From NCBI GenBank assembly GCA_026224825.1, contig JAMFRO010000022.1, forward strand, positions 1-64,000: a stretch of DNA of 64,000 nt. Reading direction: 5' to 3'. Positions 1 to 64,000 of this stretch are shown piece by piece (positions within the stretch are counted from its first letter, which is position 1; the number at the start of each line of letters is the position of its first letter). Made by a program: the position numbers and the translations under genes. The notes under the pieces were generated by a model that ran no database searches, had not been told where the DNA came from, and saw nothing but the letters and a program-made list of their open reading frames with translations. The DNA is from a bacterium (GTDB lineage: Bacteria; Pseudomonadota; Alphaproteobacteria; Acetobacterales; Acetobacteraceae).

Positions 1-150
1 CCCCCCACCCCCGGCTTCCCCTCGCCCCGGCCCCCCCCCTCTGTCTCCCCCTCGTGGGCGGGGCCCCCCCCCCCCCCCCGCCCCGGGGGGGCGCCCCCCC
101 CGGCCGGGCGCCCCGGCGGGCCCCCCGCCCCCCCCCCCCCCCTTTTCCGT
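1..150. other. C/G homopolymer tract at the window edge, probable low-quality contig end
   Basis: Almost every base is C or G in long homopolymer runs with no coding structure, and normal mixed sequence begins near 140. This looks like a poor-quality read end or assembly artefact rather than biology. It makes the region upstream of the first gene unreliable for promoter calls. Confidence 0.6.
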
Positions 151-228
151 GGAAACACCCTCGCCCCCAGAACAGCCCCCTACGCCGGTGCGGATGACAA
201 GCCGCCGGGTGGCGGCTAAGGACGGGAA

Positions 229-1629
229 GTGACTGATTTTTCCGGGCAGGATGGCCTGCCGCCTCGCGCGCGCTATTGGGCTACGGCCGCCATTTGGCTG
301 GCTTTGCTTATGGCGGTGATTGATTCTTCCATTGCCAATGTGGCGTTGCCGACCATTGCGCGGGATTTGCACACGGCGGCTGCGACTTCCATCTGGGTCG
401 TCAACGCTTATCAGTTGGCCATTGTGGTTGCTTTGCTGCCGCTTGCTGCTTTGGGTGAGATTGTTACTTACAGGCGGGTTTTTCTGGCTGGGTTGCTGTT
501 GTTCGTGTTGGCTTCCATCGGCTGCTGCTGCGCGCGCTCGCTCCCGGCGTTAACCCTGGCCCGTGCTGTTCAGGGGTTGGGCGCTGCGGGAGTCATGGCG
601 GTTAATCCGGCTTTGGTGCGTTTTACCTATCCGGCGGCGCAGCTTGGCCGGGGCGTCGGGTTGAATGCACTGGTCATTTCCGTGGCCTCGGTTATCGGCC
701 CCAGCCTGGCCTCGCTCATCCTTGCGCACGCCTCCTGGCCCTGGCTTTTTGCCGTCAACGTGCCCACGGGGCTCGCCGCTCTGGCCGTCGGCATCTTTGC
801 GTTGCCGCGCAGCCCCAAATCCGGCGGCAGGCTGGATTTTGTGTCCACCTGCCTCAACGTGGCGGCCTATGGCGGCACCATATTGGGGCTTGATGTGCTG
901 ATGCGCGGTGGCGCTGTTCTGCCCGGTGCGGCCAGCCTCACCGCCGGCATAGGTGCTGGCTGGCTGCTCGTGCGCCGCTCATTGCCGCAGGCCCGTCCGC
1001 TCATTCCCATCGATTTGCTGCGCAACCGGCTGTTTGCCCTTAGCATCCTAACCTCTGTCGCTTCCTTTACCGCGCAGATGCTCGCCTTCGTCTCCCTGCC
1101 GTTCATGCTGCAGCTCGCCATGCATCATACTCAGGTTCAGACCGGGCTGCTGATGACCGCCTGGCCGCTGGCGGTGGGCGTGGCTGCCCCTGTGGCCGGG
1201 CGGCTGGCCGACCGCTACCCTGCCGCGCTGTTGGGTGGTTTCGGCTTGGGGCTGTTGGGGGCGGGGCTCTTCCTCCTCGCCGCCATGCCGCCCGATGCGG
1301 CAAACGGGACGATCGTCTGCGGCATGGCGCTCTGCGGCCTGGGTTTCGGGTTTTTCCAGGCTCCTAACAACCGCACTTTGCTTTCCGCAGCACCCCGGTC
1401 GCGCACGGGTGCTGCTGGCGGGCTGCTCGCCAGCGCCCGGCTCACCGGGCAGACGTCCGGCGCCACGTTGGCGGCCATATTATTAGGGCTGGGCACGGTA
1501 GGGCTAAGTTGGTCGCTATGGCTCGGCGGCGCCATTGCGCTGGTCGGCGCCGGCGTCAGCCTGTCGCGCCTCAAACTCAGCCCGCCAGCAGAAACCCCAG
1601 CGCCTCCTCGCAAGGCTGCTCCACCTTGA
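229..1629 (+). CDS. MFS transporter, DHA2 (EmrB/QacA-like) drug exporter
   Basis: A 466-residue, very hydrophobic protein with roughly 14 predicted membrane segments, the size expected for the 14-TM DHA2 drug:H+ antiporters. The first helix carries the family-like stretch AVIDSSIANVALPTIA followed by SIWVVNAYQLA, typical of EmrB/QacA/SmvA proteins in the inner membrane. The start is GTG with a purine-rich stretch (GGACGGGA) just upstream. The 3' end overlaps the convergent sirtuin gene by 53 bp. Substrate cannot be read from sequence, and no membrane-fusion partner or regulator is visible because the window begins here. Confidence 0.88.
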   Translation: MTDFSGQDGLPPRARYWATAAIWLALLMAVIDSSIANVALPTIARDLHTAAATSIWVVNAYQLAIVVALLPLAALGEIVTYRRVFLAGLLLFVLASIGCCCARSLPALTLARAVQGLGAAGVMAVNPALVRFTYPAAQLGRGVGLNALVISVASVIGPSLASLILAHASWPWLFAVNVPTGLAALAVGIFALPRSPKSGGRLDFVSTCLNVAAYGGTILGLDVLMRGGAVLPGAASLTAGIGAGWLLVRRSLPQARPLIPIDLLRNRLFALSILTSVASFTAQMLAFVSLPFMLQLAMHHTQVQTGLLMTAWPLAVGVAAPVAGRLADRYPAALLGGFGLGLLGAGLFLLAAMPPDAANGTIVCGMALCGLGFGFFQAPNNRTLLSAAPRSRTGAAGGLLASARLTGQTSGATLAAILLGLGTVGLSWSLWLGGAIALVGAGVSLSRLKLSPPAETPAPPRKAAPP

Positions 1630-2383
1630 ACGCGAGCAGACCATCCGCCCGCGTGCGCCCGATATTGACCGCCACGATGGGCTTGCCCGCCTGCGCCGCC
1701 GCCCGCACGAAGCGGAAGCCGGACCAGACCATGAGCGAAGATCCCACAACCAGCACGGCATCGGCTTGGGCGAGGTGGTTTGTCGCGGCCTCTACCCGTT
1801 CCTGCGGTACGTTCTCGCCATAAAACACCACATCCGGCTTCATCACCCCGCCGCATTCCTGGCACGCCGGCACGGCGAATGAGGAGAAATCCGTCTCGAC
1901 ATCCGCATCGCCATCCGGCGCATTTACGCCGTCCAGCCCGCCCCAGCCGGGATTGAGGCGCTCTAGCTGCGCCTGAAATTCCGTCCTGGGCACGCGCCGC
2001 TCACACACCATGCAGCGCACTTCATCCAGCCGCCCATGCAGATCGATCACGTTTCTGCTTCCCGCCGCCTGATGCAGCCGGTCGACATTCTGGGTGAGCA
2101 GCACCTCGCATTTGCCCATCTGCTCCAGCCGGGCCAGCGCCCGGTGCGCCCCATTCGGCCGTGCCTGGCCAAAATGCCGCCAGCCGACCATGCTGCGCGC
2201 CCAATACCGCCGCCGCGCCGCCGCATCGCCCATGAACACCTGGTAGGTCATCGGCTGCGCCCGCTTCCACTGGCCTGCTTCATCCCGGTAGTCCGGCAGT
2301 CCCGAATTCGTGCTGCACCCGGCGCCGGTGAGCACGAACAGCCGGCGGTGGCCCTCGATAAATTCCTGCAGTGACATCTTCAT
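1577..2383 (-). CDS. Sir2-family NAD-dependent protein deacetylase (sirtuin)
   Basis: A 268-residue sirtuin that removes acyl groups from lysines using NAD+. The NAD-binding motif [16 protein letters not shown] lies at residues 19-34, QNVDRLH at 98-104 and the catalytic histidine in LHGR at about 116. Two Cys pairs (CMVC near 124-127 and CQEC later) would bind the structural zinc. It has the longer zinc-module layout of class II/SIRT4-like bacterial sirtuins rather than the short CobB form. It is convergent with the MFS gene and divergent from argB, so it is probably transcribed alone. Confidence 0.92.
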
Positions 2384-2437
2384 GCGGCCACCTTAACCCG
2401 GTTCACTTCGCCGCGCATTCGTGGCAAGGAGCCGGGC

Positions 2438-3337
2438 ATGAGCATGAGCACCGACACCATCAAAGCCGCCGCGCATGAGGCCCATATTGTCGCCAAAGCG
2501 CTCCCGTATCTGCGCCGCTACGCCGGGGCTACCATTGTGGTGAAGTACGGCGGGCATGCCATGGAAGGCGCGCTCGCCAATGAGTTCGGCCGCGATATCG
2601 CGCTGCTGAAACAGGTCGGTATCAATCCTGTCATTGTTCATGGTGGCGGGCCGCAGATTAACGCTATGCTAAAGCGCCTTGATATTGAAAGTAATTTTAT
2701 CAACGGCCTGCGCGTTACCGATGAGGCCATGGTCGAGGTGGTGGAGATGGTCCTGGCCGGGACGGTCAACAAGCAGGTGGCCAGCCTCATCAACCAGGCT
2801 GGCGCCTTAGCCGTTGGTATTTCAGGAAAAGATGGCGGGCTTATCCGCGCCCGCAAACTCCGCCGCACCTATAAGGACCCGGATTCTGAAATCGAGGAGG
2901 TGCTCGACCTCGGCTTTGTTGGTGAGCCCGCCTTTATCGACACGCGCGTCATCCACGCCCTCACCGGCGCCGGGCTTATCCCCGTTATCGCCCCGGTCGG
3001 CACCGGCGATGATGGCGAGACCTATAACATAAACGCCGACACCGCTGCCGGCGCCATTGCCGGCGCGCTTAACGCTCAGCGCCTGCTGATGCTGACCGAT
3101 GTGCCGGGTGTTTTGAGTAAAGACAAGGAGTTGCTGACAGATTTGAGCATGGCCCGGGTGCACGAGCTGATCGCCGATGGGACCATTTCCGGCGGGATGA
3201 TCCCTAAAGTGGAAACCTGTATGGAAGCCGTTACTTTGGGTGTGAAGGGGGCTACCATCCTTGATGGCCGTGTGCCGCATGCGCTGCTGTTGGAGTTGTT
3301 CACCGAGGGTGGGATTGGGACGATGATACATAAGTAA
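2438..3337 (+). CDS. argB: Acetylglutamate kinase
   Basis: A 299-residue amino-acid kinase that phosphorylates N-acetyl-L-glutamate, the second step of arginine synthesis, in the cytoplasm. Visible signatures are VVKYGGHAM near residues 34-42, the substrate loop VHGGGPQI, and SGGMIPKVE near the C-terminus. The N-terminal helix (about 30 residues) is the form seen in arginine-sensitive hexameric enzymes, so feedback inhibition is plausible. The ATG follows an AAGGAG site. A second in-frame ATG two codons later is also possible. The gene stands alone and a hairpin repeat begins at its stop codon. Confidence 0.96.
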
Positions 3338-3374
3338 AAAGGGCCGCTTTTTGAAAAAAAGCATTAAAAACTTT
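3335..3374. repeat. Stop-codon-proximal dispersed hairpin repeat (argB copy, interrupted)
   Basis: Starting at the argB stop, AAAAAGGGCCGCTTTTTG is followed by AAAAAAAGC and AAAAACTTT. Similar copies begin at the metK stop (15586) and, reversed, at the moaB stop (8636-8660). The self-complementary GCCGCTTTTT/AAAAAAGC(GGC) could act as a terminator. In this copy the continuation TTTTG lies about 700 bp away at 4081-4085 because an element has inserted. Confidence 0.6.
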
Positions 3375-3397
3375 GGTAACAATATACTTGGCTAAGT
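3375..3397. repeat. Left terminal inverted repeat of element 1
   Basis: A 23-bp arm matching the reverse complement of 4053-4075 at 22 positions (the mismatch is position 6, C versus T). The first 19 bases match the ends of element 2 at 15 positions. Confidence 0.85.
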
Positions 3398-3444
3398 AAA
3401 TTCCTTCTCATCGCTAACATACGATCAAAAATCGGAGATATAGG

Positions 3445-4035
3445 GTGCAAAAACGTCGCGGACCGGTCACCGCTGCGGAATTAGCGGCACGACTTGAGGC
3501 GGACCCTGATTGGGTTGCTCGTCGGGATGCACGGGAGCGGGACCGGGCACAACGTGAACAACAGTCACATATTGAGCAAGCTCCCTTATTAAGTGATCTC
3601 CAGGCTATCGGAATCGTCGTCAATAATGTGTGGAATTTAGTGAACACGGCAACGCCGTATCCCCAAGCTTTGCCTATTCTTTTAAGGCACCTTTCGAAAC
3701 AGTACAGTGAGCGCACTTTGGAGGGGATTGCACGCGCCCTTGCGGTAAAAGATGCACGGCTTATCGCGTGGGATCATTTGATCGCCAGTCTCCGTAAAAA
3801 GCTCTTTCCAAAAGAGCCAAATGACGCGATTATGGTAGCAATAGCAGCCATGGCACGTCCAACAGACCTCGAATGTCTAATCGACCTAATAAAAGACGAG
3901 TCTCTTGGGTCCTGCCGTATCTTTCTGGTCCGCAATTTGATGCGCTCAAAGCGGCAGGAAGCTCGGAACGTGCTTTTATCCCTTCGAGATGACCCCGACT
4001 TGAAGAGAGAGATTGCTGCTCGGCTTAAGGTGTAA
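3445..4035 (+). CDS. Hypothetical HEAT-repeat-like protein, cargo of element 1
   Basis: A 196-residue protein with no signal peptide or membrane segment. The N-terminus (AELAARLEADPDWVARRDA followed by a charged Arg/Glu/Gln stretch) is probably helical or coiled. Residues of about 70-190 read as paired amphipathic helices (YPQALPILLRHL, LEGIARALAV, MVAIAAMARPTDLECLI), resembling HEAT/ARM solenoids. This resembles uncharacterised bacterial helical-repeat proteins, but no function can be assigned. The start is GTG with GGAG eight bases upstream. It is the only gene of the element, lies entirely within its inverted repeats, and is more AT-rich than neighbouring genes, all consistent with transfer. 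Confidence 0.75.
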   Translation: MQKRRGPVTAAELAARLEADPDWVARRDARERDRAQREQQSHIEQAPLLSDLQAIGIVVNNVWNLVNTATPYPQALPILLRHLSKQYSERTLEGIARALAVKDARLIAWDHLIASLRKKLFPKEPNDAIMVAIAAMARPTDLECLIDLIKDESLGSCRIFLVRNLMRSKRQEARNVLLSLRDDPDLKREIAARLKV

Positions 4036-4052
4036 CATGCAGATCGGCATTC

Positions 4053-4075
4053 ACTTAGCCAAGTATATTATTACC
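4053..4075. repeat. Right terminal inverted repeat of element 1
   Basis: Reverse complement of the left arm with one mismatch. It is followed immediately by the second copy of the 8-bp target duplication AAAACTTT (4076-4083). Confidence 0.85.
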
Positions 4076-4095
4076 AAAACTTTTGTTATTAATGA

Positions 4096-4275
4096 GTTAG
4101 TTGGTATTTTAACCGCTGCCTGTTAGATGGGCAGATCCCTTTCCGCATCTCCATCTTCCTGGCTTTGCCGATTGCCAGCATTGATGAACTGGTGCTCAGC
4201 GCGAAATTGCGCGAGATTGGGCATGAAGAGGGCGAGACCGCCCGCAGCGTGGAGCAACACCAGATACATGGCTGA
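4096..4275 (+). pseudogene. Gene remnant: C-terminal coding fragment upstream of arsC
   Basis: An open frame begins after a TGA at 4093 and ends at TGA 4273-4275, overlapping the arsC start. It reads as ordinary protein (for example FRISIFLALPIASIDELVL, then SAKLREIGHEEGETARSVEQ) but has no ATG, GTG or TTG with a ribosome site near its beginning. It is probably the tail of a gene whose 5' part has been lost between argB and arsC. The parent family is not recognised. The call rests on composition only. Confidence 0.35.
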
Positions 4276-4609
4276 AGTTACGATATATTTTAACCCGAAA
4301 TGTGGTACGGCGCGGAACACTCTGGCGCTGATCCGCGAGGCCGGGATTGAGCCCGAGATTATTGATTATATAAAAACCCCGCTGAGCCGGGCGCAGCTTG
4401 CCAAGCTCGCCAAACTCACCGGCGGCGCTGCTGTTCTGCTCCGCGAGAAAGAGGCTTTGGCCGTGGAGCTGGGGCTGAAGGGGGCTACCGATGCCGTGAT
4501 TCTGGACGCCATTGCCGCGCATCCTATCCTGCTCAACCGCCCGGTGGTGGTGACGCCCAAGGGCGCCAAACCCTGCCGGCCGGCGGAGCTGGTTAAGGAT
4601 TTGCTGTAA
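4268..4609 (+). CDS. arsC: Arsenate reductase, ArsC glutaredoxin-dependent (Spx/ArsC fold)
   Basis: A 113-residue ArsC-family protein. The N-terminus TIYFNPKCGTARNTL carries the nucleophilic Cys12, and the family signature HPILLNRPVVVTPKGAK is near the C-terminus. Family members reduce arsenate to arsenite with glutathione and glutaredoxin, although some ArsC-like proteins have other or unknown roles. The ATG at 4268 is chosen because family members begin just before this motif and an upstream in-frame extension (from 4127) lacks protein-like sequence. It is separate from the arsRPC operon 2 kb away, so it may be constitutive or have a different substrate. Confidence 0.82.
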   Translation: MAEVTIYFNPKCGTARNTLALIREAGIEPEIIDYIKTPLSRAQLAKLAKLTGGAAVLLREKEALAVELGLKGATDAVILDAIAAHPILLNRPVVVTPKGAKPCRPAELVKDLL

Positions 4610-4610
4610 C

Positions 4611-4808
4611 TTAAGCGCAGGCGGCGAAGTCAGGCTCGAAATGCGAAAAAACCTGCCGGGGAGCAGAAACAAAATCCAGCTCCCAGGGGCGGATGTCCGC
4701 GGGCTGGGCGGCGGCGAACAGCTCTGCCACCTGCGCGGCGCAGACCAAAGCCATGCAGAGGCAGCCGAAGATCGAGGCCAGGCCGGTGATGATGGTGATG
4801 TCGAACAT
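4611..4808 (-). CDS. Small hypothetical protein with one hydrophobic segment
   Basis: A 65-residue open frame starting at ATG 4808 with GAAGGA upstream. Residues of about 3-33 are hydrophobic (ITIITGLASIFGCLCMALV) and could form one membrane segment. The C-terminal half is polar with the stretch DIRPWELDFVSAPRQVF. It lies 23 bp downstream of the radical SAM gene on the same strand and may be co-transcribed. The family is not recognised. A longer frame upstream overlaps the radical SAM gene and is less likely. Confidence 0.45.
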   Translation of the reverse strand: MFDITIITGLASIFGCLCMALVCAAQVAELFAAAQPADIRPWELDFVSAPRQVFSHFEPDFAACA

Positions 4809-4831
4809 TGCTGTGGTTCCTTCTCTAAATC

Positions 4832-5938
4832 TTAGAACAGGCTCATTTGCGCCGGGGATGATTTGACGCTGGGGAGTGAAAACTGGCCGCAATCGAGGCT
4901 GGCGCCGCCGCCTTCCAGCCCGAATTGTTTGACGGCGCGGTTAAAGCGCTGGTGCAGCATATCGGCATAGGGGCCGGAGCCTGCGAAACGGGAGTGGTAA
5001 TCCGCGTCGTTGAGTTTGCCGGCGCGGCTCTGGCGGATCAGGCTCAGTACATGGGCGGCGCGGTCCGGCAGGTGTTTTTCCAGCCAGTCGGTGAACAGGG
5101 CACCCAGCTCATGCGGCAGGCGCAGCAGCACGGTATGTGCGCTTTGCGCCCCGGCTTTTGCGGCTTGTTCCAGAATGTTTTCCAATTCGGCATCGTTCAC
5201 CCCGGGGATCATCGGCGAGGCCATGACGCCGACTGGAATTCCGGCCTCTCGCAGTTCACGTAGCGCGGCCAGCCGCCGGGCGGGTGAGGCGGCGCGGGGT
5301 TCCATGGCGCGGGCCAGCACGGGGTCCAGCGTGGTGATGGAAATATGCACTTTCGCCAGGCCTTTGGCGGCCATGCGGCGCAGAATATCGGCATCGCGCA
5401 GCACGCCGGCGGATTTGGTGACGATGCCGACGGGGTTGCCGAAGCGTTCCAGCACTTCCAGCACGGAACGGGTGATGGAGAGGGTGCGTTCCACCGGCTG
5501 GTAGGGGTCGGTATTGGAGCCGAGGACGATGACGGAAGGTTTGTAACTGGCTTTAGAGAGTTCTTTTTCCAGCAATTTCGCGGCTTCGGGTTTGAAGACG
5601 ATCTTGGTTTCGAAATCCAGCCCGGCGGAGAAGCCGAGATAGGCGTGGCTGGGGCGGGCGAAGCAATAGATGCAGCCGTGCTCGCAGCCCCGGTAAGGGT
5701 TTACGCTTTGGGAGAAGGGGAGATCGGGTGAATCGTTACGGGCGATGATGGTGCGGGTGTTGTCGCGGATTAAACTGGTGCGGGGGCGGGTTTCTTCCTC
5801 GGGCAGGTCCCAGCCGTCATCGAAGGCTTCCACCCGCGCGGTTTCGAACCGGTTGGGTGGATTGACGGCGGTACCGCGCCCTTTGATGGCGCCCGGTATA
5901 TCTCTGGTCTTGACCTGCACTCGTGAAACTGCTGACAT
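4832..5938 (-). CDS. PA0069-family radical SAM protein (SplB-like)
   Basis: A 368-residue radical SAM enzyme. The [4Fe-4S]-binding motif is CEHGCIYC (Cys85, Cys89, Cys92), preceded by the family-typical SVNPYRGC and followed by FARPSHAY. IVLGSNTDPYQPVE is characteristic of the spore-photoproduct-lyase-like Rv2578c/PA0069 group. Substrate is unknown for this family. The ATG at 5938 is preferred over an upstream start at 5995 because GGAG lies eight bases before it and homologues begin near here. It runs opposite to arsC and away from the arsenic operon. Confidence 0.85.
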   Translation of the reverse strand: MSAVSRVQVKTRDIPGAIKGRGTAVNPPNRFETARVEAFDDGWDLPEEETRPRTSLIRDNTRTIIARNDSPDLPFSQSVNPYRGCEHGCIYCFARPSHAYLGFSAGLDFETKIVFKPEAAKLLEKELSKASYKPSVIVLGSNTDPYQPVERTLSITRSVLEVLERFGNPVGIVTKSAGVLRDADILRRMAAKGLAKVHISITTLDPVLARAMEPRAASPARRLAALRELREAGIPVGVMASPMIPGVNDAELENILEQAAKAGAQSAHTVLLRLPHELGALFTDWLEKHLPDRAAHVLSLIRQSRAGKLNDADYHSRFAGSGPYADMLHQRFNRAVKQFGLEGGGASLDCGQFSLPSVKSSPAQMSLF

Positions 5939-6047
5939 GTTCACGCTCCGTTCTGGCCCGATTAAGGGCAAAGCGGGATGTCTTGTCAAGAACAAAATGA
6001 GAACAAATTTTGCGGTTGGGGGTGGTGGTCTGGGGGCTGCCGGGTTT

Positions 6048-6110
6048 GACGTTATTAGATGTTTGCATGATGTTATTAGATGTTTGCACGACGATATTAG
6101 ATGTTTGTCA
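6048..6110. repeat. Three tandem 21-bp repeats upstream of arsR
   Basis: Three direct copies occupy 6048-6068, 6069-6089 and 6090-6110, with core TTAGATGTTTG and an overall unit GAYGNTATTAGATGTTTGCA. The 21-bp period equals two helical turns, so repeated protein-binding sites are possible. There are no spacers, so this is not a CRISPR. It lies about 100 bp upstream of arsR and 110 bp upstream of the divergent radical SAM gene. Confidence 0.85.
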
Positions 6111-6182
6111 TGACGAAATGGGGTTGATGGACAGTATGGGCTGGACCGGTCGCGGGTGATCCGGGTTTTCTATTGACCCCCT

Positions 6183-6210
6183 CCATATTTCCGTGAATAT
6201 GGAAATATGG
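6183..6210 (+). promoter_or_regulatory. Probable ArsR operator and promoter overlapping the arsR start codon
   Basis: A perfect 10-bp inverted repeat CCATATTTCC / GGAAATATGG (6183-6192 and 6201-6210, 8-bp spacer) covers the arsR ATG at 6207. A TTGACC at 6173-6178 is a good -35 box, which would place the -10 near 6195-6201 and the transcript start at or next to the ATG. This is consistent with ArsR autorepression and a leaderless message. Confidence 0.6.
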
Positions 6211-6557
6211 AAAAAATCGACGCCATTACCGCTCTTGCGGCACTCGCACAGGAAACGCGCCTCGATGTATTCCGGCTTTTGGTGCAGGCCGGGGCAAAGG
6301 GGGTGCCGGCGGGGCAGATTGCCGAGACGCTGAGCCTGCCCTCCGCCACGCTGTCCTTTCATCTGAACCAGCTCAAGAATGCCGGGCTTATCAATTTCCG
6401 CCGCGAAAGCCGGTCTTTGATTTATGCGGCTGAATATGCGGCCATGAACGGGCTGCTGGCGTATCTGACGGAGAATTGCTGCCAGGGGGGTAAGGCTGGT
6501 TGTGGCACCGTGGTTTGTGACACAGCCGTGCTCGGCAAGACGGAAGAGGCCGGTTGA
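6207..6557 (+). CDS. arsR: ArsR-family arsenic-responsive repressor
   Basis: A 116-residue winged-helix repressor of the ArsR/SmtB family. It begins with LAALAQETRLDVFRLLV and has the recognition-helix region SLPSATLSFHLNQLKNAGL at about 43-61. The classic As(III) site in the recognition helix (ELCVCDL) is absent. A C-terminal cluster Cys91-Cys92, Cys99 and Cys104 instead resembles the alternative As(III) sites of other ArsR subtypes. It is the first gene of arsR-aqpS-arsC and its stop overlaps the next start by one base. An inverted repeat covers its start codon, so autoregulation is likely. Confidence 0.9.
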   Translation: MEKIDAITALAALAQETRLDVFRLLVQAGAKGVPAGQIAETLSLPSATLSFHLNQLKNAGLINFRRESRSLIYAAEYAAMNGLLAYLTENCCQGGKAGCGTVVCDTAVLGKTEEAG

Positions 6558-7279
6558 TGCTGGATCGGGAATTGCTCCGGCGTGTTGCCGCGGAGGCTCT
6601 TGGCACCGGTTTTCTGGTGGCGACCGTGGTCGGCTCCGGCATCATGGCGCAGTCGCTCACGCATGATATAGCGCTCGCTTTGCTGGGCAACACCATTGCC
6701 ACGGGGGCGATGCTTGTTGTCCTCATCACAATTCTCGGCCCCATTTCAGGCGCGCATTTCAACCCGGCGGTGTCGCTCGTCTTCGCGGTGCGGCGTGTTC
6801 TGCCGCTGCGTGAGGCGGTGCTGTATATGGTGGCCCAGATCATCGGTGGTATCCTCGGCACAATGCTGGCGCAGTTGATGTTTGCGCTGCCGATCATCGA
6901 TGTTTCGATGAAAGCGCGTACCGGTGAGGCGCAATGGCTTTCGGAGTTCGTCGCGACATTCGGTTTGATCGCCACGATACTCGCGGGTATTCGTTTCGAA
7001 CCTAAGGCGGTTCCCTGGCTTGTCGGGCTTTATATAACCGCCGCCTATTGGTTTACCGCCTCCACCTCATTCGCCAATCCCGCCGTGGCCATCGCACGCT
7101 CCCTGACCAATAGTTTTTCCGGCATAAGTCCGGTTGATCTGCCCGGCTTTATCGCGGCTGAATTGGTTGGCGCCGTTGCGGCTTTGGCGGTGATGGGCTG
7201 GCTGCTTGCGCCGGTGGGGGCCGGTAAGATTCAGCCGCCGGCGGCGGCCGGCAAGATTCAGGAGGAGTCTACGCTATGA
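6557..7279 (+). CDS. aqpS: Aquaglyceroporin-type MIP channel, probable arsenite channel
   Basis: A 240-residue major intrinsic protein with six predicted membrane helices and two NPA boxes: HFNPAVSL (NPA 69-71) and FANPAVAIAR (174-176). Position between arsR and arsC matches the Sinorhizobium-type operon in which AqpS lets internally made arsenite leave down its gradient. Transport direction and substrate here are inferred from context. The ATG at 6557 overlaps the arsR TGA by one base and is preferred over the TTG codon just before it. The 3' end overlaps arsC by 4 bp, indicating translational coupling. Confidence 0.9.
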   Translation: MLDRELLRRVAAEALGTGFLVATVVGSGIMAQSLTHDIALALLGNTIATGAMLVVLITILGPISGAHFNPAVSLVFAVRRVLPLREAVLYMVAQIIGGILGTMLAQLMFALPIIDVSMKARTGEAQWLSEFVATFGLIATILAGIRFEPKAVPWLVGLYITAAYWFTASTSFANPAVAIARSLTNSFSGISPVDLPGFIAAELVGAVAALAVMGWLLAPVGAGKIQPPAAAGKIQEESTL

Positions 7280-7674
7280 GTGTTACGATCTATCATAACC
7301 CTGATTGTGGAACGTCGCGGAATACGCTGGCGATGATCCGTGCTACTGGCATTGAACCCGATATCATCGAGTATCTCAAAACACCGCCGAGCCGGGATAA
7401 ACTCGTTGAGTTGATCGCGGGTATGGGGATTCCGGTGCGTGAGCTGTTGCGTGAGAAGGGAACGCCTTATGCGGCGCTGGGTCTGGCTGATTTGAAATGG
7501 ACGGATGAGGAGTTGCTGGATTTCATGCTGGCACATCCAATTCTCATCAACCGGCCGATTGTCGTTACGCCGAAAGCTGTGCGGTTGTGCCGTCCATCTG
7601 AGCTGGTTCTGGATATCCTCGATCAGCGTCTTTCAGTGGATTTCATCAAAGAGGACGGCGACATTGTGAGGTGA
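7276..7674 (+). CDS. arsC: Arsenate reductase (glutaredoxin type)
   Basis: A 132-residue ArsC with TIYHNPDCGTSRNTL (nucleophile Cys11) and HPILINRPIVVTPKAVRLCR near 94-113. It reduces arsenate to arsenite using glutathione/glutaredoxin. It is the last gene of arsR-aqpS-arsC and overlaps aqpS by 4 bp. Compared with the ArsC at 4268 it has a normal-length C-terminal tail and operon context, so it is the likelier resistance enzyme. No ArsB or Acr3 efflux pump follows, so the channel would have to export the product. Confidence 0.93.
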   Translation: MSVTIYHNPDCGTSRNTLAMIRATGIEPDIIEYLKTPPSRDKLVELIAGMGIPVRELLREKGTPYAALGLADLKWTDEELLDFMLAHPILINRPIVVTPKAVRLCRPSELVLDILDQRLSVDFIKEDGDIVR

Positions 7675-7713
7675 CCTGCGACGCGTACTTCGCAGGCCAC
7701 ACCAGGCACCAAT

Positions 7714-8613
7714 TCAATCGTTGCTGTGCAGGCTGGCGTTCAGCCCACCCCAGCGGGCGGTATTGGTTTCCAGAACCTCGACAACGCCGGTCTGGCTGTT
7801 TCTGCGGAACAACAGCCCCGGCCGGCCCGAGAGGGTTTTGGCGGCGACGATATTTCCATCGGGGGTGCGGACTTTCGTACCGGCGGTGACATAAAGACCG
7901 GCCTCGACGATGCAGTCGTCACCGAGGGAAATGCCGATGCCCGCGTTGGCGCCGAGCAGGCTGTTCTGGCCGATGGCATTTTTGGTTTTGCCGCCGCCGG
8001 ACAATGTGCCCATGATGGAGGCGCCCGCACCCACATCGGAGTTCTTGCCAACTGTCACGCCGGGGGTGATGCGGCCTTCCACCATTGATTCGCCGAGGGT
8101 GCCGGCGTTGAAGTTGACAAAGCCCTCATGCATCACCGTGGTTCCGGCTGCCAGATGCGCGCCGAGCCGCACACGGTCGGCATCGGCGATCCTGACGCCC
8201 TCGGGTATGACGTAATCGGTCATGCGCGGAAATTTATCGACAGAGAACACGTTGAGATGGTGATGATCCGTGGCGAGGCGGTCGCGCAGCTCATCGACCT
8301 TTCCCGGCAATACCGGCCCGGCCGAGGTCCATGCAACATTCGCGAGCAGGCCGAAGATGCCGTCGAGATTAAGCTCATTCGGTTTGACGGATCGTTCCGA
8401 GAGGAGATGCAGGCGCAACCAGGCGTCTTCTGTTGAAACCGGTGCGGCGTCGAGAGAGGTTATCGTCACATCGATGAAATCGCCTGTGATCAGGCCGAGT
8501 TTTTCCGCGAGGCAGCCTCGGCGTTTTCCGGGTGCTGAAAGAGGAAACCAGACATCGATTGTCTTTCCGGTTTCGGCGTCACGATATCTGTGACCTGTCC
8601 GCTGGATATTCAT
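7714..8613 (-). CDS. dapD: Tetrahydrodipicolinate N-succinyltransferase, actinobacterial/Pseudomonas class
   Basis: A 299-residue left-handed beta-helix acyltransferase. The hexapeptide-repeat region spans roughly 150-260, with VMHEGFVNFNAGTLG and VGAGASIMGTLSGGGKTKNA. These are characteristic of the long DapD class known from Mycobacterium and Pseudomonas, which makes N-succinyl-2-amino-6-ketopimelate in lysine/peptidoglycan synthesis. A second, E. coli-class dapD lies beside dapE at 41328, so this copy is redundant or specialised. It runs downstream of moaB on the same strand and is convergent with arsC. Confidence 0.85.
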   Translation of the reverse strand: MNIQRTGHRYRDAETGKTIDVWFPLSAPGKRRGCLAEKLGLITGDFIDVTITSLDAAPVSTEDAWLRLHLLSERSVKPNELNLDGIFGLLANVAWTSAGPVLPGKVDELRDRLATDHHHLNVFSVDKFPRMTDYVIPEGVRIADADRVRLGAHLAAGTTVMHEGFVNFNAGTLGESMVEGRITPGVTVGKNSDVGAGASIMGTLSGGGKTKNAIGQNSLLGANAGIGISLGDDCIVEAGLYVTAGTKVRTPDGNIVAAKTLSGRPGLLFRRNSQTGVVEVLETNTARWGGLNASLHSND

Positions 8614-8635
8614 AAAAACCTCATGGCTCAGGGAA

Positions 8636-8660
8636 TAAAAGTTTTTGCGCCGCTTTTTTA
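8636..8660 (-). repeat. Stop-codon-proximal dispersed hairpin repeat (moaB copy)
   Basis: On the minus strand, TAAAAAAGCGGCGCAAAAAC then TTTTA begins at the moaB stop codon. It matches the second half of the repeat that begins at the metK stop (15586) and the interrupted argB copy at 3335. Confidence 0.55.
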
Positions 8661-9194
8661 CTTCAGATGCTCTTTGAGCCTGGGCAGCAGCTCGGCCAGG
8701 TTGCAGGGGCGGTGGCGGGAATCCAGTTGGTATTTCAGGATCTCGTCCCAGCCGTCTTTTACGGCACCTGTGGAGCCGGGGAGGGCGAACATGTAGGTGC
8801 CGTCCGCCACGCCGCCGAGGGCGCGGGATTGCATGGTGGAGGTGCCGATTTTGCTGAAGGAGATCCAGCGGAAGAGTTCGCCGAAGCCTTCGATTTCTTT
8901 TTCCATGACGCTTTTGAACGCTTCGGGGGTGACGTCGCGCCCGGTTATGCCGGTGCCGCCGGTGGTGATGATGACGTCTACATCGGGCGCTGCGATCCAG
9001 GCGCGGAGTTGGGTGGTGATGGCGGGCACATCGTCGCGGATGATGGTGCGGGCTGCGAGGATGTGGCCGGCGGATGAGATGCGGGCGGCGAGGGTGTCGC
9101 CGGAGGTGTCGTTGGTGAGGTTGCGCGTGTCTGAGATGGTGGCGATGGCGATGCGGATGGGGAGGAAAATCGCGCTTTCGTCGATGCGGCTCAC
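8658..9194 (-). CDS. moaB: Molybdenum cofactor biosynthesis protein B
   Basis: A 178-residue MoaB/MogA-fold protein acting in molybdopterin adenylylation or a related step of Moco synthesis. The conserved binding loop IITTGGTGITGRDVTPEA is at about 75-92, and FALPGSTGAVKDGWDEIL is near 136-153. The sequence starts IRIAIATISDTR as in the family. It lies 3 bp downstream of the lytic transglycosylase gene on the same strand, so the two are probably co-transcribed despite unrelated roles. No other Moco gene is visible in the window. Confidence 0.92.
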   Translation of the reverse strand: MSRIDESAIFLPIRIAIATISDTRNLTNDTSGDTLAARISSAGHILAARTIIRDDVPAITTQLRAWIAAPDVDVIITTGGTGITGRDVTPEAFKSVMEKEIEGFGELFRWISFSKIGTSTMQSRALGGVADGTYMFALPGSTGAVKDGWDEILKYQLDSRHRPCNLAELLPRLKEHLK

Positions 9195-9197
9195 GTT

Positions 9198-10853
9198 CTA
9201 GTTCGCGCTGGCGATGGCGGTGCCGGCGGGCATCAGCTCGGGGAAACTGCCGGCGGCGAGCTGGTTCAGGCTTTGCGGCTGAACGCCGATTTCCTCGGCG
9301 TAGAGCCAGCTATCGGCCATGACCTGGCGCACGAAGCGGCGGGTTTCGTTATTGGAGATGGTCTCGATGAACAGCAGCGGGTCTGAGCCGTCCTGCAATT
9401 GGGAATACCAGGCGGCGGCGGCGTTGGGGCCGGCGTTGTAGCTGGCGATGATGGCGAGCAGGTTGTTGTTGATGCCGGGCTGCTGGCCGAGGAAGGTTAG
9501 ATACGCCTGGCCGTAGGCGAGGCTGGCGGAGGGGTCTGAAAGATCGCCGGAGACGCCGGTCATGCGGTGCATGGTGGCGGCGGTGACGGGCATCATCTGC
9601 ATGAGGCCGCGCGCGCCGCAGCGCGATACGGCATGGGCGTTGAAGCCGGATTCGGTGCGGGCCAGCGCGTAGATGAGCGAGGGGTCCAGGGTGAAGCCGC
9701 CGGTGGGGTGGATGGCGGGCAAAGGCAGATGCGCGCCGGCGATCTCGTCCACGGGCGAGACCTGCGTGTTGGCGATGGCGATGGCGACATCGGCGAGGCC
9801 AGCGCGGGCGGCGACGGCCATGACGGCGCGGGAGAGGTCGGGGTTGCCCTGCATCTGCGGCCAGAGGGCGCGCAGGTTGGCGGCGGCCTGGTCTGTGAGG
9901 CCGAGTTGGAGCTGTTCGAAGGCGAGATGGCCCTGGGGGGTGGCGTCCACGGCGGTGATATCGGCTTCCGTGAGCGTGCCGGCGAAGCCTACGGCGGCGA
10001 AGCCCTGGCCGAGCAGGCGGCCGGCGAGCATGCCGTAGAAGGTGTCTGGTGCGGCGGCGGCCTGGTGCAGGAGGTCCAGGTATTGGGTGGGCTGCATCTG
10101 GCGGAGGGCGACGCGGGCGGACCAGAACTGGCTGGCGGCGCGGTCGTCATCGGAGATGCCGTTGAGCGAGCCGGCGGCGGTGAAATCGGCGGCGGCGGTG
10201 GTGAGGTCGTTATTCTGCCAGGCTGTTAGGCCGGCTGCGAAGCGGTTGTGCCAGGCGGCGCCATCCGGGGCGGCGACGGCGCGGGCGGCTGAGCCGGGGA
10301 TCATCGTCTCCTCGGGCAGGAGGGAGAGCTGCGGGGCGGCCGGCATGTTGGCGCGGGACATTTTGTGCTGCATCAGCCCGTAGATGGCCGTGGCCTCGGG
10401 CTCGCTGGAATATTCAGCCCACCAGGCGATCAGCTCGGCAGGGGTGGTGATGTAGCCGGGGTTCAAATAACGCGCAGCCAGGATGGAGCCCATGGCGGAG
10501 GGGTCCGACAGCCGCGCTTCCATGTCGCCGGCCTCGGTGGTGTGGCCCGCGGCCTGGAGCTGCTGGATGCGCTGGTAGAGCGCGATATCCGACGGGGACA
10601 GCGGCTGGGGCAATATGATTTCGACATTCCCGGCCGGCGCATTGCGCGGCACGGCATAAGCCACACTATCCCCGTTGAGTGCGCTAAGGGGCGCTTGGGG
10701 GGGCATGGTCGTTCCCTGGCCTTGTCCCTGATCCGGGGACTTCGCTGCCGCACTGGTGGGGACCACCAGGGTGAGAGCGAAAATGGACACCGAGGCAAAC
10801 ATTGCCAGGCGGCTCACATTCAGGCGGGAGAGCGTTTGAGAGGCTCCTCGCAT
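9198..10853 (-). CDS. Lytic murein transglycosylase (Slt family)
   Basis: A 551-residue exported protein. The N-terminus has a signal-like hydrophobic stretch (FASVSIFALTLVV) ending near TSAAAKS. A long alpha-helical, Ala/Gln-rich superhelical region resembles the Slt70 U-domain. The C-terminal SLT domain contains the catalytic glutamate in ALARTESGFNAHAVS followed by CGARGLMQMMPVTA, and SYNAGPNAA. It would cleave peptidoglycan glycan strands to 1,6-anhydroMurNAc ends in the periplasm. It precedes moaB by 3 bp. Confidence 0.9.
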   Translation of the reverse strand: MRGASQTLSRLNVSRLAMFASVSIFALTLVVPTSAAAKSPDQGQGQGTTMPPQAPLSALNGDSVAYAVPRNAPAGNVEIILPQPLSPSDIALYQRIQQLQAAGHTTEAGDMEARLSDPSAMGSILAARYLNPGYITTPAELIAWWAEYSSEPEATAIYGLMQHKMSRANMPAAPQLSLLPEETMIPGSAARAVAAPDGAAWHNRFAAGLTAWQNNDLTTAAADFTAAGSLNGISDDDRAASQFWSARVALRQMQPTQYLDLLHQAAAAPDTFYGMLAGRLLGQGFAAVGFAGTLTEADITAVDATPQGHLAFEQLQLGLTDQAAANLRALWPQMQGNPDLSRAVMAVAARAGLADVAIAIANTQVSPVDEIAGAHLPLPAIHPTGGFTLDPSLIYALARTESGFNAHAVSRCGARGLMQMMPVTAATMHRMTGVSGDLSDPSASLAYGQAYLTFLGQQPGINNNLLAIIASYNAGPNAAAAWYSQLQDGSDPLLFIETISNNETRRFVRQVMADSWLYAEEIGVQPQSLNQLAAGSFPELMPAGTAIASAN

Positions 10854-10966
10854 GGTTAAAGCCCGTACAACAATATTTGCATGAGATGCAATAGCTACTG
10901 GCGATACAAATCTCGGTTATTGAGACGTTTTGTGCCGATTCAGCAGGTTAACACTGTGTGTATCGA

Positions 10967-11761
10967 TCACGATTTCGTGAGAATCATGGATTCCAGCCAT
11001 TCGCGGAGCTGCAAAAGATCCTGCCATGACTCGGATTTAGCCATGGGGGTGCGTAATAAATAGGCTGGGTGATAGCTTGGGAGGCAAGGTAGTCCCGAGT
11101 CCATTCCCGTAATGTTTGCCTCGCGCCAGGTGCCGCGCAGGCGGCGGATTCCGGCGGCTCCGGCCTCCGGCAGCAGGGTTTTGGTGGCAACCGCCCCCAG
11201 AGTGAGCAGGCCGCGCGGGCGGATGAGGGCGATGTGGCGGTGCAGAAAGGGCAGGCAGAGGGCGATTTCGGCATCTGACGGTGTGCGGTTGCCGGGGGGG
11301 CGCCAGGGCACGGTGTTGATGATGCGGGTGTTGCCGCGATTTAACCCGATGCTGGCGAGCATACGGTCCAAAAGCTGGCCGGCGGCGCCCACGAAGGGTT
11401 TTCCGGCGCGGTCTTCCTCGGCCCCTGGGGCCTCGCCGATGATGATGAGGGGGGCGTTATCCGCGCCGTCGGCGAAGACGAGCTGGGTGGCGGTGTCGCG
11501 CAGGGCGCAGCCGGTGAAGCTGGTGAGGGCGGCTTTCAGCTCGTCCAGGCTTTGGCAGGCGGCGGCGAGGGCGGCGGCTTCCGCTGGGCCGGCGGGCAGG
11601 GCGGGGGCTGGTTTGGCGGTTGGGCGCGGGGCGGTTGGGCGCCCGGCGGGGGGGAGGGCTGCCACCGGCGGGGCGGCGGCGCGGCGGTCCTGCGGGGCGT
11701 CCAGCAACGCCTCGTCGGCTCCCCATTCATATTGCAGGCGCAAGGCCTCCACAGCGTCCAT
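10967..11761 (-). CDS. Uracil-DNA glycosylase, family 4-like
   Basis: A 264-residue protein with an N-terminal Pro/Ala-rich linker and a C-terminal UDG superfamily domain. Visible motifs are IIIGEAPGAEEDRAGKPFVG (motif 1 with downstream GAAGQLLDRML), NTVPWRPPGNRTPS and PSYHPAYLLR. Family members excise uracil from deaminated DNA and usually carry an iron-sulfur cluster; here FTGCALRDTA holds one of the conserved cysteines. The ATG at 11761 is chosen because the longer frame to 11872 would overlap the start of the divergent ETF-QO gene. Confidence 0.88.
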   Translation of the reverse strand: MDAVEALRLQYEWGADEALLDAPQDRRAAAPPVAALPPAGRPTAPRPTAKPAPALPAGPAEAAALAAACQSLDELKAALTSFTGCALRDTATQLVFADGADNAPLIIIGEAPGAEEDRAGKPFVGAAGQLLDRMLASIGLNRGNTRIINTVPWRPPGNRTPSDAEIALCLPFLHRHIALIRPRGLLTLGAVATKTLLPEAGAAGIRRLRGTWREANITGMDSGLPCLPSYHPAYLLRTPMAKSESWQDLLQLREWLESMILTKS

Positions 11762-11853
11762 GGGCTGAGTATAGCGGGGTTCGGGCCGCCCGCTATTCCC
11801 CCTGGCGGGTTTATTGAATAAAGCAGGCTGGCAATTCAGTTGGGGGAAGAGAG

Positions 11854-13494
11854 ATGTCAGAGGAGCTGTCACCGCGCGAGGCGATGGAATTTGATGTGCT
11901 GGTGGTTGGTGCCGGGCCGGCTGGGCTGTCGGCCGCCATCAAGCTCAAGCAGCTTAACCCGGAGCTGTCTGTTTGTGTGGTGGAGAAAGGCTCTGAGGTT
12001 GGGGCGCATACGCTCTCGGGGGCGGTTATCGAGACGCGGGCGCTGAAGGAGCTGTTTCCGGAGATCGATGTTGGGCTGATCCCGCTGGCGACGGCGGTGA
12101 CGGACGACAAGTTCATTTTCCTGACCGAGACCAAGGCCTTCACCTCGCCGATTAACCCGCCGCAGATGAACAACCATGGCAATTACATTGTCTCGCTTGG
12201 CAATGTGGTGCGCTGGTTGGGGCAGCAGGCTGAGGAGCTGGGGGTGGAGATTTATCCTGGCTTTGCCGCTGCGGAGCTGCTCATCGAGGATGGCAGGCTG
12301 GTTGGTGTGGCCACTGGCGATATGGGCATTGGCAAGGATGGTGAGCCTACTGATAATTATCAGCGGGGCATGGAGCTGCGGGCTACTTATACTATATTAG
12401 GTGAGGGCTGCCGTGGCTCGCTCACGAAACAACTGGAGACGCAGTTTGGCCTGCGGCAGGATGCGGACCCGCAGACCTATGGCATTGGCATTAAGGAACT
12501 TTGGGAGGTCAAGCCTGAGAACTTCAAAAAGGGCCTGGCCGTTCACACGATAGGCTGGCCGCTGAAGAGCGACACCTATGGTGGGGCTGCGATCTATCAT
12601 TTCGGCGAGAATCTGGTCTCCTTCATCTTCGTGGTCGGGCTGGATTATACCAACCCGTATCTCTCTCCCTTCCAGGAGATGCAGCGCTACAAAACCCACC
12701 CCGCCATCGCGCCGATTTTTGAGGGTGCCAAACGCATCTCCTATGGTGCGCGCGCGCTCAATGAAGGTGGTTATCAGAGCTTGCCGAAGCTCACCTTCCC
12801 CGGCGGCGTGCTCATAGGCTGTGCCGCCGGTACGCTTAACGTGCCGAAGATTAAAGGTACGCATACCGCCATGAAATCCGCCATGGTGGCGGCCGAGGCG
12901 ATTGCCGAAGCTTTGGCCGGGGATAAACCCGCTGAAGTGATCAGCTATGCCGAAAAACTGAAAGCAAGCTGGGTCTATTCGGAGCTGCATTCCGTCCGCA
13001 ACATCCGCCCCGGCTTCGCCAAATGGGGGCTGTATGGCGGCGTCATCAACGGCGCGGTCGAGGCCTTTATCACGCGGGGTAAGTCGCCGTGGACGCTGCA
13101 TAACCACCATGGCGATAACGAAACGCTGAAGAAGGCGAAGGATTCTACCCCCATCGTCTATCCCAAGCCCGATGGTAAGCTCACCTTCGACCGGCTGTCC
13201 TCGGTGTTTCTGTCCAACACCAACCATGAGGAAAACCAGCCGGCGCATCTCACCCTGCTGAACCCCGCCATCGCCATCGACATAAACTATAAAGAGTATG
13301 CGAGCCCTGAGACCCGCTATTGCCCGGCTGGGGTGTATGAGATCGTGGGTGAGGAAACCAACGAGCCGCGCTTGCAGATTAATGCGCAAAACTGCGTCCA
13401 CTGTAAGACCTGCGACATCAAGGATCCTACCCAGAATATCAACTGGGTGGTGCCGGAAGGTGCTGGCGGCCCGAATTACCCGGGTGGGATGTAA
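11854..13494 (+). CDS. Electron transfer flavoprotein-ubiquinone oxidoreductase (ETF-QO)
   Basis: A 546-residue membrane-associated flavoprotein that passes electrons from ETF (acyl-CoA and amine dehydrogenases) to ubiquinone. The N-terminal FAD motif [15 protein letters not shown] is near residues 15-29. A C-terminal ferredoxin-like segment with RYCPAGVYE and [13 protein letters not shown] supplies the [4Fe-4S] ligands. Length fits the family. A GGGGAAGAG site precedes the ATG. The gene stands alone; etfA/etfB are not in the window. Confidence 0.95.
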
Positions 13495-13536
13495 CGCCGG
13501 GAGGCCGGGTTTTGTATCTGCCGGGGAAAATGTTTA

Positions 13537-13547
13537 TGCAGTGCACA
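13537..13547. promoter_or_regulatory. Motif TGCAGTGCACA upstream of dapB, shared with the dapD promoter
   Basis: The 11-mer TGCAGTGCACA lies 14 bp before the dapB start. Its reverse complement lies at 41276-41286, between the -35 and -10 region of the second dapD gene. The core TGCA-N-TGCA is palindromic. A shared operator is possible but unproven. Confidence 0.3.
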
Positions 13548-13572
13548 TGACTGTTCGCACATGACTATTCGC
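13545..13572 (+). repeat. 14-bp tandem duplication covering the dapB start codon
   Basis: ACATGACTGTTCGC (13545-13558) is followed directly by ACATGACTATTCGC (13559-13572). The duplication creates two ATG codons. The upstream one (13547) reads five codons to a stop, so the real dapB start is the downstream ATG at 13561. Confidence 0.85.
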
Positions 13573-14322
13573 ATTGGAATCGCCGGGATTACCGGCCGTA
13601 TGGGTATTTATCTGGCCGAGGAGGCCGCCGCCGCCGCGACGCTGGCCGGCGGCACCAGCCGTTCGCGCCCGGTGGGGGGGAGCGCGCCGCATTTTGCCGA
13701 CATTACGGCCCTGGCGCGCGAGTCGGATGTGGTGATCGACTTCACCCATGCCAGCACGGTGCGTGAGCATGCCGCCGCTCTGGCCGCCACGGAAACCCCC
13801 TGGGTGCTGGGCACCACCGGCTACGGGGATGAGGAGCAGGCGGCTGTGGAGGCGGCGGCGAAGACGATCCCCGTGATTGCCGCGGCTAATTTTTGCACCG
13901 GGGTTAATTTGCTCCTGCTGTTGGCTGAAAAATTGGGCCATGCGCTGGAGGCCAGCCAGTTCGATGCCGAGATTTTGGAAATGCACCACCGCCAGAAGGT
14001 GGATGCCCCTTCCGGCACGGCCCTGGCGCTGGGCCGGGCGGTTGCCGCCGGGCGTGGGGTAAGGCTGGAGGATGTGATGGTCTCGGGCCGTGATGGCCAT
14101 ACCGGGCCGCGCCAGGATGGCGAGATTGGCTTTGCCACTTTGCGCGGCGGGCAGATTATTGGTGAGCATGAGGTGAGTTTTACGGCGGGGGATGAGCAGA
14201 TCACCCTCTCGCACCGTGCCTTTGACCGCCGGGTGTTTGCCTCCGGCGCCGTGCGCGCGGCTTTGTGGCTGCACCCGCAGCCGGCCGGGCTGTATTCCAT
14301 GCGCGATTATCTGCGCCTGTAG
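13561..14322 (+). CDS. dapB: 4-hydroxy-tetrahydrodipicolinate reductase
   Basis: A 253-residue NAD(P)H-dependent reductase of the diaminopimelate/lysine pathway. The nucleotide-binding motif GIAGITGRMGIYL is at the N-terminus, VIDFTHAST follows, and the catalytic motif EMHHRQKVDAPSGTA lies near 140-154. Length fits DapB. The start codon sits in a 14-bp tandem duplication and no clear ribosome site is visible, so translation initiation here is unusual. metK follows after 78 bp. Confidence 0.93.
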   Translation: MTIRIGIAGITGRMGIYLAEEAAAAATLAGGTSRSRPVGGSAPHFADITALARESDVVIDFTHASTVREHAAALAATETPWVLGTTGYGDEEQAAVEAAAKTIPVIAAANFCTGVNLLLLLAEKLGHALEASQFDAEILEMHHRQKVDAPSGTALALGRAVAAGRGVRLEDVMVSGRDGHTGPRQDGEIGFATLRGGQIIGEHEVSFTAGDEQITLSHRAFDRRVFASGAVRAALWLHPQPAGLYSMRDYLRL

Positions 14323-14356
14323 TTTCCTGTCCTTTTTCAGCCTATTGACCCGGCCG

Positions 14357-14375
14357 CCCGGATACGTCATCCGGG
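14357..14375 (+). promoter_or_regulatory. GC-rich hairpin between dapB and metK
   Basis: A perfect 7-bp stem CCCGGAT / ATCCGGG around loop ACGTC lies 25 bp before the metK ATG. There is no T-run, so it is not a standard terminator. No consensus of a SAM riboswitch class was recognised. It may be a dapB mRNA end or a metK leader structure. Confidence 0.4.
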
Positions 14376-14400
14376 CCGCCTGAACTTTTGGGGTTTTACC

Positions 14401-15588
14401 ATGCGTGATCGCGGAGAATTTCTGTTCACTTCGGAATCCGTCTCGGAGGGGCATCCGGATAAGGTTGCCGACCGTCTCTCGGATACCGTGGTCGATGCCT
14501 ATCTGGCCGCCGACCCCTATGCGCGCGTGGCCTGCGAGACGCTGGTGACGACCAACCGCATCATCCTGGCCGGCGAAGTGCGCGGGCCGGAGAGCATCAC
14601 CAAGGAATATCTGGCGCATCTGGCCCGGTTGGCGGTGCAGGATATCGGCTATGACCAGGAAGGCTTCTCCTGGCGCAATGCTGAGGTGTCCGTGCATCTG
14701 CATGCGCAATCGGCGCATATTGCCCAGGGCGTGGATGCCAAGGGCGACAAGGACGAGGGGGCCGGCGACCAGGGCATCATGTTCGGTTATGCTACCACTG
14801 AGACCGAGGCGCTGATGCCGGCGCCGATTTTCTATTCGCACCTTATCCTGCGCCGTATTTCCGAGCTGCGCCGCGCCGCCAACAGCCAGGTGGCCGGGCT
14901 GCTGCCGGATGCCAAGAGCCAGGTGACGCTGAAATATGTGGACGGCAAGCCGGTGGGGGCGACCTCGGTGGTGGTGTCCATCCAGCATGCGCCCGGGCTG
15001 ACGCCGGCGCATGTGAAGGAGCTGCTGCGGCCGATTGTGAAGGCGGCACTCCCCGAGGGCTGGATGCCGCCGGACCATGAATTCTATGTGAACCCGACCG
15101 GGATTTTTGAGATCGGCGGCCCGGATGGCGATTGCGGGCTGACCGGGCGCAAGATTATCGTGGACACATACGGCGGGGCTGCCCCGCATGGCGGCGGTGC
15201 GTTCTCGGGTAAGGACCCGACCAAGGTGGACCGCTCGGCTGCTTATGTGTGCCGGTATCTGGCTAAGAATGTGGTGGCTGCTGGGCTGGCTGAGCGTTGC
15301 ACGCTGCAGCTCTCTTATGCGATTGGCGTGAGCCAGCCGCTCTCGCTTTATGTGGATTTGCACGGCACCGGCAGGGATGTGGAAGAGGGCAGGCTGGAGC
15401 GCACCCTGCGCGAGCTGGTGAACCTGACGCCGCGTGGGATTCGTGAGCATCTGCAGCTTAACCGGCCGATTTACGTGCCGACCTCTGCTTTTGGGCATTT
15501 TGGGCGGACGCCGGATGCTGAGTTGGGGACGTTTACGTGGGAGAAGACGGATCTGGTGGGTTCGCTGAAATCGGCCTTCGGCCGGTAA
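14401..15588 (+). CDS. metK: S-adenosylmethionine synthetase
   Basis: A 395-residue enzyme making SAM from methionine and ATP. The N-terminus has [20 protein letters not shown], the conserved hexapeptide region [12 protein letters not shown] lies at about 120-131, and [16 protein letters not shown] near 242-257. The next segment [19 protein letters not shown] contains the glycine-rich loop. It ends at a hairpin repeat and is followed by trmB. Confidence 0.96.
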
Positions 15589-15630
15589 AAAGCAGCCGCT
15601 TTTTGAAAAAAGCGGCGCAAAAACTTTTGC
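15586..15630. repeat. Stop-codon-proximal dispersed hairpin repeat (metK copy)
   Basis: From the metK stop: TAAAAAGCAGCCGCTTTTTG, then AAAAAAGCGGCGCAAAAACT and TTTGC. GCCGCTTTTT pairs with AAAAAAGCGGC and could terminate metK transcription. This is the intact form of the repeat that element 1 interrupts at 3374/4076 and that is partly present after moaB. Confidence 0.65.
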
Positions 15631-15690
15631 TCTTGGGGGCATGGGGTGTGGTAAGGCCGCAGCCCGTGCCCCTTGTGTTTTGGATGTGTT

Positions 15691-16359
15691 ATGAGTGTTA
15701 AGCCGCCGCCTGATCGACTCTATGGACGCCAGAAAGGCAAAAGCCTGCGGCCGCGCCAGGAATGGCTGCTGGCGGCGTTTTTGCCGCGGCTGAGCTGGCC
15801 TGCGGTGCCGTTTGGTATTGTCCCGCGCGAGACCTGGCTGGAAGTTGGCTTTGGCGGCGGGGAGCATGCTTTTGAGCTGGCGGATAAAAACCCGGATGTG
15901 GGGTATATCGCGGCGGAAGTGTTTGAGACGGGGATTTGCTCGCTGCTGTCGCGCATTGCGCCGGACCATGTGGAGCAGCCGGAGCCGCCGGCGAATTTGC
16001 GGCTGTTTACCGATGATGCGCGGCCTTTGCTGCGTGGGATGGCGGATGGGGCGCTCTCAAAACTGTTTTTGATGTTTCCTGATCCTTGGCCCAAGGCGCG
16101 GCATGCCAAGCGGCGGTTTGTGCACCCGGAGCTGGTGGCGGAAGTGGCGCGGGCGTTGCGGGTTGGCGGGGAGTGGAGGATTGCTTCGGATGATCCGACG
16201 TATCAGGCGTGGACGGATGAGGTGCTGGGGGGGCAGGATGTTTTTACTGTGTCGCGGGTGACCGAGAGGCCGGAGGGGTGGCCGGGGACGCGGTATGAGG
16301 CGAAGGCGGTGGTGGCGGGGCGGGTGCCTGTGTATTGGTCGCTGATCCGGAAATCTTGA
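15691..16359 (+). CDS. trmB: tRNA (guanine-N7-)-methyltransferase
   Basis: A 222-residue class I SAM methyltransferase that makes m7G46 in tRNA variable loops. Diagnostic motifs are EVGFGGGEHAFELA for SAM binding, GYIAAEVFETG, and the TrmB-specific FPDPWPKARHAKRRFVHPE. The ATG at 15691 is chosen over an in-frame TTG 18 bp upstream because family members start close to the RLYGRQKGK motif. It follows metK by about 100 bp. Confidence 0.94.
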   Translation: MSVKPPPDRLYGRQKGKSLRPRQEWLLAAFLPRLSWPAVPFGIVPRETWLEVGFGGGEHAFELADKNPDVGYIAAEVFETGICSLLSRIAPDHVEQPEPPANLRLFTDDARPLLRGMADGALSKLFLMFPDPWPKARHAKRRFVHPELVAEVARALRVGGEWRIASDDPTYQAWTDEVLGGQDVFTVSRVTERPEGWPGTRYEAKAVVAGRVPVYWSLIRKS

Positions 16360-16487
16360 CTGTGTACATGGTTGTGGATACATAGTGAAATACGTCTGGG
16401 ACCATGCCAAGCGGGACAGCAATCTCGCCAAGCACGGGCTGGATTTTATGGACGGCATTATGCTGTTCGATGGACGGCCTATTTTTA

Positions 16488-16509
16488 GGGAACTATATAT
16501 TTGACTCCC
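16488..16509. repeat. Left terminal inverted repeat of element 2
   Basis: A 22-bp arm pairing with 17029-17050 (two mismatches). It abuts the target copy TATTTTTA at 16480-16487. Confidence 0.88.
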
Positions 16510-16606
16510 TACTGTCCAATGAAACAAGAAAAGCAAGATGGATGCCCAACTCAGAGGTTTACATTGGTGGTTGCTGCTCAGCGATGCCTGGAATACAGAA
16601 CTTGCC

Positions 16607-16996
16607 ATGCGACTATTACCAATCCTCGGTAATCTGTGCGTAGTTTTTGTCGTGGTTTGCACTTTAGCGGTGCCTGCGTACGCTCATGACCTGCTGCCGC
16701 TTCATAGAGGCATTTATGTAGAAGCGACGGTGCCCTGCAAGGTGGCGTCAAATGCAACGATGCTCTCCTATTGGGGAAATACAAATGGCATCAATGACGC
16801 CGAGGACGGCTGCACGATAAAAAATTATCATATTCAGGGGGCTGTCTACGATTTATCCCGCACCTGCAAAGAGATTCAGTCGGGCGGAGAATATGAAGAT
16901 GATCAGAACCTTACGGTAATTGGTTACGAAAAATTTGTGATGTTCGGTCAGATGTATCGATACTGCGGACCGAGCGTAGAGTCGTTTTTGCCGTAG
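16607..16996 (+). CDS. Hypothetical secreted protein, cargo of element 2
   Basis: A 129-residue protein with a clear Sec signal peptide: hydrophobic core NLCVVFVVVCTLAV followed by PAYA and a probable cleavage before HDLLP. The mature part, about 100 residues, is acidic and holds four cysteines (in VPCKV, DGCTI, RTCKE and RYCGP), so one or two periplasmic disulfides are likely. It has no recognised domain. The ATG at 16607 is chosen because it starts the signal peptide; an upstream in-frame ATG at 16538 would bury it. The gene lies wholly inside the inverted repeats of element 2 and is more AT-rich than neighbouring genes. Confidence 0.65.
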   Translation: MRLLPILGNLCVVFVVVCTLAVPAYAHDLLPLHRGIYVEATVPCKVASNATMLSYWGNTNGINDAEDGCTIKNYHIQGAVYDLSRTCKEIQSGGEYEDDQNLTVIGYEKFVMFGQMYRYCGPSVESFLP

Positions 16997-17028
16997 TTGC
17001 TCCGATAAGCTGACAGTTCAGAGCCACA

Positions 17029-17050
17029 GGGACTCAAGTATATAGTTCCC
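17029..17050. repeat. Right terminal inverted repeat of element 2
   Basis: A 22-bp arm, GGGACTCAAGTATATAGTTC plus CC, followed by the second TATTTTTA target copy (17051-17058). Confidence 0.88.
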
Positions 17051-17187
17051 TATTTTTACCTATGCCTCGTCACGAAACGGGGAAGACCGGTTTGTAACGG
17101 TGGGGCTGGTTGATGGGCTTATGGTGGCTCTGATTTGGCTCCGCCGTGAAGCTGAAATCCGGGTCATATCGTTAAGGAGAGCGCGAA

Positions 17188-17508
17188 ATGGCGAAAGAGC
17201 GGATTATGGACGGTGGAACGCTTGAGGAGATAAAGGCGCGTCTGGTGGCCGGTGAGAGCCGCTCGGACTGGGCGCGTGCGCGCGCCATGTCGCAGGAAGA
17301 GGTCGAGCGCCTGGCCGATGAGGAAGATGGGCCGTTGCCGGAGGGGTGGGAGAAGACCATCGTGCTCGGTGTACCGGAGCCGAAACAGGATGTGCATATA
17401 AGGCTGGACCCGATGGTGTTGCGCTGGTTCAAGGAACAAGGGCCGGGGTATCAGACGCGGATTAATGCGGTGCTGCGGGCGTTTGTGGAGGCGCGGGTGA
17501 AGGGGTAG
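17188..17508 (+). CDS. brnA: BrnA-family antitoxin
   Basis: A 106-residue protein. The C-terminal ribbon-helix-helix region VHIRLDPMVLRWFKEQGPGY then QTRINAVLRAFVEA is typical of BrnA antitoxins, which bind the BrnT ribonuclease and repress their own promoter. The acidic middle (EEVERLADEEDGPLPEGWE) is the probable toxin-binding part. It overlaps the 3' end of the broken brnT by 38 bp. With the toxin interrupted, BrnA is an orphan; its upstream promoter is now separated from it by the 563-bp element. Confidence 0.85.
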   Translation: MAKERIMDGGTLEEIKARLVAGESRSDWARARAMSQEEVERLADEEDGPLPEGWEKTIVLGVPEPKQDVHIRLDPMVLRWFKEQGPGYQTRINAVLRAFVEARVKG

Positions 17509-17510
17509 GT

Positions 17511-18047
17511 TTAAGTCCTGTCAACCAGGTCAAAATCCAGCGGTAAACCCTGTACCGCACTCGACCAGTAGACATTCATCACCGAAACAAGTCTCCCCTC
17601 GCGCAGGAATATATCCGGCACCCGGTTGCTGTACCCCGTCAGTTTCTTGTCGAGCTTGCCGGCAATGGTTTCAGGCTCCCGCAGCGAAAACTGAGTGGCT
17701 CTGTTCTTATATGTGCCGGTGCTGGCCACGGGCTTATCAAGATCCGTCCAGGCATAATGCCGGGCCTTGCCGAATGAGATGAACGAGAAGCCTTCCCGGT
17801 CCAGCCGCAATTCCGGTCTGGCAATCACCAGCCGTATCAGGGTGAAAGCGGCGAAGCCGCCCGGTCCCAGAATACAGCCGAGGCCAAGGCCGATATATGG
17901 GAGCGGGCTGGGGGGCACGAGCCGCCACAGGCCATAAATTGCTACGGCAAACCCGCCGAGAATAACGGCATAGTCAAAGCCGGAAGGGGTTGGCCGCAAC
18001 ACGCGCGTATCCGCATCGCCGCTGGGCATTTCATTTTGTAGTGGCAT
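17511..18047 (-). CDS. Hypothetical membrane protein with two TM helices
   Basis: A 178-residue protein. After a short polar N-terminus, two hydrophobic segments at about 25-45 (YAVILGGFAVAIYGLW) and 50-75 (YIGLGLGCILGPGGFAAFTL) are followed by a soluble C-terminal domain with LRLDREGFSFISFGKARHYAW. This layout resembles two-TM proteins with a PH-like cytoplasmic domain, but the family is not recognised. The ATG at 18047 has AGGAG six bases upstream. It is convergent with brnA. Confidence 0.55.
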   Translation of the reverse strand: MPLQNEMPSGDADTRVLRPTPSGFDYAVILGGFAVAIYGLWRLVPPSPLPYIGLGLGCILGPGGFAAFTLIRLVIARPELRLDREGFSFISFGKARHYAWTDLDKPVASTGTYKNRATQFSLREPETIAGKLDKKLTGYSNRVPDIFLREGRLVSVMNVYWSSAVQGLPLDFDLVDRT

Positions 18048-18114
18048 CGCCGGCTCCTGGCCGCAGTATCGTAACAATCTAGGTGGTTCGGCCGGTCAGG
18101 ACAAGCTGGCGGTA

Positions 18115-19443
18115 TTAGGCCTCCTCGTCTTCGTCTTCTTCCTCTAAGCCGAATTGCTGGGCTTCTTCGTCGTATTCGAAAATCTCGGCGTAGCGGCCCC
18201 AGGAGATTACCGCCCTTAGGGTTTCTTCGGCGTATTCGGGGGACATGTGGTCTTCCAGTTCGTCGCGGAAGCGGACGGCGGAGGCGCGGTGGTTGCTGCG
18301 TTGGTCTATGACGGCGCGGATGGCGCCGACCAGGGGGACGTGGGCGCGCAGGGCTTCGGCGAAAATCTCTTTGCGGTCTTCGGTTTCGGCGTCGGCGAAT
18401 TTGCGGCCTGTGTCGGTGAGGAACAGGTCGCCTTCTTCCAGCCGGGCGAAGCCTAGGAGTTGGAGCGTTTCGCCTAGGGGGAGTAGTTCGTCGACTTCGA
18501 ATTGCAGGGCTGCGGCGAGGGCCGGTAGATCGGCGCGGCCGTGGTAGGGCGGGCCGGAGAGGGTTTCGATGAGCCCGGCCATGAGGTTGGTGCTGACGGG
18601 GTACAGAGGTGTGGCGAAGCCTGAGGGGGCTGTCGCGGCGGGTGCATGCACCGCTGTTGCCGTGCGGCGGGTCATGATGCCGTAGATGTCGTCCACCTGC
18701 TGGCGGAAAGCGGGATCGAAACGGTTGCGCGGGTGGGGGAAGGGGACTTTCAGCTCATGCGCGACGCGGCCGGGGTTGGAGGAGAACACCAGGATGCGGT
18801 CGGCCATGAGCACCGCTTCCTCGATGTTATGGGTGACGATGAGGATGGATTTTATGGGGAGTTTTTTTTCCATCCAGAGGTCGATCAAATCGGTGCGCAG
18901 GGTTTCGGCGGTCAGCACGTCCAGAGCGGAGAAGGGTTCGTCCATCAGCAGGAGGTCGGGGTGGACGACGAGGGCGCGGGCGAGGCCGACGCGCTGGCGC
19001 ATGCCGCCAGAGAGCTCCTTGGGGTAGGCGGTGTCGTAGCCGCCGAGGCCGATGAGATCGATGGCTTCTTCCGAGCGTTCCTCGCGGTCGTCGCGGCCGA
19101 CGCCCAGGGCTTCGAGGCCGAGCTGGACGTTTTCCTGCACTGTAAGCCAGGGGAAGAGGGCGAAGCTTTGGAAGACCATGGCCACGCCCTCGGCTGGGCC
19201 TTTGAGGTCCTTGCCGCGCCATTTTACTTCGCCGGAGGTGGGTTTCAGCAGGCCGGAGACGATGCGCAGCAAAGTGGATTTGCCCGAGCCGGAGCGGCCG
19301 AGGAGGGCGACGATCTCGCCTTCGTTCAGGGTGAGGTCGACATTGTCGAGCACCACGAGATCCGCGCTGGCTTCCTTATGGTAGGCCTGGCGGCAGTTGC
19401 GGATGGTAACCAATGGCTGAGCGGGGGGCTGGGTCTGGTCCAT
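18115..19443 (-). CDS. ABC transporter ATP-binding protein (nitrate/sulfonate type) with C-terminal AAA-associated domain
   Basis: A 442-residue ATPase. Walker A is GRSGSGKST near residue 49, the signature is LSGGMRQRVGLARAL and Walker B is DLLLMDEPFSALD. The first ~260 residues match the NrtD/SsuB/TauB class of importers. The remaining ~180 residues form a winged-helix-like AAA-associated C-terminal domain found in a subset of these proteins, ending in a very acidic tail (LEEEDEDEEA). It is 4 bp from the permease gene. No substrate-binding protein is encoded nearby, so the substrate is unknown. Confidence 0.88.
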   Translation of the reverse strand: MDQTQPPAQPLVTIRNCRQAYHKEASADLVVLDNVDLTLNEGEIVALLGRSGSGKSTLLRIVSGLLKPTSGEVKWRGKDLKGPAEGVAMVFQSFALFPWLTVQENVQLGLEALGVGRDDREERSEEAIDLIGLGGYDTAYPKELSGGMRQRVGLARALVVHPDLLLMDEPFSALDVLTAETLRTDLIDLWMEKKLPIKSILIVTHNIEEAVLMADRILVFSSNPGRVAHELKVPFPHPRNRFDPAFRQQVDDIYGIMTRRTATAVHAPAATAPSGFATPLYPVSTNLMAGLIETLSGPPYHGRADLPALAAALQFEVDELLPLGETLQLLGFARLEEGDLFLTDTGRKFADAETEDRKEIFAEALRAHVPLVGAIRAVIDQRSNHRASAVRFRDELEDHMSPEYAEETLRAVISWGRYAEIFEYDEEAQQFGLEEEDEDEEA

Positions 19444-19447
19444 GATA

Positions 19448-21175
19448 TTACCCTAGCGTTGTGCGGCGTGTGGCGTAGGCAAAGAGCGGGCGCCACAAAA
19501 TGCGGTTGAAGGTGATGACGTAGGCCGACATGACGACGACGCCGAGTACGACGCGCGCTGTGTCGCCGTTGTTGGTGGCCTGGGCGATGTAGGCGCCGAG
19601 CCCGTGTGCGACGAGGTTATGGCTGCCCCAGCTCGCTACCTCGGCGACGATGGAGGCGTTCCACGCGCCGCCGGAAGCCGTGAGGGCGCCGGTGATGAAA
19701 TAGGGCAGGATGCCGGGGATCATCACTTTGCGCCACCACAGCCAGCCGCGGATGTGGAAGTTGGCCACTGCCTCTTTCATGTCGCCGGGGAAGGCGGCGG
19801 CGCCGGCGATGACGTTGAACAGCACGTACCATTGCGTGCCGATGAGCATGAGCGGTGTTAGCCAGATATCCGGGCTGACGTGGAAATGCACGATGAGCAG
19901 GACCACGGGCGGGAACAGCAGGTTGGCGGGGAAGGCGGCGAGGAATTGCGCGATGGGCTGGGCGATGCGCGTGGCTTTGGGACGCAGGCCGATCCATACG
20001 CCGATGGGCACCCAGATGATGGCGGCGATGACCATAAGCACGATGACGCGCAGCAGGGTGTAGGCGCCCATGAGCAAGGCGGTGCCGAGGTCGCTCCAAT
20101 GCAGGGAGCCGGAGACGAATACCCAGATCTTCCAGGCGGCAAAGGCGGCGGTGAGAGTGATGAGGGTGAACCAGATGGTGTCGACCAGTTTTGAAGGGGC
20201 TGCGTTTTCATCCACCTGATGGCGGACCGGCAGGGCCAGGCGCAGGCGGGTGAGGGCGCGCATCCATTCGCTGAGCACATCGCCGATGTCCTGGAAGATG
20301 GCCGTGCGGCGCAGCAGTTTCAGCATCCAGGGTTCGGGGATGGTGATGGTTGATGTGGTTTCGAAACGGAATTTGCCGGACCAGGCGACCAGCGGGCGGA
20401 ATAGGAGCTGGTCGTAGAGCAGGATGACCACGAGCATGGCGATGATGGCGTAGAAGATGGCTTTGAGGTTCTCCTGGGCCAGCGCCGTGGCCACGTAGGA
20501 GCCGATGCCGGGGAGGGTGAAGTTGGTGTTGCCGACTGTCACCGCCTCGGAGGCCACCACGAAGAACCAGCCGCCGGACATGGAGAGCATGGTGTTCCAG
20601 ACGAGGCCGGGCATGGCGAAGGGGACGTCCAGGCGCCAGAATTTCTGCCAGGCGGAGAGGCGGAAGGAGCGGGAGGCTTCCTGGAGGTCAGCGGGGAGGG
20701 TGGTGAGGGATTGGTAGAAGCTGAAGGCCATGTTCCAGGCCTGGCTGGTGAAGATGACGAACACCGAGGCCAACTCCGCGCCCAGCACTTTGCCGGGGAA
20801 GAGGCCGAGGAAGAATACGGTGGTGAAGGTGAGGAAGCCGAGGATGGGGACGGACTGCAGGATGTCCAGGATGGGGATGAGGACCATGCCGGCGCGGCGC
20901 GATTTGGCGGCCAAAGTGGCGTAGGTGAAGGTGAACAGCAGCGAGAAGGCCAAGGCCGCGAACATGCGCGCGGTGGAGCGCAAGGCGTAATAAGGCAGCC
21001 ACATCGGGTCCAGGTGGATGGGGGTGTTCTGGATGCTGGCGATGGGTATGGCGATGGTGCCGCGCCCGACGCCGACCAGGGCAATGAGAAGTCCCATGAC
21101 GAGGAGCAGCGCGGCCCCGTCCCAGCGGTTTGGCAGACGGCGCCCGGCCAGGGCAGTGGGGGTGTAATTGCTCAT
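19448..21175 (-). CDS. ABC transporter permease with two fused permease domains
   Basis: A 575-residue membrane protein containing two binding-protein-dependent permease domains in tandem, roughly residues 70-265 and 350-560, each with about 5-6 membrane helices and an EAA-like loop (LQEASRSFRLSAWQKFWRL and MKEAVANFHIRGWLWWRKV). One chain therefore supplies both halves of the channel. It pairs with the ATPase 4 bp downstream. The start at 21175 is preferred over an ATG five codons upstream because AGGCGG lies before it. Confidence 0.85.
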   Translation of the reverse strand: MSNYTPTALAGRRLPNRWDGAALLLVMGLLIALVGVGRGTIAIPIASIQNTPIHLDPMWLPYYALRSTARMFAALAFSLLFTFTYATLAAKSRRAGMVLIPILDILQSVPILGFLTFTTVFFLGLFPGKVLGAELASVFVIFTSQAWNMAFSFYQSLTTLPADLQEASRSFRLSAWQKFWRLDVPFAMPGLVWNTMLSMSGGWFFVVASEAVTVGNTNFTLPGIGSYVATALAQENLKAIFYAIIAMLVVILLYDQLLFRPLVAWSGKFRFETTSTITIPEPWMLKLLRRTAIFQDIGDVLSEWMRALTRLRLALPVRHQVDENAAPSKLVDTIWFTLITLTAAFAAWKIWVFVSGSLHWSDLGTALLMGAYTLLRVIVLMVIAAIIWVPIGVWIGLRPKATRIAQPIAQFLAAFPANLLFPPVVLLIVHFHVSPDIWLTPLMLIGTQWYVLFNVIAGAAAFPGDMKEAVANFHIRGWLWWRKVMIPGILPYFITGALTASGGAWNASIVAEVASWGSHNLVAHGLGAYIAQATNNGDTARVVLGVVVMSAYVITFNRILWRPLFAYATRRTTLG

Positions 21176-21255
21176 CAAGCCGCCTGGCATTGGGTCTGTG
21201 TTAACCCCCCTTAGAGAGGGTGAGCGGCTTTGTCACCCCGTGCGGGGTTGCGCTT

Positions 21256-22032
21256 TTATGACAGTTCGGCGGGGTTTGTTTGGGGGATGCCGCGGCTGTC
21301 TATGGCGGTGACAGGGCGGAGTGACAATGCGTTACCGGCGAAGATGGCTTCGGCCTGGAATAATTGCTCGGGCGTGAGGCGGGCTTCTCTCACGCGCCCG
21401 GCCTCCAGCAATTTGGCGCGCCGGATGCCGGGCAGGGCGCCATCCGCTACCGGGGGGGTGAGCCAGGTGCCGCCCAGACGCACGAAGAGGTTGGCGGCGC
21501 TGGTTTCGGCGATGAAGCCTTGGGTGTTGAGCAGTAGGGCGTCATCGGCGCCTGCCTCGGCGGCCTGGATGCGGGCCAGTATGCCGGGGAGGTAGTTCAG
21601 GGTTTTCAAGGCGCTCAGGGGGGAGGTTTCGTCGCGCCGGATGGTGGATGTGATGAGGCGCAAGGGGCCGCCGGGGGGGAGTGGGGCTGTGGTGATGAGG
21701 ATTGTGGGGGTGGGGGATTCAGGGGGGAGTAGTCCGCGCGGGGCTGGGCCACGGGTGAGGGTGAGGCGCAGGGCGGCGTTTTGCAGCGCATTGGTTGCCA
21801 GTAGCGCGCGTGTGGCAGTCTCCAACGCCGGTAGGGAAAGCGGTAGGGGAATACGCAGGAGGGCGGCGCCGTTGGTGAGGCGGGCGTAATGGCGGGGCAG
21901 GTCTGGGATTGTGCCGTTTTGCGCTGCCATGGTCTCGAACAACCCGTCGCCCAGGAGCAGGCCGCGATCCGCCGGGTCGATCCGTGCCGCCGCTGCTGGG
22001 AGCAATGCGCCGTTGAGCCAGATATTATCCAT
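21256..22032 (-). CDS. pabC: Aminotransferase class IV, probable 4-amino-4-deoxychorismate lyase
   Basis: A 258-residue PLP fold-type IV enzyme. Motifs are LLGDGLFETMAAQNG at about 27-41, the PLP-lysine region SALKTLNYLPGILA, and FIAETSAANLFVRL. Its gene overlaps the pabB stop by 8 bp, which argues for ADC lyase (release of pyruvate to give p-aminobenzoate for folate) rather than branched-chain aminotransferase. The sequence alone does not fully separate these. Confidence 0.82.
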   Translation of the reverse strand: MDNIWLNGALLPAAAARIDPADRGLLLGDGLFETMAAQNGTIPDLPRHYARLTNGAALLRIPLPLSLPALETATRALLATNALQNAALRLTLTRGPAPRGLLPPESPTPTILITTAPLPPGGPLRLITSTIRRDETSPLSALKTLNYLPGILARIQAAEAGADDALLLNTQGFIAETSAANLFVRLGGTWLTPPVADGALPGIRRAKLLEAGRVREARLTPEQLFQAEAIFAGNALSLRPVTAIDSRGIPQTNPAELS

Positions 22033-23320
22033 GCCCGAGGGCCAGGAGGGGGGAGATTTTCAGCATGGCTTCCTCGTATTCGGCGGGGGCGGATGAATCC
22101 CAGGTGATGCCACCGCCGGCCTGGGCGTAGAGTGTGTTTGCCGTGGCGGTGATGGTGCGGATGATGATGGCACTATCCATGGCGCCATCAAAGCCGATCC
22201 AGGCCAGGGTGCCGCAATAGGCGCCGCGCGGGGCTGGTTCCAGCTCGTCGATGATCTGCATGGCGCGGCGTTTGGGGGCGCCGGTGATGGAGCCGCCGGG
22301 GAGGGTGGCTGCCAGCAGGTCGAACGCATCCAGCCCGGGGCGGAGTTGGCCGGTGACGGCGGAGACCAGGTGATGGGCCTGGGCGAAGCTCTCGACCGCG
22401 AAGAGTTCCGGGACGGTGATGGAGCCGATGGCGCAGACCTGGCCGAGGTCGTGGCGGAGCAGATCGGTGATCATGAGGTTTTCGGCCCGCTCTTTGGGGT
22501 TTTGCGACAGGGCGCGCGCGGCGGCGGCGTCCAAGGCGGGGTCCGGGTGGCGGGCGGCGGTGCCTTTGATGGGGCGGGTTTCGACGCGCCCATCCGCGTG
22601 CAGGCGGATGAAGCGCTCGGGGGAGGCGCTGACGAGGCCGTAATGCCCGGCATCGATACAGGCGGCAAAGGGGGCGGGGCTTAGGGCGCGTAATGCCATG
22701 TGCAAGGCGGGGAGGGTGGCTTGGGGCGGGCGGGGGGTTGTGAAGCGAAAGGTGAAGTTGGCCTGATATACGTCGCCTGCCGCGATATAATCGCGCAGGC
22801 GCTCGTGCCCGGCGAGATAGGCGTCCCGGCCCATTTCCGCATGCCAATCCAGGGATGGCAGAGGCAGTGCTGCGGCCGGAACGGCGAGCCGTGCTGCAAT
22901 TTCCACCAGGCGTTCCCGCGGGCCCAGATAATGCAGGCGTTGTGTGGTGTGATCGAACCCCAGCAGCGTGGTGTACAGGCCGAACCAGCCGGGGGGGAGG
23001 CCTTGCATGGGGGGATGCCGGCTATCCACCCCGGCGCAAACGCGCGCGGCATCATAGCCGATCCAACCCACCGCGCCGCCTTTGAAGGGGAAGGGCCAAT
23101 TCGGCAGAGGTGCTGGCTGGTGCGCTGCCATCCAGTTGCGCAATGCTGTGTAGGGGGCTTCCGCCAGTACCAGGGTGGCTTGCGGTGCCAGGCAGAGGTA
23201 ACTTACACAGGCCCGGGCATCGCCCGTGGCGGAGCTGTCCAGAAACGCCACGCCTGGCCCGGACAGCGCCAGAAATGCGGCCTCCGGCGCAACCCAGGTG
23301 AGTTCCGTGGCGATGATCAT
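22025..23320 (-). CDS. pabB: Aminodeoxychorismate synthase component I
   Basis: A 431-residue chorismate-binding enzyme of the TrpE/PabB family. The catalytic motif ETRPIKGTAARH has the lysine that marks PabB rather than anthranilate synthase. Further motifs are NLMITDLLRHDLGQVC and LPGGSITGAPKRRAMQII. It makes 4-amino-4-deoxychorismate for folate synthesis and overlaps pabC by 8 bp. ATG 23320 is given; an in-frame ATG at 23368 would add 16 low-complexity residues, and neither has a strong ribosome site. Confidence 0.9.
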   Translation of the reverse strand: MIIATELTWVAPEAAFLALSGPGVAFLDSSATGDARACVSYLCLAPQATLVLAEAPYTALRNWMAAHQPAPLPNWPFPFKGGAVGWIGYDAARVCAGVDSRHPPMQGLPPGWFGLYTTLLGFDHTTQRLHYLGPRERLVEIAARLAVPAAALPLPSLDWHAEMGRDAYLAGHERLRDYIAAGDVYQANFTFRFTTPRPPQATLPALHMALRALSPAPFAACIDAGHYGLVSASPERFIRLHADGRVETRPIKGTAARHPDPALDAAAARALSQNPKERAENLMITDLLRHDLGQVCAIGSITVPELFAVESFAQAHHLVSAVTGQLRPGLDAFDLLAATLPGGSITGAPKRRAMQIIDELEPAPRGAYCGTLAWIGFDGAMDSAIIIRTITATANTLYAQAGGGITWDSSAPAEYEEAMLKISPLLALGHG

Positions 23321-23432
23321 GCGCCGCTTTTGGCCGCGCGCGGCGGGGGCCGCAAGCGGCTGCGCCATTTAACGTAGGGGATTTATCTTAAGTCCAGGCT
23401 ATCATGGGCTGACTTAGCCAAGGAGAAGCAGG

Positions 23433-24491
23433 ATGATGCGGGTGTTGCGCGGAATTTTTGCGGGATTTGACCATGGCACCCGGCTGCGGCTCGCCGGGCT
23501 CTACGGGTTTCTCACCCTTGCCAATGTCGCCCTCTGGGGCATCGCCTTTGCCGTATTCCACCATTACCCGATACTGCTGGGCACGGCTTTCCTCGCCTAT
23601 AGTTTCGGCCTGCGCCATGCGGTGGATGCCGATCATATCGCCGCCATCGACAATGTGACGCGCAAGCTGATGCAGCAGGGGCAGCGCCCGGTGGGGGTTG
23701 GGTTCTTCTTCTCTCTTGGTCATTCCACCATCGTCTTCGGCCTGTCGGCGGCGGTGGCCATTACCTCCGTCGCCATCAAGAACCGTTTCACCGCCATCGA
23801 GGGATTCGGTGACATTGCCGGTACGCTGATCTCGGCTGTGTTCCTGCTGGCCATTGCCATCGTCAATATCATCATCCTCGCCTCCATCATCGCAACCTTC
23901 CGGCGCGTAAAAGCCGGGGGTGTGTATTCCGATGAGGATCTGGACATTCTGCTGTCGCAACGCGGGTTTTTCGGCCGCATCTTCCGCGCTTTGTTTTCGC
24001 TCGTCGGCCATAGCTGGCACATGTACCCCATCGGCGTCCTGTTCGGCCTCGGTTTCGATACCGCGACGGAGGTGGGCCTGCTCGGCATCTCCGCCGCCGA
24101 GGCCTCGCACGGCCTGCCCATCTGGTCGATCATGCTCTTCCCCGCCCTCTTCACCGCCGGCATGGCGCTGGTCGATACAACCGACAGCATCCTCATGCTC
24201 GGCGCCTATGGCTGGGCCTTTGCCAAACCGATGCGGAAGTTATTTTACAATATCACCATTACCACCGTCTCGGTGCTGGTAGCGCTGATTATTGGCGGGT
24301 TGGAGGGGTTGGGGCTGGTGCAGGCACGGCATAATTTGTCGGGCATGTTCTGGGATGGTGTGGCGGCGCTTAACAATCATTTCGGCATGCTCGGCTATGT
24401 CATCATCGGCATTTTTGTGGCGAGCTGGGCGGTGGCCGTATTGGTATATAAAGCCGGGCGCTATGATGAATTGCCGGTGCGGCTGGAGTGA
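23433..24491 (+). CDS. NiCoT-family nickel/cobalt permease (HoxN/NixA)
   Basis: A 352-residue inner-membrane protein with about eight helices. The NiCoT signature LRHAVDADHIAAIDNVTR (H-x4-D-H metal motif) is in helix II, FFFSLGHSTIV in helix III, and LGFDTATEVGLLG follows. These permeases take up Ni2+ and/or Co2+ with high affinity. AAGGAG precedes the ATG pair. No cobalamin or NikR site is evident in the 110-bp upstream region. It is convergent with the methyltransferase gene, whose stop is adjacent, with no gap. Confidence 0.93.
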   Translation: MMRVLRGIFAGFDHGTRLRLAGLYGFLTLANVALWGIAFAVFHHYPILLGTAFLAYSFGLRHAVDADHIAAIDNVTRKLMQQGQRPVGVGFFFSLGHSTIVFGLSAAVAITSVAIKNRFTAIEGFGDIAGTLISAVFLLAIAIVNIIILASIIATFRRVKAGGVYSDEDLDILLSQRGFFGRIFRALFSLVGHSWHMYPIGVLFGLGFDTATEVGLLGISAAEASHGLPIWSIMLFPALFTAGMALVDTTDSILMLGAYGWAFAKPMRKLFYNITITTVSVLVALIIGGLEGLGLVQARHNLSGMFWDGVAALNNHFGMLGYVIIGIFVASWAVAVLVYKAGRYDELPVRLE

Positions 24492-25472
24492 TCAGGGCAG
24501 AAGGGCCGGGTTGCGCCAGCCTTGGACGCCGTCCACGGTGACGTGAGGTGCTGGGGTTAGTGCCAGTATGGCGGGGCGCTCCATTTCCAAAACCCACCCC
24601 GCGCCCAGCAGCAGTTCGAACAGACGGCCTTCGATACTGCGTGAATGTGTGCCGATGACGATATAGGCGACGCGGCGGGTAAGCTCTGTGACGCAGCCGG
24701 AGATGAAATCGGCTTCGCCGCCCTGGATGTCGATGTGCAGCAGGTCGATTTGTTTGCCGGGGGCTACATCCGCGAGGGCGATCATTGGCAGGATGTCGTG
24801 GCTTTTGGCTTTTATGGCGGTTTGCTGCTCGGCTTGCGTTGCGCCGAAGATGGGTTCCAGCCCCCAATCGCCACCGGCGTGAGACTGGCGCGGGAATAAT
24901 GCGGTGCCGTTGGTTGCGGCGGCGATGCCGTGGTGCAAGGTGACCTGCTCGGGCGTAAAACCATTGGTGGCGGTGGATTCGCGGGCGAAGCCGATGTGCC
25001 CCTCATCGCCCTCCACCCCGACGAGATGCACCGCGCGCCCGGCGTTGCGCGCCGCCGTGCCGGCGATGTTAAGCCAGCAGCCCCACCCGCAGCCGAGTTC
25101 CACAACGGTGAAGCGTTTTTTTGACAGCTCCACGGCGCGTAAGACGGAGGCGAACTCGGCGATGTCGGCATGCCAGTTGGCGGGGATTGGTGTGCCTTCC
25201 ACCTCTCCGGCGCGCGCCGCCAGCACTGACGGTACGAATTTGGGATCGATTTTTACGCCCAGAAAATTCGTGAGATAGGCAGGTGTTGCCTGCACACCCT
25301 CCACCGCATGGCGCTGGATGGTTCCGATGGCGTCAAAAACCGTGTGGTAGTGGAAAAACGCACCCGGCACGATGTCACGCAACTGCGCATTCTCCGCCAG
25401 CAACGCCCGGCGGGCGTACCAAAGCTGTCGCAGTGGCGGGAATTTCAGGGCCAGGCGTTTCAGAAACTGCAT
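24492..25472 (-). CDS. SAM-dependent methyltransferase-like protein (FkbM-type fold)
   Basis: A 326-residue protein with a SAM-binding core from about 110: VVELGCGWGCWLNIAGTAA, the acidic loop VGVEGDEGHIGFA, and the later stretch IDLLHIDIQGGEADFI typical of FkbM-like methyltransferases. The N-terminal ~40 residues are basic and may be helical. Similar proteins are often linked to surface polysaccharide or lipid modification, but the substrate is unknown. ATG 25472 has AAGGA upstream; a longer frame would overlap dut. Confidence 0.72.
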   Translation of the reverse strand: MQFLKRLALKFPPLRQLWYARRALLAENAQLRDIVPGAFFHYHTVFDAIGTIQRHAVEGVQATPAYLTNFLGVKIDPKFVPSVLAARAGEVEGTPIPANWHADIAEFASVLRAVELSKKRFTVVELGCGWGCWLNIAGTAARNAGRAVHLVGVEGDEGHIGFARESTATNGFTPEQVTLHHGIAAATNGTALFPRQSHAGGDWGLEPIFGATQAEQQTAIKAKSHDILPMIALADVAPGKQIDLLHIDIQGGEADFISGCVTELTRRVAYIVIGTHSRSIEGRLFELLLGAGWVLEMERPAILALTPAPHVTVDGVQGWRNPALLP

Positions 25473-25512
25473 TGGGGGTCCTTGGTTTTGATTTTTGATG
25501 CCCGCCGGCGGC

Positions 25513-25959
25513 TTAATGCCCGGTGCTGCCGAACCCGCCGGCACCGCGTGCGGTTGCGTCCAGGTCATCAACCTCTTCCCATTCTGCGCGCACCACCGGC
25601 CCAAGTACGGCCTGGGCGATGCGCATGCCGCGCGTGACGGTGAAATGCTCCTCGGAGGCGTTGAGGACGATTATGCCGAGTTCGCCGCGATAATCTTCGT
25701 CGACGGTGCCGGGGGCGTTGGGGATTACGATGCCGTGTTTGAGGGCGAGGCCTGAGCGCGGGCGGATTTGCAGCTCATAGCCGGGGGGCAAAGCGATGCT
25801 GAAGCCGGTGGGGATAAGCGCGCGCTTGCCTGGTGCGATGATGACTGGTTTTTCCACTGCTGCCAGAACATCCGCCCCGGCTGCCCCGGCTGTGGCGTAA
25901 TGTGGCAGGTCCAGCCCCGCGCCGTGCGGCAGACGTTTGATTTTTACGCCAACGCTCAT
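25513..25959 (-). CDS. dut: Deoxyuridine 5'-triphosphate nucleotidohydrolase
   Basis: A 148-residue trimeric dUTPase that converts dUTP to dUMP, keeping uracil out of DNA and supplying dTMP precursor. The conserved motifs are visible in order: [48 protein letters not shown] and the C-terminal [10 protein letters not shown]. It lies 18 bp downstream of coaBC in a probable ubiE-coaBC-dut operon. Confidence 0.96.
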
Positions 25960-25977
25960 TCAAAAAATTCCTTACGA

Positions 25978-27165
25978 TTAGTTCCAGAGACGCAATGCCA
26001 CGATTTTTTCGACGAGTTTCTGTGCCAGTACGGTTTTGCTTTGGCGCGGCCAGGTCTCTACGCCCGTTTGGGTTATGAGCAGCACCTCGTTTTCGTCGCC
26101 GCCCATGATGCTGGTCTCGCCGACATTATTCGCTACGATCCAGTCGCAGCCTTTGCGCGCGCGTTTGGCGGTGGCGTGTTCCTGCAGTTTTTCCGTTTCT
26201 GCGGCAAAACCAATAACCAGGCGTGGCCGCTGTGGGCCGGGTTTGGAAATGCTTGCCAGAATATCCGGGTTTTCGGAGAGGTTGAGGGCAGGGGGGGTGC
26301 CGCTGCCGTCTTTTTTGAGTTTTTGCGCTGCGGCTTCAACATGCCAATCCGCTACGGCGGCGGCGCAGATGGCGATGTCCGCGGGGAGTGCTGCCTGTAC
26401 GGCATCATACATTTCGCGTGTGGTTTCAACTTTTACCAGTTCCAGGCCGAACGGAGCGGGCAGGTTTACCGGGCCGCTGATGAGGGTGACGCGCGCGCCT
26501 TGTGCCGCGAGGGCGGCTGCGATGGCATGGCCCTGCTTGCCGGAGCTGCGGTTGGCGAGGTAGCGCACGGGATCGATGGGCTCATGCGTGGGGCCGCTGG
26601 TGACGATGGCGTGTTTGCCCTTGAGCGGGCCGTGGTTGAGGGCGGCCTGGATGGCGGTGAGGATGGCTTGGGGTTCGGCCAGGCGGCCGGGGCCGAATTC
26701 GCCGCAGGCCATGGGGCCTTCGTCTGGCTGTACCAGCAGGATTCCGCGTTTTTGCAGGGTGGCGATGTTGGCCTGGGTGGCCTGGTGTTGCCACATGCGG
26801 ACGTTCATGGCTGGGGCTACCAGTACGGGTTTGTCCGTGGCGAGGAGCAGGGTGCTGGCGAGGTCGTCCGCCAGGCCGCCGGCCATTTTGGCGAGGATGT
26901 TTGCTGTTGCCGGGGCGACCACCACGAGGTCTGCGGCGCGGGAGAGTTCTATGTGGCCCATCTCGCTTTCATCGGTGAGGGAGAAGAGATCCTGGTAGAT
27001 TTTTGTGCCGGTGAGGGCCTGGAGGGAGAGGGGGGTGACAAATTGTTTTCCGGCCTCGGTGAGGACAGCGGTGACGGCAAGGCCGGATTTGGTGGCGAGG
27101 CGGACCAGCTCCAGGGCTTTGTAGGCGGCGATGCCGCCGCTGACGATGAGCAGGATGCGCTTCAT
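25978..27165 (-). CDS. coaBC: Phosphopantothenoylcysteine decarboxylase/phosphopantothenate-cysteine ligase
   Basis: A 395-residue bifunctional flavoprotein of coenzyme A synthesis. The N-terminal CoaC half shows LLIVSGGIAAYKALEL, the active-site APAMNVRMW and the substrate clamp MACGEFGPGRLAEP. The C-terminal CoaB half shows IVTSGPTHEPIDPVRYLANR then SSGKQG, and WIVANNVG. ATG 27165 overlaps the ubiE stop by 4 bp. The open frame continues upstream, but that part is antisense-like shadow within ubiE. Confidence 0.95.
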   Translation of the reverse strand: MKRILLIVSGGIAAYKALELVRLATKSGLAVTAVLTEAGKQFVTPLSLQALTGTKIYQDLFSLTDESEMGHIELSRAADLVVVAPATANILAKMAGGLADDLASTLLLATDKPVLVAPAMNVRMWQHQATQANIATLQKRGILLVQPDEGPMACGEFGPGRLAEPQAILTAIQAALNHGPLKGKHAIVTSGPTHEPIDPVRYLANRSSGKQGHAIAAALAAQGARVTLISGPVNLPAPFGLELVKVETTREMYDAVQAALPADIAICAAAVADWHVEAAAQKLKKDGSGTPPALNLSENPDILASISKPGPQRPRLVIGFAAETEKLQEHATAKRARKGCDWIVANNVGETSIMGGDENEVLLITQTGVETWPRQSKTVLAQKLVEKIVALRLWN

Positions 27166-27950
27166 AGCCGCCAGCCGGCGTGGATGGCGGCAATGCCGCC
27201 GGAGAGGTTGCGGTAGGTGACGCGCTCGAAGCCTGCTGCTTCGAACATGGATTTGAGTGTTTCCTGATTGGGGAACATGCGGATGCTCTCGGCGAGGTAT
27301 TGGTAGCTGTCCGCATCCTTGGCGATGAGCTGGCCGAGGCGGGGGAGGGCTTTGAAGGACCAGGCGTCGTAGAGAGGCTCCAGGGCGGCGATTTGGAGCT
27401 GGGAGAATTCCAGGACGAGGAAGCGGCCGCCGGGTTTTAGCAGCCGGTACGCCTGTTTGATGACGTTGTCCTTGTTGGTGCAGTTGCGCAGGCCGAAGGC
27501 CATGGAAATACGGTCGAAGCTGCCGTTGGGGAGGGGCAGGTTTTCGGCATCGGCGGGGAGGAAGGTGATGTCCGAGAGGTAGGCTTTGGCGGCGGCGCGG
27601 TCGCGGGCCACGTCCAGCATGGAGTCGTTGATGTCCGAGGCCGTGACCGGGCCGCCGCCGCGTTTTAGCCAGGCGAAGGAGATGTCTCCGGTGCCGGCGG
27701 CCAGATCCAGCAGGCGGTAATGCGGCCGGGGGTCCAGGGCGTTCAGAAACTCGTGCTTCCATAGGCGGTGGATGCCCAGAGACATCAGGTCGTTCATGAT
27801 GTCGTATTTCGGGGCCACGCTGTCGAAAACCTCGCGCACCTTGCTGGCCTTGGCCTCGCGCGGCACGGTTTTAAAGCCGAAATCGGCTGTTTCGTCCGCT
27901 TGCGTGCCCGCTTGCGTGCCTGCTTGCGTGGAAGAATTGTTTTGCTCCAT
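27162..27950 (-). CDS. ubiE: Ubiquinone/menaquinone biosynthesis C-methyltransferase
   Basis: A 262-residue class I methyltransferase with VREVFDSVAPKYDIMNDLMS, the SAM motif LLDLAAGTGDISFAWL, and MAFGLRNCTNKDNVIKQAYR and GRFLVLEFSQL, all UbiE hallmarks. It methylates the demethyl-quinone ring for respiration. The N-terminus has a small repeat TQAGTQAGTQAD. ATG 27950 is chosen over a TTG nine codons upstream that would touch the divergent mutM start; the start-to-start gap is then only 26 bp. It is followed by coaBC with a 4-bp overlap. Confidence 0.94.
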   Translation of the reverse strand: MEQNNSSTQAGTQAGTQADETADFGFKTVPREAKASKVREVFDSVAPKYDIMNDLMSLGIHRLWKHEFLNALDPRPHYRLLDLAAGTGDISFAWLKRGGGPVTASDINDSMLDVARDRAAAKAYLSDITFLPADAENLPLPNGSFDRISMAFGLRNCTNKDNVIKQAYRLLKPGGRFLVLEFSQLQIAALEPLYDAWSFKALPRLGQLIAKDADSYQYLAESIRMFPNQETLKSMFEAAGFERVTYRNLSGGIAAIHAGWRL

Positions 27951-27976
27951 GGACCCTAGTATAGCGTTGTTTTGCA

Positions 27977-28804
27977 ATGCCGGAACTCCCCGAGGTTGAG
28001 ACAGTGATGCGCGGCCTCGACGGGCACCTGACGGGCCGGCGAATTGCCGTGGCGCGGCTGAACCGGCCTGATATCCGATTTTTGGTGCCGCCCGAGCTGC
28101 CTGCGGTGCTTACGGGGGCGGTGGTGCTGGGGTTTCGGCGCCGCGGTAAGTACATTCTGATGCGGCTGGATAGCGGGTTTTCCGTGTTGATCCATCTTGG
28201 GATGTCTGGCCGGATGCTGCTGGATGCCGAGCCGGCGCTGCATGAGCATTTGCGGATTGAGACGGAAGGCGGGGGTGCTGTGGGGTTTGTGGACCCGCGC
28301 CGGTTTGGGGTGCTGGATTTGCTGCGGACGGCGGATGAGGATTCGCATAAGATGCTGGCGGGGATGGGGCCGGAGCCTTTGGGGAATGCGTTTTCCGGGC
28401 CTGTGCTGGCGGCGGCACTTAAGGGGAAGGTGACGGCCATTAAGGTGGCGTTGCTGGACCAGCGTGTTGTTGCGGGGATTGGGAATATTTATGCTTCCGA
28501 GGCGTTGTTCCGGGCTGGGATTGATCCGCGCCGGGAGGCGGGGAAGGTTTCGCGGGCGCGGATAGAGGCGCTGGTGCAGGCGATACGTGAGACGCTGTTG
28601 GAGGCGATTGCGGCGGGTGGGTCTAGCTTGCGGGATTATGTGCAGCCGAGCGGAGAGCTGGGGTATTTTCAGCACGCCTGGAAGGTTTACGCGCGGGAGG
28701 GGGAGAAGTGTGAGAGATGCCCTGGGGCGCCGGTGTGTGCGGGGATAAAGAGTATTACGCAGGGGGGGCGGAGTACGTTTTATTGTGCGCGGACGCAGAA
28801 GTAG
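27977..28804 (+). CDS. mutM: Formamidopyrimidine-DNA glycosylase
   Basis: A 275-residue bifunctional glycosylase/AP lyase that removes 8-oxoguanine and FaPy lesions. The catalytic N-terminus [13 protein letters not shown] is intact (Pro after the start Met). RRRGKYILM and the helix-two-turn-helix [20 protein letters not shown] are present. The C-terminal zinc-finger region reads [12 protein letters not shown] ... [12 protein letters not shown]: the fourth canonical cysteine (usually CPxCQ) is Thr, and an extra Cys lies near the second. It is divergent from ubiE. Confidence 0.95.
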
Positions 28805-28969
28805 GGTGGCAAGGATGGGTGGGCCGCGGCTTAGCCCATTGACCACGGCGAGGTGTGATGAACGTGCTACACTGCCGCCTCACGCGGACGATCGTTGCGG
28901 TTAGGGATATTCCCTGATAGGCAGGCAGTCAAAATAGTAAGCTATTTTTTGCATACACAAGGGGACACG

Positions 28970-29482
28970 ATGAAGAAGATACTTATGTTCGCGGTCTTTC
29001 TTGCTTTGTCCAACTGCGCGATACCGCCGACATATCAGGCACCAGCGGACATAACACCGCAAACAGGGGCATCTCTGACAGGAATCGTTGTCCCTATGGC
29101 CAACCTCGTCTCGACTGGTACACATATTTGTGTTGAGGCCGTGGATGGCGCGTGGCCAAGATACGGTTTCAGTCGGGCATGCGACAAACCGCTCTTAATT
29201 TCATCAGGAATACATAACATAGAAATCTCGGCGGATTTCCATCCCTTCCCGGCAGAATCTGGCTTCACAACGGTAACGGTAAAATTGGCGGCCGGTCAGT
29301 CCTATTTCATACGGGCGACCGGCGGCCCGGTACCATTCACAAATTCCAACGGGCTAGCGTCACTGCCAGCATCGGGTTTAACAGTTTGGATCGAGTCAGC
29401 TCAGGGTGTGCCGGTTGTTGAAAAGACGATGATTACATTGCAACAGCCGGACACGGTCCCGGTCGTGGTTTTCGCTAAGTAA
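28970..29482 (+). CDS. Hypothetical lipoprotein
   Basis: A 170-residue protein with a lipoprotein signal: MKKILMFAVFLALSNC, hydrophobic core followed by a Cys at 16. The mature part is rich in Thr/Ser/Pro with strand-like segments (HNIEISADFHPFPAES, FTTVTVKLAAGQSYFIRAT), resembling small beta-sandwich envelope proteins. ITLQQPDTVPVVVFAK ends it. AGGGGAC lies upstream of the ATG. No family is assigned. It has a lower GC content than adjacent genes and sits in a 1-kb accessory patch with repeats and a broken GNAT gene. Confidence 0.6.
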   Translation: MKKILMFAVFLALSNCAIPPTYQAPADITPQTGASLTGIVVPMANLVSTGTHICVEAVDGAWPRYGFSRACDKPLLISSGIHNIEISADFHPFPAESGFTTVTVKLAAGQSYFIRATGGPVPFTNSNGLASLPASGLTVWIESAQGVPVVEKTMITLQQPDTVPVVVFAK

Positions 29483-29601
29483 ATTTGAGATCGACGGGCA
29501 GCCAAGAATGGGAGCAGCATAACCCATCGCATCACGCGCACGAACGCCATTGGCCAGCATTCAGACGGGAAAATTAGAGAATAATCACAAGAGGTGCTGA
29601 T

Positions 29602-29952
29602 GTGAGTGGCTACGAACTGCGGCCAATTAATCCAGATGATCTCGAAATCATCTGCCGTCACCGTCACGAGATGTTTAAAGTTTCGGGCCGCACCGATGAG
29701 ATGGTCGCTCCTATGACGGAGCATTTCCGGCCATGGCTGAAGCCAATGCTGGAAGACGGAAGGTATTTTGGCTGGTTTATCACCTCCACCGGCCGTGTGC
29801 TCGCTGGTATGGGGATGATGGTCATCGATTGGAGGAACAGGCTCACTAAATCGAACATAGGAACATGGTTTTCGTCATTGCGAGCGCAGCGAAGCAACCC
29901 ATCTTTCGAGATGCGGCAGACAAGATGGGTTGCTTCGCTGCGCTCGCAATGA
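29602..29952 (+). pseudogene. Truncated GNAT-family acetyltransferase gene
   Basis: The first ~75 residues (YELRPINPDDLEIICRHRHE, then MFKVSGRTDEM and GWFITSTGRVLAGMGMMVIDW) match the N-terminal half of GNAT acetyltransferases, which normally exceed 150 residues. The frame then enters non-GNAT sequence and runs into a perfect 32-bp-arm palindrome (29874-29953), ending at its far side. The acetyl-CoA-binding half is missing, so the gene is probably non-functional. GTG start with AGAGG upstream. Confidence 0.6.
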
Positions 29953-29953
29953 C
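29874..29953. repeat. Large perfect palindromic repeat (REP-like)
   Basis: Two exact 32-bp arms (29874-29905 and 29922-29953) are separated by 16 bp. The left arm starts GTCATTGCGAGCGCAGCGAA and continues GCAACCCATCTT. GTCATTGCGAGCGNAGCGAAGC is a widespread bacterial palindromic repeat. It truncates the GNAT gene and ends 5 bp from the DUF1272 stop codon. Confidence 0.9.
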
Positions 29954-29957
29954 GGCG

Positions 29958-30206
29958 TCACACCGTCGCCACGCACCCACCCGGCCTCAGATAGCGCTCC
30001 GCCGAGCCCGGTGCTTCCGCCAGCAGATGCGCTGGGCGGCTGGGGCGGCGCAGCAGATCGCCCCCGCAGTTTGGGCATTTGCCTTGTAGTATTTCCGTCG
30101 CGCAATCGCGGCAGAAGGTGCATTCAAATGAGCAGATGAAGGCGTCGCTGCTGTCTGGTGGCAGGTCGTGGTCGCAGCATTCGCAGTTTGGACGCAGCTC
30201 CAGCAT
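29958..30206 (-). CDS. DUF1272 domain protein, small cysteine-rich (zinc-binding)
   Basis: An 82-residue protein starting LELRPNCECCDHDLPPDSSD and containing CSFECTFCRDCA and KCPNCGG. The four spaced Cys pairs look like zinc-binding treble-clef or ribbon sites, the pattern of DUF1272. Function is unknown. GGGAGAGG precedes the ATG. It is separated from the upstream catalase gene by a terminator, so it may rely on read-through or its own promoter. Confidence 0.85.
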   Translation of the reverse strand: MLELRPNCECCDHDLPPDSSDAFICSFECTFCRDCATEILQGKCPNCGGDLLRRPSRPAHLLAEAPGSAERYLRPGGCVATV

Positions 30207-30220
30207 GTTTCCTCTCCCGT

Positions 30221-30257
30221 AAAAAAAACGCGGCGTGGTTCACATGGCCACGCCGCG
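30221..30257 (-). terminator. Rho-independent terminator of the catalase gene
   Basis: On the minus strand, a perfect 10-bp stem CGCGGCGTGG/CCACGCCGCG (arms 30248-30257 and 30229-30238) is followed by eight T (30221-30228). It lies about 45 bp after the catalase stop. Confidence 0.9.
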
Positions 30258-30300
30258 TCCGAAATTTTGTCACCCTTCAAACAGCGTTGGGTGCCAAAAT

Positions 30301-31785
30301 TTACTCTGCCGCCTGTGCCGGAGAAATCTCCGACTCAGGAATTCCCAGGGCTTTTGCTACACCGCGCCCATAGGCTGGATCAGCCCGCAGGCAATTGCCG
30401 ATGTGCCGCAGTTGGATGAATTTTGGGGCGCCGCCGACGGAGCGGGCGGTGTTCTCGAAGAGCAATTGCTGCTTCTCCGGTGTTAGCAGGCGGAACAGGG
30501 CGCCTGGTTGGGAATAATAATCCCCGTCCTCGCGATGGTTCCAATGGTCCGCGGCGCCTTCAATGCTCAGCGGCGGCTCGCGGAAGTCTGGCTGCTCCTT
30601 CCAGTCGGAATAGGAATTGGGCTCATAGCCGATCCGCGCGCCGTGGTTGCCGTCCACCCGCATTTGGCCGTCGCGGTGGTAGGAGTGCACCGGGCATTTC
30701 GGCGCATTCACGGGGATGAGGCTGTGGTTGACGCCGAGACGGTAGCGCTGCGCATCGCCATAGGAGAACAGGCGGGCTTGCAGCATTTTATCGGGTGAGA
30801 CGGAAATGCCGGGGACGAGGTTGCCGGGGTTGAAGGCGGATTGTTCCACTTCCGCGAAGAAGTTTTCCGGGTTGCGGTTCAGCTCCATCACGCCGACTTC
30901 GATGAGCGGGTAATCGGCATGCGGCCACACTTTGGTGAGGTCGAACGGGTTATACGGGACTTTCGCGGCATCGGATTCCGGCATGATCTGAACTTCCAAG
31001 GTCCAGCGCGGGAAGTCCTGATTTTCGATGGCGTCGAACAGATCGCGCTGGTGGCTTTCGCGGTCTTTGCCGACGATGGCTTCGGCTTCGGCGTCGGAGA
31101 GGTTTTTGATGCCCTGATGCGTGCGGAAATGGAATTTTACCCAATGCCGCTCATTGGCCGCGTTGATGAAGGAGAAGGTGTGGGAGCCGAACCCATGCAT
31201 GTGGCGGTAGCTGGCGGGGAGGCCGCGGTCGGACATCACGATTGTGACCTGGTGCAGCGCTTCGGGCAGTGAGGTCCAGAAATCCCAGTTGTTCTGGGCG
31301 CTGCGCAGGTTGGTTTTTGGGTCGCGCTTTATCGCATGGTTGAGGTCGGGGAATTTCAGCGGGTCGCGCAGGAAGAACACGGGTGTGTTGTTGCCGACGA
31401 GATCCCAATTGCCCTCTTCGGTGTAGAATTTCACGGCGAAGCCACGAATGTCGCGCTCGGCATCCGCCGCGCCGCGTTCGCCGGCCACGGTGGTGAAGCG
31501 CGCGAATAATTCGGTCTTTTTACCTACCTCGGAGAAGATTTTGGCCCGCGTATATTTGGTGATGTCGTTGGTGACGGTAAAGCTGCCGTAAGCGCCCGAG
31601 CCCTTGGCGTGCATGCGGCGTTCGGGGATCACCTCGCGGTCGAAATGCGCCAGTTTTTCGAGCAGCCACACGTCCTGCATCAGCAGCGGGCCGCGCGGTC
31701 CGGCTGTTATTGCGTTCTGGTTATCCACCACCGGCGCGCCGAAGGCGGTTGTCAGTTTTGGTTTGTTGTTGGTCTCATCGGCCAT
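30301..31785 (-). CDS. Monofunctional heme catalase
   Basis: A 494-residue catalase that splits hydrogen peroxide. The distal histidine motif is [18 protein letters not shown] at about 54-71, the asparagine region [15 protein letters not shown], and the proximal heme tyrosine motif [14 protein letters not shown] near 335-348. Length corresponds to a small-subunit (clade 3-like) enzyme. ATG 31785 is chosen for its GAGGAG site; a start 19 codons upstream is weaker. A terminator follows. OxyR-type control is plausible, but no site was identified. Confidence 0.95.
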
Positions 31786-32228
31786 AGCGCTCTCCTCTGT
31801 CTTTATCGGCACCCGTTCGGGCGGGGCTTGCGGATTAGCCATAATGGCATGTCCAGCATTTAACCTGGAGGAGAGAATATCAAGGCCTTGGTTATTTGTT
31901 AAATTGATATTTATGCTTAAATGTATTTAGTGTCTCGATTTAGTTCTGTAACCCGTTGTTCGGAGAGGCTTTTCTAACTGGTCGTTGGTGTTAAAAGGCA
32001 GCGTCTCACCAAGATTTCATGTTGCACACGGAAAGCCGGGAGTAGAGCCGGGTGCTGATGTTAAGGGGCTGTTTTGGGGGCTATTCTGTTGATTTTATTT
32101 GTCATTCCTGAGAAAGCGGAGTCCGTGACTCCCATGGCCTTGGGAGCCAGAGATCCCCGCTTTCGCGGGGATGACGAGGGAGAGAGAGCGGGGGTGACGG
32201 GGATGTAGGGGGGTGAAAGAGTTCTCAA
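31786..32228. other. 443-bp gene-free region between catalase and the GGDEF gene
   Basis: The part nearest the catalase (to about 31960) is AT-rich and would hold its promoter. The rest carries a palindromic dispersed repeat (32101-32175) and purine-rich filler. No protein-like frame or RNA gene was recognised. Confidence 0.6.
32101..32175. repeat. Dispersed palindromic repeat (GTCAT...ATGAC type)
   Basis: Starts GTCATTCCTGAGAAAGCGGA and ends CCCCGCTTTCGCGGGGATGAC in two overlapping parts, with an inner arm pair GACTCCCATGGCC/TTGGGAG. Its ends and the hairpin CCCCGCTTTCGCGGGG are typical of repeats scattered between genes in proteobacteria. Confidence 0.7.
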
Positions 32229-33338
32229 TTACGGCGTGGCGGAGCCTGCGGGCGAGGTGTCGTTGAGCTTGCCTACTACCACCTTGTTTCGCCCGGCGGC
32301 TTTGGCGCGGTATAGGCCGTTATCGGCGGCTTGTACCAGGGCGCGGGCTCCGGCATCCACATCCAGCCGGGCCACGCCGATGGAGATGGTGAATTTGCGA
32401 TGCGGGAATTCCGATCCCGCGACCAGCCCGCGTACACGTTCCGCTACCACAATGGCATCGGTAAGGTCGGTGGAGGGCAGGATGATGACGAATTCCTCGC
32501 CGCCGTAGCGGGCCAGGAAGTCGTAGGGGCGGAGTGAGGACATCAGTACGCGGGCTACGGATTGCAGGGCGGTGTCGCCCGCCGGATGGCCGAAGTTGTC
32601 GTTATATTCTTTGAAATTGTCGATATCGATGAGCAGCATCGAGAGTGGTGCGCCGGTGCGTTTGGCGCGGGAATATTCCTCCGTCAGCTTCTGGTCATAG
32701 GCGCGGCGGTTGGGCACGCCGGTGAGCGCATCGGTGATGTTCTGCTGGCCGAGTTTGGCATTGGCATCCGAAAGCCCGATCAGCGTGCGGCGCATTTCCA
32801 GCAATTCCTGGATCTGGCGTGAGAGGGTTTCCAGCGCCTGGCATTGTTCAGGGGCCAGGCTGCGGGCGCGCCGGTCCAGCACGGTGAGCGCGCCCAGAAT
32901 ATCGCCGGAGGGGGAGTAGATGGGCATGGCGGCGTAGAAGCGCAATTTGCCGCTGCCTTGCAGTAGCGGCAGGGCGGCAAACCCTTCATCGAGCCCCATA
33001 TCGGTGATCTGCATCACCCGGCCGGGGTGCTGCACCATGCGCTCACACAACAGCGGGCTGGGTGGCAGAGCCAGCGCCCGGTCGGCGAAATTGCCGGTGG
33101 AATGGCGCGATTTCACCCATTGGTGTTCGTGGTCGTAAAAACTGATCAGCGCCACGGGGGCGGCGCAGACATAGGCCGTCAGCCGCGCGATATCGTCGTA
33201 GGATTTTTCCGGCGCGCTATCGAGGATCTCATAGCTCTCAAGCGCCTGCAGCCGTGCCGCTTCTTCCTCTTCGCGGATAATCTGGTTCGCCAGCTTCGCC
33301 GCCGGCAGACTGTGCCGGACTTCGAATATCTCGTTCAC
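32229..33338 (-). CDS. GAF-GGDEF diguanylate cyclase
   Basis: A 369-residue cytoplasmic signalling protein. Residues of about 35-180 form a GAF-like sensor domain (LESYEILDSAPEKSYDDIAR, then APVALISFYD, RFYAAMPIYSPSGDILGALT). Residues of about 200-355 are a GGDEF domain with DALTGVPNRRAYD, LLIDIDNFKEYND and the active-site RYGGEEFVIILP, so it should make cyclic di-GMP. No RxxD inhibitory site is seen five residues before GGEEF. It has no membrane segment. It stands alone. Confidence 0.93.
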   Translation of the reverse strand: MNEIFEVRHSLPAAKLANQIIREEEEAARLQALESYEILDSAPEKSYDDIARLTAYVCAAPVALISFYDHEHQWVKSRHSTGNFADRALALPPSPLLCERMVQHPGRVMQITDMGLDEGFAALPLLQGSGKLRFYAAMPIYSPSGDILGALTVLDRRARSLAPEQCQALETLSRQIQELLEMRRTLIGLSDANAKLGQQNITDALTGVPNRRAYDQKLTEEYSRAKRTGAPLSMLLIDIDNFKEYNDNFGHPAGDTALQSVARVLMSSLRPYDFLARYGGEEFVIILPSTDLTDAIVVAERVRGLVAGSEFPHRKFTISIGVARLDVDAGARALVQAADNGLYRAKAAGRNKVVVGKLNDTSPAGSATP

Positions 33339-33479
33339 GACAATTACCTTTCCTAATGTGCGTTCATATTGCGCAGGAAAAGGTTAATTAAGCGTAAAAT
33401 CTGATGCGCGGGCGGTCCGATTGTAAAAATTCTTCAAGGTGGGATGTGGTTTTGATTAACCATTCCCACGGTGGTAATA

Positions 33480-33944
33480 TTAAAGCGCCTGCACCGCCTT
33501 TAAAACGTCTTCGGCATGGCCTGCGACTTTCACTTTTGGCCAGAGTTTGGCGATTTTGCCCTTGGCGTCCACGAGCACGGTGGAGCGTTCGATGCCCATG
33601 TATTTGCGGCCGTATAAAACCTTCTCCTGCCAGGCGCCGTAGGCTTCGATAACGGTGCCTTCGGGGTCCGAGGCGAGCGGAAATGCGAGTCCATAGGCGG
33701 CGGCGAACTTTTCCAGTGCTTTCATGCTGTCTTTCGACACGCCGATGACCGCGACTCCGAGGCTGGAGAAATCCGGCAGGACCTCCTGGAAGGCGCAGGC
33801 CTGTTTGGTGCAGCCCGGCGTGCTGGCGCGCGGGTAGAAATACAGCACGAAGGGCCTACCCTTGAGCCCTTTTAGAGACACCGTCCGCCCAGTTGTGGCG
33901 GGCAGGGTGAAATCGGGCGCTTTGGCCCCTTCGGTTAGGCTCAT
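33480..33944 (-). CDS. bcp: Thiol peroxidase / peroxiredoxin Bcp (PrxQ)
   Basis: A 154-residue AhpC/TSA-family peroxiredoxin with the motif FYPRASTPGCTKQACAFQE. The peroxidatic Cys45 and the Cys50 five residues later are the atypical 2-Cys PrxQ arrangement. DFTLPATTGRTVSLKGLKG precedes it. It reduces peroxides with thioredoxin. It overlaps the glnE stop by 4 bp and is the second gene of a glnE-bcp unit. Confidence 0.95.
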   Translation of the reverse strand: MSLTEGAKAPDFTLPATTGRTVSLKGLKGRPFVLYFYPRASTPGCTKQACAFQEVLPDFSSLGVAVIGVSKDSMKALEKFAAAYGLAFPLASDPEGTVIEAYGAWQEKVLYGRKYMGIERSTVLVDAKGKIAKLWPKVKVAGHAEDVLKAVQAL

Positions 33945-36784
33945 GTTTTTGCTCCTTTGATGATGCGGTTGAAAATCTCCCGCACGGCGGTGGCGGTTTC
34001 ATTCATGCCAGCGCGCAATTGCGAGAAATCGATGCTGTCCGTGGCGCGCAGCAGTGGCGCCAGGGCTGATGGCGGCGGGTCTTCGGTATTATCGGCCAGC
34101 CCGGTGATGCGGTTGATGCCCTGGATGCTGCGCCATAGGAAATCCGCACTGGTCAGCACGGCGGCATCATCCTGGCTCAACACGCCGGCCTCGGCCAGGT
34201 GTAAAATGGCGGCTTTGGTGTTGGGCTGGAACACGCCGTGGATGAGCTGCAAGGCCTGGGCGATGAACATGACCTCCATCATCCCGCCCGGCATGGTTTT
34301 TACATCCCATGGGCCGCGCGGGGGTAGGTCTTCGGCCAGCCGGTCGCGCATGGCGGCGGTGTCGGCCAGGATTTTCTGGGCTGTGTCGGGGCGGCGTAAT
34401 GCTTCGGTTATCGCGCCGCGCACCACGGGGGCGAAACCTGGTGTGGCGGCCAGCACGCGGGCGCGGGTGAGGGCGAGGCGCTCCCAGGTCCAGCTTTCCT
34501 GCGCGTGGTAGCGCTGGAACGAGGCCAGGGAGACCGCTACCGGGCCTTGGTTGCCGGAGGGGCGCAGGCGCATGTCTATGTGGTACAGCGGGCCCTCCTT
34601 GGCGCGGGCGGTGAGCGCGCCCGTAAAAGCGTGGCTTAGCCGTACGAACCAGGGGGTGGGGGCGATGGCGGTTGGGGTGTGGTCGTAGACCATCATCAAA
34701 TCGAGGTCCGAGCCGGCCAGCATCTCGCTTGCGCCGGCTTTGCCCAAGGCCACCACGGCAAACCGTCCACCGCGCAATGCGCCGTAGCGTTTTTTATGTG
34801 CCGCCAGCACCACGGGCAGCAGCAGTGAGAGCGCCGACTCGGCCAGGGAGGTGCGGAATTTGCCCGCCGCATCGGCGTTTACATGGCCTTCCAGCGTGGC
34901 CACGGAGAGATGGAATTCCTCGCGCCGTACGAACAGGCGGGTTGTGGCGGTGGCCTGCTCTAAATCCTGCGCCTCGGCGAGCTGGCGGCGCAAAACCGGT
35001 TTGGGGGCGGCAAAACTTGCGGTGGGGTTGAGCAGCACCTCCAGGGCGTAAGGGTCCTGCGCCAGATGCTCGGCCAGGGCCGGGGCGGCGCCCAGCACGG
35101 CGGCGAGGCGGCGCAGGAGGGCGGGGTTGCGGCGGAACAGGGAGAGCAATTGTACCCCGGCGCGCTGCTGGCCGAGCAGGTTGTCGAAATGGGCGAAGGC
35201 TTTGTCCGGGTCCGGCTGGCTCCCGAGTGCTGCCAGCAGGTGCGGCACCAGCCCATCCAGCATTTCGCGCGCGCGGGGGGTGCGTAAGGCGGGCATCCGG
35301 CCGTCGGCCCAGTCACGCAGCCGCTCGGCGATATGCCGCTCGTGCTGGAAGCCGAGCCGGTGCAGGTGGGCGGTAAAGGCCTCGGGTGGGGCGCCTTCGC
35401 GGCCGGGGTCGATACTGGTCTGCGGTTCTTCCTGGGTTTCGAAGAAATGGCTGAAATGCCGGTGGACCCGGGCCAGCAGGGCCGGGAATAGTTTACGGAA
35501 ATGCGGTTCGCCGAGGAAGATTATGAACGCTTCCAGCCCGGCCTCGGTGCTGGGCAGTGCGTGGGTCTGGCGGTCGGCGACCATTTGCAGCCGGTGTTCT
35601 ATGCGGCGTAATTCCCGGTAATCAGCCGCCAGCTCGCGGGCGGCGCGCTCGGTGAGGTGCCTGGCCCGCACCAGGGCGGGCAAAGCCTGCAGGGTGGGGG
35701 AGATGCGCAGGGCGGAATCCTGCCCGCCCCAGACCAGCTCCAATGTCTGCACGATGAACTCGATCTCGCGTATGCCGCCAACGCCGCGTTTTACATCCTG
35801 GCCCAGTAGATCCTGCCGGCCGCTTTGCGCATCTATTTGGCGTTTCATCTCGTGGATGTCGTGAATCGCCGCGAAATCCAGATATTTGCGCCAGATGAAG
35901 GGGCGGATGGCGGTGAGGAAATGCTCGCCGAGGGCGATGTCCCCTGCCACCGGCCGGGCCTTGGAGAAGGCGGCGCGTTCCCAGGTGCGGCCTTGGCTCT
36001 CGTAATAGGTGAGGGAAGCGAGCAGGGAGACCACCGGCGGGGTGGCTGAAGGGTCGGGGCGCAGGCGTAGATCCACACGGAATACATAGCCATCCTCATC
36101 CCGGGCCGAGAGCAGGGTGGTGAGGTCGCGGGCGAGGCGGGCCATATGGCCGGTGGCTTCGGGGCCGTAGGCGGGGTTATCCGGGTCGTAGATGAGCACC
36201 AGGTCGATGTCCGAGGAGTAGTTCAGCTCCCAGGCGCCGAGCTTGCCCAAGGCCAGGGCGACAAAGCCGCAGCCGCGCTCGGGGGTTTCCGGGTGGGGCA
36301 GGGTGATTTTTGCGCCCTCATGCAATTCCAGCAGCAGATGCCGTATCGCGGCGCGGAGAGAAAGTTCGGCCAGCTCTGAGAGCGCGCCGGTGATGCGCTC
36401 CAGCGGCCAGATGTTGCCGATATCGGCAATGGCCAGAGCCAGAGCGATGCGGCGCTTGATCTGGCGTAGGGAAGACGCCAGCCGCGCGCGCGGCATAGCG
36501 GCGGGGATTTCGCGCAATCGCGCCAGCAGATACGCTACATGTGCCTCTACCCCGTTTGCCATGCAGGCCAGCAGCGCTGTCGAGTCGCGCAGCGCCAGAT
36601 CCGTGAGGTAAGGCGCATTGCCGCCCAGGGCGGTCAGCAGTGCTGCCCCTTCCGCCGTGCCGGCGAATTTTTGCTCTGCCGTGCCCAGGGCAGCGAAATC
36701 AGCAATCAGCCGCGCTGCTGCCGCCGTATCCGCGGCACGGGGGAAAGTGGGGGGAAGCTCTGGCTTGTGGGGGTAGTGCTGCAT
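33941..36784 (-). CDS. glnE: Glutamine synthetase adenylyltransferase/adenylyl-removing enzyme
   Basis: A 947-residue bifunctional enzyme that adenylylates and deadenylylates glutamine synthetase in response to PII and glutamine. Two nucleotidyltransferase domains are visible: the N-terminal one around ELNYSSDIDLVLIYDPD (~residue 190) and the C-terminal one with EMLAGSDLDLMMVYDHT (~690). Each carries the Asp-x-Asp metal pair. Length fits GlnE. Its start is 17 bp from the divergent AsmA-like start. Confidence 0.95.
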   Translation of the reverse strand: MQHYPHKPELPPTFPRAADTAAAARLIADFAALGTAEQKFAGTAEGAALLTALGGNAPYLTDLALRDSTALLACMANGVEAHVAYLLARLREIPAAMPRARLASSLRQIKRRIALALAIADIGNIWPLERITGALSELAELSLRAAIRHLLLELHEGAKITLPHPETPERGCGFVALALGKLGAWELNYSSDIDLVLIYDPDNPAYGPEATGHMARLARDLTTLLSARDEDGYVFRVDLRLRPDPSATPPVVSLLASLTYYESQGRTWERAAFSKARPVAGDIALGEHFLTAIRPFIWRKYLDFAAIHDIHEMKRQIDAQSGRQDLLGQDVKRGVGGIREIEFIVQTLELVWGGQDSALRISPTLQALPALVRARHLTERAARELAADYRELRRIEHRLQMVADRQTHALPSTEAGLEAFIIFLGEPHFRKLFPALLARVHRHFSHFFETQEEPQTSIDPGREGAPPEAFTAHLHRLGFQHERHIAERLRDWADGRMPALRTPRAREMLDGLVPHLLAALGSQPDPDKAFAHFDNLLGQQRAGVQLLSLFRRNPALLRRLAAVLGAAPALAEHLAQDPYALEVLLNPTASFAAPKPVLRRQLAEAQDLEQATATTRLFVRREEFHLSVATLEGHVNADAAGKFRTSLAESALSLLLPVVLAAHKKRYGALRGGRFAVVALGKAGASEMLAGSDLDLMMVYDHTPTAIAPTPWFVRLSHAFTGALTARAKEGPLYHIDMRLRPSGNQGPVAVSLASFQRYHAQESWTWERLALTRARVLAATPGFAPVVRGAITEALRRPDTAQKILADTAAMRDRLAEDLPPRGPWDVKTMPGGMMEVMFIAQALQLIHGVFQPNTKAAILHLAEAGVLSQDDAAVLTSADFLWRSIQGINRITGLADNTEDPPPSALAPLLRATDSIDFSQLRAGMNETATAVREIFNRIIKGAKT

Positions 36785-36801
36785 CTGGCAAGCAGAACAG
36801 G

Positions 36802-39528
36802 ATGAAGCTGCGTACGGGTCAAGCCGGAAAGATATGTTTGGAGGCGGCGCACCAGATTGGGCGCATCGCTTTGCTGCTGTTCATGCTGGGGCTGACGGCG
36901 CTGGGGCTGTTCGCCTTCAGCCTGTCGCGCCATCCCATCAGCGTGCCGCATCTCACCTCCTGGCTGGCCACCACGGCCTCGGGCGACGGCATTACCGTGC
37001 AGGTGGACAAGGGGGAGCTGGCCTGGGCTGGCTACCGCGAGGGTGGGGCAGTGCCTTTGGTGCTGCGGCTCAGCGGTATTTCCGTGCACAGCGCCGCCGG
37101 GGCGCTGCTGCTGACCATTCCCCAGGCCGATGCCGTGGTGCCGCCGCAGGATGTGTTTGGCGGGCGTGCCGCGATTTTGCTGCAGGCCAGTGCGGCGCGG
37201 ATCTCGGGCAGTGAGGCGCCGGTTACCATCCATGCCAATATCTGGCCGGGCAGCGGCTATAGTTTTTCGCGCGGGGCGATTTTTGTGAGCATCGGCGCCG
37301 GGGTGCTGGGGCCGGTGGATGTTGGTGTGCCCATCAGCGCCGCCAGCTTTACGCTGCAAACCTCGCCGGGCATGGCCGATATCACGGATGGCATTGCGAC
37401 ACTGGCGCCCATCGGCGGCAGCGCCCCGCATGCCACATTCACCTTTACGGCCCGGCGGGATACGAACTGGGCGGCCAGCCTGCATGCCACGGTGGATGCG
37501 GTGCGCGCGGAGGAGCTTGGCCGCTACTGGCCGGAGCCGGCGCTGCGCCTCACGAGGGAATGGGTGGTCACGCATATCACCGCCGGTACGGCCAGCAATG
37601 CTGCTTATACCTTTACCCTCACCGCCCCTGGCGATCTCTCCAGCCTCGACCTCACCGGCGCCGCCGGTGGGTTCGATGGCACGGGGCTGACGTTGTACTG
37701 GGTGATGAACGGCTGGCCGGTGAAAGGGCTGGATGGACATTTCAGCATGCCGGACAGCGATGAGGCGATTATTGCCGCCACCGCCGGGCAGGTTGGCAAT
37801 GTGGTGATGCGCCAGGGGCGGATGGACATTACCGGTATGAGCCATAGGGACCAGACCGGGGTGCTGAATGTGAGCCTGGCCGGTGCCGCGCCGGATGTGC
37901 TGGCGGCACTCAACGCCCCGCCGCTGGCACTGCTGCGCAACGCGCCGCCGATGGTGTTGCAGACCACCGGCCAGGTGGACGGCACGCTTGGGCTGGTTAT
38001 CCCCTTTGAGCGGGCGCTGAGCTTTAACGACGTGAAACTCGATGCTGATGTCAATTTGCATGGTTTCTCCATGCCATCGGTGGTGCCGCAGCTCGGGTTC
38101 AGTAAAGGCGAGGCGCATATCCGCACCGATGGCCATAGCCTGACCATGCAGGCGCGCGCGCAACTCGCCGGTGAACCGGTGAGCATGGCGATGACCGGGG
38201 ATTTCGTGGGGGCCGGTACTGAGGATCTCACCCTGAAGGGCGCCGCCGGACCGCAGCTCTGGCATGTACTGGGGCTGGACAGCGCCACGGATGCGAGTGG
38301 TACCGCGCCCTTTACCATCCATGTGTACGGGGCCGCGACCGGGGCGCAGGCGGCGGATTTGCAGGCGGACCTTACCCCGGCGGCACTGGCCCTGCCCATG
38401 GCCGGCTGGGGTAAGAAGACCGGGGAGAAGGGGGATTTTTCCGCCAGCATGAGCCTGAATAATGGCGCGCTGGTCTCGGTACGGAATTTTGCCGCCCATG
38501 CGCCGGGGCTGGTGGTGGAGGGGGTGGAGCAAGGCGGTGCGCTGGTGTTTTCCACCGCTGATATCGGCCGCACTCAGGCCAAGGGCGTGTTGCGCTGGCC
38601 GGTGGTTAAGGGCGGGGACTGGACGGCGGATTTTTCCGGCCCGGTACTCGACATCCGCCAGAGCAAGCCTGGCCATGCCGGGCAGGGCCCGGCCAAACCC
38701 GGCTATGCCGGGGAGGGCCCGGCTAAACCCGGGGCTGCCGTGCTGCCCCCGGTTGCGCCTAGCGGGCCCGGCTGGACCGCTAGGCTGAATTTCGCCCAGC
38801 TCTATCTGGCCGAGGCCCCGGCCCCGGCGCTTGCGCGGTTTGCCATCACGGCGCAGGGCCAGGGCGGCACGCTGCTGCAGGCGCAAGGGGCGGCGGATGG
38901 CCTGACACTGGCCGTGACGCCGCAGACCCCCACCAGCCGTACGCTGGTGCTGCATGGCGCGGATGCCGGGGCGTTGCTGCGCGCCCTCGGTGAGTATCCG
39001 CATCTGCAGGGCGGCACGCTGGATCTGCGCGCGGTGTATGGCGGAGGCCAGGCGGTGACCGGCAAGGTCAGCCTGCTGGCGGCGCGCTTCGCCAATGCGC
39101 CGGATGTGACGAAATTTCTTCAGGCGCTCACCCTGTACGGGCTCGCCGATGCCGCCTCCGGCCCCGGCCTCAAAATCTCCCGCGCCGAAATACCCTTCAC
39201 TTTGCAGGACGGCGTGCTGACGCTGCACGGCGCGCGCGCCTGGTCCAGCTCTCTGGGCTTCACCGCCAGCGGTAGTTTCGACCTGGTGAATAATGCCTGC
39301 GACCTGGATACCACCATCGTGCCGCTCTACGCACTCAACGCGTTGCCGGGTAAAATCCCCCTCATTGGCAAACTCTTCTCGCCCGAAAAAGGCGGCGGCC
39401 TGCTGGCCATGCGCGCCCATATCTCCGGCCCCATCGACCACGCCAGCGTCAGCATCAACCCGCTCTCAGCCCTAACCCCCGGCTTCCTGCGCTCCATCTT
39501 CGGCATCGGCGAGAAGCCTGGGGGTTAG
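36802..39528 (+). CDS. AsmA-like / YhdP-like envelope protein
   Basis: A 908-residue protein with one N-terminal membrane anchor (IALLLFMLGLTALGLFAFSL, ~20-40) and a large periplasmic, beta-strand-rich remainder. The C-terminus (SLGFTASGSFDLVNNACDLD, then IPLIGKLFSPEKGGGLLAM) matches the AsmA-like C-terminal domain. Such proteins are thought to bridge the periplasm and move phospholipids to the outer membrane. A 30-bp tandem repeat at 38665-38735 encodes KPGHAGQGPA / KPGYAGEGPA / KPGAA, an insertion loop. ATG 36802 follows AGGAT; upstream sequence is antisense to glnE. Confidence 0.78.
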   Translation: MKLRTGQAGKICLEAAHQIGRIALLLFMLGLTALGLFAFSLSRHPISVPHLTSWLATTASGDGITVQVDKGELAWAGYREGGAVPLVLRLSGISVHSAAGALLLTIPQADAVVPPQDVFGGRAAILLQASAARISGSEAPVTIHANIWPGSGYSFSRGAIFVSIGAGVLGPVDVGVPISAASFTLQTSPGMADITDGIATLAPIGGSAPHATFTFTARRDTNWAASLHATVDAVRAEELGRYWPEPALRLTREWVVTHITAGTASNAAYTFTLTAPGDLSSLDLTGAAGGFDGTGLTLYWVMNGWPVKGLDGHFSMPDSDEAIIAATAGQVGNVVMRQGRMDITGMSHRDQTGVLNVSLAGAAPDVLAALNAPPLALLRNAPPMVLQTTGQVDGTLGLVIPFERALSFNDVKLDADVNLHGFSMPSVVPQLGFSKGEAHIRTDGHSLTMQARAQLAGEPVSMAMTGDFVGAGTEDLTLKGAAGPQLWHVLGLDSATDASGTAPFTIHVYGAATGAQAADLQADLTPAALALPMAGWGKKTGEKGDFSASMSLNNGALVSVRNFAAHAPGLVVEGVEQGGALVFSTADIGRTQAKGVLRWPVVKGGDWTADFSGPVLDIRQSKPGHAGQGPAKPGYAGEGPAKPGAAVLPPVAPSGPGWTARLNFAQLYLAEAPAPALARFAITAQGQGGTLLQAQGAADGLTLAVTPQTPTSRTLVLHGADAGALLRALGEYPHLQGGTLDLRAVYGGGQAVTGKVSLLAARFANAPDVTKFLQALTLYGLADAASGPGLKISRAEIPFTLQDGVLTLHGARAWSSSLGFTASGSFDLVNNACDLDTTIVPLYALNALPGKIPLIGKLFSPEKGGGLLAMRAHISGPIDHASVSINPLSALTPGFLRSIFGIGEKPGG
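38665..38735 (+). repeat. 30-bp tandem repeat within the AsmA-like gene
   Basis: Two full 30-bp units (38665-38694 and 38695-38724) and a third partial unit encode a ten-residue Gly/Pro repeat. The frame is preserved, so this is an in-frame loop expansion. Confidence 0.8.
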
Positions 39529-39546
39529 GGCGGGGGTGTTCCAAGG

Positions 39547-39580
39547 AAAAAAAGGCCAGGGCAGAGCCCTGGCCTTTTTT
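39547..39580. terminator. Bidirectional terminator between the AsmA-like gene and grpE
   Basis: An 8-bp stem GGCCAGGG/CCCTGGCC (39554-39561 and 39567-39574) with loop CAGAG is flanked by seven A on the left and six T on the right. It can therefore stop both convergent genes. Confidence 0.92.
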
Positions 39581-39605
39581 CCGCGGAACGCCCCAGCCTT
39601 AAGCC

Positions 39606-40169
39606 TCAGGCCTCGGCGTCGATGTGGGGTTGGGTGCCGGCTGGGGGTTTGGAGACGACGACCATGGCGGGGCGGAGGAGGCGGCCGTTGAGTTGCCAGG
39701 TTTGGGTCCAGGCTTGGAGGATTGTGCCGGGCGGGTGGTCCGCGCTTTCCTGTTCGGACATGGCCTGGTGCAGGTTGGCGTCGAAGGGGGCGCCGGTGGG
39801 GTCTACGCGGGTGATGCCGTTGCGTTCCAGCAAAGCGACGAAGGAGCGTTCGATGCCTTCGAAGCCGTCGCGCATTTTGGCGATGATATCGGGCTCATCC
39901 TCGGCGCGTTTGGGGAGTGAGGTGATGCCGCGGGTGAGGTTTTCCGCGGCTTCGGCGACGTCTCGGCCGAATTTCTGCAGCGCGTAGGCGCGTGCGTCTT
40001 TGACTTCGCGTTCGGTGCGGGCGCGCAGATTGGCCATTTCGGCCTCGGAGCGCAGCCATTTATCGCGTGTTTCCTGAAGCTCCTGCTCCAGCATGGCGAT
40101 GCGGACATCCGGCGCGACGAGCGCCTCTTCCTGGATGGGAATCTCGGTCTGTTCAGTATTCTCGGTCAT
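39606..40169 (-). CDS. grpE: GrpE nucleotide exchange factor
   Basis: A 187-residue DnaK co-chaperone that releases ADP. An acidic N-terminus is followed by a long coiled coil (LEQELQETRDKWLRSEAEMA, then NLRARTEREVKDARAYALQK). The C-terminal beta domain contains NLHQAMSEQESADHPPGTIL. Length and order fit GrpE. dnaK and hrcA are not adjacent in the window. Confidence 0.95.
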   Translation of the reverse strand: MTENTEQTEIPIQEEALVAPDVRIAMLEQELQETRDKWLRSEAEMANLRARTEREVKDARAYALQKFGRDVAEAAENLTRGITSLPKRAEDEPDIIAKMRDGFEGIERSFVALLERNGITRVDPTGAPFDANLHQAMSEQESADHPPGTILQAWTQTWQLNGRLLRPAMVVVSKPPAGTQPHIDAEA

Positions 40170-40241
40170 GCGGCCGAATTAAGCGATGTTGGGCTCCGAA
40201 ACAAGGTGAGGGGGCGCAAACTGCTCATCCCAGGCGCAGAC

Positions 40242-41204
40242 TTAATCTCGCTGCCACACGCGCCAGGCGCCGGCTGTTGGGTTGTCGTTGCTGGCATTGA
40301 CCCGCTCTGCCGCCATATCGGCCAGGCGCAGGGCCACGGCGGCGTGTTCCAGGACGGAGGAGGCGTCATCGCCGCTGCCGGACCAGCGGGGGGCGACGCC
40401 GACGGTGATGATGGCGCGCTCGGGGAGGAGGGCGGGCAGGGTGGTGCAGAATTTGGCGGCGCGCTCGCCGCCGGTGAGATGGTCCATGTTGTCGCACCAC
40501 AGCCCGATGGTGGTCTCGTCGATGCGGCCGAGCAGGTCGGTCGGGCGGACGATGTCGCGCAATTCCTCGGCCAGGCGGATGGCGACGGCGCTGCGGAATT
40601 TTGCGCCGCTGCGGGAGAAGCCGAGATACAGCAACGTGCCGGGCTGCTCCTCGACATCGAGACGGTCCAGGCGGCGGGCGACTTCCTCGCCGAAGGTGCG
40701 GTGCGACCAGAGGCCGGTTTCGGCATCCAGCATGGTGTGGCGGATCAGCGCTGGGTCGTCCGGGCGGCCGGCGTGGCGGTCGGGCAGGGTCAGCTCGGGT
40801 GTTTCCATGTCGAACAACAGGCCGTAGGTGCCGATGACGGCGCCGCCGGAGATGCGCGGGGCGAGGGAGAGGCGGAAGAAGGCGGTGCCGCCACTGAGTT
40901 GCGCCAGCCGCACCTTGCCGTGCCAGGCGACACATTCAGTGCAAATTGTCGTGATGATGGAGCGGAATTGCGTGGCGCTGAGGTCTTCCTCCTCCGCTGT
41001 GCCGCCGGCCAGAAGCGTGGCCAGCTCTACCCCCAGCAGCGTGGCGGCGGGCTGGCCGAGGGCCTTGCCGGGGCCAAAACCGGTGAATCGGCCCATCGGA
41101 TCCGTCTCAAACGCCAAATCCGCCAGCATGGCGGCGACGGCGAGCCAGGAATGACCGGGGGCGGGGGCCAGCGGCGCGGAGAGCGAAAGGGGGGAGCTAG
41201 TCAT
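40242..41204 (-). CDS. PAS protein with degenerate GGDEF domain
   Basis: A 320-residue soluble protein. The N-terminal half looks PAS-like (DLAFETDPMGRFTGFGPGKA, then LLGVELATLL, and a second PAS-like strand region to about 150). The C-terminal half keeps the fold features of a diguanylate cyclase (LDAETGLWSHRTFGEEVARR), but the active site reads LLGRIDETTIGLW in place of the GG(D/E)EF loop. It is therefore unlikely to make cyclic di-GMP and may act as an effector or scaffold. It is divergent from dapD. Confidence 0.6.
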   Translation of the reverse strand: MTSSPLSLSAPLAPAPGHSWLAVAAMLADLAFETDPMGRFTGFGPGKALGQPAATLLGVELATLLAGGTAEEEDLSATQFRSIITTICTECVAWHGKVRLAQLSGGTAFFRLSLAPRISGGAVIGTYGLLFDMETPELTLPDRHAGRPDDPALIRHTMLDAETGLWSHRTFGEEVARRLDRLDVEEQPGTLLYLGFSRSGAKFRSAVAIRLAEELRDIVRPTDLLGRIDETTIGLWCDNMDHLTGGERAAKFCTTLPALLPERAIITVGVAPRWSGSGDDASSVLEHAAVALRLADMAAERVNASNDNPTAGAWRVWQRD

Positions 41205-41268
41205 GCGCTGTGATTTAAGGGGAGGTGGTTAATATCCTCTTAAGCAGCGGCGCGACCAGCAAGTTGCG

Positions 41269-41298
41269 TTGACATTGTGCACTGCACACGTTCATGCT
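41269..41298 (+). promoter_or_regulatory. Probable dapD promoter with palindrome GTGCACTGCAC in the spacer
   Basis: A perfect TTGACA (41269-41274) is followed 17-18 bp later by a weak -10 (CATGCT, 41293-41298). Between them is the palindrome GTGCA-C-TGCAC (41277-41287), overlapping the 11-mer shared with the dapB leader at 13537-13547. A regulator bound here would block RNA polymerase. Confidence 0.4.
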
Positions 41299-41327
41299 GG
41301 TGGGATGTTAGTAAGCTTGAGGCGCGT

Positions 41328-42167
41328 ATGAGCAAGGACCTGAAATCCATTATCGAGAATGCCTGGGACCGGCGTTCCGATATATCCCCCACCACCCAGG
41401 GCGCCGTACGCAATGCCGTGGAGGAGGTGCTGGAGCAGTTGGATTCCGGCCAGTTGCGCGTGGCCGAGCTGGAGGGCGAGGCGTGGACCGTCAACCAATG
41501 GGTGAAGCAGGCGGTGCTGCTGTCGTTCCGGATTCACCCGAACCAGCTGGTGGAGGCCGCCGCCGGCGGTGCGCCGGCCTATGACAAGGTGGGGCTGAAA
41601 TACGACAACTGGAAACAGCACCGCTTTGCCGCTGCCGGCGTGCGCGTGGTGCCGGGTGCCGTGGTGCGTTATTCCTCGTTCATCGCCCCTGGTGTGGTGC
41701 TGATGCCGTGCTTTGTTAATGTTGGGGCACGGATTGGCGAGGGTACGATGATCGATACCTGGTCCACCGTGGGGTCCTGTGCGCAGATTGGCAAGAACTG
41801 CCATATTTCCGGCGGCGTGGGCATTGGTGGTGTGCTGGAGCCGTTGCAGGCGAATCCGGTTATCATTGAAGATGATTGCTTTATCGGTGCGCGTTCAGAG
41901 GTTGCTGAAGGTGTGATCGTGGGCCAGGGGTCCGTGATTTCCATGGGTGTGTTCCTGGGTGGCTCGACCAAGATTGTGGACCGGGAGAGCGGCGAGGTGT
42001 TTTACGGCAAGGTGCCGCCGTATTCGGTGGTGGTGCCGGGCACGCTGCCGGGTAAGCGTACGCGCATCGGGCTGGCGTCGCCGAGCCTGGCCTGTGCGGT
42101 GATCGTGAAGCGGGTGGATGCGCAGACGCGTTCGAAGACCTCCGTGAACGAGTTGTTGCGCGCGTAA
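41328..42167 (+). CDS. dapD: Tetrahydrodipicolinate N-succinyltransferase, E. coli class
   Basis: A 279-residue hexapeptide-repeat transferase. The N-terminal helical domain has [20 protein letters not shown], followed by [17 protein letters not shown]. The left-handed beta-helix includes [20 protein letters not shown], then [18 protein letters not shown]. It makes N-succinyl-2-amino-6-ketopimelate for DAP/lysine. It sits 4 bp upstream of dapE, so it is the pathway copy; the class found at 7714 is different. ATG 41328 starts the conserved N-terminal sequence. Confidence 0.96.
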
Positions 42168-42171
42168 ACCC

Positions 42172-43266
42172 ATGGATGTGGTGAGCCTCGCGCGGGAGCT
42201 GGTGCGCTGCAATTCCGTCACCCCGGCGGATGGCGGGGCGCAGGCCGTGCTTATCAATGTGCTTGAAAATCAGGGCTTTACCGTTACGAAGTTGAAGTAC
42301 GGTGAGATTGAGAATTTTTTTGCCGAGCGTCCGGGGCCGGGGCCGCATTTATGCTTTGCCGGGCATACGGATGTGGTGCCGCCGGGCGTGGGCTGGGCGC
42401 ATGATCCGTTTGCGGCCGAGGAGGTCGAGGGGGTTATCTTTGGCCGCGGGGCGGTGGATATGAAGGGCAGTATTGCCGCGTTTACCGCTGCTGCCGCTGA
42501 GCTGCCGGGGCATATTTCCTTTCTCATTACGGGCGATGAAGAGGGCGAGGCCGTTAACGGCACGGTGAAAGTGCTGGAATGGATGGCGGCGCGGGGCAAA
42601 ATTCCGGATTTTTGCGTGGTGGGCGAGCCGACCAGCCAGTTTCAGCTTGGCGATGTGGTTAAAGTCGGGCGGCGCGGCAGTATGAATGCGGTGATCAACA
42701 TGCCGGGGCGGCAGGGGCATGCGGCCTATCCGCATCTGGCGGATAATGCGGTGCATAAGCTCATTCCCGTGCTGGCCGAGCTGGTGGCGCGGCGGTTGGA
42801 CGAGGGGAATGATTTCTTCCAGCCTTCGTCGCTGCAGATTACCAGTGTGGATGTCGGCAATCCGGTTACCAATGTTATTCCGGGTGCTGCCACGGCGCGG
42901 CTGAACATAAGGTTCAACGATGCCCATACTGGGGCTGCCCTCACAGCCTGGCTGCGCGAGGTGCTGGACCGGTATGAGCCCGAGGCGGCGCTGGATGTTC
43001 GCATTTCCGGCGAGGCGTTTTTGACCAGGCCGGGGCGCGAGATTGAGATTCTGGCGCAAGCGGTGGAGAGCGTGACCGGGATTAAGCCGGACCGGAATAC
43101 GGGCGGTGGCACCTCCGATGCGCGGTTCATTTCGCGCTATTGCCCGGTGGCGGAATTCGGCCTAGTCGGGGCCACCATGCACAAGGTGGACGAGGCCGTG
43201 CCCATTGCCGAGTTGCGGCAGCTTACCGAGGTGTACAAAGCCCTTATCGGTGCGTTCTGCCAATGA
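42172..43266 (+). CDS. dapE: Succinyl-diaminopimelate desuccinylase
   Basis: A 364-residue M20-family zinc hydrolase that removes succinate from N-succinyl-LL-DAP. Metal ligands are visible in LCFAGHTDVVPPG, RGAVDMKGSIAAF and ITGDEEGEAVNGT, followed by VVGEPTS. The C-terminal NTGGGTSDARFI is typical of DapE. It follows dapD by 4 bp and overlaps the next gene by 4 bp (ATGA). Confidence 0.95.
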   Translation: MDVVSLARELVRCNSVTPADGGAQAVLINVLENQGFTVTKLKYGEIENFFAERPGPGPHLCFAGHTDVVPPGVGWAHDPFAAEEVEGVIFGRGAVDMKGSIAAFTAAAAELPGHISFLITGDEEGEAVNGTVKVLEWMAARGKIPDFCVVGEPTSQFQLGDVVKVGRRGSMNAVINMPGRQGHAAYPHLADNAVHKLIPVLAELVARRLDEGNDFFQPSSLQITSVDVGNPVTNVIPGAATARLNIRFNDAHTGAALTAWLREVLDRYEPEAALDVRISGEAFLTRPGREIEILAQAVESVTGIKPDRNTGGGTSDARFISRYCPVAEFGLVGATMHKVDEAVPIAELRQLTEVYKALIGAFCQ

Positions 43267-43823
43267 TCATGCGCGGGCTATGGCGGCTGGCCAAAGGTGA
43301 GCGCGCCGGCATTACCGAATTCGGCGGCGATGCTGTCCATTTTTCCGCCTCTCTGGCGCCGCTCATAGGTATACCCATGGCCCTGGCCATGGTGGTGGCG
43401 CTGCGTGGCGCGTGGCAGCAGGCGCTGCTCGGGTTTCTGGTGCAATTGGCCACTGTGATGCTGCTGCCGCTGGCGGTGTATGAGTTCTCGCGGCTGTTCG
43501 GGCGCGAGCGGTACTGGCTGCGCACCGCGACCGTGCTCAACTGGTCGGTATGGGTGATCCTGCCGGTGGTTTTTGTGGCGGCATTGTTCAGCGCGGTGCT
43601 GGCCAAATGCGGGCTGGGGCTGACGGCGGCTGAGAATTTGGCGCTGGGGCTGATGGCGCTTTATCTGCTGTGGTACCGGCTGTTTGCGCTGGCCGCGGGG
43701 CTTGGGCTGAAATTCTGGCAGGCGGGGTTGATCCTGCTGGTCACCTCCATTGCCATGGCCGGCATTGGCATGGCGCCTAATCTGTTTGGGCTGGGGCTGG
43801 ATTTGACGCTGCCCTTCTCCTGA
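43263..43823 (+). CDS. Hypothetical integral membrane protein
   Basis: A 186-residue protein with about four to five membrane helices (LAPLIGIPMALAMVVAL; QALLGFLVQLATVMLLPLAV; VWVILPVVFVAALFSAVLA; LALGLMALYLLWYRLFALAA; AGLILLVTSIAMAGIGM). It starts inside the dapE stop (ATGA overlap), so it is translationally coupled to dapD-dapE. The family is not recognised and no catalytic motif is seen. A 16-bp tandem duplication covers its stop codon. Confidence 0.75.
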   Translation: MIMRGLWRLAKGERAGITEFGGDAVHFSASLAPLIGIPMALAMVVALRGAWQQALLGFLVQLATVMLLPLAVYEFSRLFGRERYWLRTATVLNWSVWVILPVVFVAALFSAVLAKCGLGLTAAENLALGLMALYLLWYRLFALAAGLGLKFWQAGLILLVTSIAMAGIGMAPNLFGLGLDLTLPFS

Positions 43824-43848
43824 AGAGACAGGCTCCTGAAGAGACAGG
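43817..43848 (+). repeat. 16-bp tandem duplication across a stop codon
   Basis: CTCCTGAAGAGACAGG occurs twice in a row (43817-43832 and 43833-43848). The first copy contains the TGA of the membrane-protein gene; the second lies in the spacer before the RND operon. Confidence 0.9.
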
Positions 43849-44011
43849 GCCGGTTACCTTTTGTCATCAAGCCGTAAAGCGGGGCACGGGACAGACCGGG
43901 TGCAATTGGCTATAGGCTCGCCAGCTTATGGGGGTGGTGGAGTTTGGCTGGTTGAAGATCAACCGCTCCGGCACCAACTTTTCGAACGAGACTTCAGGGG
44001 AGCATCGGCAC

Positions 44012-45244
44012 GTGGCGGAAGCGGCGGCAAAAAAATGGGGGCGTAAGCGCTGGTATGTTCTGGGGGCGGTGGTGCTGCTCATCGCCTTTATCTGGTGGCG
44101 GCATTCCGGCACCGCCACGGCGCATGCCCCGGCCGCGACTACCGTGGGCGTGGTGGCGGCGGTGAGTGGGAGTATGCCGGTAACGCTCGATGAGCTGGGC
44201 ACCGTGACCCCCACCGCAACCGTGACCGTGTTGCCGCAGATTTCCGGTTATATCACCCAGGTGGCGTTTACCGAGGGCGAGACCGTTACGCAGGGGCAGT
44301 TCCTGGTGCAGATCGACCCGCGCCCCTATCAGATACAGTTGGAGCAGGACCAGGCTGCCTATGCCAAGGATGCGGCGGTGCTGGGCCAGGCTAAATCCGA
44401 CCTCGCGCGTTTTGAGAAACTGGCGGCGCAGGACAGCATCTCCGAACAGCAGGTGAGCGACCAGCGTTTTCTGGTGCAGCAGGATGCGGCCACGGTGCAG
44501 GCGGACCAGGCCAATATCGATACCGCCAGATTGGACCTTGTGTATTGCCACATTACCGCGCCGGTGGCGGGCAAGATCGGGCTGCGGCTGGTGGATGTGG
44601 GCAATTACGTGACCTCGGGCAGCAGTACGGGGCTGGCGGTGGTCACCACCGTTTCGCCGACGACGGTGATTTTCTCGGTGGCGCAGACCAATCTTTCCGC
44701 CGTGCTGGTGCGGCTGGGGCAGGGGGCGGTATTGCCCGCCACCGCTTTTGCCAGCGATGACACCACCAAGCTGGAAGACGGTACGCTGGCGGCGGTGGAT
44801 AACCAGGTGAATACCTCGACAGGCATGGTGAGATTACGCGCTACCTACGACAATGCGGATGATGCGTTGTTCCCGAATGAATTCGTGAATGTGCATCTGC
44901 TGGTGGATACGCTCACGAATGCCGTGCTGGTGCCCTCCAGCGCCGTGCAGAGCGGGGCGCCGGGGAGCTATGTGTATGTGCTGCAGCCTGACAACACCGT
45001 GCATGTGCAGGTGGTGAGCACCGGGCCTACGGATGGCACCAACACTGTCATCACCAAGGGTGTGGCCGTGGGCGATGTGGTGGTGACCGATGGCATCGAC
45101 CGGCTGGCCGAGGGGATGAAGGTGCAATTGCCGCCGAATGCGCCGAAGGCTTCCGGTACGGGTAAGGTGGCGGGGCGCCATCACCATCATCTCTGGGGGG
45201 GTGGTGGGAGTAGCGGCAGTGCCAGCGGTGCGCCAACCTCGTGA
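44012..45244 (+). CDS. mdtA: RND efflux periplasmic adaptor (MdtA-type)
   Basis: A 410-residue membrane-fusion protein. It has an N-terminal anchor helix ([17 protein letters not shown]), a lipoyl/barrel-sandwich half starting [20 protein letters not shown], an alpha-hairpin ([20 protein letters not shown]), the second lipoyl half [20 protein letters not shown] and a C-terminal beta-barrel. The tail is unusual: [12 protein letters not shown] followed by Ser/Gly. The GTG at 44012 has AGGGGAG nine bases upstream; an ATG at 43928 without a ribosome site is an alternative. It is the first gene of a four-gene operon, overlapping mdtB by 4 bp. Confidence 0.88.
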
Positions 45245-48200
45245 ACCCGTCCAAACTCTTCATCCTCCGGCCGGTGGCGACGTCGCTGCTGATGATCGCG
45301 TTTGTGCTGGCCGGGCTGGTGTCGTTCCGGTATCTGCCGGTCTCGGCGCTGCCGGATGTGGATTACCCGACCATCCAGGTGCAGACTTTCTATCCTGGTG
45401 CCTCGCCGGATGTAATGGCGTCCTCCGTGACGGCTCCCTTGGAACGCCAGCTTGGCGAGATGGAGGGGCTGAACCAGATGCAATCCTCCAGCTCGGCCGG
45501 GGCGTCCGTTATTACGTTGCAGTTTGGGCTCTCGCTCTCGCTGGATGTGGCGGAGCAGGAGGTGCAGGCGTCGATCAACGCGGCGGGGAATTTGCTGCCA
45601 TCGGACCTGCCGGCGCCGCCGATTTATGCCAAGGTGAACCCGGCCGATGCGCCGGTGATGACGCTGGCGATTACCTCGAAGACCATGAACCTGACCGATG
45701 TGGAGAGCATCGCCAATACGCGGCTGGCCTCGAAGCTTTCGGAGATTCCGGGGGTGGGGCTGGTGACCATCAGCGGTGGGAATACGCCGGCGGTGCGGGT
45801 GGAGGTGAACCCACAGGCGCTGGCTTCCTATGGGCTGTCCATCGATAATATCCGTACTGATATCGGCAATCTCAACGTCAACTCGCCGAAGGGTAGTTTT
45901 TCGGGGCCGACGCAGACCTATACGATTAACGATAACGACCAGATTACCCAGGCGGCTGATTACGCCAAATTGGTGGTGGCTTATAAGAACGGCACGCCGG
46001 TTTATCTGGGCGATGTGGCGAAGATTATTTCGGCGCCGGAGAATGCTGAGCTGGGGGCCTGGGCCAATCGCAAGCCGGCCATCGTGCTGCAGATCCAGCG
46101 CCAGCCGGGGGCCAATGTTATCGCCACGGTGAATCAGATAAAGCGCGCTCTCCCGACTTTCACCGCCGGGCTGCCGGCGGCCATGAGTGTTGCGGTGATG
46201 AGCGATGGCACGACTTCCATCCGCGCCTCGGTGAGCGATGCCGAGTTTGATCTTTTTGTCAGCGTTATTCTGGTGGTGCTGGTCATCTTTTTTTTCCTGC
46301 GGAATTTTCGCGCGACGATTATTCCCAGCATTTCCGTGCCGGTTTCGCTTATCGGCGCGCTGTCGTTCATGTATCTGTTTGGGTTTTCCATCGATAATCT
46401 GTCGCTGATGGCGCTGATCGTGGCGACCGGGTTCGTGGTGGATGATTCGATTGTGATGATCGAGAACATCTCGCGCTATGTGGAGATGGGCGAGAGCCCG
46501 ATGCAGGCGGCGTTGAAGGGGGCGGGGCAGATGGGGTTTACCATCATCTCGCTTACCGCATCGCTGCTGGCGGTATTGATCCCGTTGCTGTTCATGGGCG
46601 ATGTGGTGGGGCGGCTGTTCTCGGAATTCGCCATTACGCTGGCGTGCACCATTGTCATCTCGGCTGTGGTGTCGTTGACTTTGGTGCCGATGCTGTGTTC
46701 GCGGCTGCTGCTGGCGAAGGAGGACACGCATCACAACAGATTTGAGATTTGGGCGGAGGTGCAGTTTAACCGGGTGATCGCGGCCTATGGGCGCGGGTTG
46801 AATGTGGTGCTGGCGCATGTGCGGTTGACTTTGGGTGTGGCGGTGGCGGCACTGGTGCTCACCGTGCTTCTTTATGTTTTTATCCCCAAAGGGTTTTTCC
46901 CGGTGCAGGATACGGGCGTGATTCAGGGCGTGAGCCAGGGGTCGCAGAGCACATCCTATGCCGCCATGGCGACACACCAGCAGGCTTTGGCTGATGCGAT
47001 TCTGAAGGATGCGGATGTGGTCAGCCTGACCTCCAGCATTGGCGTGGATGGCACGAATACCACGCTGAACCAGGGTAGTTTTCTGATCAATCTGAAACCC
47101 AAGAACGAGCGTAGTCTTTCGGCGGCGCAGATTATCCCGCGGCTTAACCGCGAGGTGGCGGGGGTGCCGGGAATCGCGCTGTTTTTGCAGCCGGTGCAGA
47201 GCCTGACGCTGAATACCACCATCTCGCCGACGCAGTATCAGTTTGTGCTGGAGGATCCGAATTCGGCGGATTTCACCACCTATGTGCCGCTGTTGATGGC
47301 GAAACTTCAGGCCTTGCCGCAGCTTACCGATGTGGCGAGCGGGTTGCAGGCGAGCGGGCTGGCGGTGTTTATCAATATCGACCGGACCAATGCGGCGCGG
47401 TTTGGGATTACCCCGGCGACGGTGGATTCAGCTTTGTATGATGCCTTCGGCCAGCGGATCATCTCCACGATTTTTACGGAGACGGATCAGTATCGCGTGG
47501 TGATGGGGACCGATGCCAAGCAGATGAATTCCGTGGCGGCGCTGGGGCGGATCTATTTGCCGTCATCCTCTTCCACCGGCGGGCAGGTGCCGCTCTCGGC
47601 GATTGCGACGTTTACGGTGGAGCAGAAGCCGCTGGTGATTGAGCATCTGGGGCAGTTTCCGGCGACGACCATCTCCTTCAACCTGGCGCCTGGTTATTCG
47701 CTGGGCCAGGCGGTGGATGCGATCAATGCTGCGGAGGCGGCGTTGAAACTGCCGGCGGCGATTCAGACGAATTATCTGGGGGCGGCGGCGTCTTTCCAGA
47801 GCTCGCTCAGCAATGAGGTGTTTTTGCTGCTGGCCGCGATCATCACCGTGTATATCGTGCTGGGCGTGCTGTATGAGAGTTTTGTCCATCCCGTAACGAT
47901 TTTGTCGACTTTGCCGTCTGCCGCCATCGGCGCGCTGTTCTTTCTGTGGGTTTCCGGCGAGGGGCTGGGGGTGATCGGGATTATCGGCATCGTGCTGCTT
48001 ATCGGTATCGTGAAGAAGAACGCGATCATGATGATCGATTTCGCGCTGGCGGCGGAGCGGCATGAGGGCAAGAATTCGCGTGAGGCGATTCATGAGGCGG
48101 CGCTGCTGCGCTTCCGCCCGATTTTGATGACCACGCTGGCGGCGATGTTCTCTGGATTGCCGCTGATTTTTGGTGGGGGCATGGGCTCGGAATTGCGCCA

Positions 48201-48336
48201 GCCGCTTGGCATTGCCATTGTCGGTGGGTTGCTGGTGAGCCAGGTGCTGACTTTGTTTACCACGCCGGCGATTTATCTGGCGTTTGATGGGCTGTCGCGG
48301 CGGCTGCGGCCCAAATCGCCCCAAATAACGCCATGA
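45241..48336 (+). CDS. mdtB: RND multidrug efflux transporter (MdtB-type)
   Basis: A 1031-residue inner-membrane proton/drug antiporter of the HAE1 group. The N-terminus [20 protein letters not shown], the periplasmic [19 protein letters not shown], and helix [19 protein letters not shown] with the proton-relay Asp pair are visible. MdtB and MdtC normally form a heterotrimer. The start is GTG overlapping the mdtA stop, and the 3' end overlaps mdtC by 4 bp. Substrates are unknown. Confidence 0.92.
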
Positions 48337-51300
48337 ACATCTCGGCCGTTTTCATCCGCCGGCCGGTGGCGACGATCCTGCTCACTTTGGGCATCGCGCT
48401 GTCCGGCATTCTCGGCTTTGTGAAAATGCCGGTGGCGCCGCTGCCGTCGATCGCCTTTCCCACCATCCAGGTGATGGCGCAGATGGCGGGGGCCAGCCCG
48501 GACAGTATGGCCTCGACCGTGGCGGAGCCGCTGGAGCGGCATCTGGGCAGTATTGCCGATGTGACGGAGATGACCTCGCAATCGGGCGTGGGCACCACGC
48601 GCATCACCTTGCAGTTCGGGTTGGACCGCAACATCAACGGTGCGGGGCGCGATGTGGAGGCGGCGATCCAGGCGGCGCGGGCGGATCTGCCGACCAGCCT
48701 GCGCTCCAACCCGACCTACAATAAATTCAACCCGGCCGATGCGCCGATCATGGTGCTGGCGCTCACCTCCGATACGCTGACGTCTGCCCAGCTCTATGAT
48801 TCCGCCGATACCGTGCTGGAGCAGCAATTCTCGCAGATCAGCGGCGTGGGGGATGTAGAGCTTGGCGGCGCGGCGCTGCCGGCGGTGCGGGTGGAGCTGG
48901 AGCCGGGGCCGCTGGCCACTTATGGCATCGGGCTGGAGGATGTGCGGGCGGCGATTGCGGCGGCCAATGCCAATGCGCCGAAGGGTTATTTCAACGCCGC
49001 CTCCGGGGCGCGGTATCAGATTTATACCAATGACCAGGCGACATTGGCGTCGCAATACCGGGACCTGGTCATCGCCTATCGCAATAACCAGGCGGTGCGG
49101 CTGTCGGATATCGCGGATGTGTCGGATTCGGTCGAAAATTTGCAGAACGCCGGCTATTTCAATGGCAAGCCCGCGGTGCTGGTCATCATCCATCCGAGCC
49201 CGAATGCGAATATCATCCAGACCGTGGATGCGATTAAAGCCCTGCTGCCGCAGTTGAAGGCGGCGCTGCCGCCGGCGGTAGATATCGGTGTGGCCATGGA
49301 CCGTAGCCAGTCCATCCGCGCCGCGTTGGGGGATACCGAGCTCACTTTGTTTATTGCAGTGCTGCTGGTGGTGGGGGTGGTATATGTGTTTCTGCGCTCG
49401 CCGCGCGCGACGCTCATTCCGGGGCTGGCCGTTCCGGTGTCCATTCTGGGTACGTTCGGGCCTATGTATCTGCTGGGGTTTTCCATCGATAATCTCTCGC
49501 TGATGGCGCTGACCATCGCGGTGGGGTTTGTGGTGGATGATGCGGTGGTGGTGACGGAAAACACCATGCGGCATCTGGAGGCCGGGATGGAACCGCGCGA
49601 GGCGGCACTGCGCGGCGGGGCGGAGGTGAGTTTCACCGTGCTCTCGATGAGCGCCTCGCTGATCGCGGTATTTCTGCCGATTCTGCTGATGCCGGGGCTG
49701 CTTGGCCGGCTGTTTCAGGAGTTTGCCGAGACGTTGTCGATCGCCATTGTCATTTCGCTGGTGGTGTCGCTCACCACCACGCCGATGCTGTGCGGGTTGC
49801 TGCTGCGCGCCAGTGAGAACCATGGCAAAAGCCGTTTCCGTTTGGTGAACTGGCTGGAATCCGGCTTTGAGGCGGTGCATCGTTTTTACGAGCGCTCCTT
49901 GCGCTGGGCCTTGAACCATGCCCGGCTGGTGGGGTTCTCACTCATCGTCACCATCATCCTCAACGTCGTGCTGTTCATCATCGTGCCGAAAGGGTTTTTC
50001 CCCGAGCAGGATACCGGGCTGGTCATCGGCAATATCACCGCTGATCAATCCATCTCCTTCGACGCGATGAAGAAGAAACTGCTGCAACTGCAGACGATTA
50101 TTCAGGATGATCCGGGGGTGCAGGCGGTGGCCGGGTTTACCGGCGGGCATTCCACCAATAGCGGGTTTCTGTTCGTCACGCTCAAACCTATTGGCCAGCG
50201 GCATGTCAGCGCCACCGCTATCGTTGGGCGCTTGCGCAAGCCGTTGAGCCAGATTGCCGGGGCGCAGACTTTTTTGGTGCCGGCGCAGGATTTGCGCGTG
50301 GGCGGGCGGCAGAGCAATGCCGAGTATCAGTATACGCTGAAGAGCGATAATGCGCAGGATTTATATACCTGGACGCCGAAGATCGTGGCCGCCTTGCAGA
50401 AGGATAAAACGCTGGTCGATGTGAATTCCGATGTGCAGCAGGGCGGGCTGGAGACGGATATAAAAATCGACCGGGCGCAGGCGGCGCGCTATGGCATTAC
50501 ACCGGAGCAGATTGACCAGACGCTGTACGATGCTTTTGGCCAGCGCACGGTTTCCACCATTTATAACGAGCTGAACCAGTATGAGGTGGTGATGGAATTC
50601 GCCCCCAAATACCAGCAGACGCCGAATGATCTCGCGCGCATCTATGTTTCCACCTCGGGCGGCACGGCGAGCGGTACGTCCTCCAGCCAGCTCACCACCG
50701 GCTCGGTGACCAGCAGCAGCACAACGGCGGCCAGTGCGGTCTCCGCCGTGGCGCTGGATTCGGCGACGAATGCGGCGGTCAATTCCATCGCCGCGAGCGG
50801 GCATTCCTCGGGCTCGTCCGGTGCGGCGGTGAGCACCAATCAGGAAACCATGGTGCCGCTTGCCGCTTTTGCCAGCATCGTGCCCGGTTCCACGCCCATT
50901 TCCGTGAACCATGACGGCGGGCAGGCCTCCGCCACCATCTCATTCTCGTTGCCGCAGGGTGTGGCGCTGAGCGTGGGGGCGGCGGCGATTGAGAAGACCA
51001 TGGGGCAGCTCGATGTGCCGCTGACCATGACGGGGAGTTTTGCCGGCACGGCGGCGGCGTTTCAGTCCTCCTCCGCCTCCGAGCCGTTGCTGATTCTGGC
51101 GGCGCTTGTGACGGTGTATATCGTGCTGGGGATTTTGTATGAGAGCACCATCCATCCGCTTACCATCATCTCCACCATCCCTTCGGCCGGGCTGGGGGCG
51201 ACGTTGATTTTGCTGGTGCTCAACACGCCGCTTACCATCATTGCGCTCATTGGGATTATTCTGCTGATCGGTATTGTGAAGAAGAATGCGATTCTGATGA

Positions 51301-51629
51301 TTGATTTCGCGCTGCAACTGGAGCGCGGGGAGAATTTGCCGCCCGAGGAGGCGATTTTCCGGGCGGCCTCGTTGCGGTTCAGGCCGATTCTCATGACCAG
51401 CTTTGCCGCCATCCTCGGTGCCGTGCCGCTGGCGGTGGGGCTGGGGCAGGGGGCGAGTTTGCGGCAGCCTTTGGGGCTCACCATCATCGGCGGGCTTGCG
51501 GTGAGCCAGGCGCTGACGCTGTACACCACGCCGGTGGTGTATCTGTGGCTGGACCGGCTGGGGGCCAAATTGCGCGGCGGGCAGGATAAAGCGGCCCCGC
51601 GCGCGGGTAGCATTGTGGAGGCTCTATGA
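48333..51629 (+). CDS. mdtC: RND multidrug efflux transporter (MdtC-type) with Ser/Thr-rich insertion
   Basis: A 1098-residue HAE1-type antiporter starting [20 protein letters not shown], with the Asp pair in [14 protein letters not shown] and [15 protein letters not shown] near the end. It is about 65 residues longer than its MdtB partner because of a Ser/Thr/Ala-rich insertion at roughly residues 772-835 ([20 protein letters not shown], then [14 protein letters not shown]), in the second periplasmic loop. It overlaps both mdtB and the outer-membrane gene by 4 bp. Confidence 0.92.
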
Positions 51630-53080
51630 AGCGATACTGTTTTCTCTCTCTTCTGGCCTTGTCCTCTTGCATGGTGGGGCCGGATTATCACAAGCCCAAG
51701 CTTGATGTGGCGCCTGCGTATAAAACCGCGCCGGGCTGGGTGCAGGCTAGCCCGAATGATGGCGCGCCCAAGGGTGAGTGGTGGGTCAGCTTCAACGACC
51801 CGTTGCTGAACCAGTTGGAGCCGCAGGTGGCGGTGAACAATGCCACGGTGAAGGCGGATTATTTTGCCTATATGCAGGCGGCGGCGCTGGTGAAGGAGGC
51901 GCAAGGTTCGCTCTTCCCCACTTTGGGCCTCACCGGTAGTGCCACGCGGGCCAGCGGCAGCAGCAGCGGCAGCAGCACCTCCTCATCCGGCCAGTTCAGC
52001 TCCGGGCCCAGCACCTCAGGCACGTTCGAGGGTCAGGCGAGCTGGGTGCCCGATATCTGGGGCAAGATCCGTCGCCAGATCCAGGAGAACACCGCCGCTG
52101 CCCAGGTGAGTGCGGCGGACCTGGCCAATGCCTCGCTGAGTGCTGAGGCGGCGCTGGCCACGGATTATGTGAACCTGCGCACCGCCGATGCCTCCATCAC
52201 TCTGTATCAGCAGACGGTGGCGGCCTATCAGCGTAGCCTGCAGATAACCCTGAACCAGGCGGCGGCGGGAACGGCGGCGCCATCCGATGTGATCACCGCC
52301 CGTACCGCGTTGGAGGGGGCGCAATCCTCGCTCATCGCCGCCGGGGCGACGCGGGCGCAGTATGAGCACGCCATTGCGGTGCTGACCGGGCAGTTGCCTG
52401 AGAATTTCGCCATCGCCCCCGGAACGCAGATACAAGATGTGCCGCTGGCCCCGGCCGGCGTGCCTTCCACGCTGCTGGAGCGCCGCCCGGACATTGCGGC
52501 GGCCGAGCGCAATATGGCTGAGCAGAATGCCGCCATCGGCGTGGCGGTGGGGGCTTATTATCCGGATATCACCCTCTCCGCTTTGGGCGGTTATAGTGCG
52601 GACCCCATCGGCGGGCTGTTCAACGTGTCCCACGCGCTATGGTCCCTGGGGGCGGATGCCTCGGAGACGGTGTTTGAGGGTGGGATACGCAGCTCGGCCG
52701 TGAGTGCCGCCGGGTTTGCCTATAACGAGGCCGAGGAAAATTATCGTGGCACCGTACTGGCGGCCTTCCAGAGCACTGAGGACGATCTCTCCAATCTGAC
52801 GATTTATGCCGCCCAGGCGCAGGTGGAGGCGCAGGCTGTGGCCGATGCCGGGCGGGCGGCGCAGATAGCGCTGAATGAATACCAGGCCGGGACGGTGGCC
52901 TACACCACCGTGGTTACGGCCCAGGTAACGCTGTTGCAGGCGCAGCAGACCGCTCTGTCCATCCAGCAGCAGCGCCTGCTGGCGGCGGTGGCGCTGTACC
53001 AGGACCTGGGCGGCGGTTTTACGTCCACCGACCTGCCGAGTGCGGCGAAGTTGCAGGCGGGCCTGCCTTTCGCGCCCTAG
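51626..53080 (+). CDS. Outer-membrane efflux lipoprotein, NodT/OprM family
   Basis: A 484-residue TolC-like channel. The lipoprotein signal [15 protein letters not shown] is followed by MVGPDYHKP, the family start. The coiled-coil hairpin repeats (LEGAQSSLIAAGATRAQYEH; LLERRPDIAAAERNMAEQNA) are typical of NodT proteins. A Ser-rich segment near 110-130 (ASGSSSGSSTSSSGQFSSG) is unusual. It closes the mdtABC operon, so the locus encodes a complete tripartite pump. Confidence 0.92.
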   Translation: MKRYCFLSLLALSSCMVGPDYHKPKLDVAPAYKTAPGWVQASPNDGAPKGEWWVSFNDPLLNQLEPQVAVNNATVKADYFAYMQAAALVKEAQGSLFPTLGLTGSATRASGSSSGSSTSSSGQFSSGPSTSGTFEGQASWVPDIWGKIRRQIQENTAAAQVSAADLANASLSAEAALATDYVNLRTADASITLYQQTVAAYQRSLQITLNQAAAGTAAPSDVITARTALEGAQSSLIAAGATRAQYEHAIAVLTGQLPENFAIAPGTQIQDVPLAPAGVPSTLLERRPDIAAAERNMAEQNAAIGVAVGAYYPDITLSALGGYSADPIGGLFNVSHALWSLGADASETVFEGGIRSSAVSAAGFAYNEAEENYRGTVLAAFQSTEDDLSNLTIYAAQAQVEAQAVADAGRAAQIALNEYQAGTVAYTTVVTAQVTLLQAQQTALSIQQQRLLAAVALYQDLGGGFTSTDLPSAAKLQAGLPFAP

Positions 53081-53113
53081 AGCATGATCGCTTCAAGTGC
53101 GATCATGCTCTAG
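53077..53113 (+). terminator. Long perfect hairpin at the end of the RND operon
   Basis: 15-bp arms CTAGAGCATGATCGC (53077-53091) and GCGATCATGCTCTAG (53099-53113) surround a 7-base loop. The arm contains the operon stop codon and is followed by CTATTTTTG. It probably terminates transcription or protects the mRNA end. The GAGCATGATCGC core is also a recurrent intergenic repeat in alphaproteobacteria. Confidence 0.75.
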
Positions 53114-53280
53114 CTATTTTTGAGAGGCGGACCTCAACCGATCGCGCTCTAATTCAAATTTATTTAATAATTTTATGCCCTTGGCGTGATCTGTGAGGCC
53201 GGGCCGGCCGTATAAGGTTCGGCTCGACAGGGGGTTTTTGGCTTTTGGCGGTGCCGCGTAAACCTAGATTGAGGTGAGGC

Positions 53281-53697
53281 ATGGCCTATTCATTGCTCTA
53301 TGTCAGCAAAACGCTGCTGCAACCGCCGCAGTCCGAGGCGCAGGTGACCGAGATCGCCGCCGCCGCGCGCGGGCGTAATGCCTGGTTGGGGGTTACCGGC
53401 GCGCTGGTCGCCACCAGTACTTATTTCGCGCAATTGCTGGAAGGCGCGCAGCCGGCGGTGGAGGAGCTGATGGCCAGCATCGAGGATGACCCGCGGCATA
53501 TGCGGGTCAGGATCATCCGTACCGCAGAGGAAAAGCGCCGTTTTGGCGACTGGTCGATGGTGTACACCGGCTATGCCGGCTTGGTGGACCGCCATATCGC
53601 GCCGTTTTTCTCCTCGCTGCCGCCGGGCGATGTGGCGTATCTGGCCACAAGGCTGGTGGGGCTGATGGAGGAATATGCCCGCCTGCCGGCGGACTAA
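53281..53697 (+). CDS. BLUF-domain blue-light sensor protein
   Basis: A 138-residue single-domain flavin photoreceptor. Key positions are Tyr7 (SLLYVSK), Asn33 (GRNAWLGVTGAL) and Gln51 (YFAQLLEGAQPAVEELM), followed by DDPRHMRVRII and FGDWSMVY. The spacing from Tyr to Asn is two residues longer than usual; Asn to Gln is normal (18). No output domain is fused, so it must signal through a partner. It stands alone with GAGGTGAG before the ATG. Confidence 0.9.
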   Translation: MAYSLLYVSKTLLQPPQSEAQVTEIAAAARGRNAWLGVTGALVATSTYFAQLLEGAQPAVEELMASIEDDPRHMRVRIIRTAEEKRRFGDWSMVYTGYAGLVDRHIAPFFSSLPPGDVAYLATRLVGLMEEYARLPAD

Positions 53698-53875
53698 ATG
53701 GGCCGCACTTGTATTGCTTGCCGCGCCGCGCAAAAGCGCGTATGTACGTTGCACAGCGCTTTTCGTTCTGCCGTTGTTGCGTGCTTTTTCTGCTTTTTGC
53801 GGTCCGGCCCTCCACACGATTGAAGAGTTTTTTGGCTCGCGCGTTGCGGGTTGCTGTATGTGAGGAGTTGCGATT

Positions 53876-54082
53876 ATGGCAACAGGTACCGTTAAGTGGT
53901 TTAACCCGACCAAGGGCTATGGTTTCATTCAGCCGGACGACGGCTCCAAGGATGTGTTCGTGCACATCTCCGCCGTCGAGCGCGCCAATCTTGGCTCGCT
54001 GAACGAAGGCCAGAAGATTGCCTACGAAGCCAAGCCGGGCCAGCAGGGCAAGGTTTCGGCCGAGAACCTCAAAGCCGCTTAA
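53876..54082 (+). CDS. Cold-shock protein, CspA family
   Basis: A 68-residue single cold-shock domain with RNP1 KGYGFIQP and RNP2 DVFVHIS, starting TGTVKWFNPTKGYGF. It binds single-stranded RNA/DNA. The ~180 bp upstream region could be a structured 5' leader as in other csp genes. A strong terminator follows. Confidence 0.96.
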   Translation: MATGTVKWFNPTKGYGFIQPDDGSKDVFVHISAVERANLGSLNEGQKIAYEAKPGQQGKVSAENLKAA

Positions 54083-54103
54083 TAGCGCTTTGGTGTGAAT
54101 GAG

Positions 54104-54134
54104 AGGGCGGTGCAGCGATGCACCGCCCTTTTTG
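54104..54134 (+). terminator. Rho-independent terminator of the cold-shock gene
   Basis: A 10-bp stem AGGGCGGTGC/GCACCGCCCT (54104-54113 and 54120-54129) is followed by a run of T. Confidence 0.93.
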
Positions 54135-54160
54135 TGTTTCGGGACTGGGAGGCGGCACGA

Positions 54161-54185
54161 AAGGGATGGGCTGCGCCCATCCCTT
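54161..54185 (-). terminator. Hairpin downstream of the Hint-protein gene
   Basis: A perfect 11-bp stem AAGGGATGGGC/GCCCATCCCTT with a 3-base loop lies 27 bp after the Hint gene stop on the minus strand. The U-tract is short, so this is a probable but not certain terminator. Confidence 0.6.
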
Positions 54186-54211
54186 GGGTTGCTCGCTTTC
54201 CTCTTTCAGGT

Positions 54212-56575
54212 TCAGGCACGCAAACGAGGTGGCGTGACGCTCTGATTCAGGCTTGCTGTGCAAACATCTGTTGGGTGCAAAGCAACGAGGCTGGTGGTGG
54301 GAACGATGCGGATGGATTGGCGCATTGTCTCGGTCAGCCCATGAGGTGCCATAAATTCGAAGGCGCAACGGCCGCTGCCTAGGCCGGCTTTCGCCAGATC
54401 GGCGCGCCACATACAGGCCAGGGCGGTGCCGAGACGCGTCTTCCCGGCAAAAACCTCTAACGTGACGGGATATTCCAGGTTGGCTTCATCCTGTGCCCAG
54501 CCAGTGATACGGCCATCAGTGCCGATGGCGTCGATCCAGCCGCGCACCACACCTGGAACAATCGGTGTACGCGCCAGCACCGGGGCCAGGGCCGCGGCCA
54601 AAGCAGGCCCCTGCAGCGGGCGCGGGGCACAAAGCGTGAGTTCGTCTGGCTCGATATAGGCGGGAAAACGCTCGTAAAAATCGACGACATTGTGGAATTG
54701 GTTGCGCAAACCTGGGCCATCGGCGAAGCTCTCTGACCAGCAGCCTTCGGCCAGGACGCAATCATGCGTCTCGAACTCGACGTTGAAATAATGGATTTCT
54801 GCTCCCCATTGCGGTTGCGTGATGGTGATCCCGTTCACCAGGTTGCGGGCCAGAACCAGGGTCTCGCCAACCAGCATGGCGTGGCCCGGTGAGACGTAAA
54901 GATCGCGCGCCGGTGTATTCGGGCCGAGTGCGCCCGCGGCGATTTTCACCGGCAGGATGTCGGGGTTTCTGGCAGCGAAGCGCGGGTCAAAACGCTGCTC
55001 GCCGATCCATTTGATCGCCCGCAGGCCGCCGAAACGCGCGGGAAGGAGGTCGCCCGCGCGCAGATCTTCGACGCATTTTTCGCCGGATGGTGTGAGGATG
55101 CGGGTGCCGCGCATGTGGCAAAGGGTAATGGTGGTGTTGCCGGCGGATTCTGTAAAAATAAAGCTGCTGGTTACGAAGTCTCCCGGCAGGTCCAAGGTTA
55201 CGTTCACACCCAGGCTGTTGCCCAGGGTGAGATCGGTCCCGCTGAAATTGGCGCTGTCTTCGACAAAACCGTCGATCAGGATGCGGTCGCTGCCGGCGAA
55301 GCCAGCGATGGGCAGGGTTGAATCCACCGCGCTGGTGCTGGTGAATTTTATTCTGCGGTTGGCGCCGGCCGCGAAATCCACCTCGGACAGGCCGGTGAAC
55401 TGGCCGTTGAGGCCGGTGAAGGCGGTGGTGGACGTGCCCTTCAGAATCAGCTCGCTTGAGGTGCCGTTACCCACCACATTGCCGGAAAACACAGCTCCCG
55501 CCTCGGCGATGATGGTGCCGCCGAGGGTGCCGAAATATACAGCGTCGCCTTGCGCGCCAATGCTGCCCGCGTTAGCGGCGGTGCCGCCGGCACCGCCTTC
55601 AATGGTGCCGCTGGTTATCAGTGTGCCGCCATTCAACACGATGCCGATGCCACCGGCGCCGCCGGTGGGCTCAGGCGGGGGGCCACCAGCGCTCTCGCCA
55701 AAAGATTCGCCATAGGCACCCACGGCGCCGCCGGCACCACCTTCGATGAGGCCGGTATTTGTCACAAGCCCGGTTGTGGACAGCACGACCCCCGCACCGC
55801 CGGCACCGCCTTGGCCATATGCCCCTGGGCCGACCGGCTCTGGATCGTTCCCCTCAGGACCGGCCCGGCCACCCTGACCACCAGCGCCGCCCATGATGGT
55901 GCCGCTATTGGTGACGGAACCGTTGGTAAGCTCCACCCCCGTGCCACCAATGCCGCCGGTGCCACCGTTGCCGGTGGGGTCGCTAACACCAATGAGACTT
56001 ACATGGCCGACCAAACCGCCAGTGCCGCCGGTACCGCCGGCGCCTCCCTGGATCAGCCCGGCGGTGTTGGTGATATGTCCACCGGACAGGAATACCGCCC
56101 CGGCACCACCATCGCCGCCGGTACCGCCGGTGCCGCCGGGCAAGCCGATTTCGAGCCCTTCGGCCGGAGCCTGATAGTAACCGCCGACACCGCCCGTGCC
56201 TCCAATTGCCCCCGTGTGGCCGAAGATGCTGCCGGTATTTGCCAATGTACCGAGGCTGGCGGCGTAAATGGCGGCGCCGCCATTGCCGCCGGCGCCGCCA
56301 TTACCGCCGTAGCCGGCGGCGGACGTGGTATCAGTTTCTCCAACACCCGGCAGGCCCTGCGTCCCGCTTTGTCCAGCGCCGCCATTCACCTGCCCGGCGA
56401 CAGCCAGGGAAAAACCCGCGTTTCCGGCTGGGATGGTGATGCCGGCCTGGCTCAGCGTGCCGGCGGGCGCAATAATGCCCGCTGCCGTCACCGTCAGCGG
56501 GCTGGAATAGGTTGAAGTGCTGGTGGTGAGCGTAATACCCGTGGAGATCGTGGTGCTGATAGTCTGGCTAGACAT
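54212..56575 (-). CDS. Glycine-rich repeat protein with Hint (autoprocessing) domain
   Basis: A 787-residue protein. The N-terminal ~60 residues are Thr/Ser-rich. Residues ~70-400 are Gly/Ala repeats of the type GGAGGTGGTGG alternating with NTGLIEGGAGG/NSGTIMGGAGG, predicted to form beta-helix or beta-roll. About residue 485 begins a Hint domain: CHMRGTRILTPSGEKCVEDL, then RAGDLLPARFGG and YVSPGHAMLVGETLVLARNL. The C-terminal ~100 residues (GWIDAIGTDGRITGWAQDEA) form another domain. Hint domains of intein/BIL type cleave at their N-terminal Cys, so self-release of the repeat region is possible. There is no Sec signal; ATG 56575 has AGGAG six bases upstream. Confidence 0.75.
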   Translation of the reverse strand: MSSQTISTTISTGITLTTSTSTYSSPLTVTAAGIIAPAGTLSQAGITIPAGNAGFSLAVAGQVNGGAGQSGTQGLPGVGETDTTSAAGYGGNGGAGGNGGAAIYAASLGTLANTGSIFGHTGAIGGTGGVGGYYQAPAEGLEIGLPGGTGGTGGDGGAGAVFLSGGHITNTAGLIQGGAGGTGGTGGLVGHVSLIGVSDPTGNGGTGGIGGTGVELTNGSVTNSGTIMGGAGGQGGRAGPEGNDPEPVGPGAYGQGGAGGAGVVLSTTGLVTNTGLIEGGAGGAVGAYGESFGESAGGPPPEPTGGAGGIGIVLNGGTLITSGTIEGGAGGTAANAGSIGAQGDAVYFGTLGGTIIAEAGAVFSGNVVGNGTSSELILKGTSTTAFTGLNGQFTGLSEVDFAAGANRRIKFTSTSAVDSTLPIAGFAGSDRILIDGFVEDSANFSGTDLTLGNSLGVNVTLDLPGDFVTSSFIFTESAGNTTITLCHMRGTRILTPSGEKCVEDLRAGDLLPARFGGLRAIKWIGEQRFDPRFAARNPDILPVKIAAGALGPNTPARDLYVSPGHAMLVGETLVLARNLVNGITITQPQWGAEIHYFNVEFETHDCVLAEGCWSESFADGPGLRNQFHNVVDFYERFPAYIEPDELTLCAPRPLQGPALAAALAPVLARTPIVPGVVRGWIDAIGTDGRITGWAQDEANLEYPVTLEVFAGKTRLGTALACMWRADLAKAGLGSGRCAFEFMAPHGLTETMRQSIRIVPTTSLVALHPTDVCTASLNQSVTPPRLRA

Positions 56576-56752
56576 TATCGCTCCTGGCGTTGCTAAATTG
56601 TGAATCGCACGTAATTGCCAGGTTGAACATGGGGGCCGAGCGGCGTTTGGTGGTGTGGTTCCAGATTTTTGCTTGCCCCCCAACCCGAATTCAAACTGAG
56701 CTCCCTTTTTCGCGCCATATGACCGTCTCCGCATCTGCGCTATAGGCGCGGC

Positions 56753-58030
56753 ATGACACCCGCAGGACAACTCGCCGCCGCTATTGATCTTCTTGCCGCC
56801 ATCGAGGCTGATGGGCGGCCGGCTGATGCTATCGCCAATCATTTTTTCCGGACGCGCCGGTTTATTGGCGGGGGGGACAGGCGGGCGGTGAGCACGCTGG
56901 TTTGGGGGGTGCTAAGGGCAAGGCGGCATTTGGGGTGGTGGCTGGATTATTGCCATGCGCCGCAGAGCCCGCGGTTGCTGCTTTGCCTGCAGGCTTTGTT
57001 CACGGGCCAGACGCCTAATAAGATTGCCATGGCATTTGCCGCCGGCCGCTATGGGCCGTCGCCGCTCACACCTGAGGAAAGTGCCGTGCTGGAGCAGCTC
57101 TCCACCCGCACACTCGAACACCCGAACATGCCGGAGCCAGTGAAATTCGAGATCCCGGATTGGATTTTGCCGAAATTGCGCGCCTTGTTTGGCCCGACCC
57201 TGTCCGATGAGATGGAGGCGATGAATGAGACCGCACCGCTCGATTTGCGGGTGAATCTGCTGAAGGCCACGCGGGAAGAGGCGATGCGGGCCCTGGCGCG
57301 CGAGGGGCTGCAGGCCGAGCTGACGCAATATTCGCCCTGGGGGCTGCGGCTTCAAAATCGCCAATCCATCACCTCTGGTAAGGCGTTTCAGGATGGGCTG
57401 GTGGAAATCCAGGATGAGGGCAGCCAGCTTATCGCCCTTGCCGTGGGGGCGCAGCCTGGCATGCGGGTGGCTGATTACTGCGCCGGGGCGGGGGGTAAGA
57501 CGCTCGCCATTGCCATGGGGATGGAGAATAAGGGGCATATCGTGGCCTGCGATGTGCACGAGACGCGGCTGGAGGGGGCGATTAAGCGCCTGCGCCGGGC
57601 GGGGGTGCATAATGCCGAGCGGCATTTGCTGGAGCCGGGCGATAAATGGGTGAAACGGCAGAGCGGGCGATTCGACCGGGTGCTGGTGGATGCGCCTTGC
57701 ACGGGGACCGGTACATGGCGGCGTAACCCGGATGCGCGGACGCGGCTGACCGAGACGGATCTGGCTGAATTGACGCAGAAACAGGCCGATATTCTCGACC
57801 AGGCGCAGAAATTAGTGAAGCCGGGTGGAAAACTTATTTACGCGACCTGCTCCTTGCTTAATGATGAGAACGAAGCTCAGTTGGAGGCATTCTTGTCCCG
57901 TACGCCGGCGTTTAAACAGGTGCCGCTTGAAGCCCCCGAAGCGTTGCGCGGGGCGATGACCCTGCGCCTGAGCCCCAAGGCGCATGGCACGGATGGGTTC
58001 TTCGCCGCCGTATTGGCGCGCGATCCGTGA
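56753..58030 (+). CDS. rsmB: 16S rRNA (cytosine-967-C5)-methyltransferase-like
   Basis: A 425-residue RNA m5C methyltransferase. An N-terminal NusB-like helical domain (~1-140) precedes the catalytic domain with VADYCAGAGGKTLAIAMGM, DAPCTGTGTWRRNPD and YATCSLLNDENEAQLEAFL. The two Cys (PC and TC) are the catalytic pair of this family. RsmB versus a related alphaproteobacterial paralogue cannot be fully separated here. The GNAT gene starts within its stop codon overlap (4 bp). Confidence 0.88.
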   Translation: MTPAGQLAAAIDLLAAIEADGRPADAIANHFFRTRRFIGGGDRRAVSTLVWGVLRARRHLGWWLDYCHAPQSPRLLLCLQALFTGQTPNKIAMAFAAGRYGPSPLTPEESAVLEQLSTRTLEHPNMPEPVKFEIPDWILPKLRALFGPTLSDEMEAMNETAPLDLRVNLLKATREEAMRALAREGLQAELTQYSPWGLRLQNRQSITSGKAFQDGLVEIQDEGSQLIALAVGAQPGMRVADYCAGAGGKTLAIAMGMENKGHIVACDVHETRLEGAIKRLRRAGVHNAERHLLEPGDKWVKRQSGRFDRVLVDAPCTGTGTWRRNPDARTRLTETDLAELTQKQADILDQAQKLVKPGGKLIYATCSLLNDENEAQLEAFLSRTPAFKQVPLEAPEALRGAMTLRLSPKAHGTDGFFAAVLARDP

Positions 58031-58560
58031 TCTCCATACGCCGTGCCAGGCTGGCTGACGCATCCGGCATTGCCGCGGTGCATGTCGCCACCTGGCGCAG
58101 CGCTTATGCTGATATTTTGCCCGAGGACGTGCTGACTGGGCTCTCCACCACGCGGCTGGCGCATTATTATGAGCATTGCATCCGGCTTGGGCTGTGCATG
58201 CATGTGGCCACCAGTTATGGGCGCAATGCCGAGCCGCCGGTGCTGGGGTTTTGCTCGGCCAGCCGTAGCCGGGAGAGTAAGCTTGGCGATGGCGAGATTG
58301 AGACATTGTATATGCTGGATGATTACCAGAATCGCGGGCTGGGTTGCCAGTTGCTGCGCAGTTCGGCGCGGCATTTGTGGCAGATCGGCTGCCGCTCGGT
58401 GTATGCCTGGGTGCTCAGTGAGAACCCCTCGCGCTATTTTTACCAGAGGCTGGGGGGGAAATGCATCGCCCAGGGGACGACGAATGTGGGTGGTGAGACA
58501 TTTGCGCAGACCGCCTTTGCCTGGGATCCGATAGAAACACTGTTGGATGTGAATGCGTGA
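58027..58560 (+). CDS. GNAT-family N-acetyltransferase
   Basis: A 177-residue GNAT protein. It starts [20 protein letters not shown] and has [20 protein letters not shown], the acetyl-CoA pyrophosphate-binding motif (QNRGLG). The C-terminus has [15 protein letters not shown]. Substrate unknown. GTG start overlapping rsmB by 4 bp, and 16 bp before the guaA start, so the genes are probably co-transcribed. Confidence 0.88.
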
Positions 58561-58576
58561 TGCGCTAGGGGAGCGC

Positions 58577-60130
58577 ATGAGCGAGCAAAAAATTCTGATT
58601 CTCGATTTCGGTAGCCAGGTCACCCAGTTGATCGCCCGGCGGGTGCGCGAAAGCGGGGTTTACTGTGAGATACTCCCTTTCAATGCTGATTTGGCGCGGA
58701 TTCAGGGGTTTGGCGCGAATGGGATCATCCTTTCCGGCGGGCCGGCGAGCGTGGCCGAGGCGGGCAGCCCCCGCGCCCCGGATTGGGTTTTTACCGCCGG
58801 TGTGCCGGTGCTGGGCATTTGCTACGGGCAGATGACCATGTGCGTGCAGCTTGGTGGCGATGCCAAGGGTGCGGATATTCGGGAATTCGGCGCGGCTTAT
58901 GTGGATGTGATTGATGATTGCGCGCTGTTTGAGGGCGTCTGGCATAAGGGGGCGCGCGAAAAAGTCTGGATGAGCCATGGCGACCATATTTCGGCGCCGC
59001 CGCCGGGGTTCCGTACCGTGGCGGTGTCTGAGGGCGCGCCTTATGCGCTGATTGCGGATGATGAGCGCCGGTTTTATGGCGCGATGTTCCATCCTGAGGT
59101 GGTGCATACGCCGCATGGCGCGCAGTTGCTGCGCAATTTCACCCATAAGGTCTGCGGCTTGTCGGGTGACTGGACCATGGCGGGGTTCCGCCAGGCTGAG
59201 ATTGCGAAAATCCGCGCGCAGGTGGGTAAGGGCAAGGTTATTTGCGGGCTGTCCGGCGGCGTGGATTCCTCGGTGGCGGCGGCACTGATCCATGAGGCGA
59301 TTGGTGACCAGCTCACCTGTATTTTCGTCGACCACGGGCTGTTGCGTGGTGGTGAGGCGGAGGAGGTTGTGCGGGTGTTCCGCGACCAGTTCAATATCCC
59401 GCTCATTCATCGTAATGCGGCTGAGCTGTTCCTAGGCGAGCTGGCCGGGGTGACGGACCCGGAGCAGAAGCGCAAGATTATTGGGCGGCTGTTTATTCAG
59501 GTGTTTGATGAGGAGTCGCAGAAGCTTGGTGGTGAGGCGGCGTTTTTGGCGCAGGGCACGCTGTACCCGGATGTGATTGAGTCCGTGAGCGCCATCGGCG
59601 GGCCGTCCGTTACCATTAAATCGCACCATAATGTTGGCGGGTTGCCGGCTTATATGAAGTTGAAACTTGTAGAGCCGTTAAGGGAACTTTTTAAGGATGA
59701 GGTGCGGGCGCTGGGGCGTGAGCTGGGGCTGCCGGAGACCATTGTCGGGCGGCACCCGTTCCCTGGGCCGGGGCTGGCGATACGTATTCTGGGCGCCGTG
59801 AGTGCGGAATCCGTTACGATTTTGCAAAAGGCCGATGCCATTTATCTTGAGGAGATCCGCGCTGCTGGGCTGTATGATGCCATCTGGCAGGCGTTTGCCG
59901 TGCTGCTGCCGGTGAAGAGCGTGGGGGTGATGGGCGATGGCCGCACTTACGACCAGGTGTGTGCGCTGCGGGCCGTGACCAGCACGGATGGGATGACAGC
60001 GGAGGTGTATCCGTATGATATCGCGTTTCTCACGCGTGTGGCTGGGAGAATTGTGAATGAGGTGCGCGGCATTAACCGCGTTACCTACGACATTACCAGC
60101 AAGCCGCCTGGGACGATTGAGTGGGAATGA
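58577..60130 (+). CDS. guaA: GMP synthase (glutamine-hydrolysing)
   Basis: A 517-residue enzyme converting XMP to GMP. The class I glutamine amidotransferase domain shows [17 protein letters not shown] with the nucleophile Cys and [12 protein letters not shown]. The ATP-pyrophosphatase P-loop is [19 protein letters not shown]. The dimerisation domain has [14 protein letters not shown], and the C-terminus ends with the conserved [11 protein letters not shown] 58577 follows GGGGAG; an in-frame start at 58553 is less likely. Confidence 0.97.
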
Positions 60131-60131
60131 G

Positions 60132-60656
60132 ATGGCGCGCGTAAAGCCTGTTTATAAGCCGGCTGACTATCCCGGCACGCCGGATGAGGCGACACGGGCG
60201 GATGTGGCTGCGCTGTTCGGTTATCTGTTTCCGGGCAATGATAATCCGGAGATCGATGCGGCGCATGCCGGCATCGCCATTACCGCGCAGAACCCGAGGC
60301 TGGCTTTGCATCTGGCGCAGATGAGCGGCTTTATCGTGCGCGACATGGCGTGGTGCCAGCGGGCGAGGCTGCATGAGCTGGCGGTGCAGACGGTGAATTT
60401 ACATTTCAACTGCGTCTATACCTTGCGCGCGCGGCAGAACCGGGCGCAGGCGCTCGGGCTCGGCCCGGGGGGTGTTCTGGACGAGGAAGACCAGCTTATC
60501 GTCGATTACACCAAGGCTGTTGTTTCCGGCAGTGTGCCGGATGCGTTGTTCGGCCTTGTGGTGGCGCGGTACGGCGAGAAGGAGGCGATTGAATGCAGCG
60601 CTGCCATCGCCTGGTGGTCGCTATGGGCCATGATCATCAACGCGCTTAATCCTTAG
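60132..60656 (+). CDS. Carboxymuconolactone decarboxylase-like (AhpD-fold) protein
   Basis: A 174-residue all-helical protein with LALHLAQMSGFIVRDMAWCQ, then LHELAVQTVNLHFNCVYTLR and the pattern DEEDQLIVDYTKAVVSGSVPD. These resemble CMD/AhpD-fold proteins, but the CxxC pair of active AhpD enzymes is absent. Function is uncertain. It starts next to the guaA stop, so it is in the same operon, and its 3' end overlaps the convergent outer-membrane pseudogene by 11 bp. Confidence 0.55.
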   Translation: MARVKPVYKPADYPGTPDEATRADVAALFGYLFPGNDNPEIDAAHAGIAITAQNPRLALHLAQMSGFIVRDMAWCQRARLHELAVQTVNLHFNCVYTLRARQNRAQALGLGPGGVLDEEDQLIVDYTKAVVSGSVPDALFGLVVARYGEKEAIECSAAIAWWSLWAMIINALNP

Positions 60657-61613
60657 AGTCTGTCCCCACGGTCACGGTATCGCCTTTGAACGTCCTCGTG
60701 GCCTGCATTTCATGCGTCCATTTGGCCAGAAAACTCACCGGCGTATGCCCCACCAGCGTGCCGTAACTCACCGCCGGCCCCAGCGCCCACACGCTCGCCT
60801 CATTGGCCCCCAGCACAGCTCCAGATCCAGAATCCCCCGTCACCTGCTGCATCTCATACCCCACCAGCCCCACATTCCAGGCGCGCGTAAACTGCTTGCC
60901 CACCGCCCAGTCCAGATCGAAATCATCACCCGACTGATAATCCGTGGCATTGTTCCGGGTGTTAATCGAATATGCCGCCGCGCCCGACACATTCCACCCG
61001 CTCGCCGGATCAAACCAGGTGAGGGCCGCCTGCGGCAGGAAGGTCCAGTAATTCAGGCTGGTGAAAGCCAGCGCGCCCTTCTGATATTCCCCACCTCTCA
61101 GGCCAGGATCACCGGCGTCAGCGTTATGTCGCCAAAATTCACCACCGTATCCGATGCCGAACGCGACGTATTGAATCCGTCAGCATGTGCTGATCCATAA
61201 ACATAGGCAATCGGAATGCTGGCATTGAACGCATAGGTCCCGCCCAGCAATTTATATGACGTTACGACAGTGGGCGAAACCGCGACCGCCACCAGATCCG
61301 CATCCAGCCCCACCGACACCCGCCCGCCGATTACGGTCTCGCTGATGTTGCCTGTATAAAACTGCAGAGCATTGCCGATATAAAGCCCAGGCTCCGACGG
61401 CACCACGCCCGAGAAAAAATCCTTGGCTCCTTTCGGATAAGGCACCTCTGCCGCCTCGGCCGCCCGCACATCGCGCTGCACCATCCCGGCCATCCCCATC
61501 GCCACCACCCCAATCATGCCAGCGCGGCACATCATTTTTCCAAACGACTGATGGTACCGCCATCGTGCGCCCACTGTGCGTCGATGCAGAAATTCCATAC
61601 CCCCCGTGTTCAT
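60646..61613 (-). pseudogene. Frameshifted SphA/phenol-MetA-type outer-membrane beta-barrel protein
   Basis: The 5' part (to 61098) has a signal peptide (CRAGMIGVVAMGMAGMV ... VRAAEA) and PKGAKDFFSGVVPSEPGLYI, then ends DITLTPVILA-stop. The adjacent frame continues GEYQKGALAFTSLNYWTFLP, then SGWNVSGAAAYSINTRNNAT and FKGDTVTVGTDSKD. Adding one G near 61093-61100 would join them into one barrel of about 320 residues. Such porin-like proteins (MetA-pathway phenol degradation type) occur beside aromatic or efflux genes. A sequencing error is possible. Confidence 0.7.
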
Positions 61614-61905
61614 TCACCGCGATTTAATCCGGATTTACCGGCCATAGCGGTGCGATCAGTATAAAATACTGTAATCAGGAATCGTGAGCCAAAACCAGCC
61701 GAACCGGCAATGATCTTCTCATGTTCATTTTCTAACTCTCCCGTCATATCCAGATAAATTTTAGTTCATCCCATTGCATCTCCATCCCATGCTGCAGGCC
61801 AGACCGGTTCGATTCTGTTTTTATTGAAACGCCGGTGCCACATCCCATATCAACCTTGTCGCGCCGCCCGCAGTGGCACCGCGCAAATCGACTTTGGAGG
61901 AACTA
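61614..61905. other. 292-bp divergent intergenic region
   Basis: It separates the frameshifted outer-membrane gene from the SYLF gene. AT content is higher in 61650-61830. No RNA gene, long repeat or frame was recognised. Confidence 0.5.
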
Positions 61906-62472
61906 ATGATCACTGATAGACGCAATCTCATGCTTGGCATGGTGTCGCTTGCCGCCCTTGGCACGCTGGCCCGCCCCACCCCGGCGCAAGCCGCCTCACG
62001 CACCCAGCTCGCTCAATCCGGCGCGCTGTCGCTGCGGACGCTCGAGAGCGAACAGACGAGCGCCTCCATCCTGGCCAGCAAAGCGGTCGGTATTCTCGTC
62101 TTCCCCAATATCGTCAAGGCCGGCTTCGTCATCGGCGCCCAATCCGGCGACGGCGTCCTGTTCAGAGACAAGGTGCCGACGTCATATTTCAACCTCTCCT
62201 CGGCCTCGTTCGGGCTCGAGGCCGGGGTGCAATCCTTCGCCTATGCACTGTTCTTCATGAACCATGGCGCGCTGCACTACCTCCACCAGAGCGCCGGCTG
62301 GTCCCTCGGCGGCGATCCCAACATCGTTGTGCTCGACAAAGGGGCGGCCGCCAGTTTTGACACCACCACCCTCTCCAAGGATGTCTACGCCATACCCTAC
62401 AGCCAGCAGGGGTTGATGGCCGGCATCAGCCTTCAGGGCTCCAAGATCACGCAAATCCACCCGGACGCCTGA
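61906..62472 (+). CDS. SYLF/YSC84-type lipid-binding protein
   Basis: A 188-residue exported protein. The N-terminus TDRRNLMLGMVSLAALGTLA has a twin-arginine-like motif, with cleavage near PAQA. The mature region shows ASKAVGILVFPNIVKAGFVI and GAQSGDGVLFRDK, the SYLF/Ysc84 signature of phosphoinositide/lipid-binding proteins. Bacterial homologues are periplasmic and of unknown role. ATG 61906 has a strong GGAGG upstream. Confidence 0.9.
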   Translation: MITDRRNLMLGMVSLAALGTLARPTPAQAASRTQLAQSGALSLRTLESEQTSASILASKAVGILVFPNIVKAGFVIGAQSGDGVLFRDKVPTSYFNLSSASFGLEAGVQSFAYALFFMNHGALHYLHQSAGWSLGGDPNIVVLDKGAAASFDTTTLSKDVYAIPYSQQGLMAGISLQGSKITQIHPDA

Positions 62473-62485
62473 TCGTCCCCAAACG

Positions 62486-62509
62486 CGGCCCTGGCCCTCG
62501 CCAGGGCCG
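62486..62509 (+). terminator. Hairpin after the SYLF gene
   Basis: A perfect 10-bp stem CGGCCCTGGC/GCCAGGGCCG with loop CCTC lies 13 bp past the stop. It has no T-run, so termination strength is uncertain. Confidence 0.5.
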
Positions 62510-62725
62510 CCGGACCGCACAAACGGCTTATGAGTACATATATAATACCAGGTCCTGGTGTCTGGCTCCGGGGAGGGATCTGGTCAGTGGGCATCATGTC
62601 TACGCCCCCCAAAAAGAGCAGCTCATCCGTATACGTTTCCGTGATCTCCTATGTGGGACGGTGTTACTGCGAGTAAATCAGAGTGATAAAGCTTTGTCTG
62701 AAGCCGTTCAGGCTCGCTAGATGGA

Positions 62726-62941
62726 GTGTGTCATGTTTTTCCTTCAACCGATCAGCTTGCAACTGATCCGCTGGATGCAGACGAGCTCCCTGTTTCCCGT
62801 ATTCCTGCGCGACCGCCGGGCGGTACATCCGTCGAATATATGATCATCGCCGTCATCATCACCGTGGCTATCGTGGGCGGGCTGACGAAGGCGGGCGGCT
62901 ATATCAGCAGCGACTTCAACCAGGCCAGCTCCGGACTCTAA
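62726..62941 (+). CDS. Flp/Fap-like pilin with long leader
   Basis: A 71-residue protein. The C-terminal half GGTSVEYMIIAVIITVAIVG is a class IVb pilin-like motif: short polar region ending in Glu (VEY) before a hydrophobic helix, the pattern cut by a CpaA-type prepilin peptidase. The N-terminal ~32 residues are longer than in normal Flp pilins, and the only upstream start is GTG (62726), so the start is uncertain. It precedes the second pilin by 0.5 kb. Confidence 0.5.
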   Translation: MCHVFPSTDQLATDPLDADELPVSRIPARPPGGTSVEYMIIAVIITVAIVGGLTKAGGYISSDFNQASSGL

Positions 62942-63026
62942 GCGATTGTTCAGTGTAAATACGGATAAGCCCATGCGGGTCCGCGGCATGGGCCTTGTTT
63001 TGTTGTCAGTGGACTCATTATTGTTT

Positions 63027-63044
63027 GATCACAATTTTGTGATC
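63027..63044. promoter_or_regulatory. 18-bp perfect palindrome, possible operator
   Basis: GATCACAATTTTGTGATC is perfectly self-complementary. It lies in the AT-rich region upstream of the Flp pilin and could bind a dimeric regulator, but no specific regulator is identified. Confidence 0.35.
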
Positions 63045-63275
63045 GCAACCCATTGTTAGCACGAAGAAGTTTTGGTGAACACCGGGAAACGGCCTGTTTT
63101 GTATTATAATTAAGACAATCAATTAAAATTTATTAAAAATAAGAATCGGATCCTGCGTTTTACCCCGCTGGCGGCCACGTGCGGGGGCGCATATTTGAAA
63201 ACGATCCAGAATCTTTCTGGAATATTAACAATTTCCTCCCAAACTCACGGTTTGTTGTAGTCTCGGAGGTAAGAT

Positions 63276-63296
63276 ATGTTTGACAAAAACTTCTAA
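63276..63296 (+). CDS. Possible six-codon leader peptide upstream of the Flp pilin
   Basis: ATG TTT GAC AAA AAC TTC TAA (MFDKNF) is preceded by the strong site CGGAGGTAAGAT. Such a site before a tiny frame suggests a leader peptide or the remains of a pilin gene truncated after its first codons. Only a translation experiment or comparison could decide. Confidence 0.3.
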   Translation: MFDKNF

Positions 63297-63437
63297 ATTC
63301 CGTGTATTGGCCTTAACCCTGAACGGGTTGATGTGATGGATGAGAGCTTAATGGTTTTTCATCCGATCGCGGATCTTGACCTCTTGTCGGCCCGCTCCAC
63401 CGGCGGTTTTGATAATAATTATGTAAAGGATAGCCTC

Positions 63438-63623
63438 ATGCTGAACCTCGTCCGTACCGCCATTGCCACCAAGCTCGCGCAGCTGAACGTCGACACCCGC
63501 GCCGTCACCGCGATTGAGTACGCGCTGATCGCCGCCCTGATCGCTGTCGTGATCGTTGGCGCCGCCACCCAGCTTGGCACCCACATCATCACCACGTTCA
63601 ACAACGTGGCTTCCGAGCTCTAA
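63438..63623 (+). CDS. Flp/Fap-type class IVb pilin
   Basis: A 61-residue pilin. After the leader, TRAVTAIEYALIAALIAVVI contains the AIEY cleavage/assembly motif (Glu at +5) and a hydrophobic helix, followed by THIITTFNNVASEL. Flp pilins build Tad pili for surface adhesion. ATG 63438 has AAAGGA upstream; a longer frame from 63333 is unlikely. A strong terminator follows, typical of a highly expressed pilin. Confidence 0.93.
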   Translation: MLNLVRTAIATKLAQLNVDTRAVTAIEYALIAALIAVVIVGAATQLGTHIITTFNNVASEL

Positions 63624-63650
63624 TACCGCGCCGGTTTTCCGGAGCACAAA

Positions 63651-63686
63651 AACGGCTGGCGAGGGTAACCTCGCCAGCCGTTTTTA
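63651..63686 (+). terminator. Rho-independent terminator of the Flp pilin gene
   Basis: A 12-bp stem CGGCTGGCGAGG/CCTCGCCAGCCG (63653-63664 and 63669-63680) with loop GTAA is followed by TTTTT and preceded by AAAAA. Confidence 0.95.
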
Positions 63687-63937
63687 TTTAATAATTCATA
63701 TTTTGCCGTTTTTTAACGGACCGGTTGAGCTCCAACCTAGGCCTCGCGCGGCAAAAACTGTGAAATTACGGGGTTTTGACGCCGTTACATGCAATTTTAC
63801 ACTGGCGTATTCGCTAATAGTGCTATTAGATTGAGATTACAGGAATTGCATTTGTTGATTGTTTGTATCAATATGCAGTGTAACTATAATATCAAGGGGT
63901 TGGGCTTGGAGCTGGAGATGAGATTGAGGGAAGGGTG
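63687..63937. promoter_or_regulatory. AT-rich region before the putative cpaA, with a possible -10 box
   Basis: A perfect TATAAT occurs at 63885-63890, about 50 bp before the next gene. The -35 region is weak (TTTGTA at 63862). No other structure was recognised. Confidence 0.3.
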
Positions 63938-64000
63938 GTGATCGCGCTTCTGGCCGTGCCCGCAGCTGGTCTGCTGGGTTACGCGGCGCTGCACGACCTC
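63938..64000 (+). CDS. cpaA: Start of a probable CpaA/TadV prepilin peptidase (cut by the window edge)
   Basis: A GTG at 63938 with GAGGGAAGG upstream opens the frame IALLAVPAAGLLGYAALHDL, which reaches the window end. The hydrophobic helix followed by HDL resembles the first helix of A24-type prepilin peptidases (catalytic Asp in the D-x-R-T-R-x-IPN region), and the position after a Flp pilin fits. Only 21 codons are visible. Confidence 0.5.
   Translation, partial: MIALLAVPAAGLLGYAALHDL

What the first reader, a model, noticed from the sequence alone, without database searches (positions are those of the whole stretch)
3367..17058. A family of transposase-less, single-cargo inverted-repeat elements with 8-bp target duplications
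Two insertions share a design: element 1 (3375-4075) and element 2 (16488-17050) each have 22-23 bp terminal inverted repeats (22/23 and 20/22 internal matches), exact 8-bp flanking duplications (AAAACTTT; TATTTTTA) and exactly one cargo gene. The end sequences agree at 15 of the first 19 positions (consensus GGKAACWATATAYTTGRST), although the cargo genes are unrelated (helical-repeat protein; secreted Cys protein). Neither contains a transposase. They look like MITE-like vehicles for single accessory genes, mobilised in trans. Several IS families (for example IS66, ISL3, IS1595, IS256) make 8-bp duplications, but the ends were not recognised.
Basis: partly seen in the sequence, partly recalled or inferred. 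Interest (0 to 1): 0.88.

Follow-up and report, generated by a model that had tools for sequence, protein, structure and literature searches.

The report
Single-gene cassettes moved by borrowed transposase
This acid-loving bacterium carries at least nine small mobile DNA packets, most with one unrelated gene each, whose ends and landing sites match those of jumping elements in related bacteria, so they probably travel by borrowing such an element's transposase.

Summary
The window's genome holds nine transposase-less elements and one transposase-bearing element with such ends; all ten have exact 8-bp duplications. Further copies occur in sister species (named members: Acidocella) and other Acetobacteraceae. 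They are best called mobile insertion cassettes (MICs) rather than MITEs. E1 (CTAAG ends) and E2 (TCCC ends) belong to different end subfamilies, whose transposases form separate clades. CTAAG/CTCAG elements favour AAAACTTT, often beside a terminator-like intergenic repeat: 14 of 22 counted elements, against 0 of 12 of other types. In one genome a transposase-bearing element and a cassette sit in the same kind of repeat. Cassette sites of L022 and, less fully, L024 are empty in a relative. One relative has three cassettes in tandem, sharing AAAACTTT, like an integron array. Mobilisation in trans is inferred, not shown; the own genome as held lacks a transposase of either subfamily. Most cargo functions are unknown.

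The parts
3367..3374 (.). E1 left target duplication AAAACTTT
   Evidence: identical to 4076-4083
3375..4075 (+). E1, transposase-less IS1595-type cassette (CTAAG ends), 701 bp
   Evidence: ends, TSD, further copies
3375..3397 (+). E1 left terminal inverted repeat
   Evidence: 22 of 23 match the right end
3445..4035 (+). E1 cargo gene, 196 aa, weak HEAT-repeat match; homologues 49% (G407) and 35% (G142)
   Evidence: (Pfam HEAT_2 E=1e-4, below the family cut-off)
4053..4075 (-). E1 right terminal inverted repeat
4076..4083 (.). E1 right target duplication AAAACTTT
3340..3374 (+). Intergenic terminator-like repeat (hairpin GCTTTTTGAAAAAAAGC then AAAAACTTT) downstream of argB-like ORF, the E1 target
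   Evidence: same layout at other occupied and free sites
15614..15630 (+). A free copy of the target core (GGCGCAAAAACTTTTGC, 2 mismatches)
   Evidence: AAAACTTT site 15620
16480..16487 (.). E2 left target duplication TATTTTTA
16488..17050 (+). E2, transposase-less IS1595-type cassette (TCCC ends), 563 bp
   Evidence: ends, TSD, related copies
16488..16509 (+). E2 left terminal inverted repeat
   Evidence: 20 of 22 match the right end
16538..16996 (+). E2 cargo gene, 152 aa, no family found
17029..17050 (-). E2 right terminal inverted repeat
17051..17058 (.). E2 right target duplication TATTTTTA

Best explanation
E1 and E2 are mobile insertion cassettes: a short passenger gene between 22-23-bp ends of an IS1595-family element, without a transposase. 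Shown: shared ends, exact 8-bp duplications, nine such elements plus one transposase-bearing element in this genome, transposase-bearing elements with matching end types in relatives, a target preference that follows the end type, and an empty site at one locus (a second in part). Inferred: an IS1595 transposase (DDE domain, zinc ribbon) made by an element with matching ends binds both ends in trans and inserts the cassette with an 8-bp stagger. The CTAAG/CTCAG group prefers AAAACTTT, often at the edge of terminator-like intergenic hairpins, where insertion probably costs the host little; insertion duplicates AAAACTTT, so further cassettes can stack in tandem. New cargo is probably acquired by exchange of the part of the element that does not encode the transposase.
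For: 10 of 10 inverted pairs in the genome have exact 8-bp TSDs. The C70 element encodes PF12762 (3e-33) and PF12760 (4e-15). Transposase-bearing elements with CTAAG (L034), CTCAG (L045, L097, L100) and TCCC (L036, L042) ends in relatives; CTAAG/CTCAG and TCCC transposases are separate, well supported groups (5 rows 100/99; 2 rows 100/100). Target AAAACTTT/AAAGTTTT in 14 of 22 counted CTAAG/CTCAG elements against 0 of 12 others, p=2.4e-4, 6e-4 if the array counts once. In G116 a transposase-bearing CTCAG element (L097) and a cassette (L098) lie beside the same repeat motif. Uninterrupted site at the L022 locus, and in part at L024, in G026. The same 498-bp cassette with different duplications in G012, G034, G003, and a conserved cargo protein (dN/dS 0.19-0.24 in two pairs, 0.53 in the third).
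Against: No transposition was observed. The own genome as held (94% complete, 108 contigs) has only the C70-type transposase, none of the CTAAG/CTCAG or TCCC type. The L021 and L025 site comparisons were not informative, and at the E1 locus of G026 the intergenic sequence is replaced. 8 of 22 counted CTAAG/CTCAG elements use other targets. The L100 transposase ORF is short (197 aa) and L045 lacks a clean TSD.
Confidence: 0.9

Rival explanations
1. The elements are internal-deletion relics of IS1595 elements that carried passengers; the transposase part was lost after insertion and they are now immobile.
For: Transposase-bearing elements do carry passengers beside the transposase, and the own genome has no matching transposase.
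Against: Deletion in place would have to happen separately at each of nine loci with both ends and TSD intact. One cassette of 498 bp is present with different duplications in three species, full length, and an array of three cassettes shares one target; both fit movement as cassettes.
Confidence: 0.08
2. Gene cassettes of an integron-like (tyrosine recombinase) system.
For: Single small orphan genes, and one tandem array.
Against: Perfect 8-bp target duplications and terminal inverted repeats shared with DDE-transposase elements are not features of attC cassettes (recalled). No search for attC sites or an integron integrase was made.
Confidence: 0.01
3. Chance inverted repeats in AT-rich intergenic DNA.
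For: Ends and targets are AT-rich.
Against: Control of reversed pattern 3+0 against 15+14; 10 of 10 exact TSDs; shuffles.
Confidence: 0.005

Closest known systems
Mobile insertion cassettes (MIC231 with IS231, IS4 family, Bacillus cereus group)
   Same: Passenger gene between IS ends, no transposase, target duplication, thought to be moved by the matching IS (passages in PMC3129680 and PMC3281130; MIC231 papers seen only as reference entries in PMC2266710)
   Different: Ends and partner are of the IS1595 family; many unrelated cargos in one genome; preference for a terminator-like repeat; a tandem array
IS1595 family elements with passenger genes
   Same: IS1595 transposase domains, 8-bp TSD, GG-starting ends, passenger genes (family features from passages in PMC8101967 and PMC3129680; the 2009 family paper was not read)
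   Different: The nine elements have no transposase at all
MITEs
   Same: Short, non-autonomous, terminal inverted repeats, TSD
   Different: Interiors are unrelated ORFs instead of a shared short filler
Integron gene cassettes
   Same: Single orphan genes, and stacking in a tandem array in one relative
   Different: Terminal inverted repeats and target duplications of a DDE transposase; attC and integrase not searched for

Membership tests
Mobile insertion cassette (MIC) | Terminal inverted repeats of a known IS family with TSD of that family's length | tested here: met
   Ends as in elements with an IS1595 transposase; 8-bp TSD in 9 of 9 own cassettes
Mobile insertion cassette (MIC) | No transposase, but passenger gene(s) | tested here: met
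   Cargo ORFs of 25 cassettes scanned, no transposase family found
Mobile insertion cassette (MIC) | Moved in trans by the matching IS | not testable with these tools
   Only indirect: end types, clades and targets agree
IS1595 family (partner elements) | DDE_Tnp_IS1595 domain and zinc ribbon | tested here: met
   C70 transposase: PF12762 3e-33, PF12760 4e-15; partners in relatives found by similarity to it
IS1595 family (partner elements) | 8-bp target duplication | tested here: met
   L027, L034, L036, L042, L052, L054, L056, L066, L072, L097 and L100 exact; L045 has no clean duplication
MITE | Short non-coding interior shared among copies | tested here: not met
   Interiors mostly differ and hold ORFs; between most elements only the ends align
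Integron cassette | attC site and IntI integrase | not tested
   No search was made

The most novel reading that the evidence does not exclude
A transposase-driven counterpart of the integron: a family of IS1595 ends circulates single orphan genes among acidophilic Acetobacteraceae and docks them at terminator-like intergenic repeats, and because each insertion duplicates the docking site it can build tandem arrays of gene cassettes.
Probability: 0.25. Interest if true: 0.85.

Novelty: new variant of a known kind. Interest (0 to 1): 0.6.

Why it matters
It shows a way in which small orphan genes can be spread one at a time by a common transposase family. The preferred docking sites and the tandem array suggest a simple, testable route to stacking gene cassettes without an integrase. 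For annotation, the ends and the target motif pick out such accessory genes directly.

Tried and rejected
Promoter in the ends (TTGRCT as a -35 box): the best -10 match at the cargo-upstream end is no better than at the downstream end (mean 2.52 against 2.68 of 6, n=25, none with 5 or more). Rejected.

Cargo as anti-phage genes: 26 cargo ORFs of 25 cassettes (L092 and L098 not included) gave two single PADLOC matches at E 0.007 and 0.0098, and none in PHROGs. No support.

E1 DNA on plasmids: no match. E1 cargo by peptide patterns in genome contigs: no relative confirmed; the more sensitive family search found two besides itself in 397 genomes.

More arrays: a junction pattern found only the G026 array and, in G000:C105, two ends back to back with 8 bp between and no outer partner within about 2 kb. 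In the 397-genome sample, which did not include G026, three further hits at 3 mismatches look like chance (the reversed control hits five other genomes... counted from the listing: G050, G077, G252, G295, G308, G330).

Rows left out: the 34 rows of the target count were typed in. Left out were L033, L043, L045, L051 (no duplication of 7 or 8), L049 and L110 (one poor end), and by oversight L092 (7 of 8, other target), which would make 14 of 23. Single ends (L046, L047, L048, L112 and others) were not counted. The tree used 20 of 23 transposases extracted from 35 loci given to the script; L046 (same place as L069), L065 and L073 were dropped.
Full report
What is there. Both insertions are as described: E1 at 3375-4075 with TSD AAAACTTT and ends matching at 22 of 23, E2 at 16488-17050 with TSD TATTTTTA and ends matching at 20 of 22. 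In the window's own genome (G000, 4.27 Mb, 108 contigs, 94% complete) the end pattern hits 15 forward and 14 reverse at up to two mismatches, against 3 and 0 for the reversed control. The hits contain ten inverted pairs; all ten have an exact 8-bp duplication. Nine are 465-922 bp long and have no transposase. The tenth, on C70 (2,344 bp), encodes a 300-aa protein with the IS1595 DDE domain and zinc ribbon, and a second ORF without a family.

Relatives. Of 38 genomes of the genus, own included, 27 have an end hit at up to one mismatch (single hits may be chance) and 21 a related transposase at E<=1e-10. Of 397 sampled family genomes, own included, 15 in 10 of 102 genera have a CTAAG-type end at up to two mismatches. 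Among fetched loci outside G000, 11 further cassettes have exact duplications (L032, L037, L038, L039, three in L040, L041, L098, L099, L116), four have 7 of 8 (L035, L044, L092, L108), and three with both ends have fewer (L033, L043, L051).

Subfamilies and partners. The ends share a core like GGNRAYWATATAYTTGR and then differ: CTAAG or CTCAG (E1 and most others), TCCC (E2, L028 and others), CACCACAA and variants (C70). Transposase-bearing elements exist with each type: CTAAG L034; CTCAG L045, L097, L100 (L100 with a short transposase ORF, 197 aa); TCCC L036, L042. In a tree of 20 transposases the five CTAAG/CTCAG rows are one group (100/99) and the two TCCC rows another (100/100); other end types are not single groups. 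A profile of four of these transposases finds only the C70 copy in the own genome. The mobiliser of E1 and E2 is therefore absent from the assembly, lost, or never resident.

Targets. Five of the nine own cassettes (E1, L021, L022, L024, L025) sit at AAAACTTT next to an intergenic repeat of the type AGCTTTTTGAAAAAAGCTGCACCA-AAAACTTT-TG. I fetched 20 unoccupied copies of the 37 hits; 18 of 20 have CTTTTTGAAAAAAG in the hairpin. Long hairpins at two such sites fold at -45 and -54 kcal/mol, far below shuffles, and a 34-nt version of the short repeat at z -5.6, but a 45-nt version only at z -1.4. Of the counted elements, 14 of 22 with CTAAG/CTCAG ends use AAAACTTT or AAAGTTTT, against 0 of 12 with other ends (p=2.4e-4; 6e-4 with the array counted once; 14 of 23 with the omitted L092). 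In G116, of another genus, a transposase-bearing CTCAG element (L097) and a cassette (L098) both lie at AAAGTTTT followed by TTGGTTCTTTTTTTCAAAAAAGAAC. This is the closest link found between a transposase and a cassette.

Mobility. In G026 the L022 site is present and uninterrupted. At L024 the right flank and about 20 bases left of the junction match without an element. The E1 site has no element, but its intergenic sequence is replaced. L021 and L025 were not informative. A 498-bp cassette occurs full length in G012, G034 (92% identical) and G003 (75%) with different flanking octamers. Its gene has dN/dS 0.19 and 0.24 in the distant pairs and 0.53 in the close pair, which has few changes. 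A more distant homologue lies in the cassette L099 of G213; dS is saturated there.

Array. L040 (G026, downstream of a gene that I take for lexA by eye) holds three cassettes of 307, 645 and 808 bp in tandem, with a single AAAACTTT between neighbours; the right end of the middle one is degenerate and was placed by hand. That insertion re-creates the site for the next cassette is inference. A junction search found no second array in the 38 genus genomes or the 397 sampled family genomes, only a back-to-back pair of ends in G000:C105 without outer partners.

Cargo. Of 26 cargo ORFs scanned, the clear family matches are a YecR-like lipoprotein (L023, E=2e-23) and an STY0301-family protein (L033, E=4.5e-20). 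Others are weak, among them HEAT_2 for E1 (E=1e-4, below its cut-off) and DUF4126 for L021. The E1 protein has homologues in G407 (49%) and G142 (35%), with no end of this type (up to 3 mismatches) in the fetched loci. At G407 one 17-nt imperfect inverted repeat of other sequence encloses the gene within about 2 kb; I did not follow it. Transposase-bearing elements share the transposase half and differ in the rest (L045/L097/L100, 72-73% over 0.9-1.0 kb; L036/L042, 80% over 0.96 kb), with passengers such as an N6 methylase and an HNH protein. Exchange of halves as the source of new cargo is inference. G+C is 45-52% in the nine own cassettes and 55-63% in their flanks.

Known or new. MICs moved by a matching IS, and IS1595 elements with passenger genes, are in print (passages of PMC3129680, PMC2266710, PMC3281130 and PMC8101967). 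The MIC231 and IS1595 family papers were seen only as reference entries. A MITE review (PMC10969869) holds none of the terms searched. The listings showed me no paper on IS1595-type MICs in Acidocella or on tandem MIC arrays. The library holds open-licence papers only, and I saw mostly titles and abstract starts. I therefore call this a new variant of a known kind, with family name and label MIC based on those passages.

Noticed in passing
window 16385-17508: E2 splits a brnT-like gene (left piece BrnT_toxin, E=7.8e-6, below cut-off) upstream of a brnA-like antitoxin gene (E=1.6e-15).
   Followed up: partly
L030, about 1972-2024 (G000:C105:107677-107718): Two TCCC-like ends back to back with 8 bp (TAACTAAT) between and no outer partners within about 2 kb; perhaps a remnant or a joined-ends product.
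   Followed up: partly
L036 (G017:C26) and L042 (G030:C21): TCCC-type transposase-bearing elements carry an N6 DNA methylase with a TaqI-like C-terminal domain, and an HNH endonuclease, respectively.
   Followed up: partly
L082 and L088: Halalkalibacter (Bacillaceae) contigs hold a single exact CTAAG-type end each, without a partner end found; may be chance or a distant IS1595 element.
   Followed up: no
window 15614-15630 and one search places: The terminator-like intergenic repeat ending in AAAACTTTTG is common in this genome and in the genus and might deserve its own description.
   Followed up: partly
L179, 177-2221: A homologue of the E1 cargo in G407 lies within a 17-nt imperfect inverted repeat pair about 2 kb apart, unlike the ends described here.
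   Followed up: no
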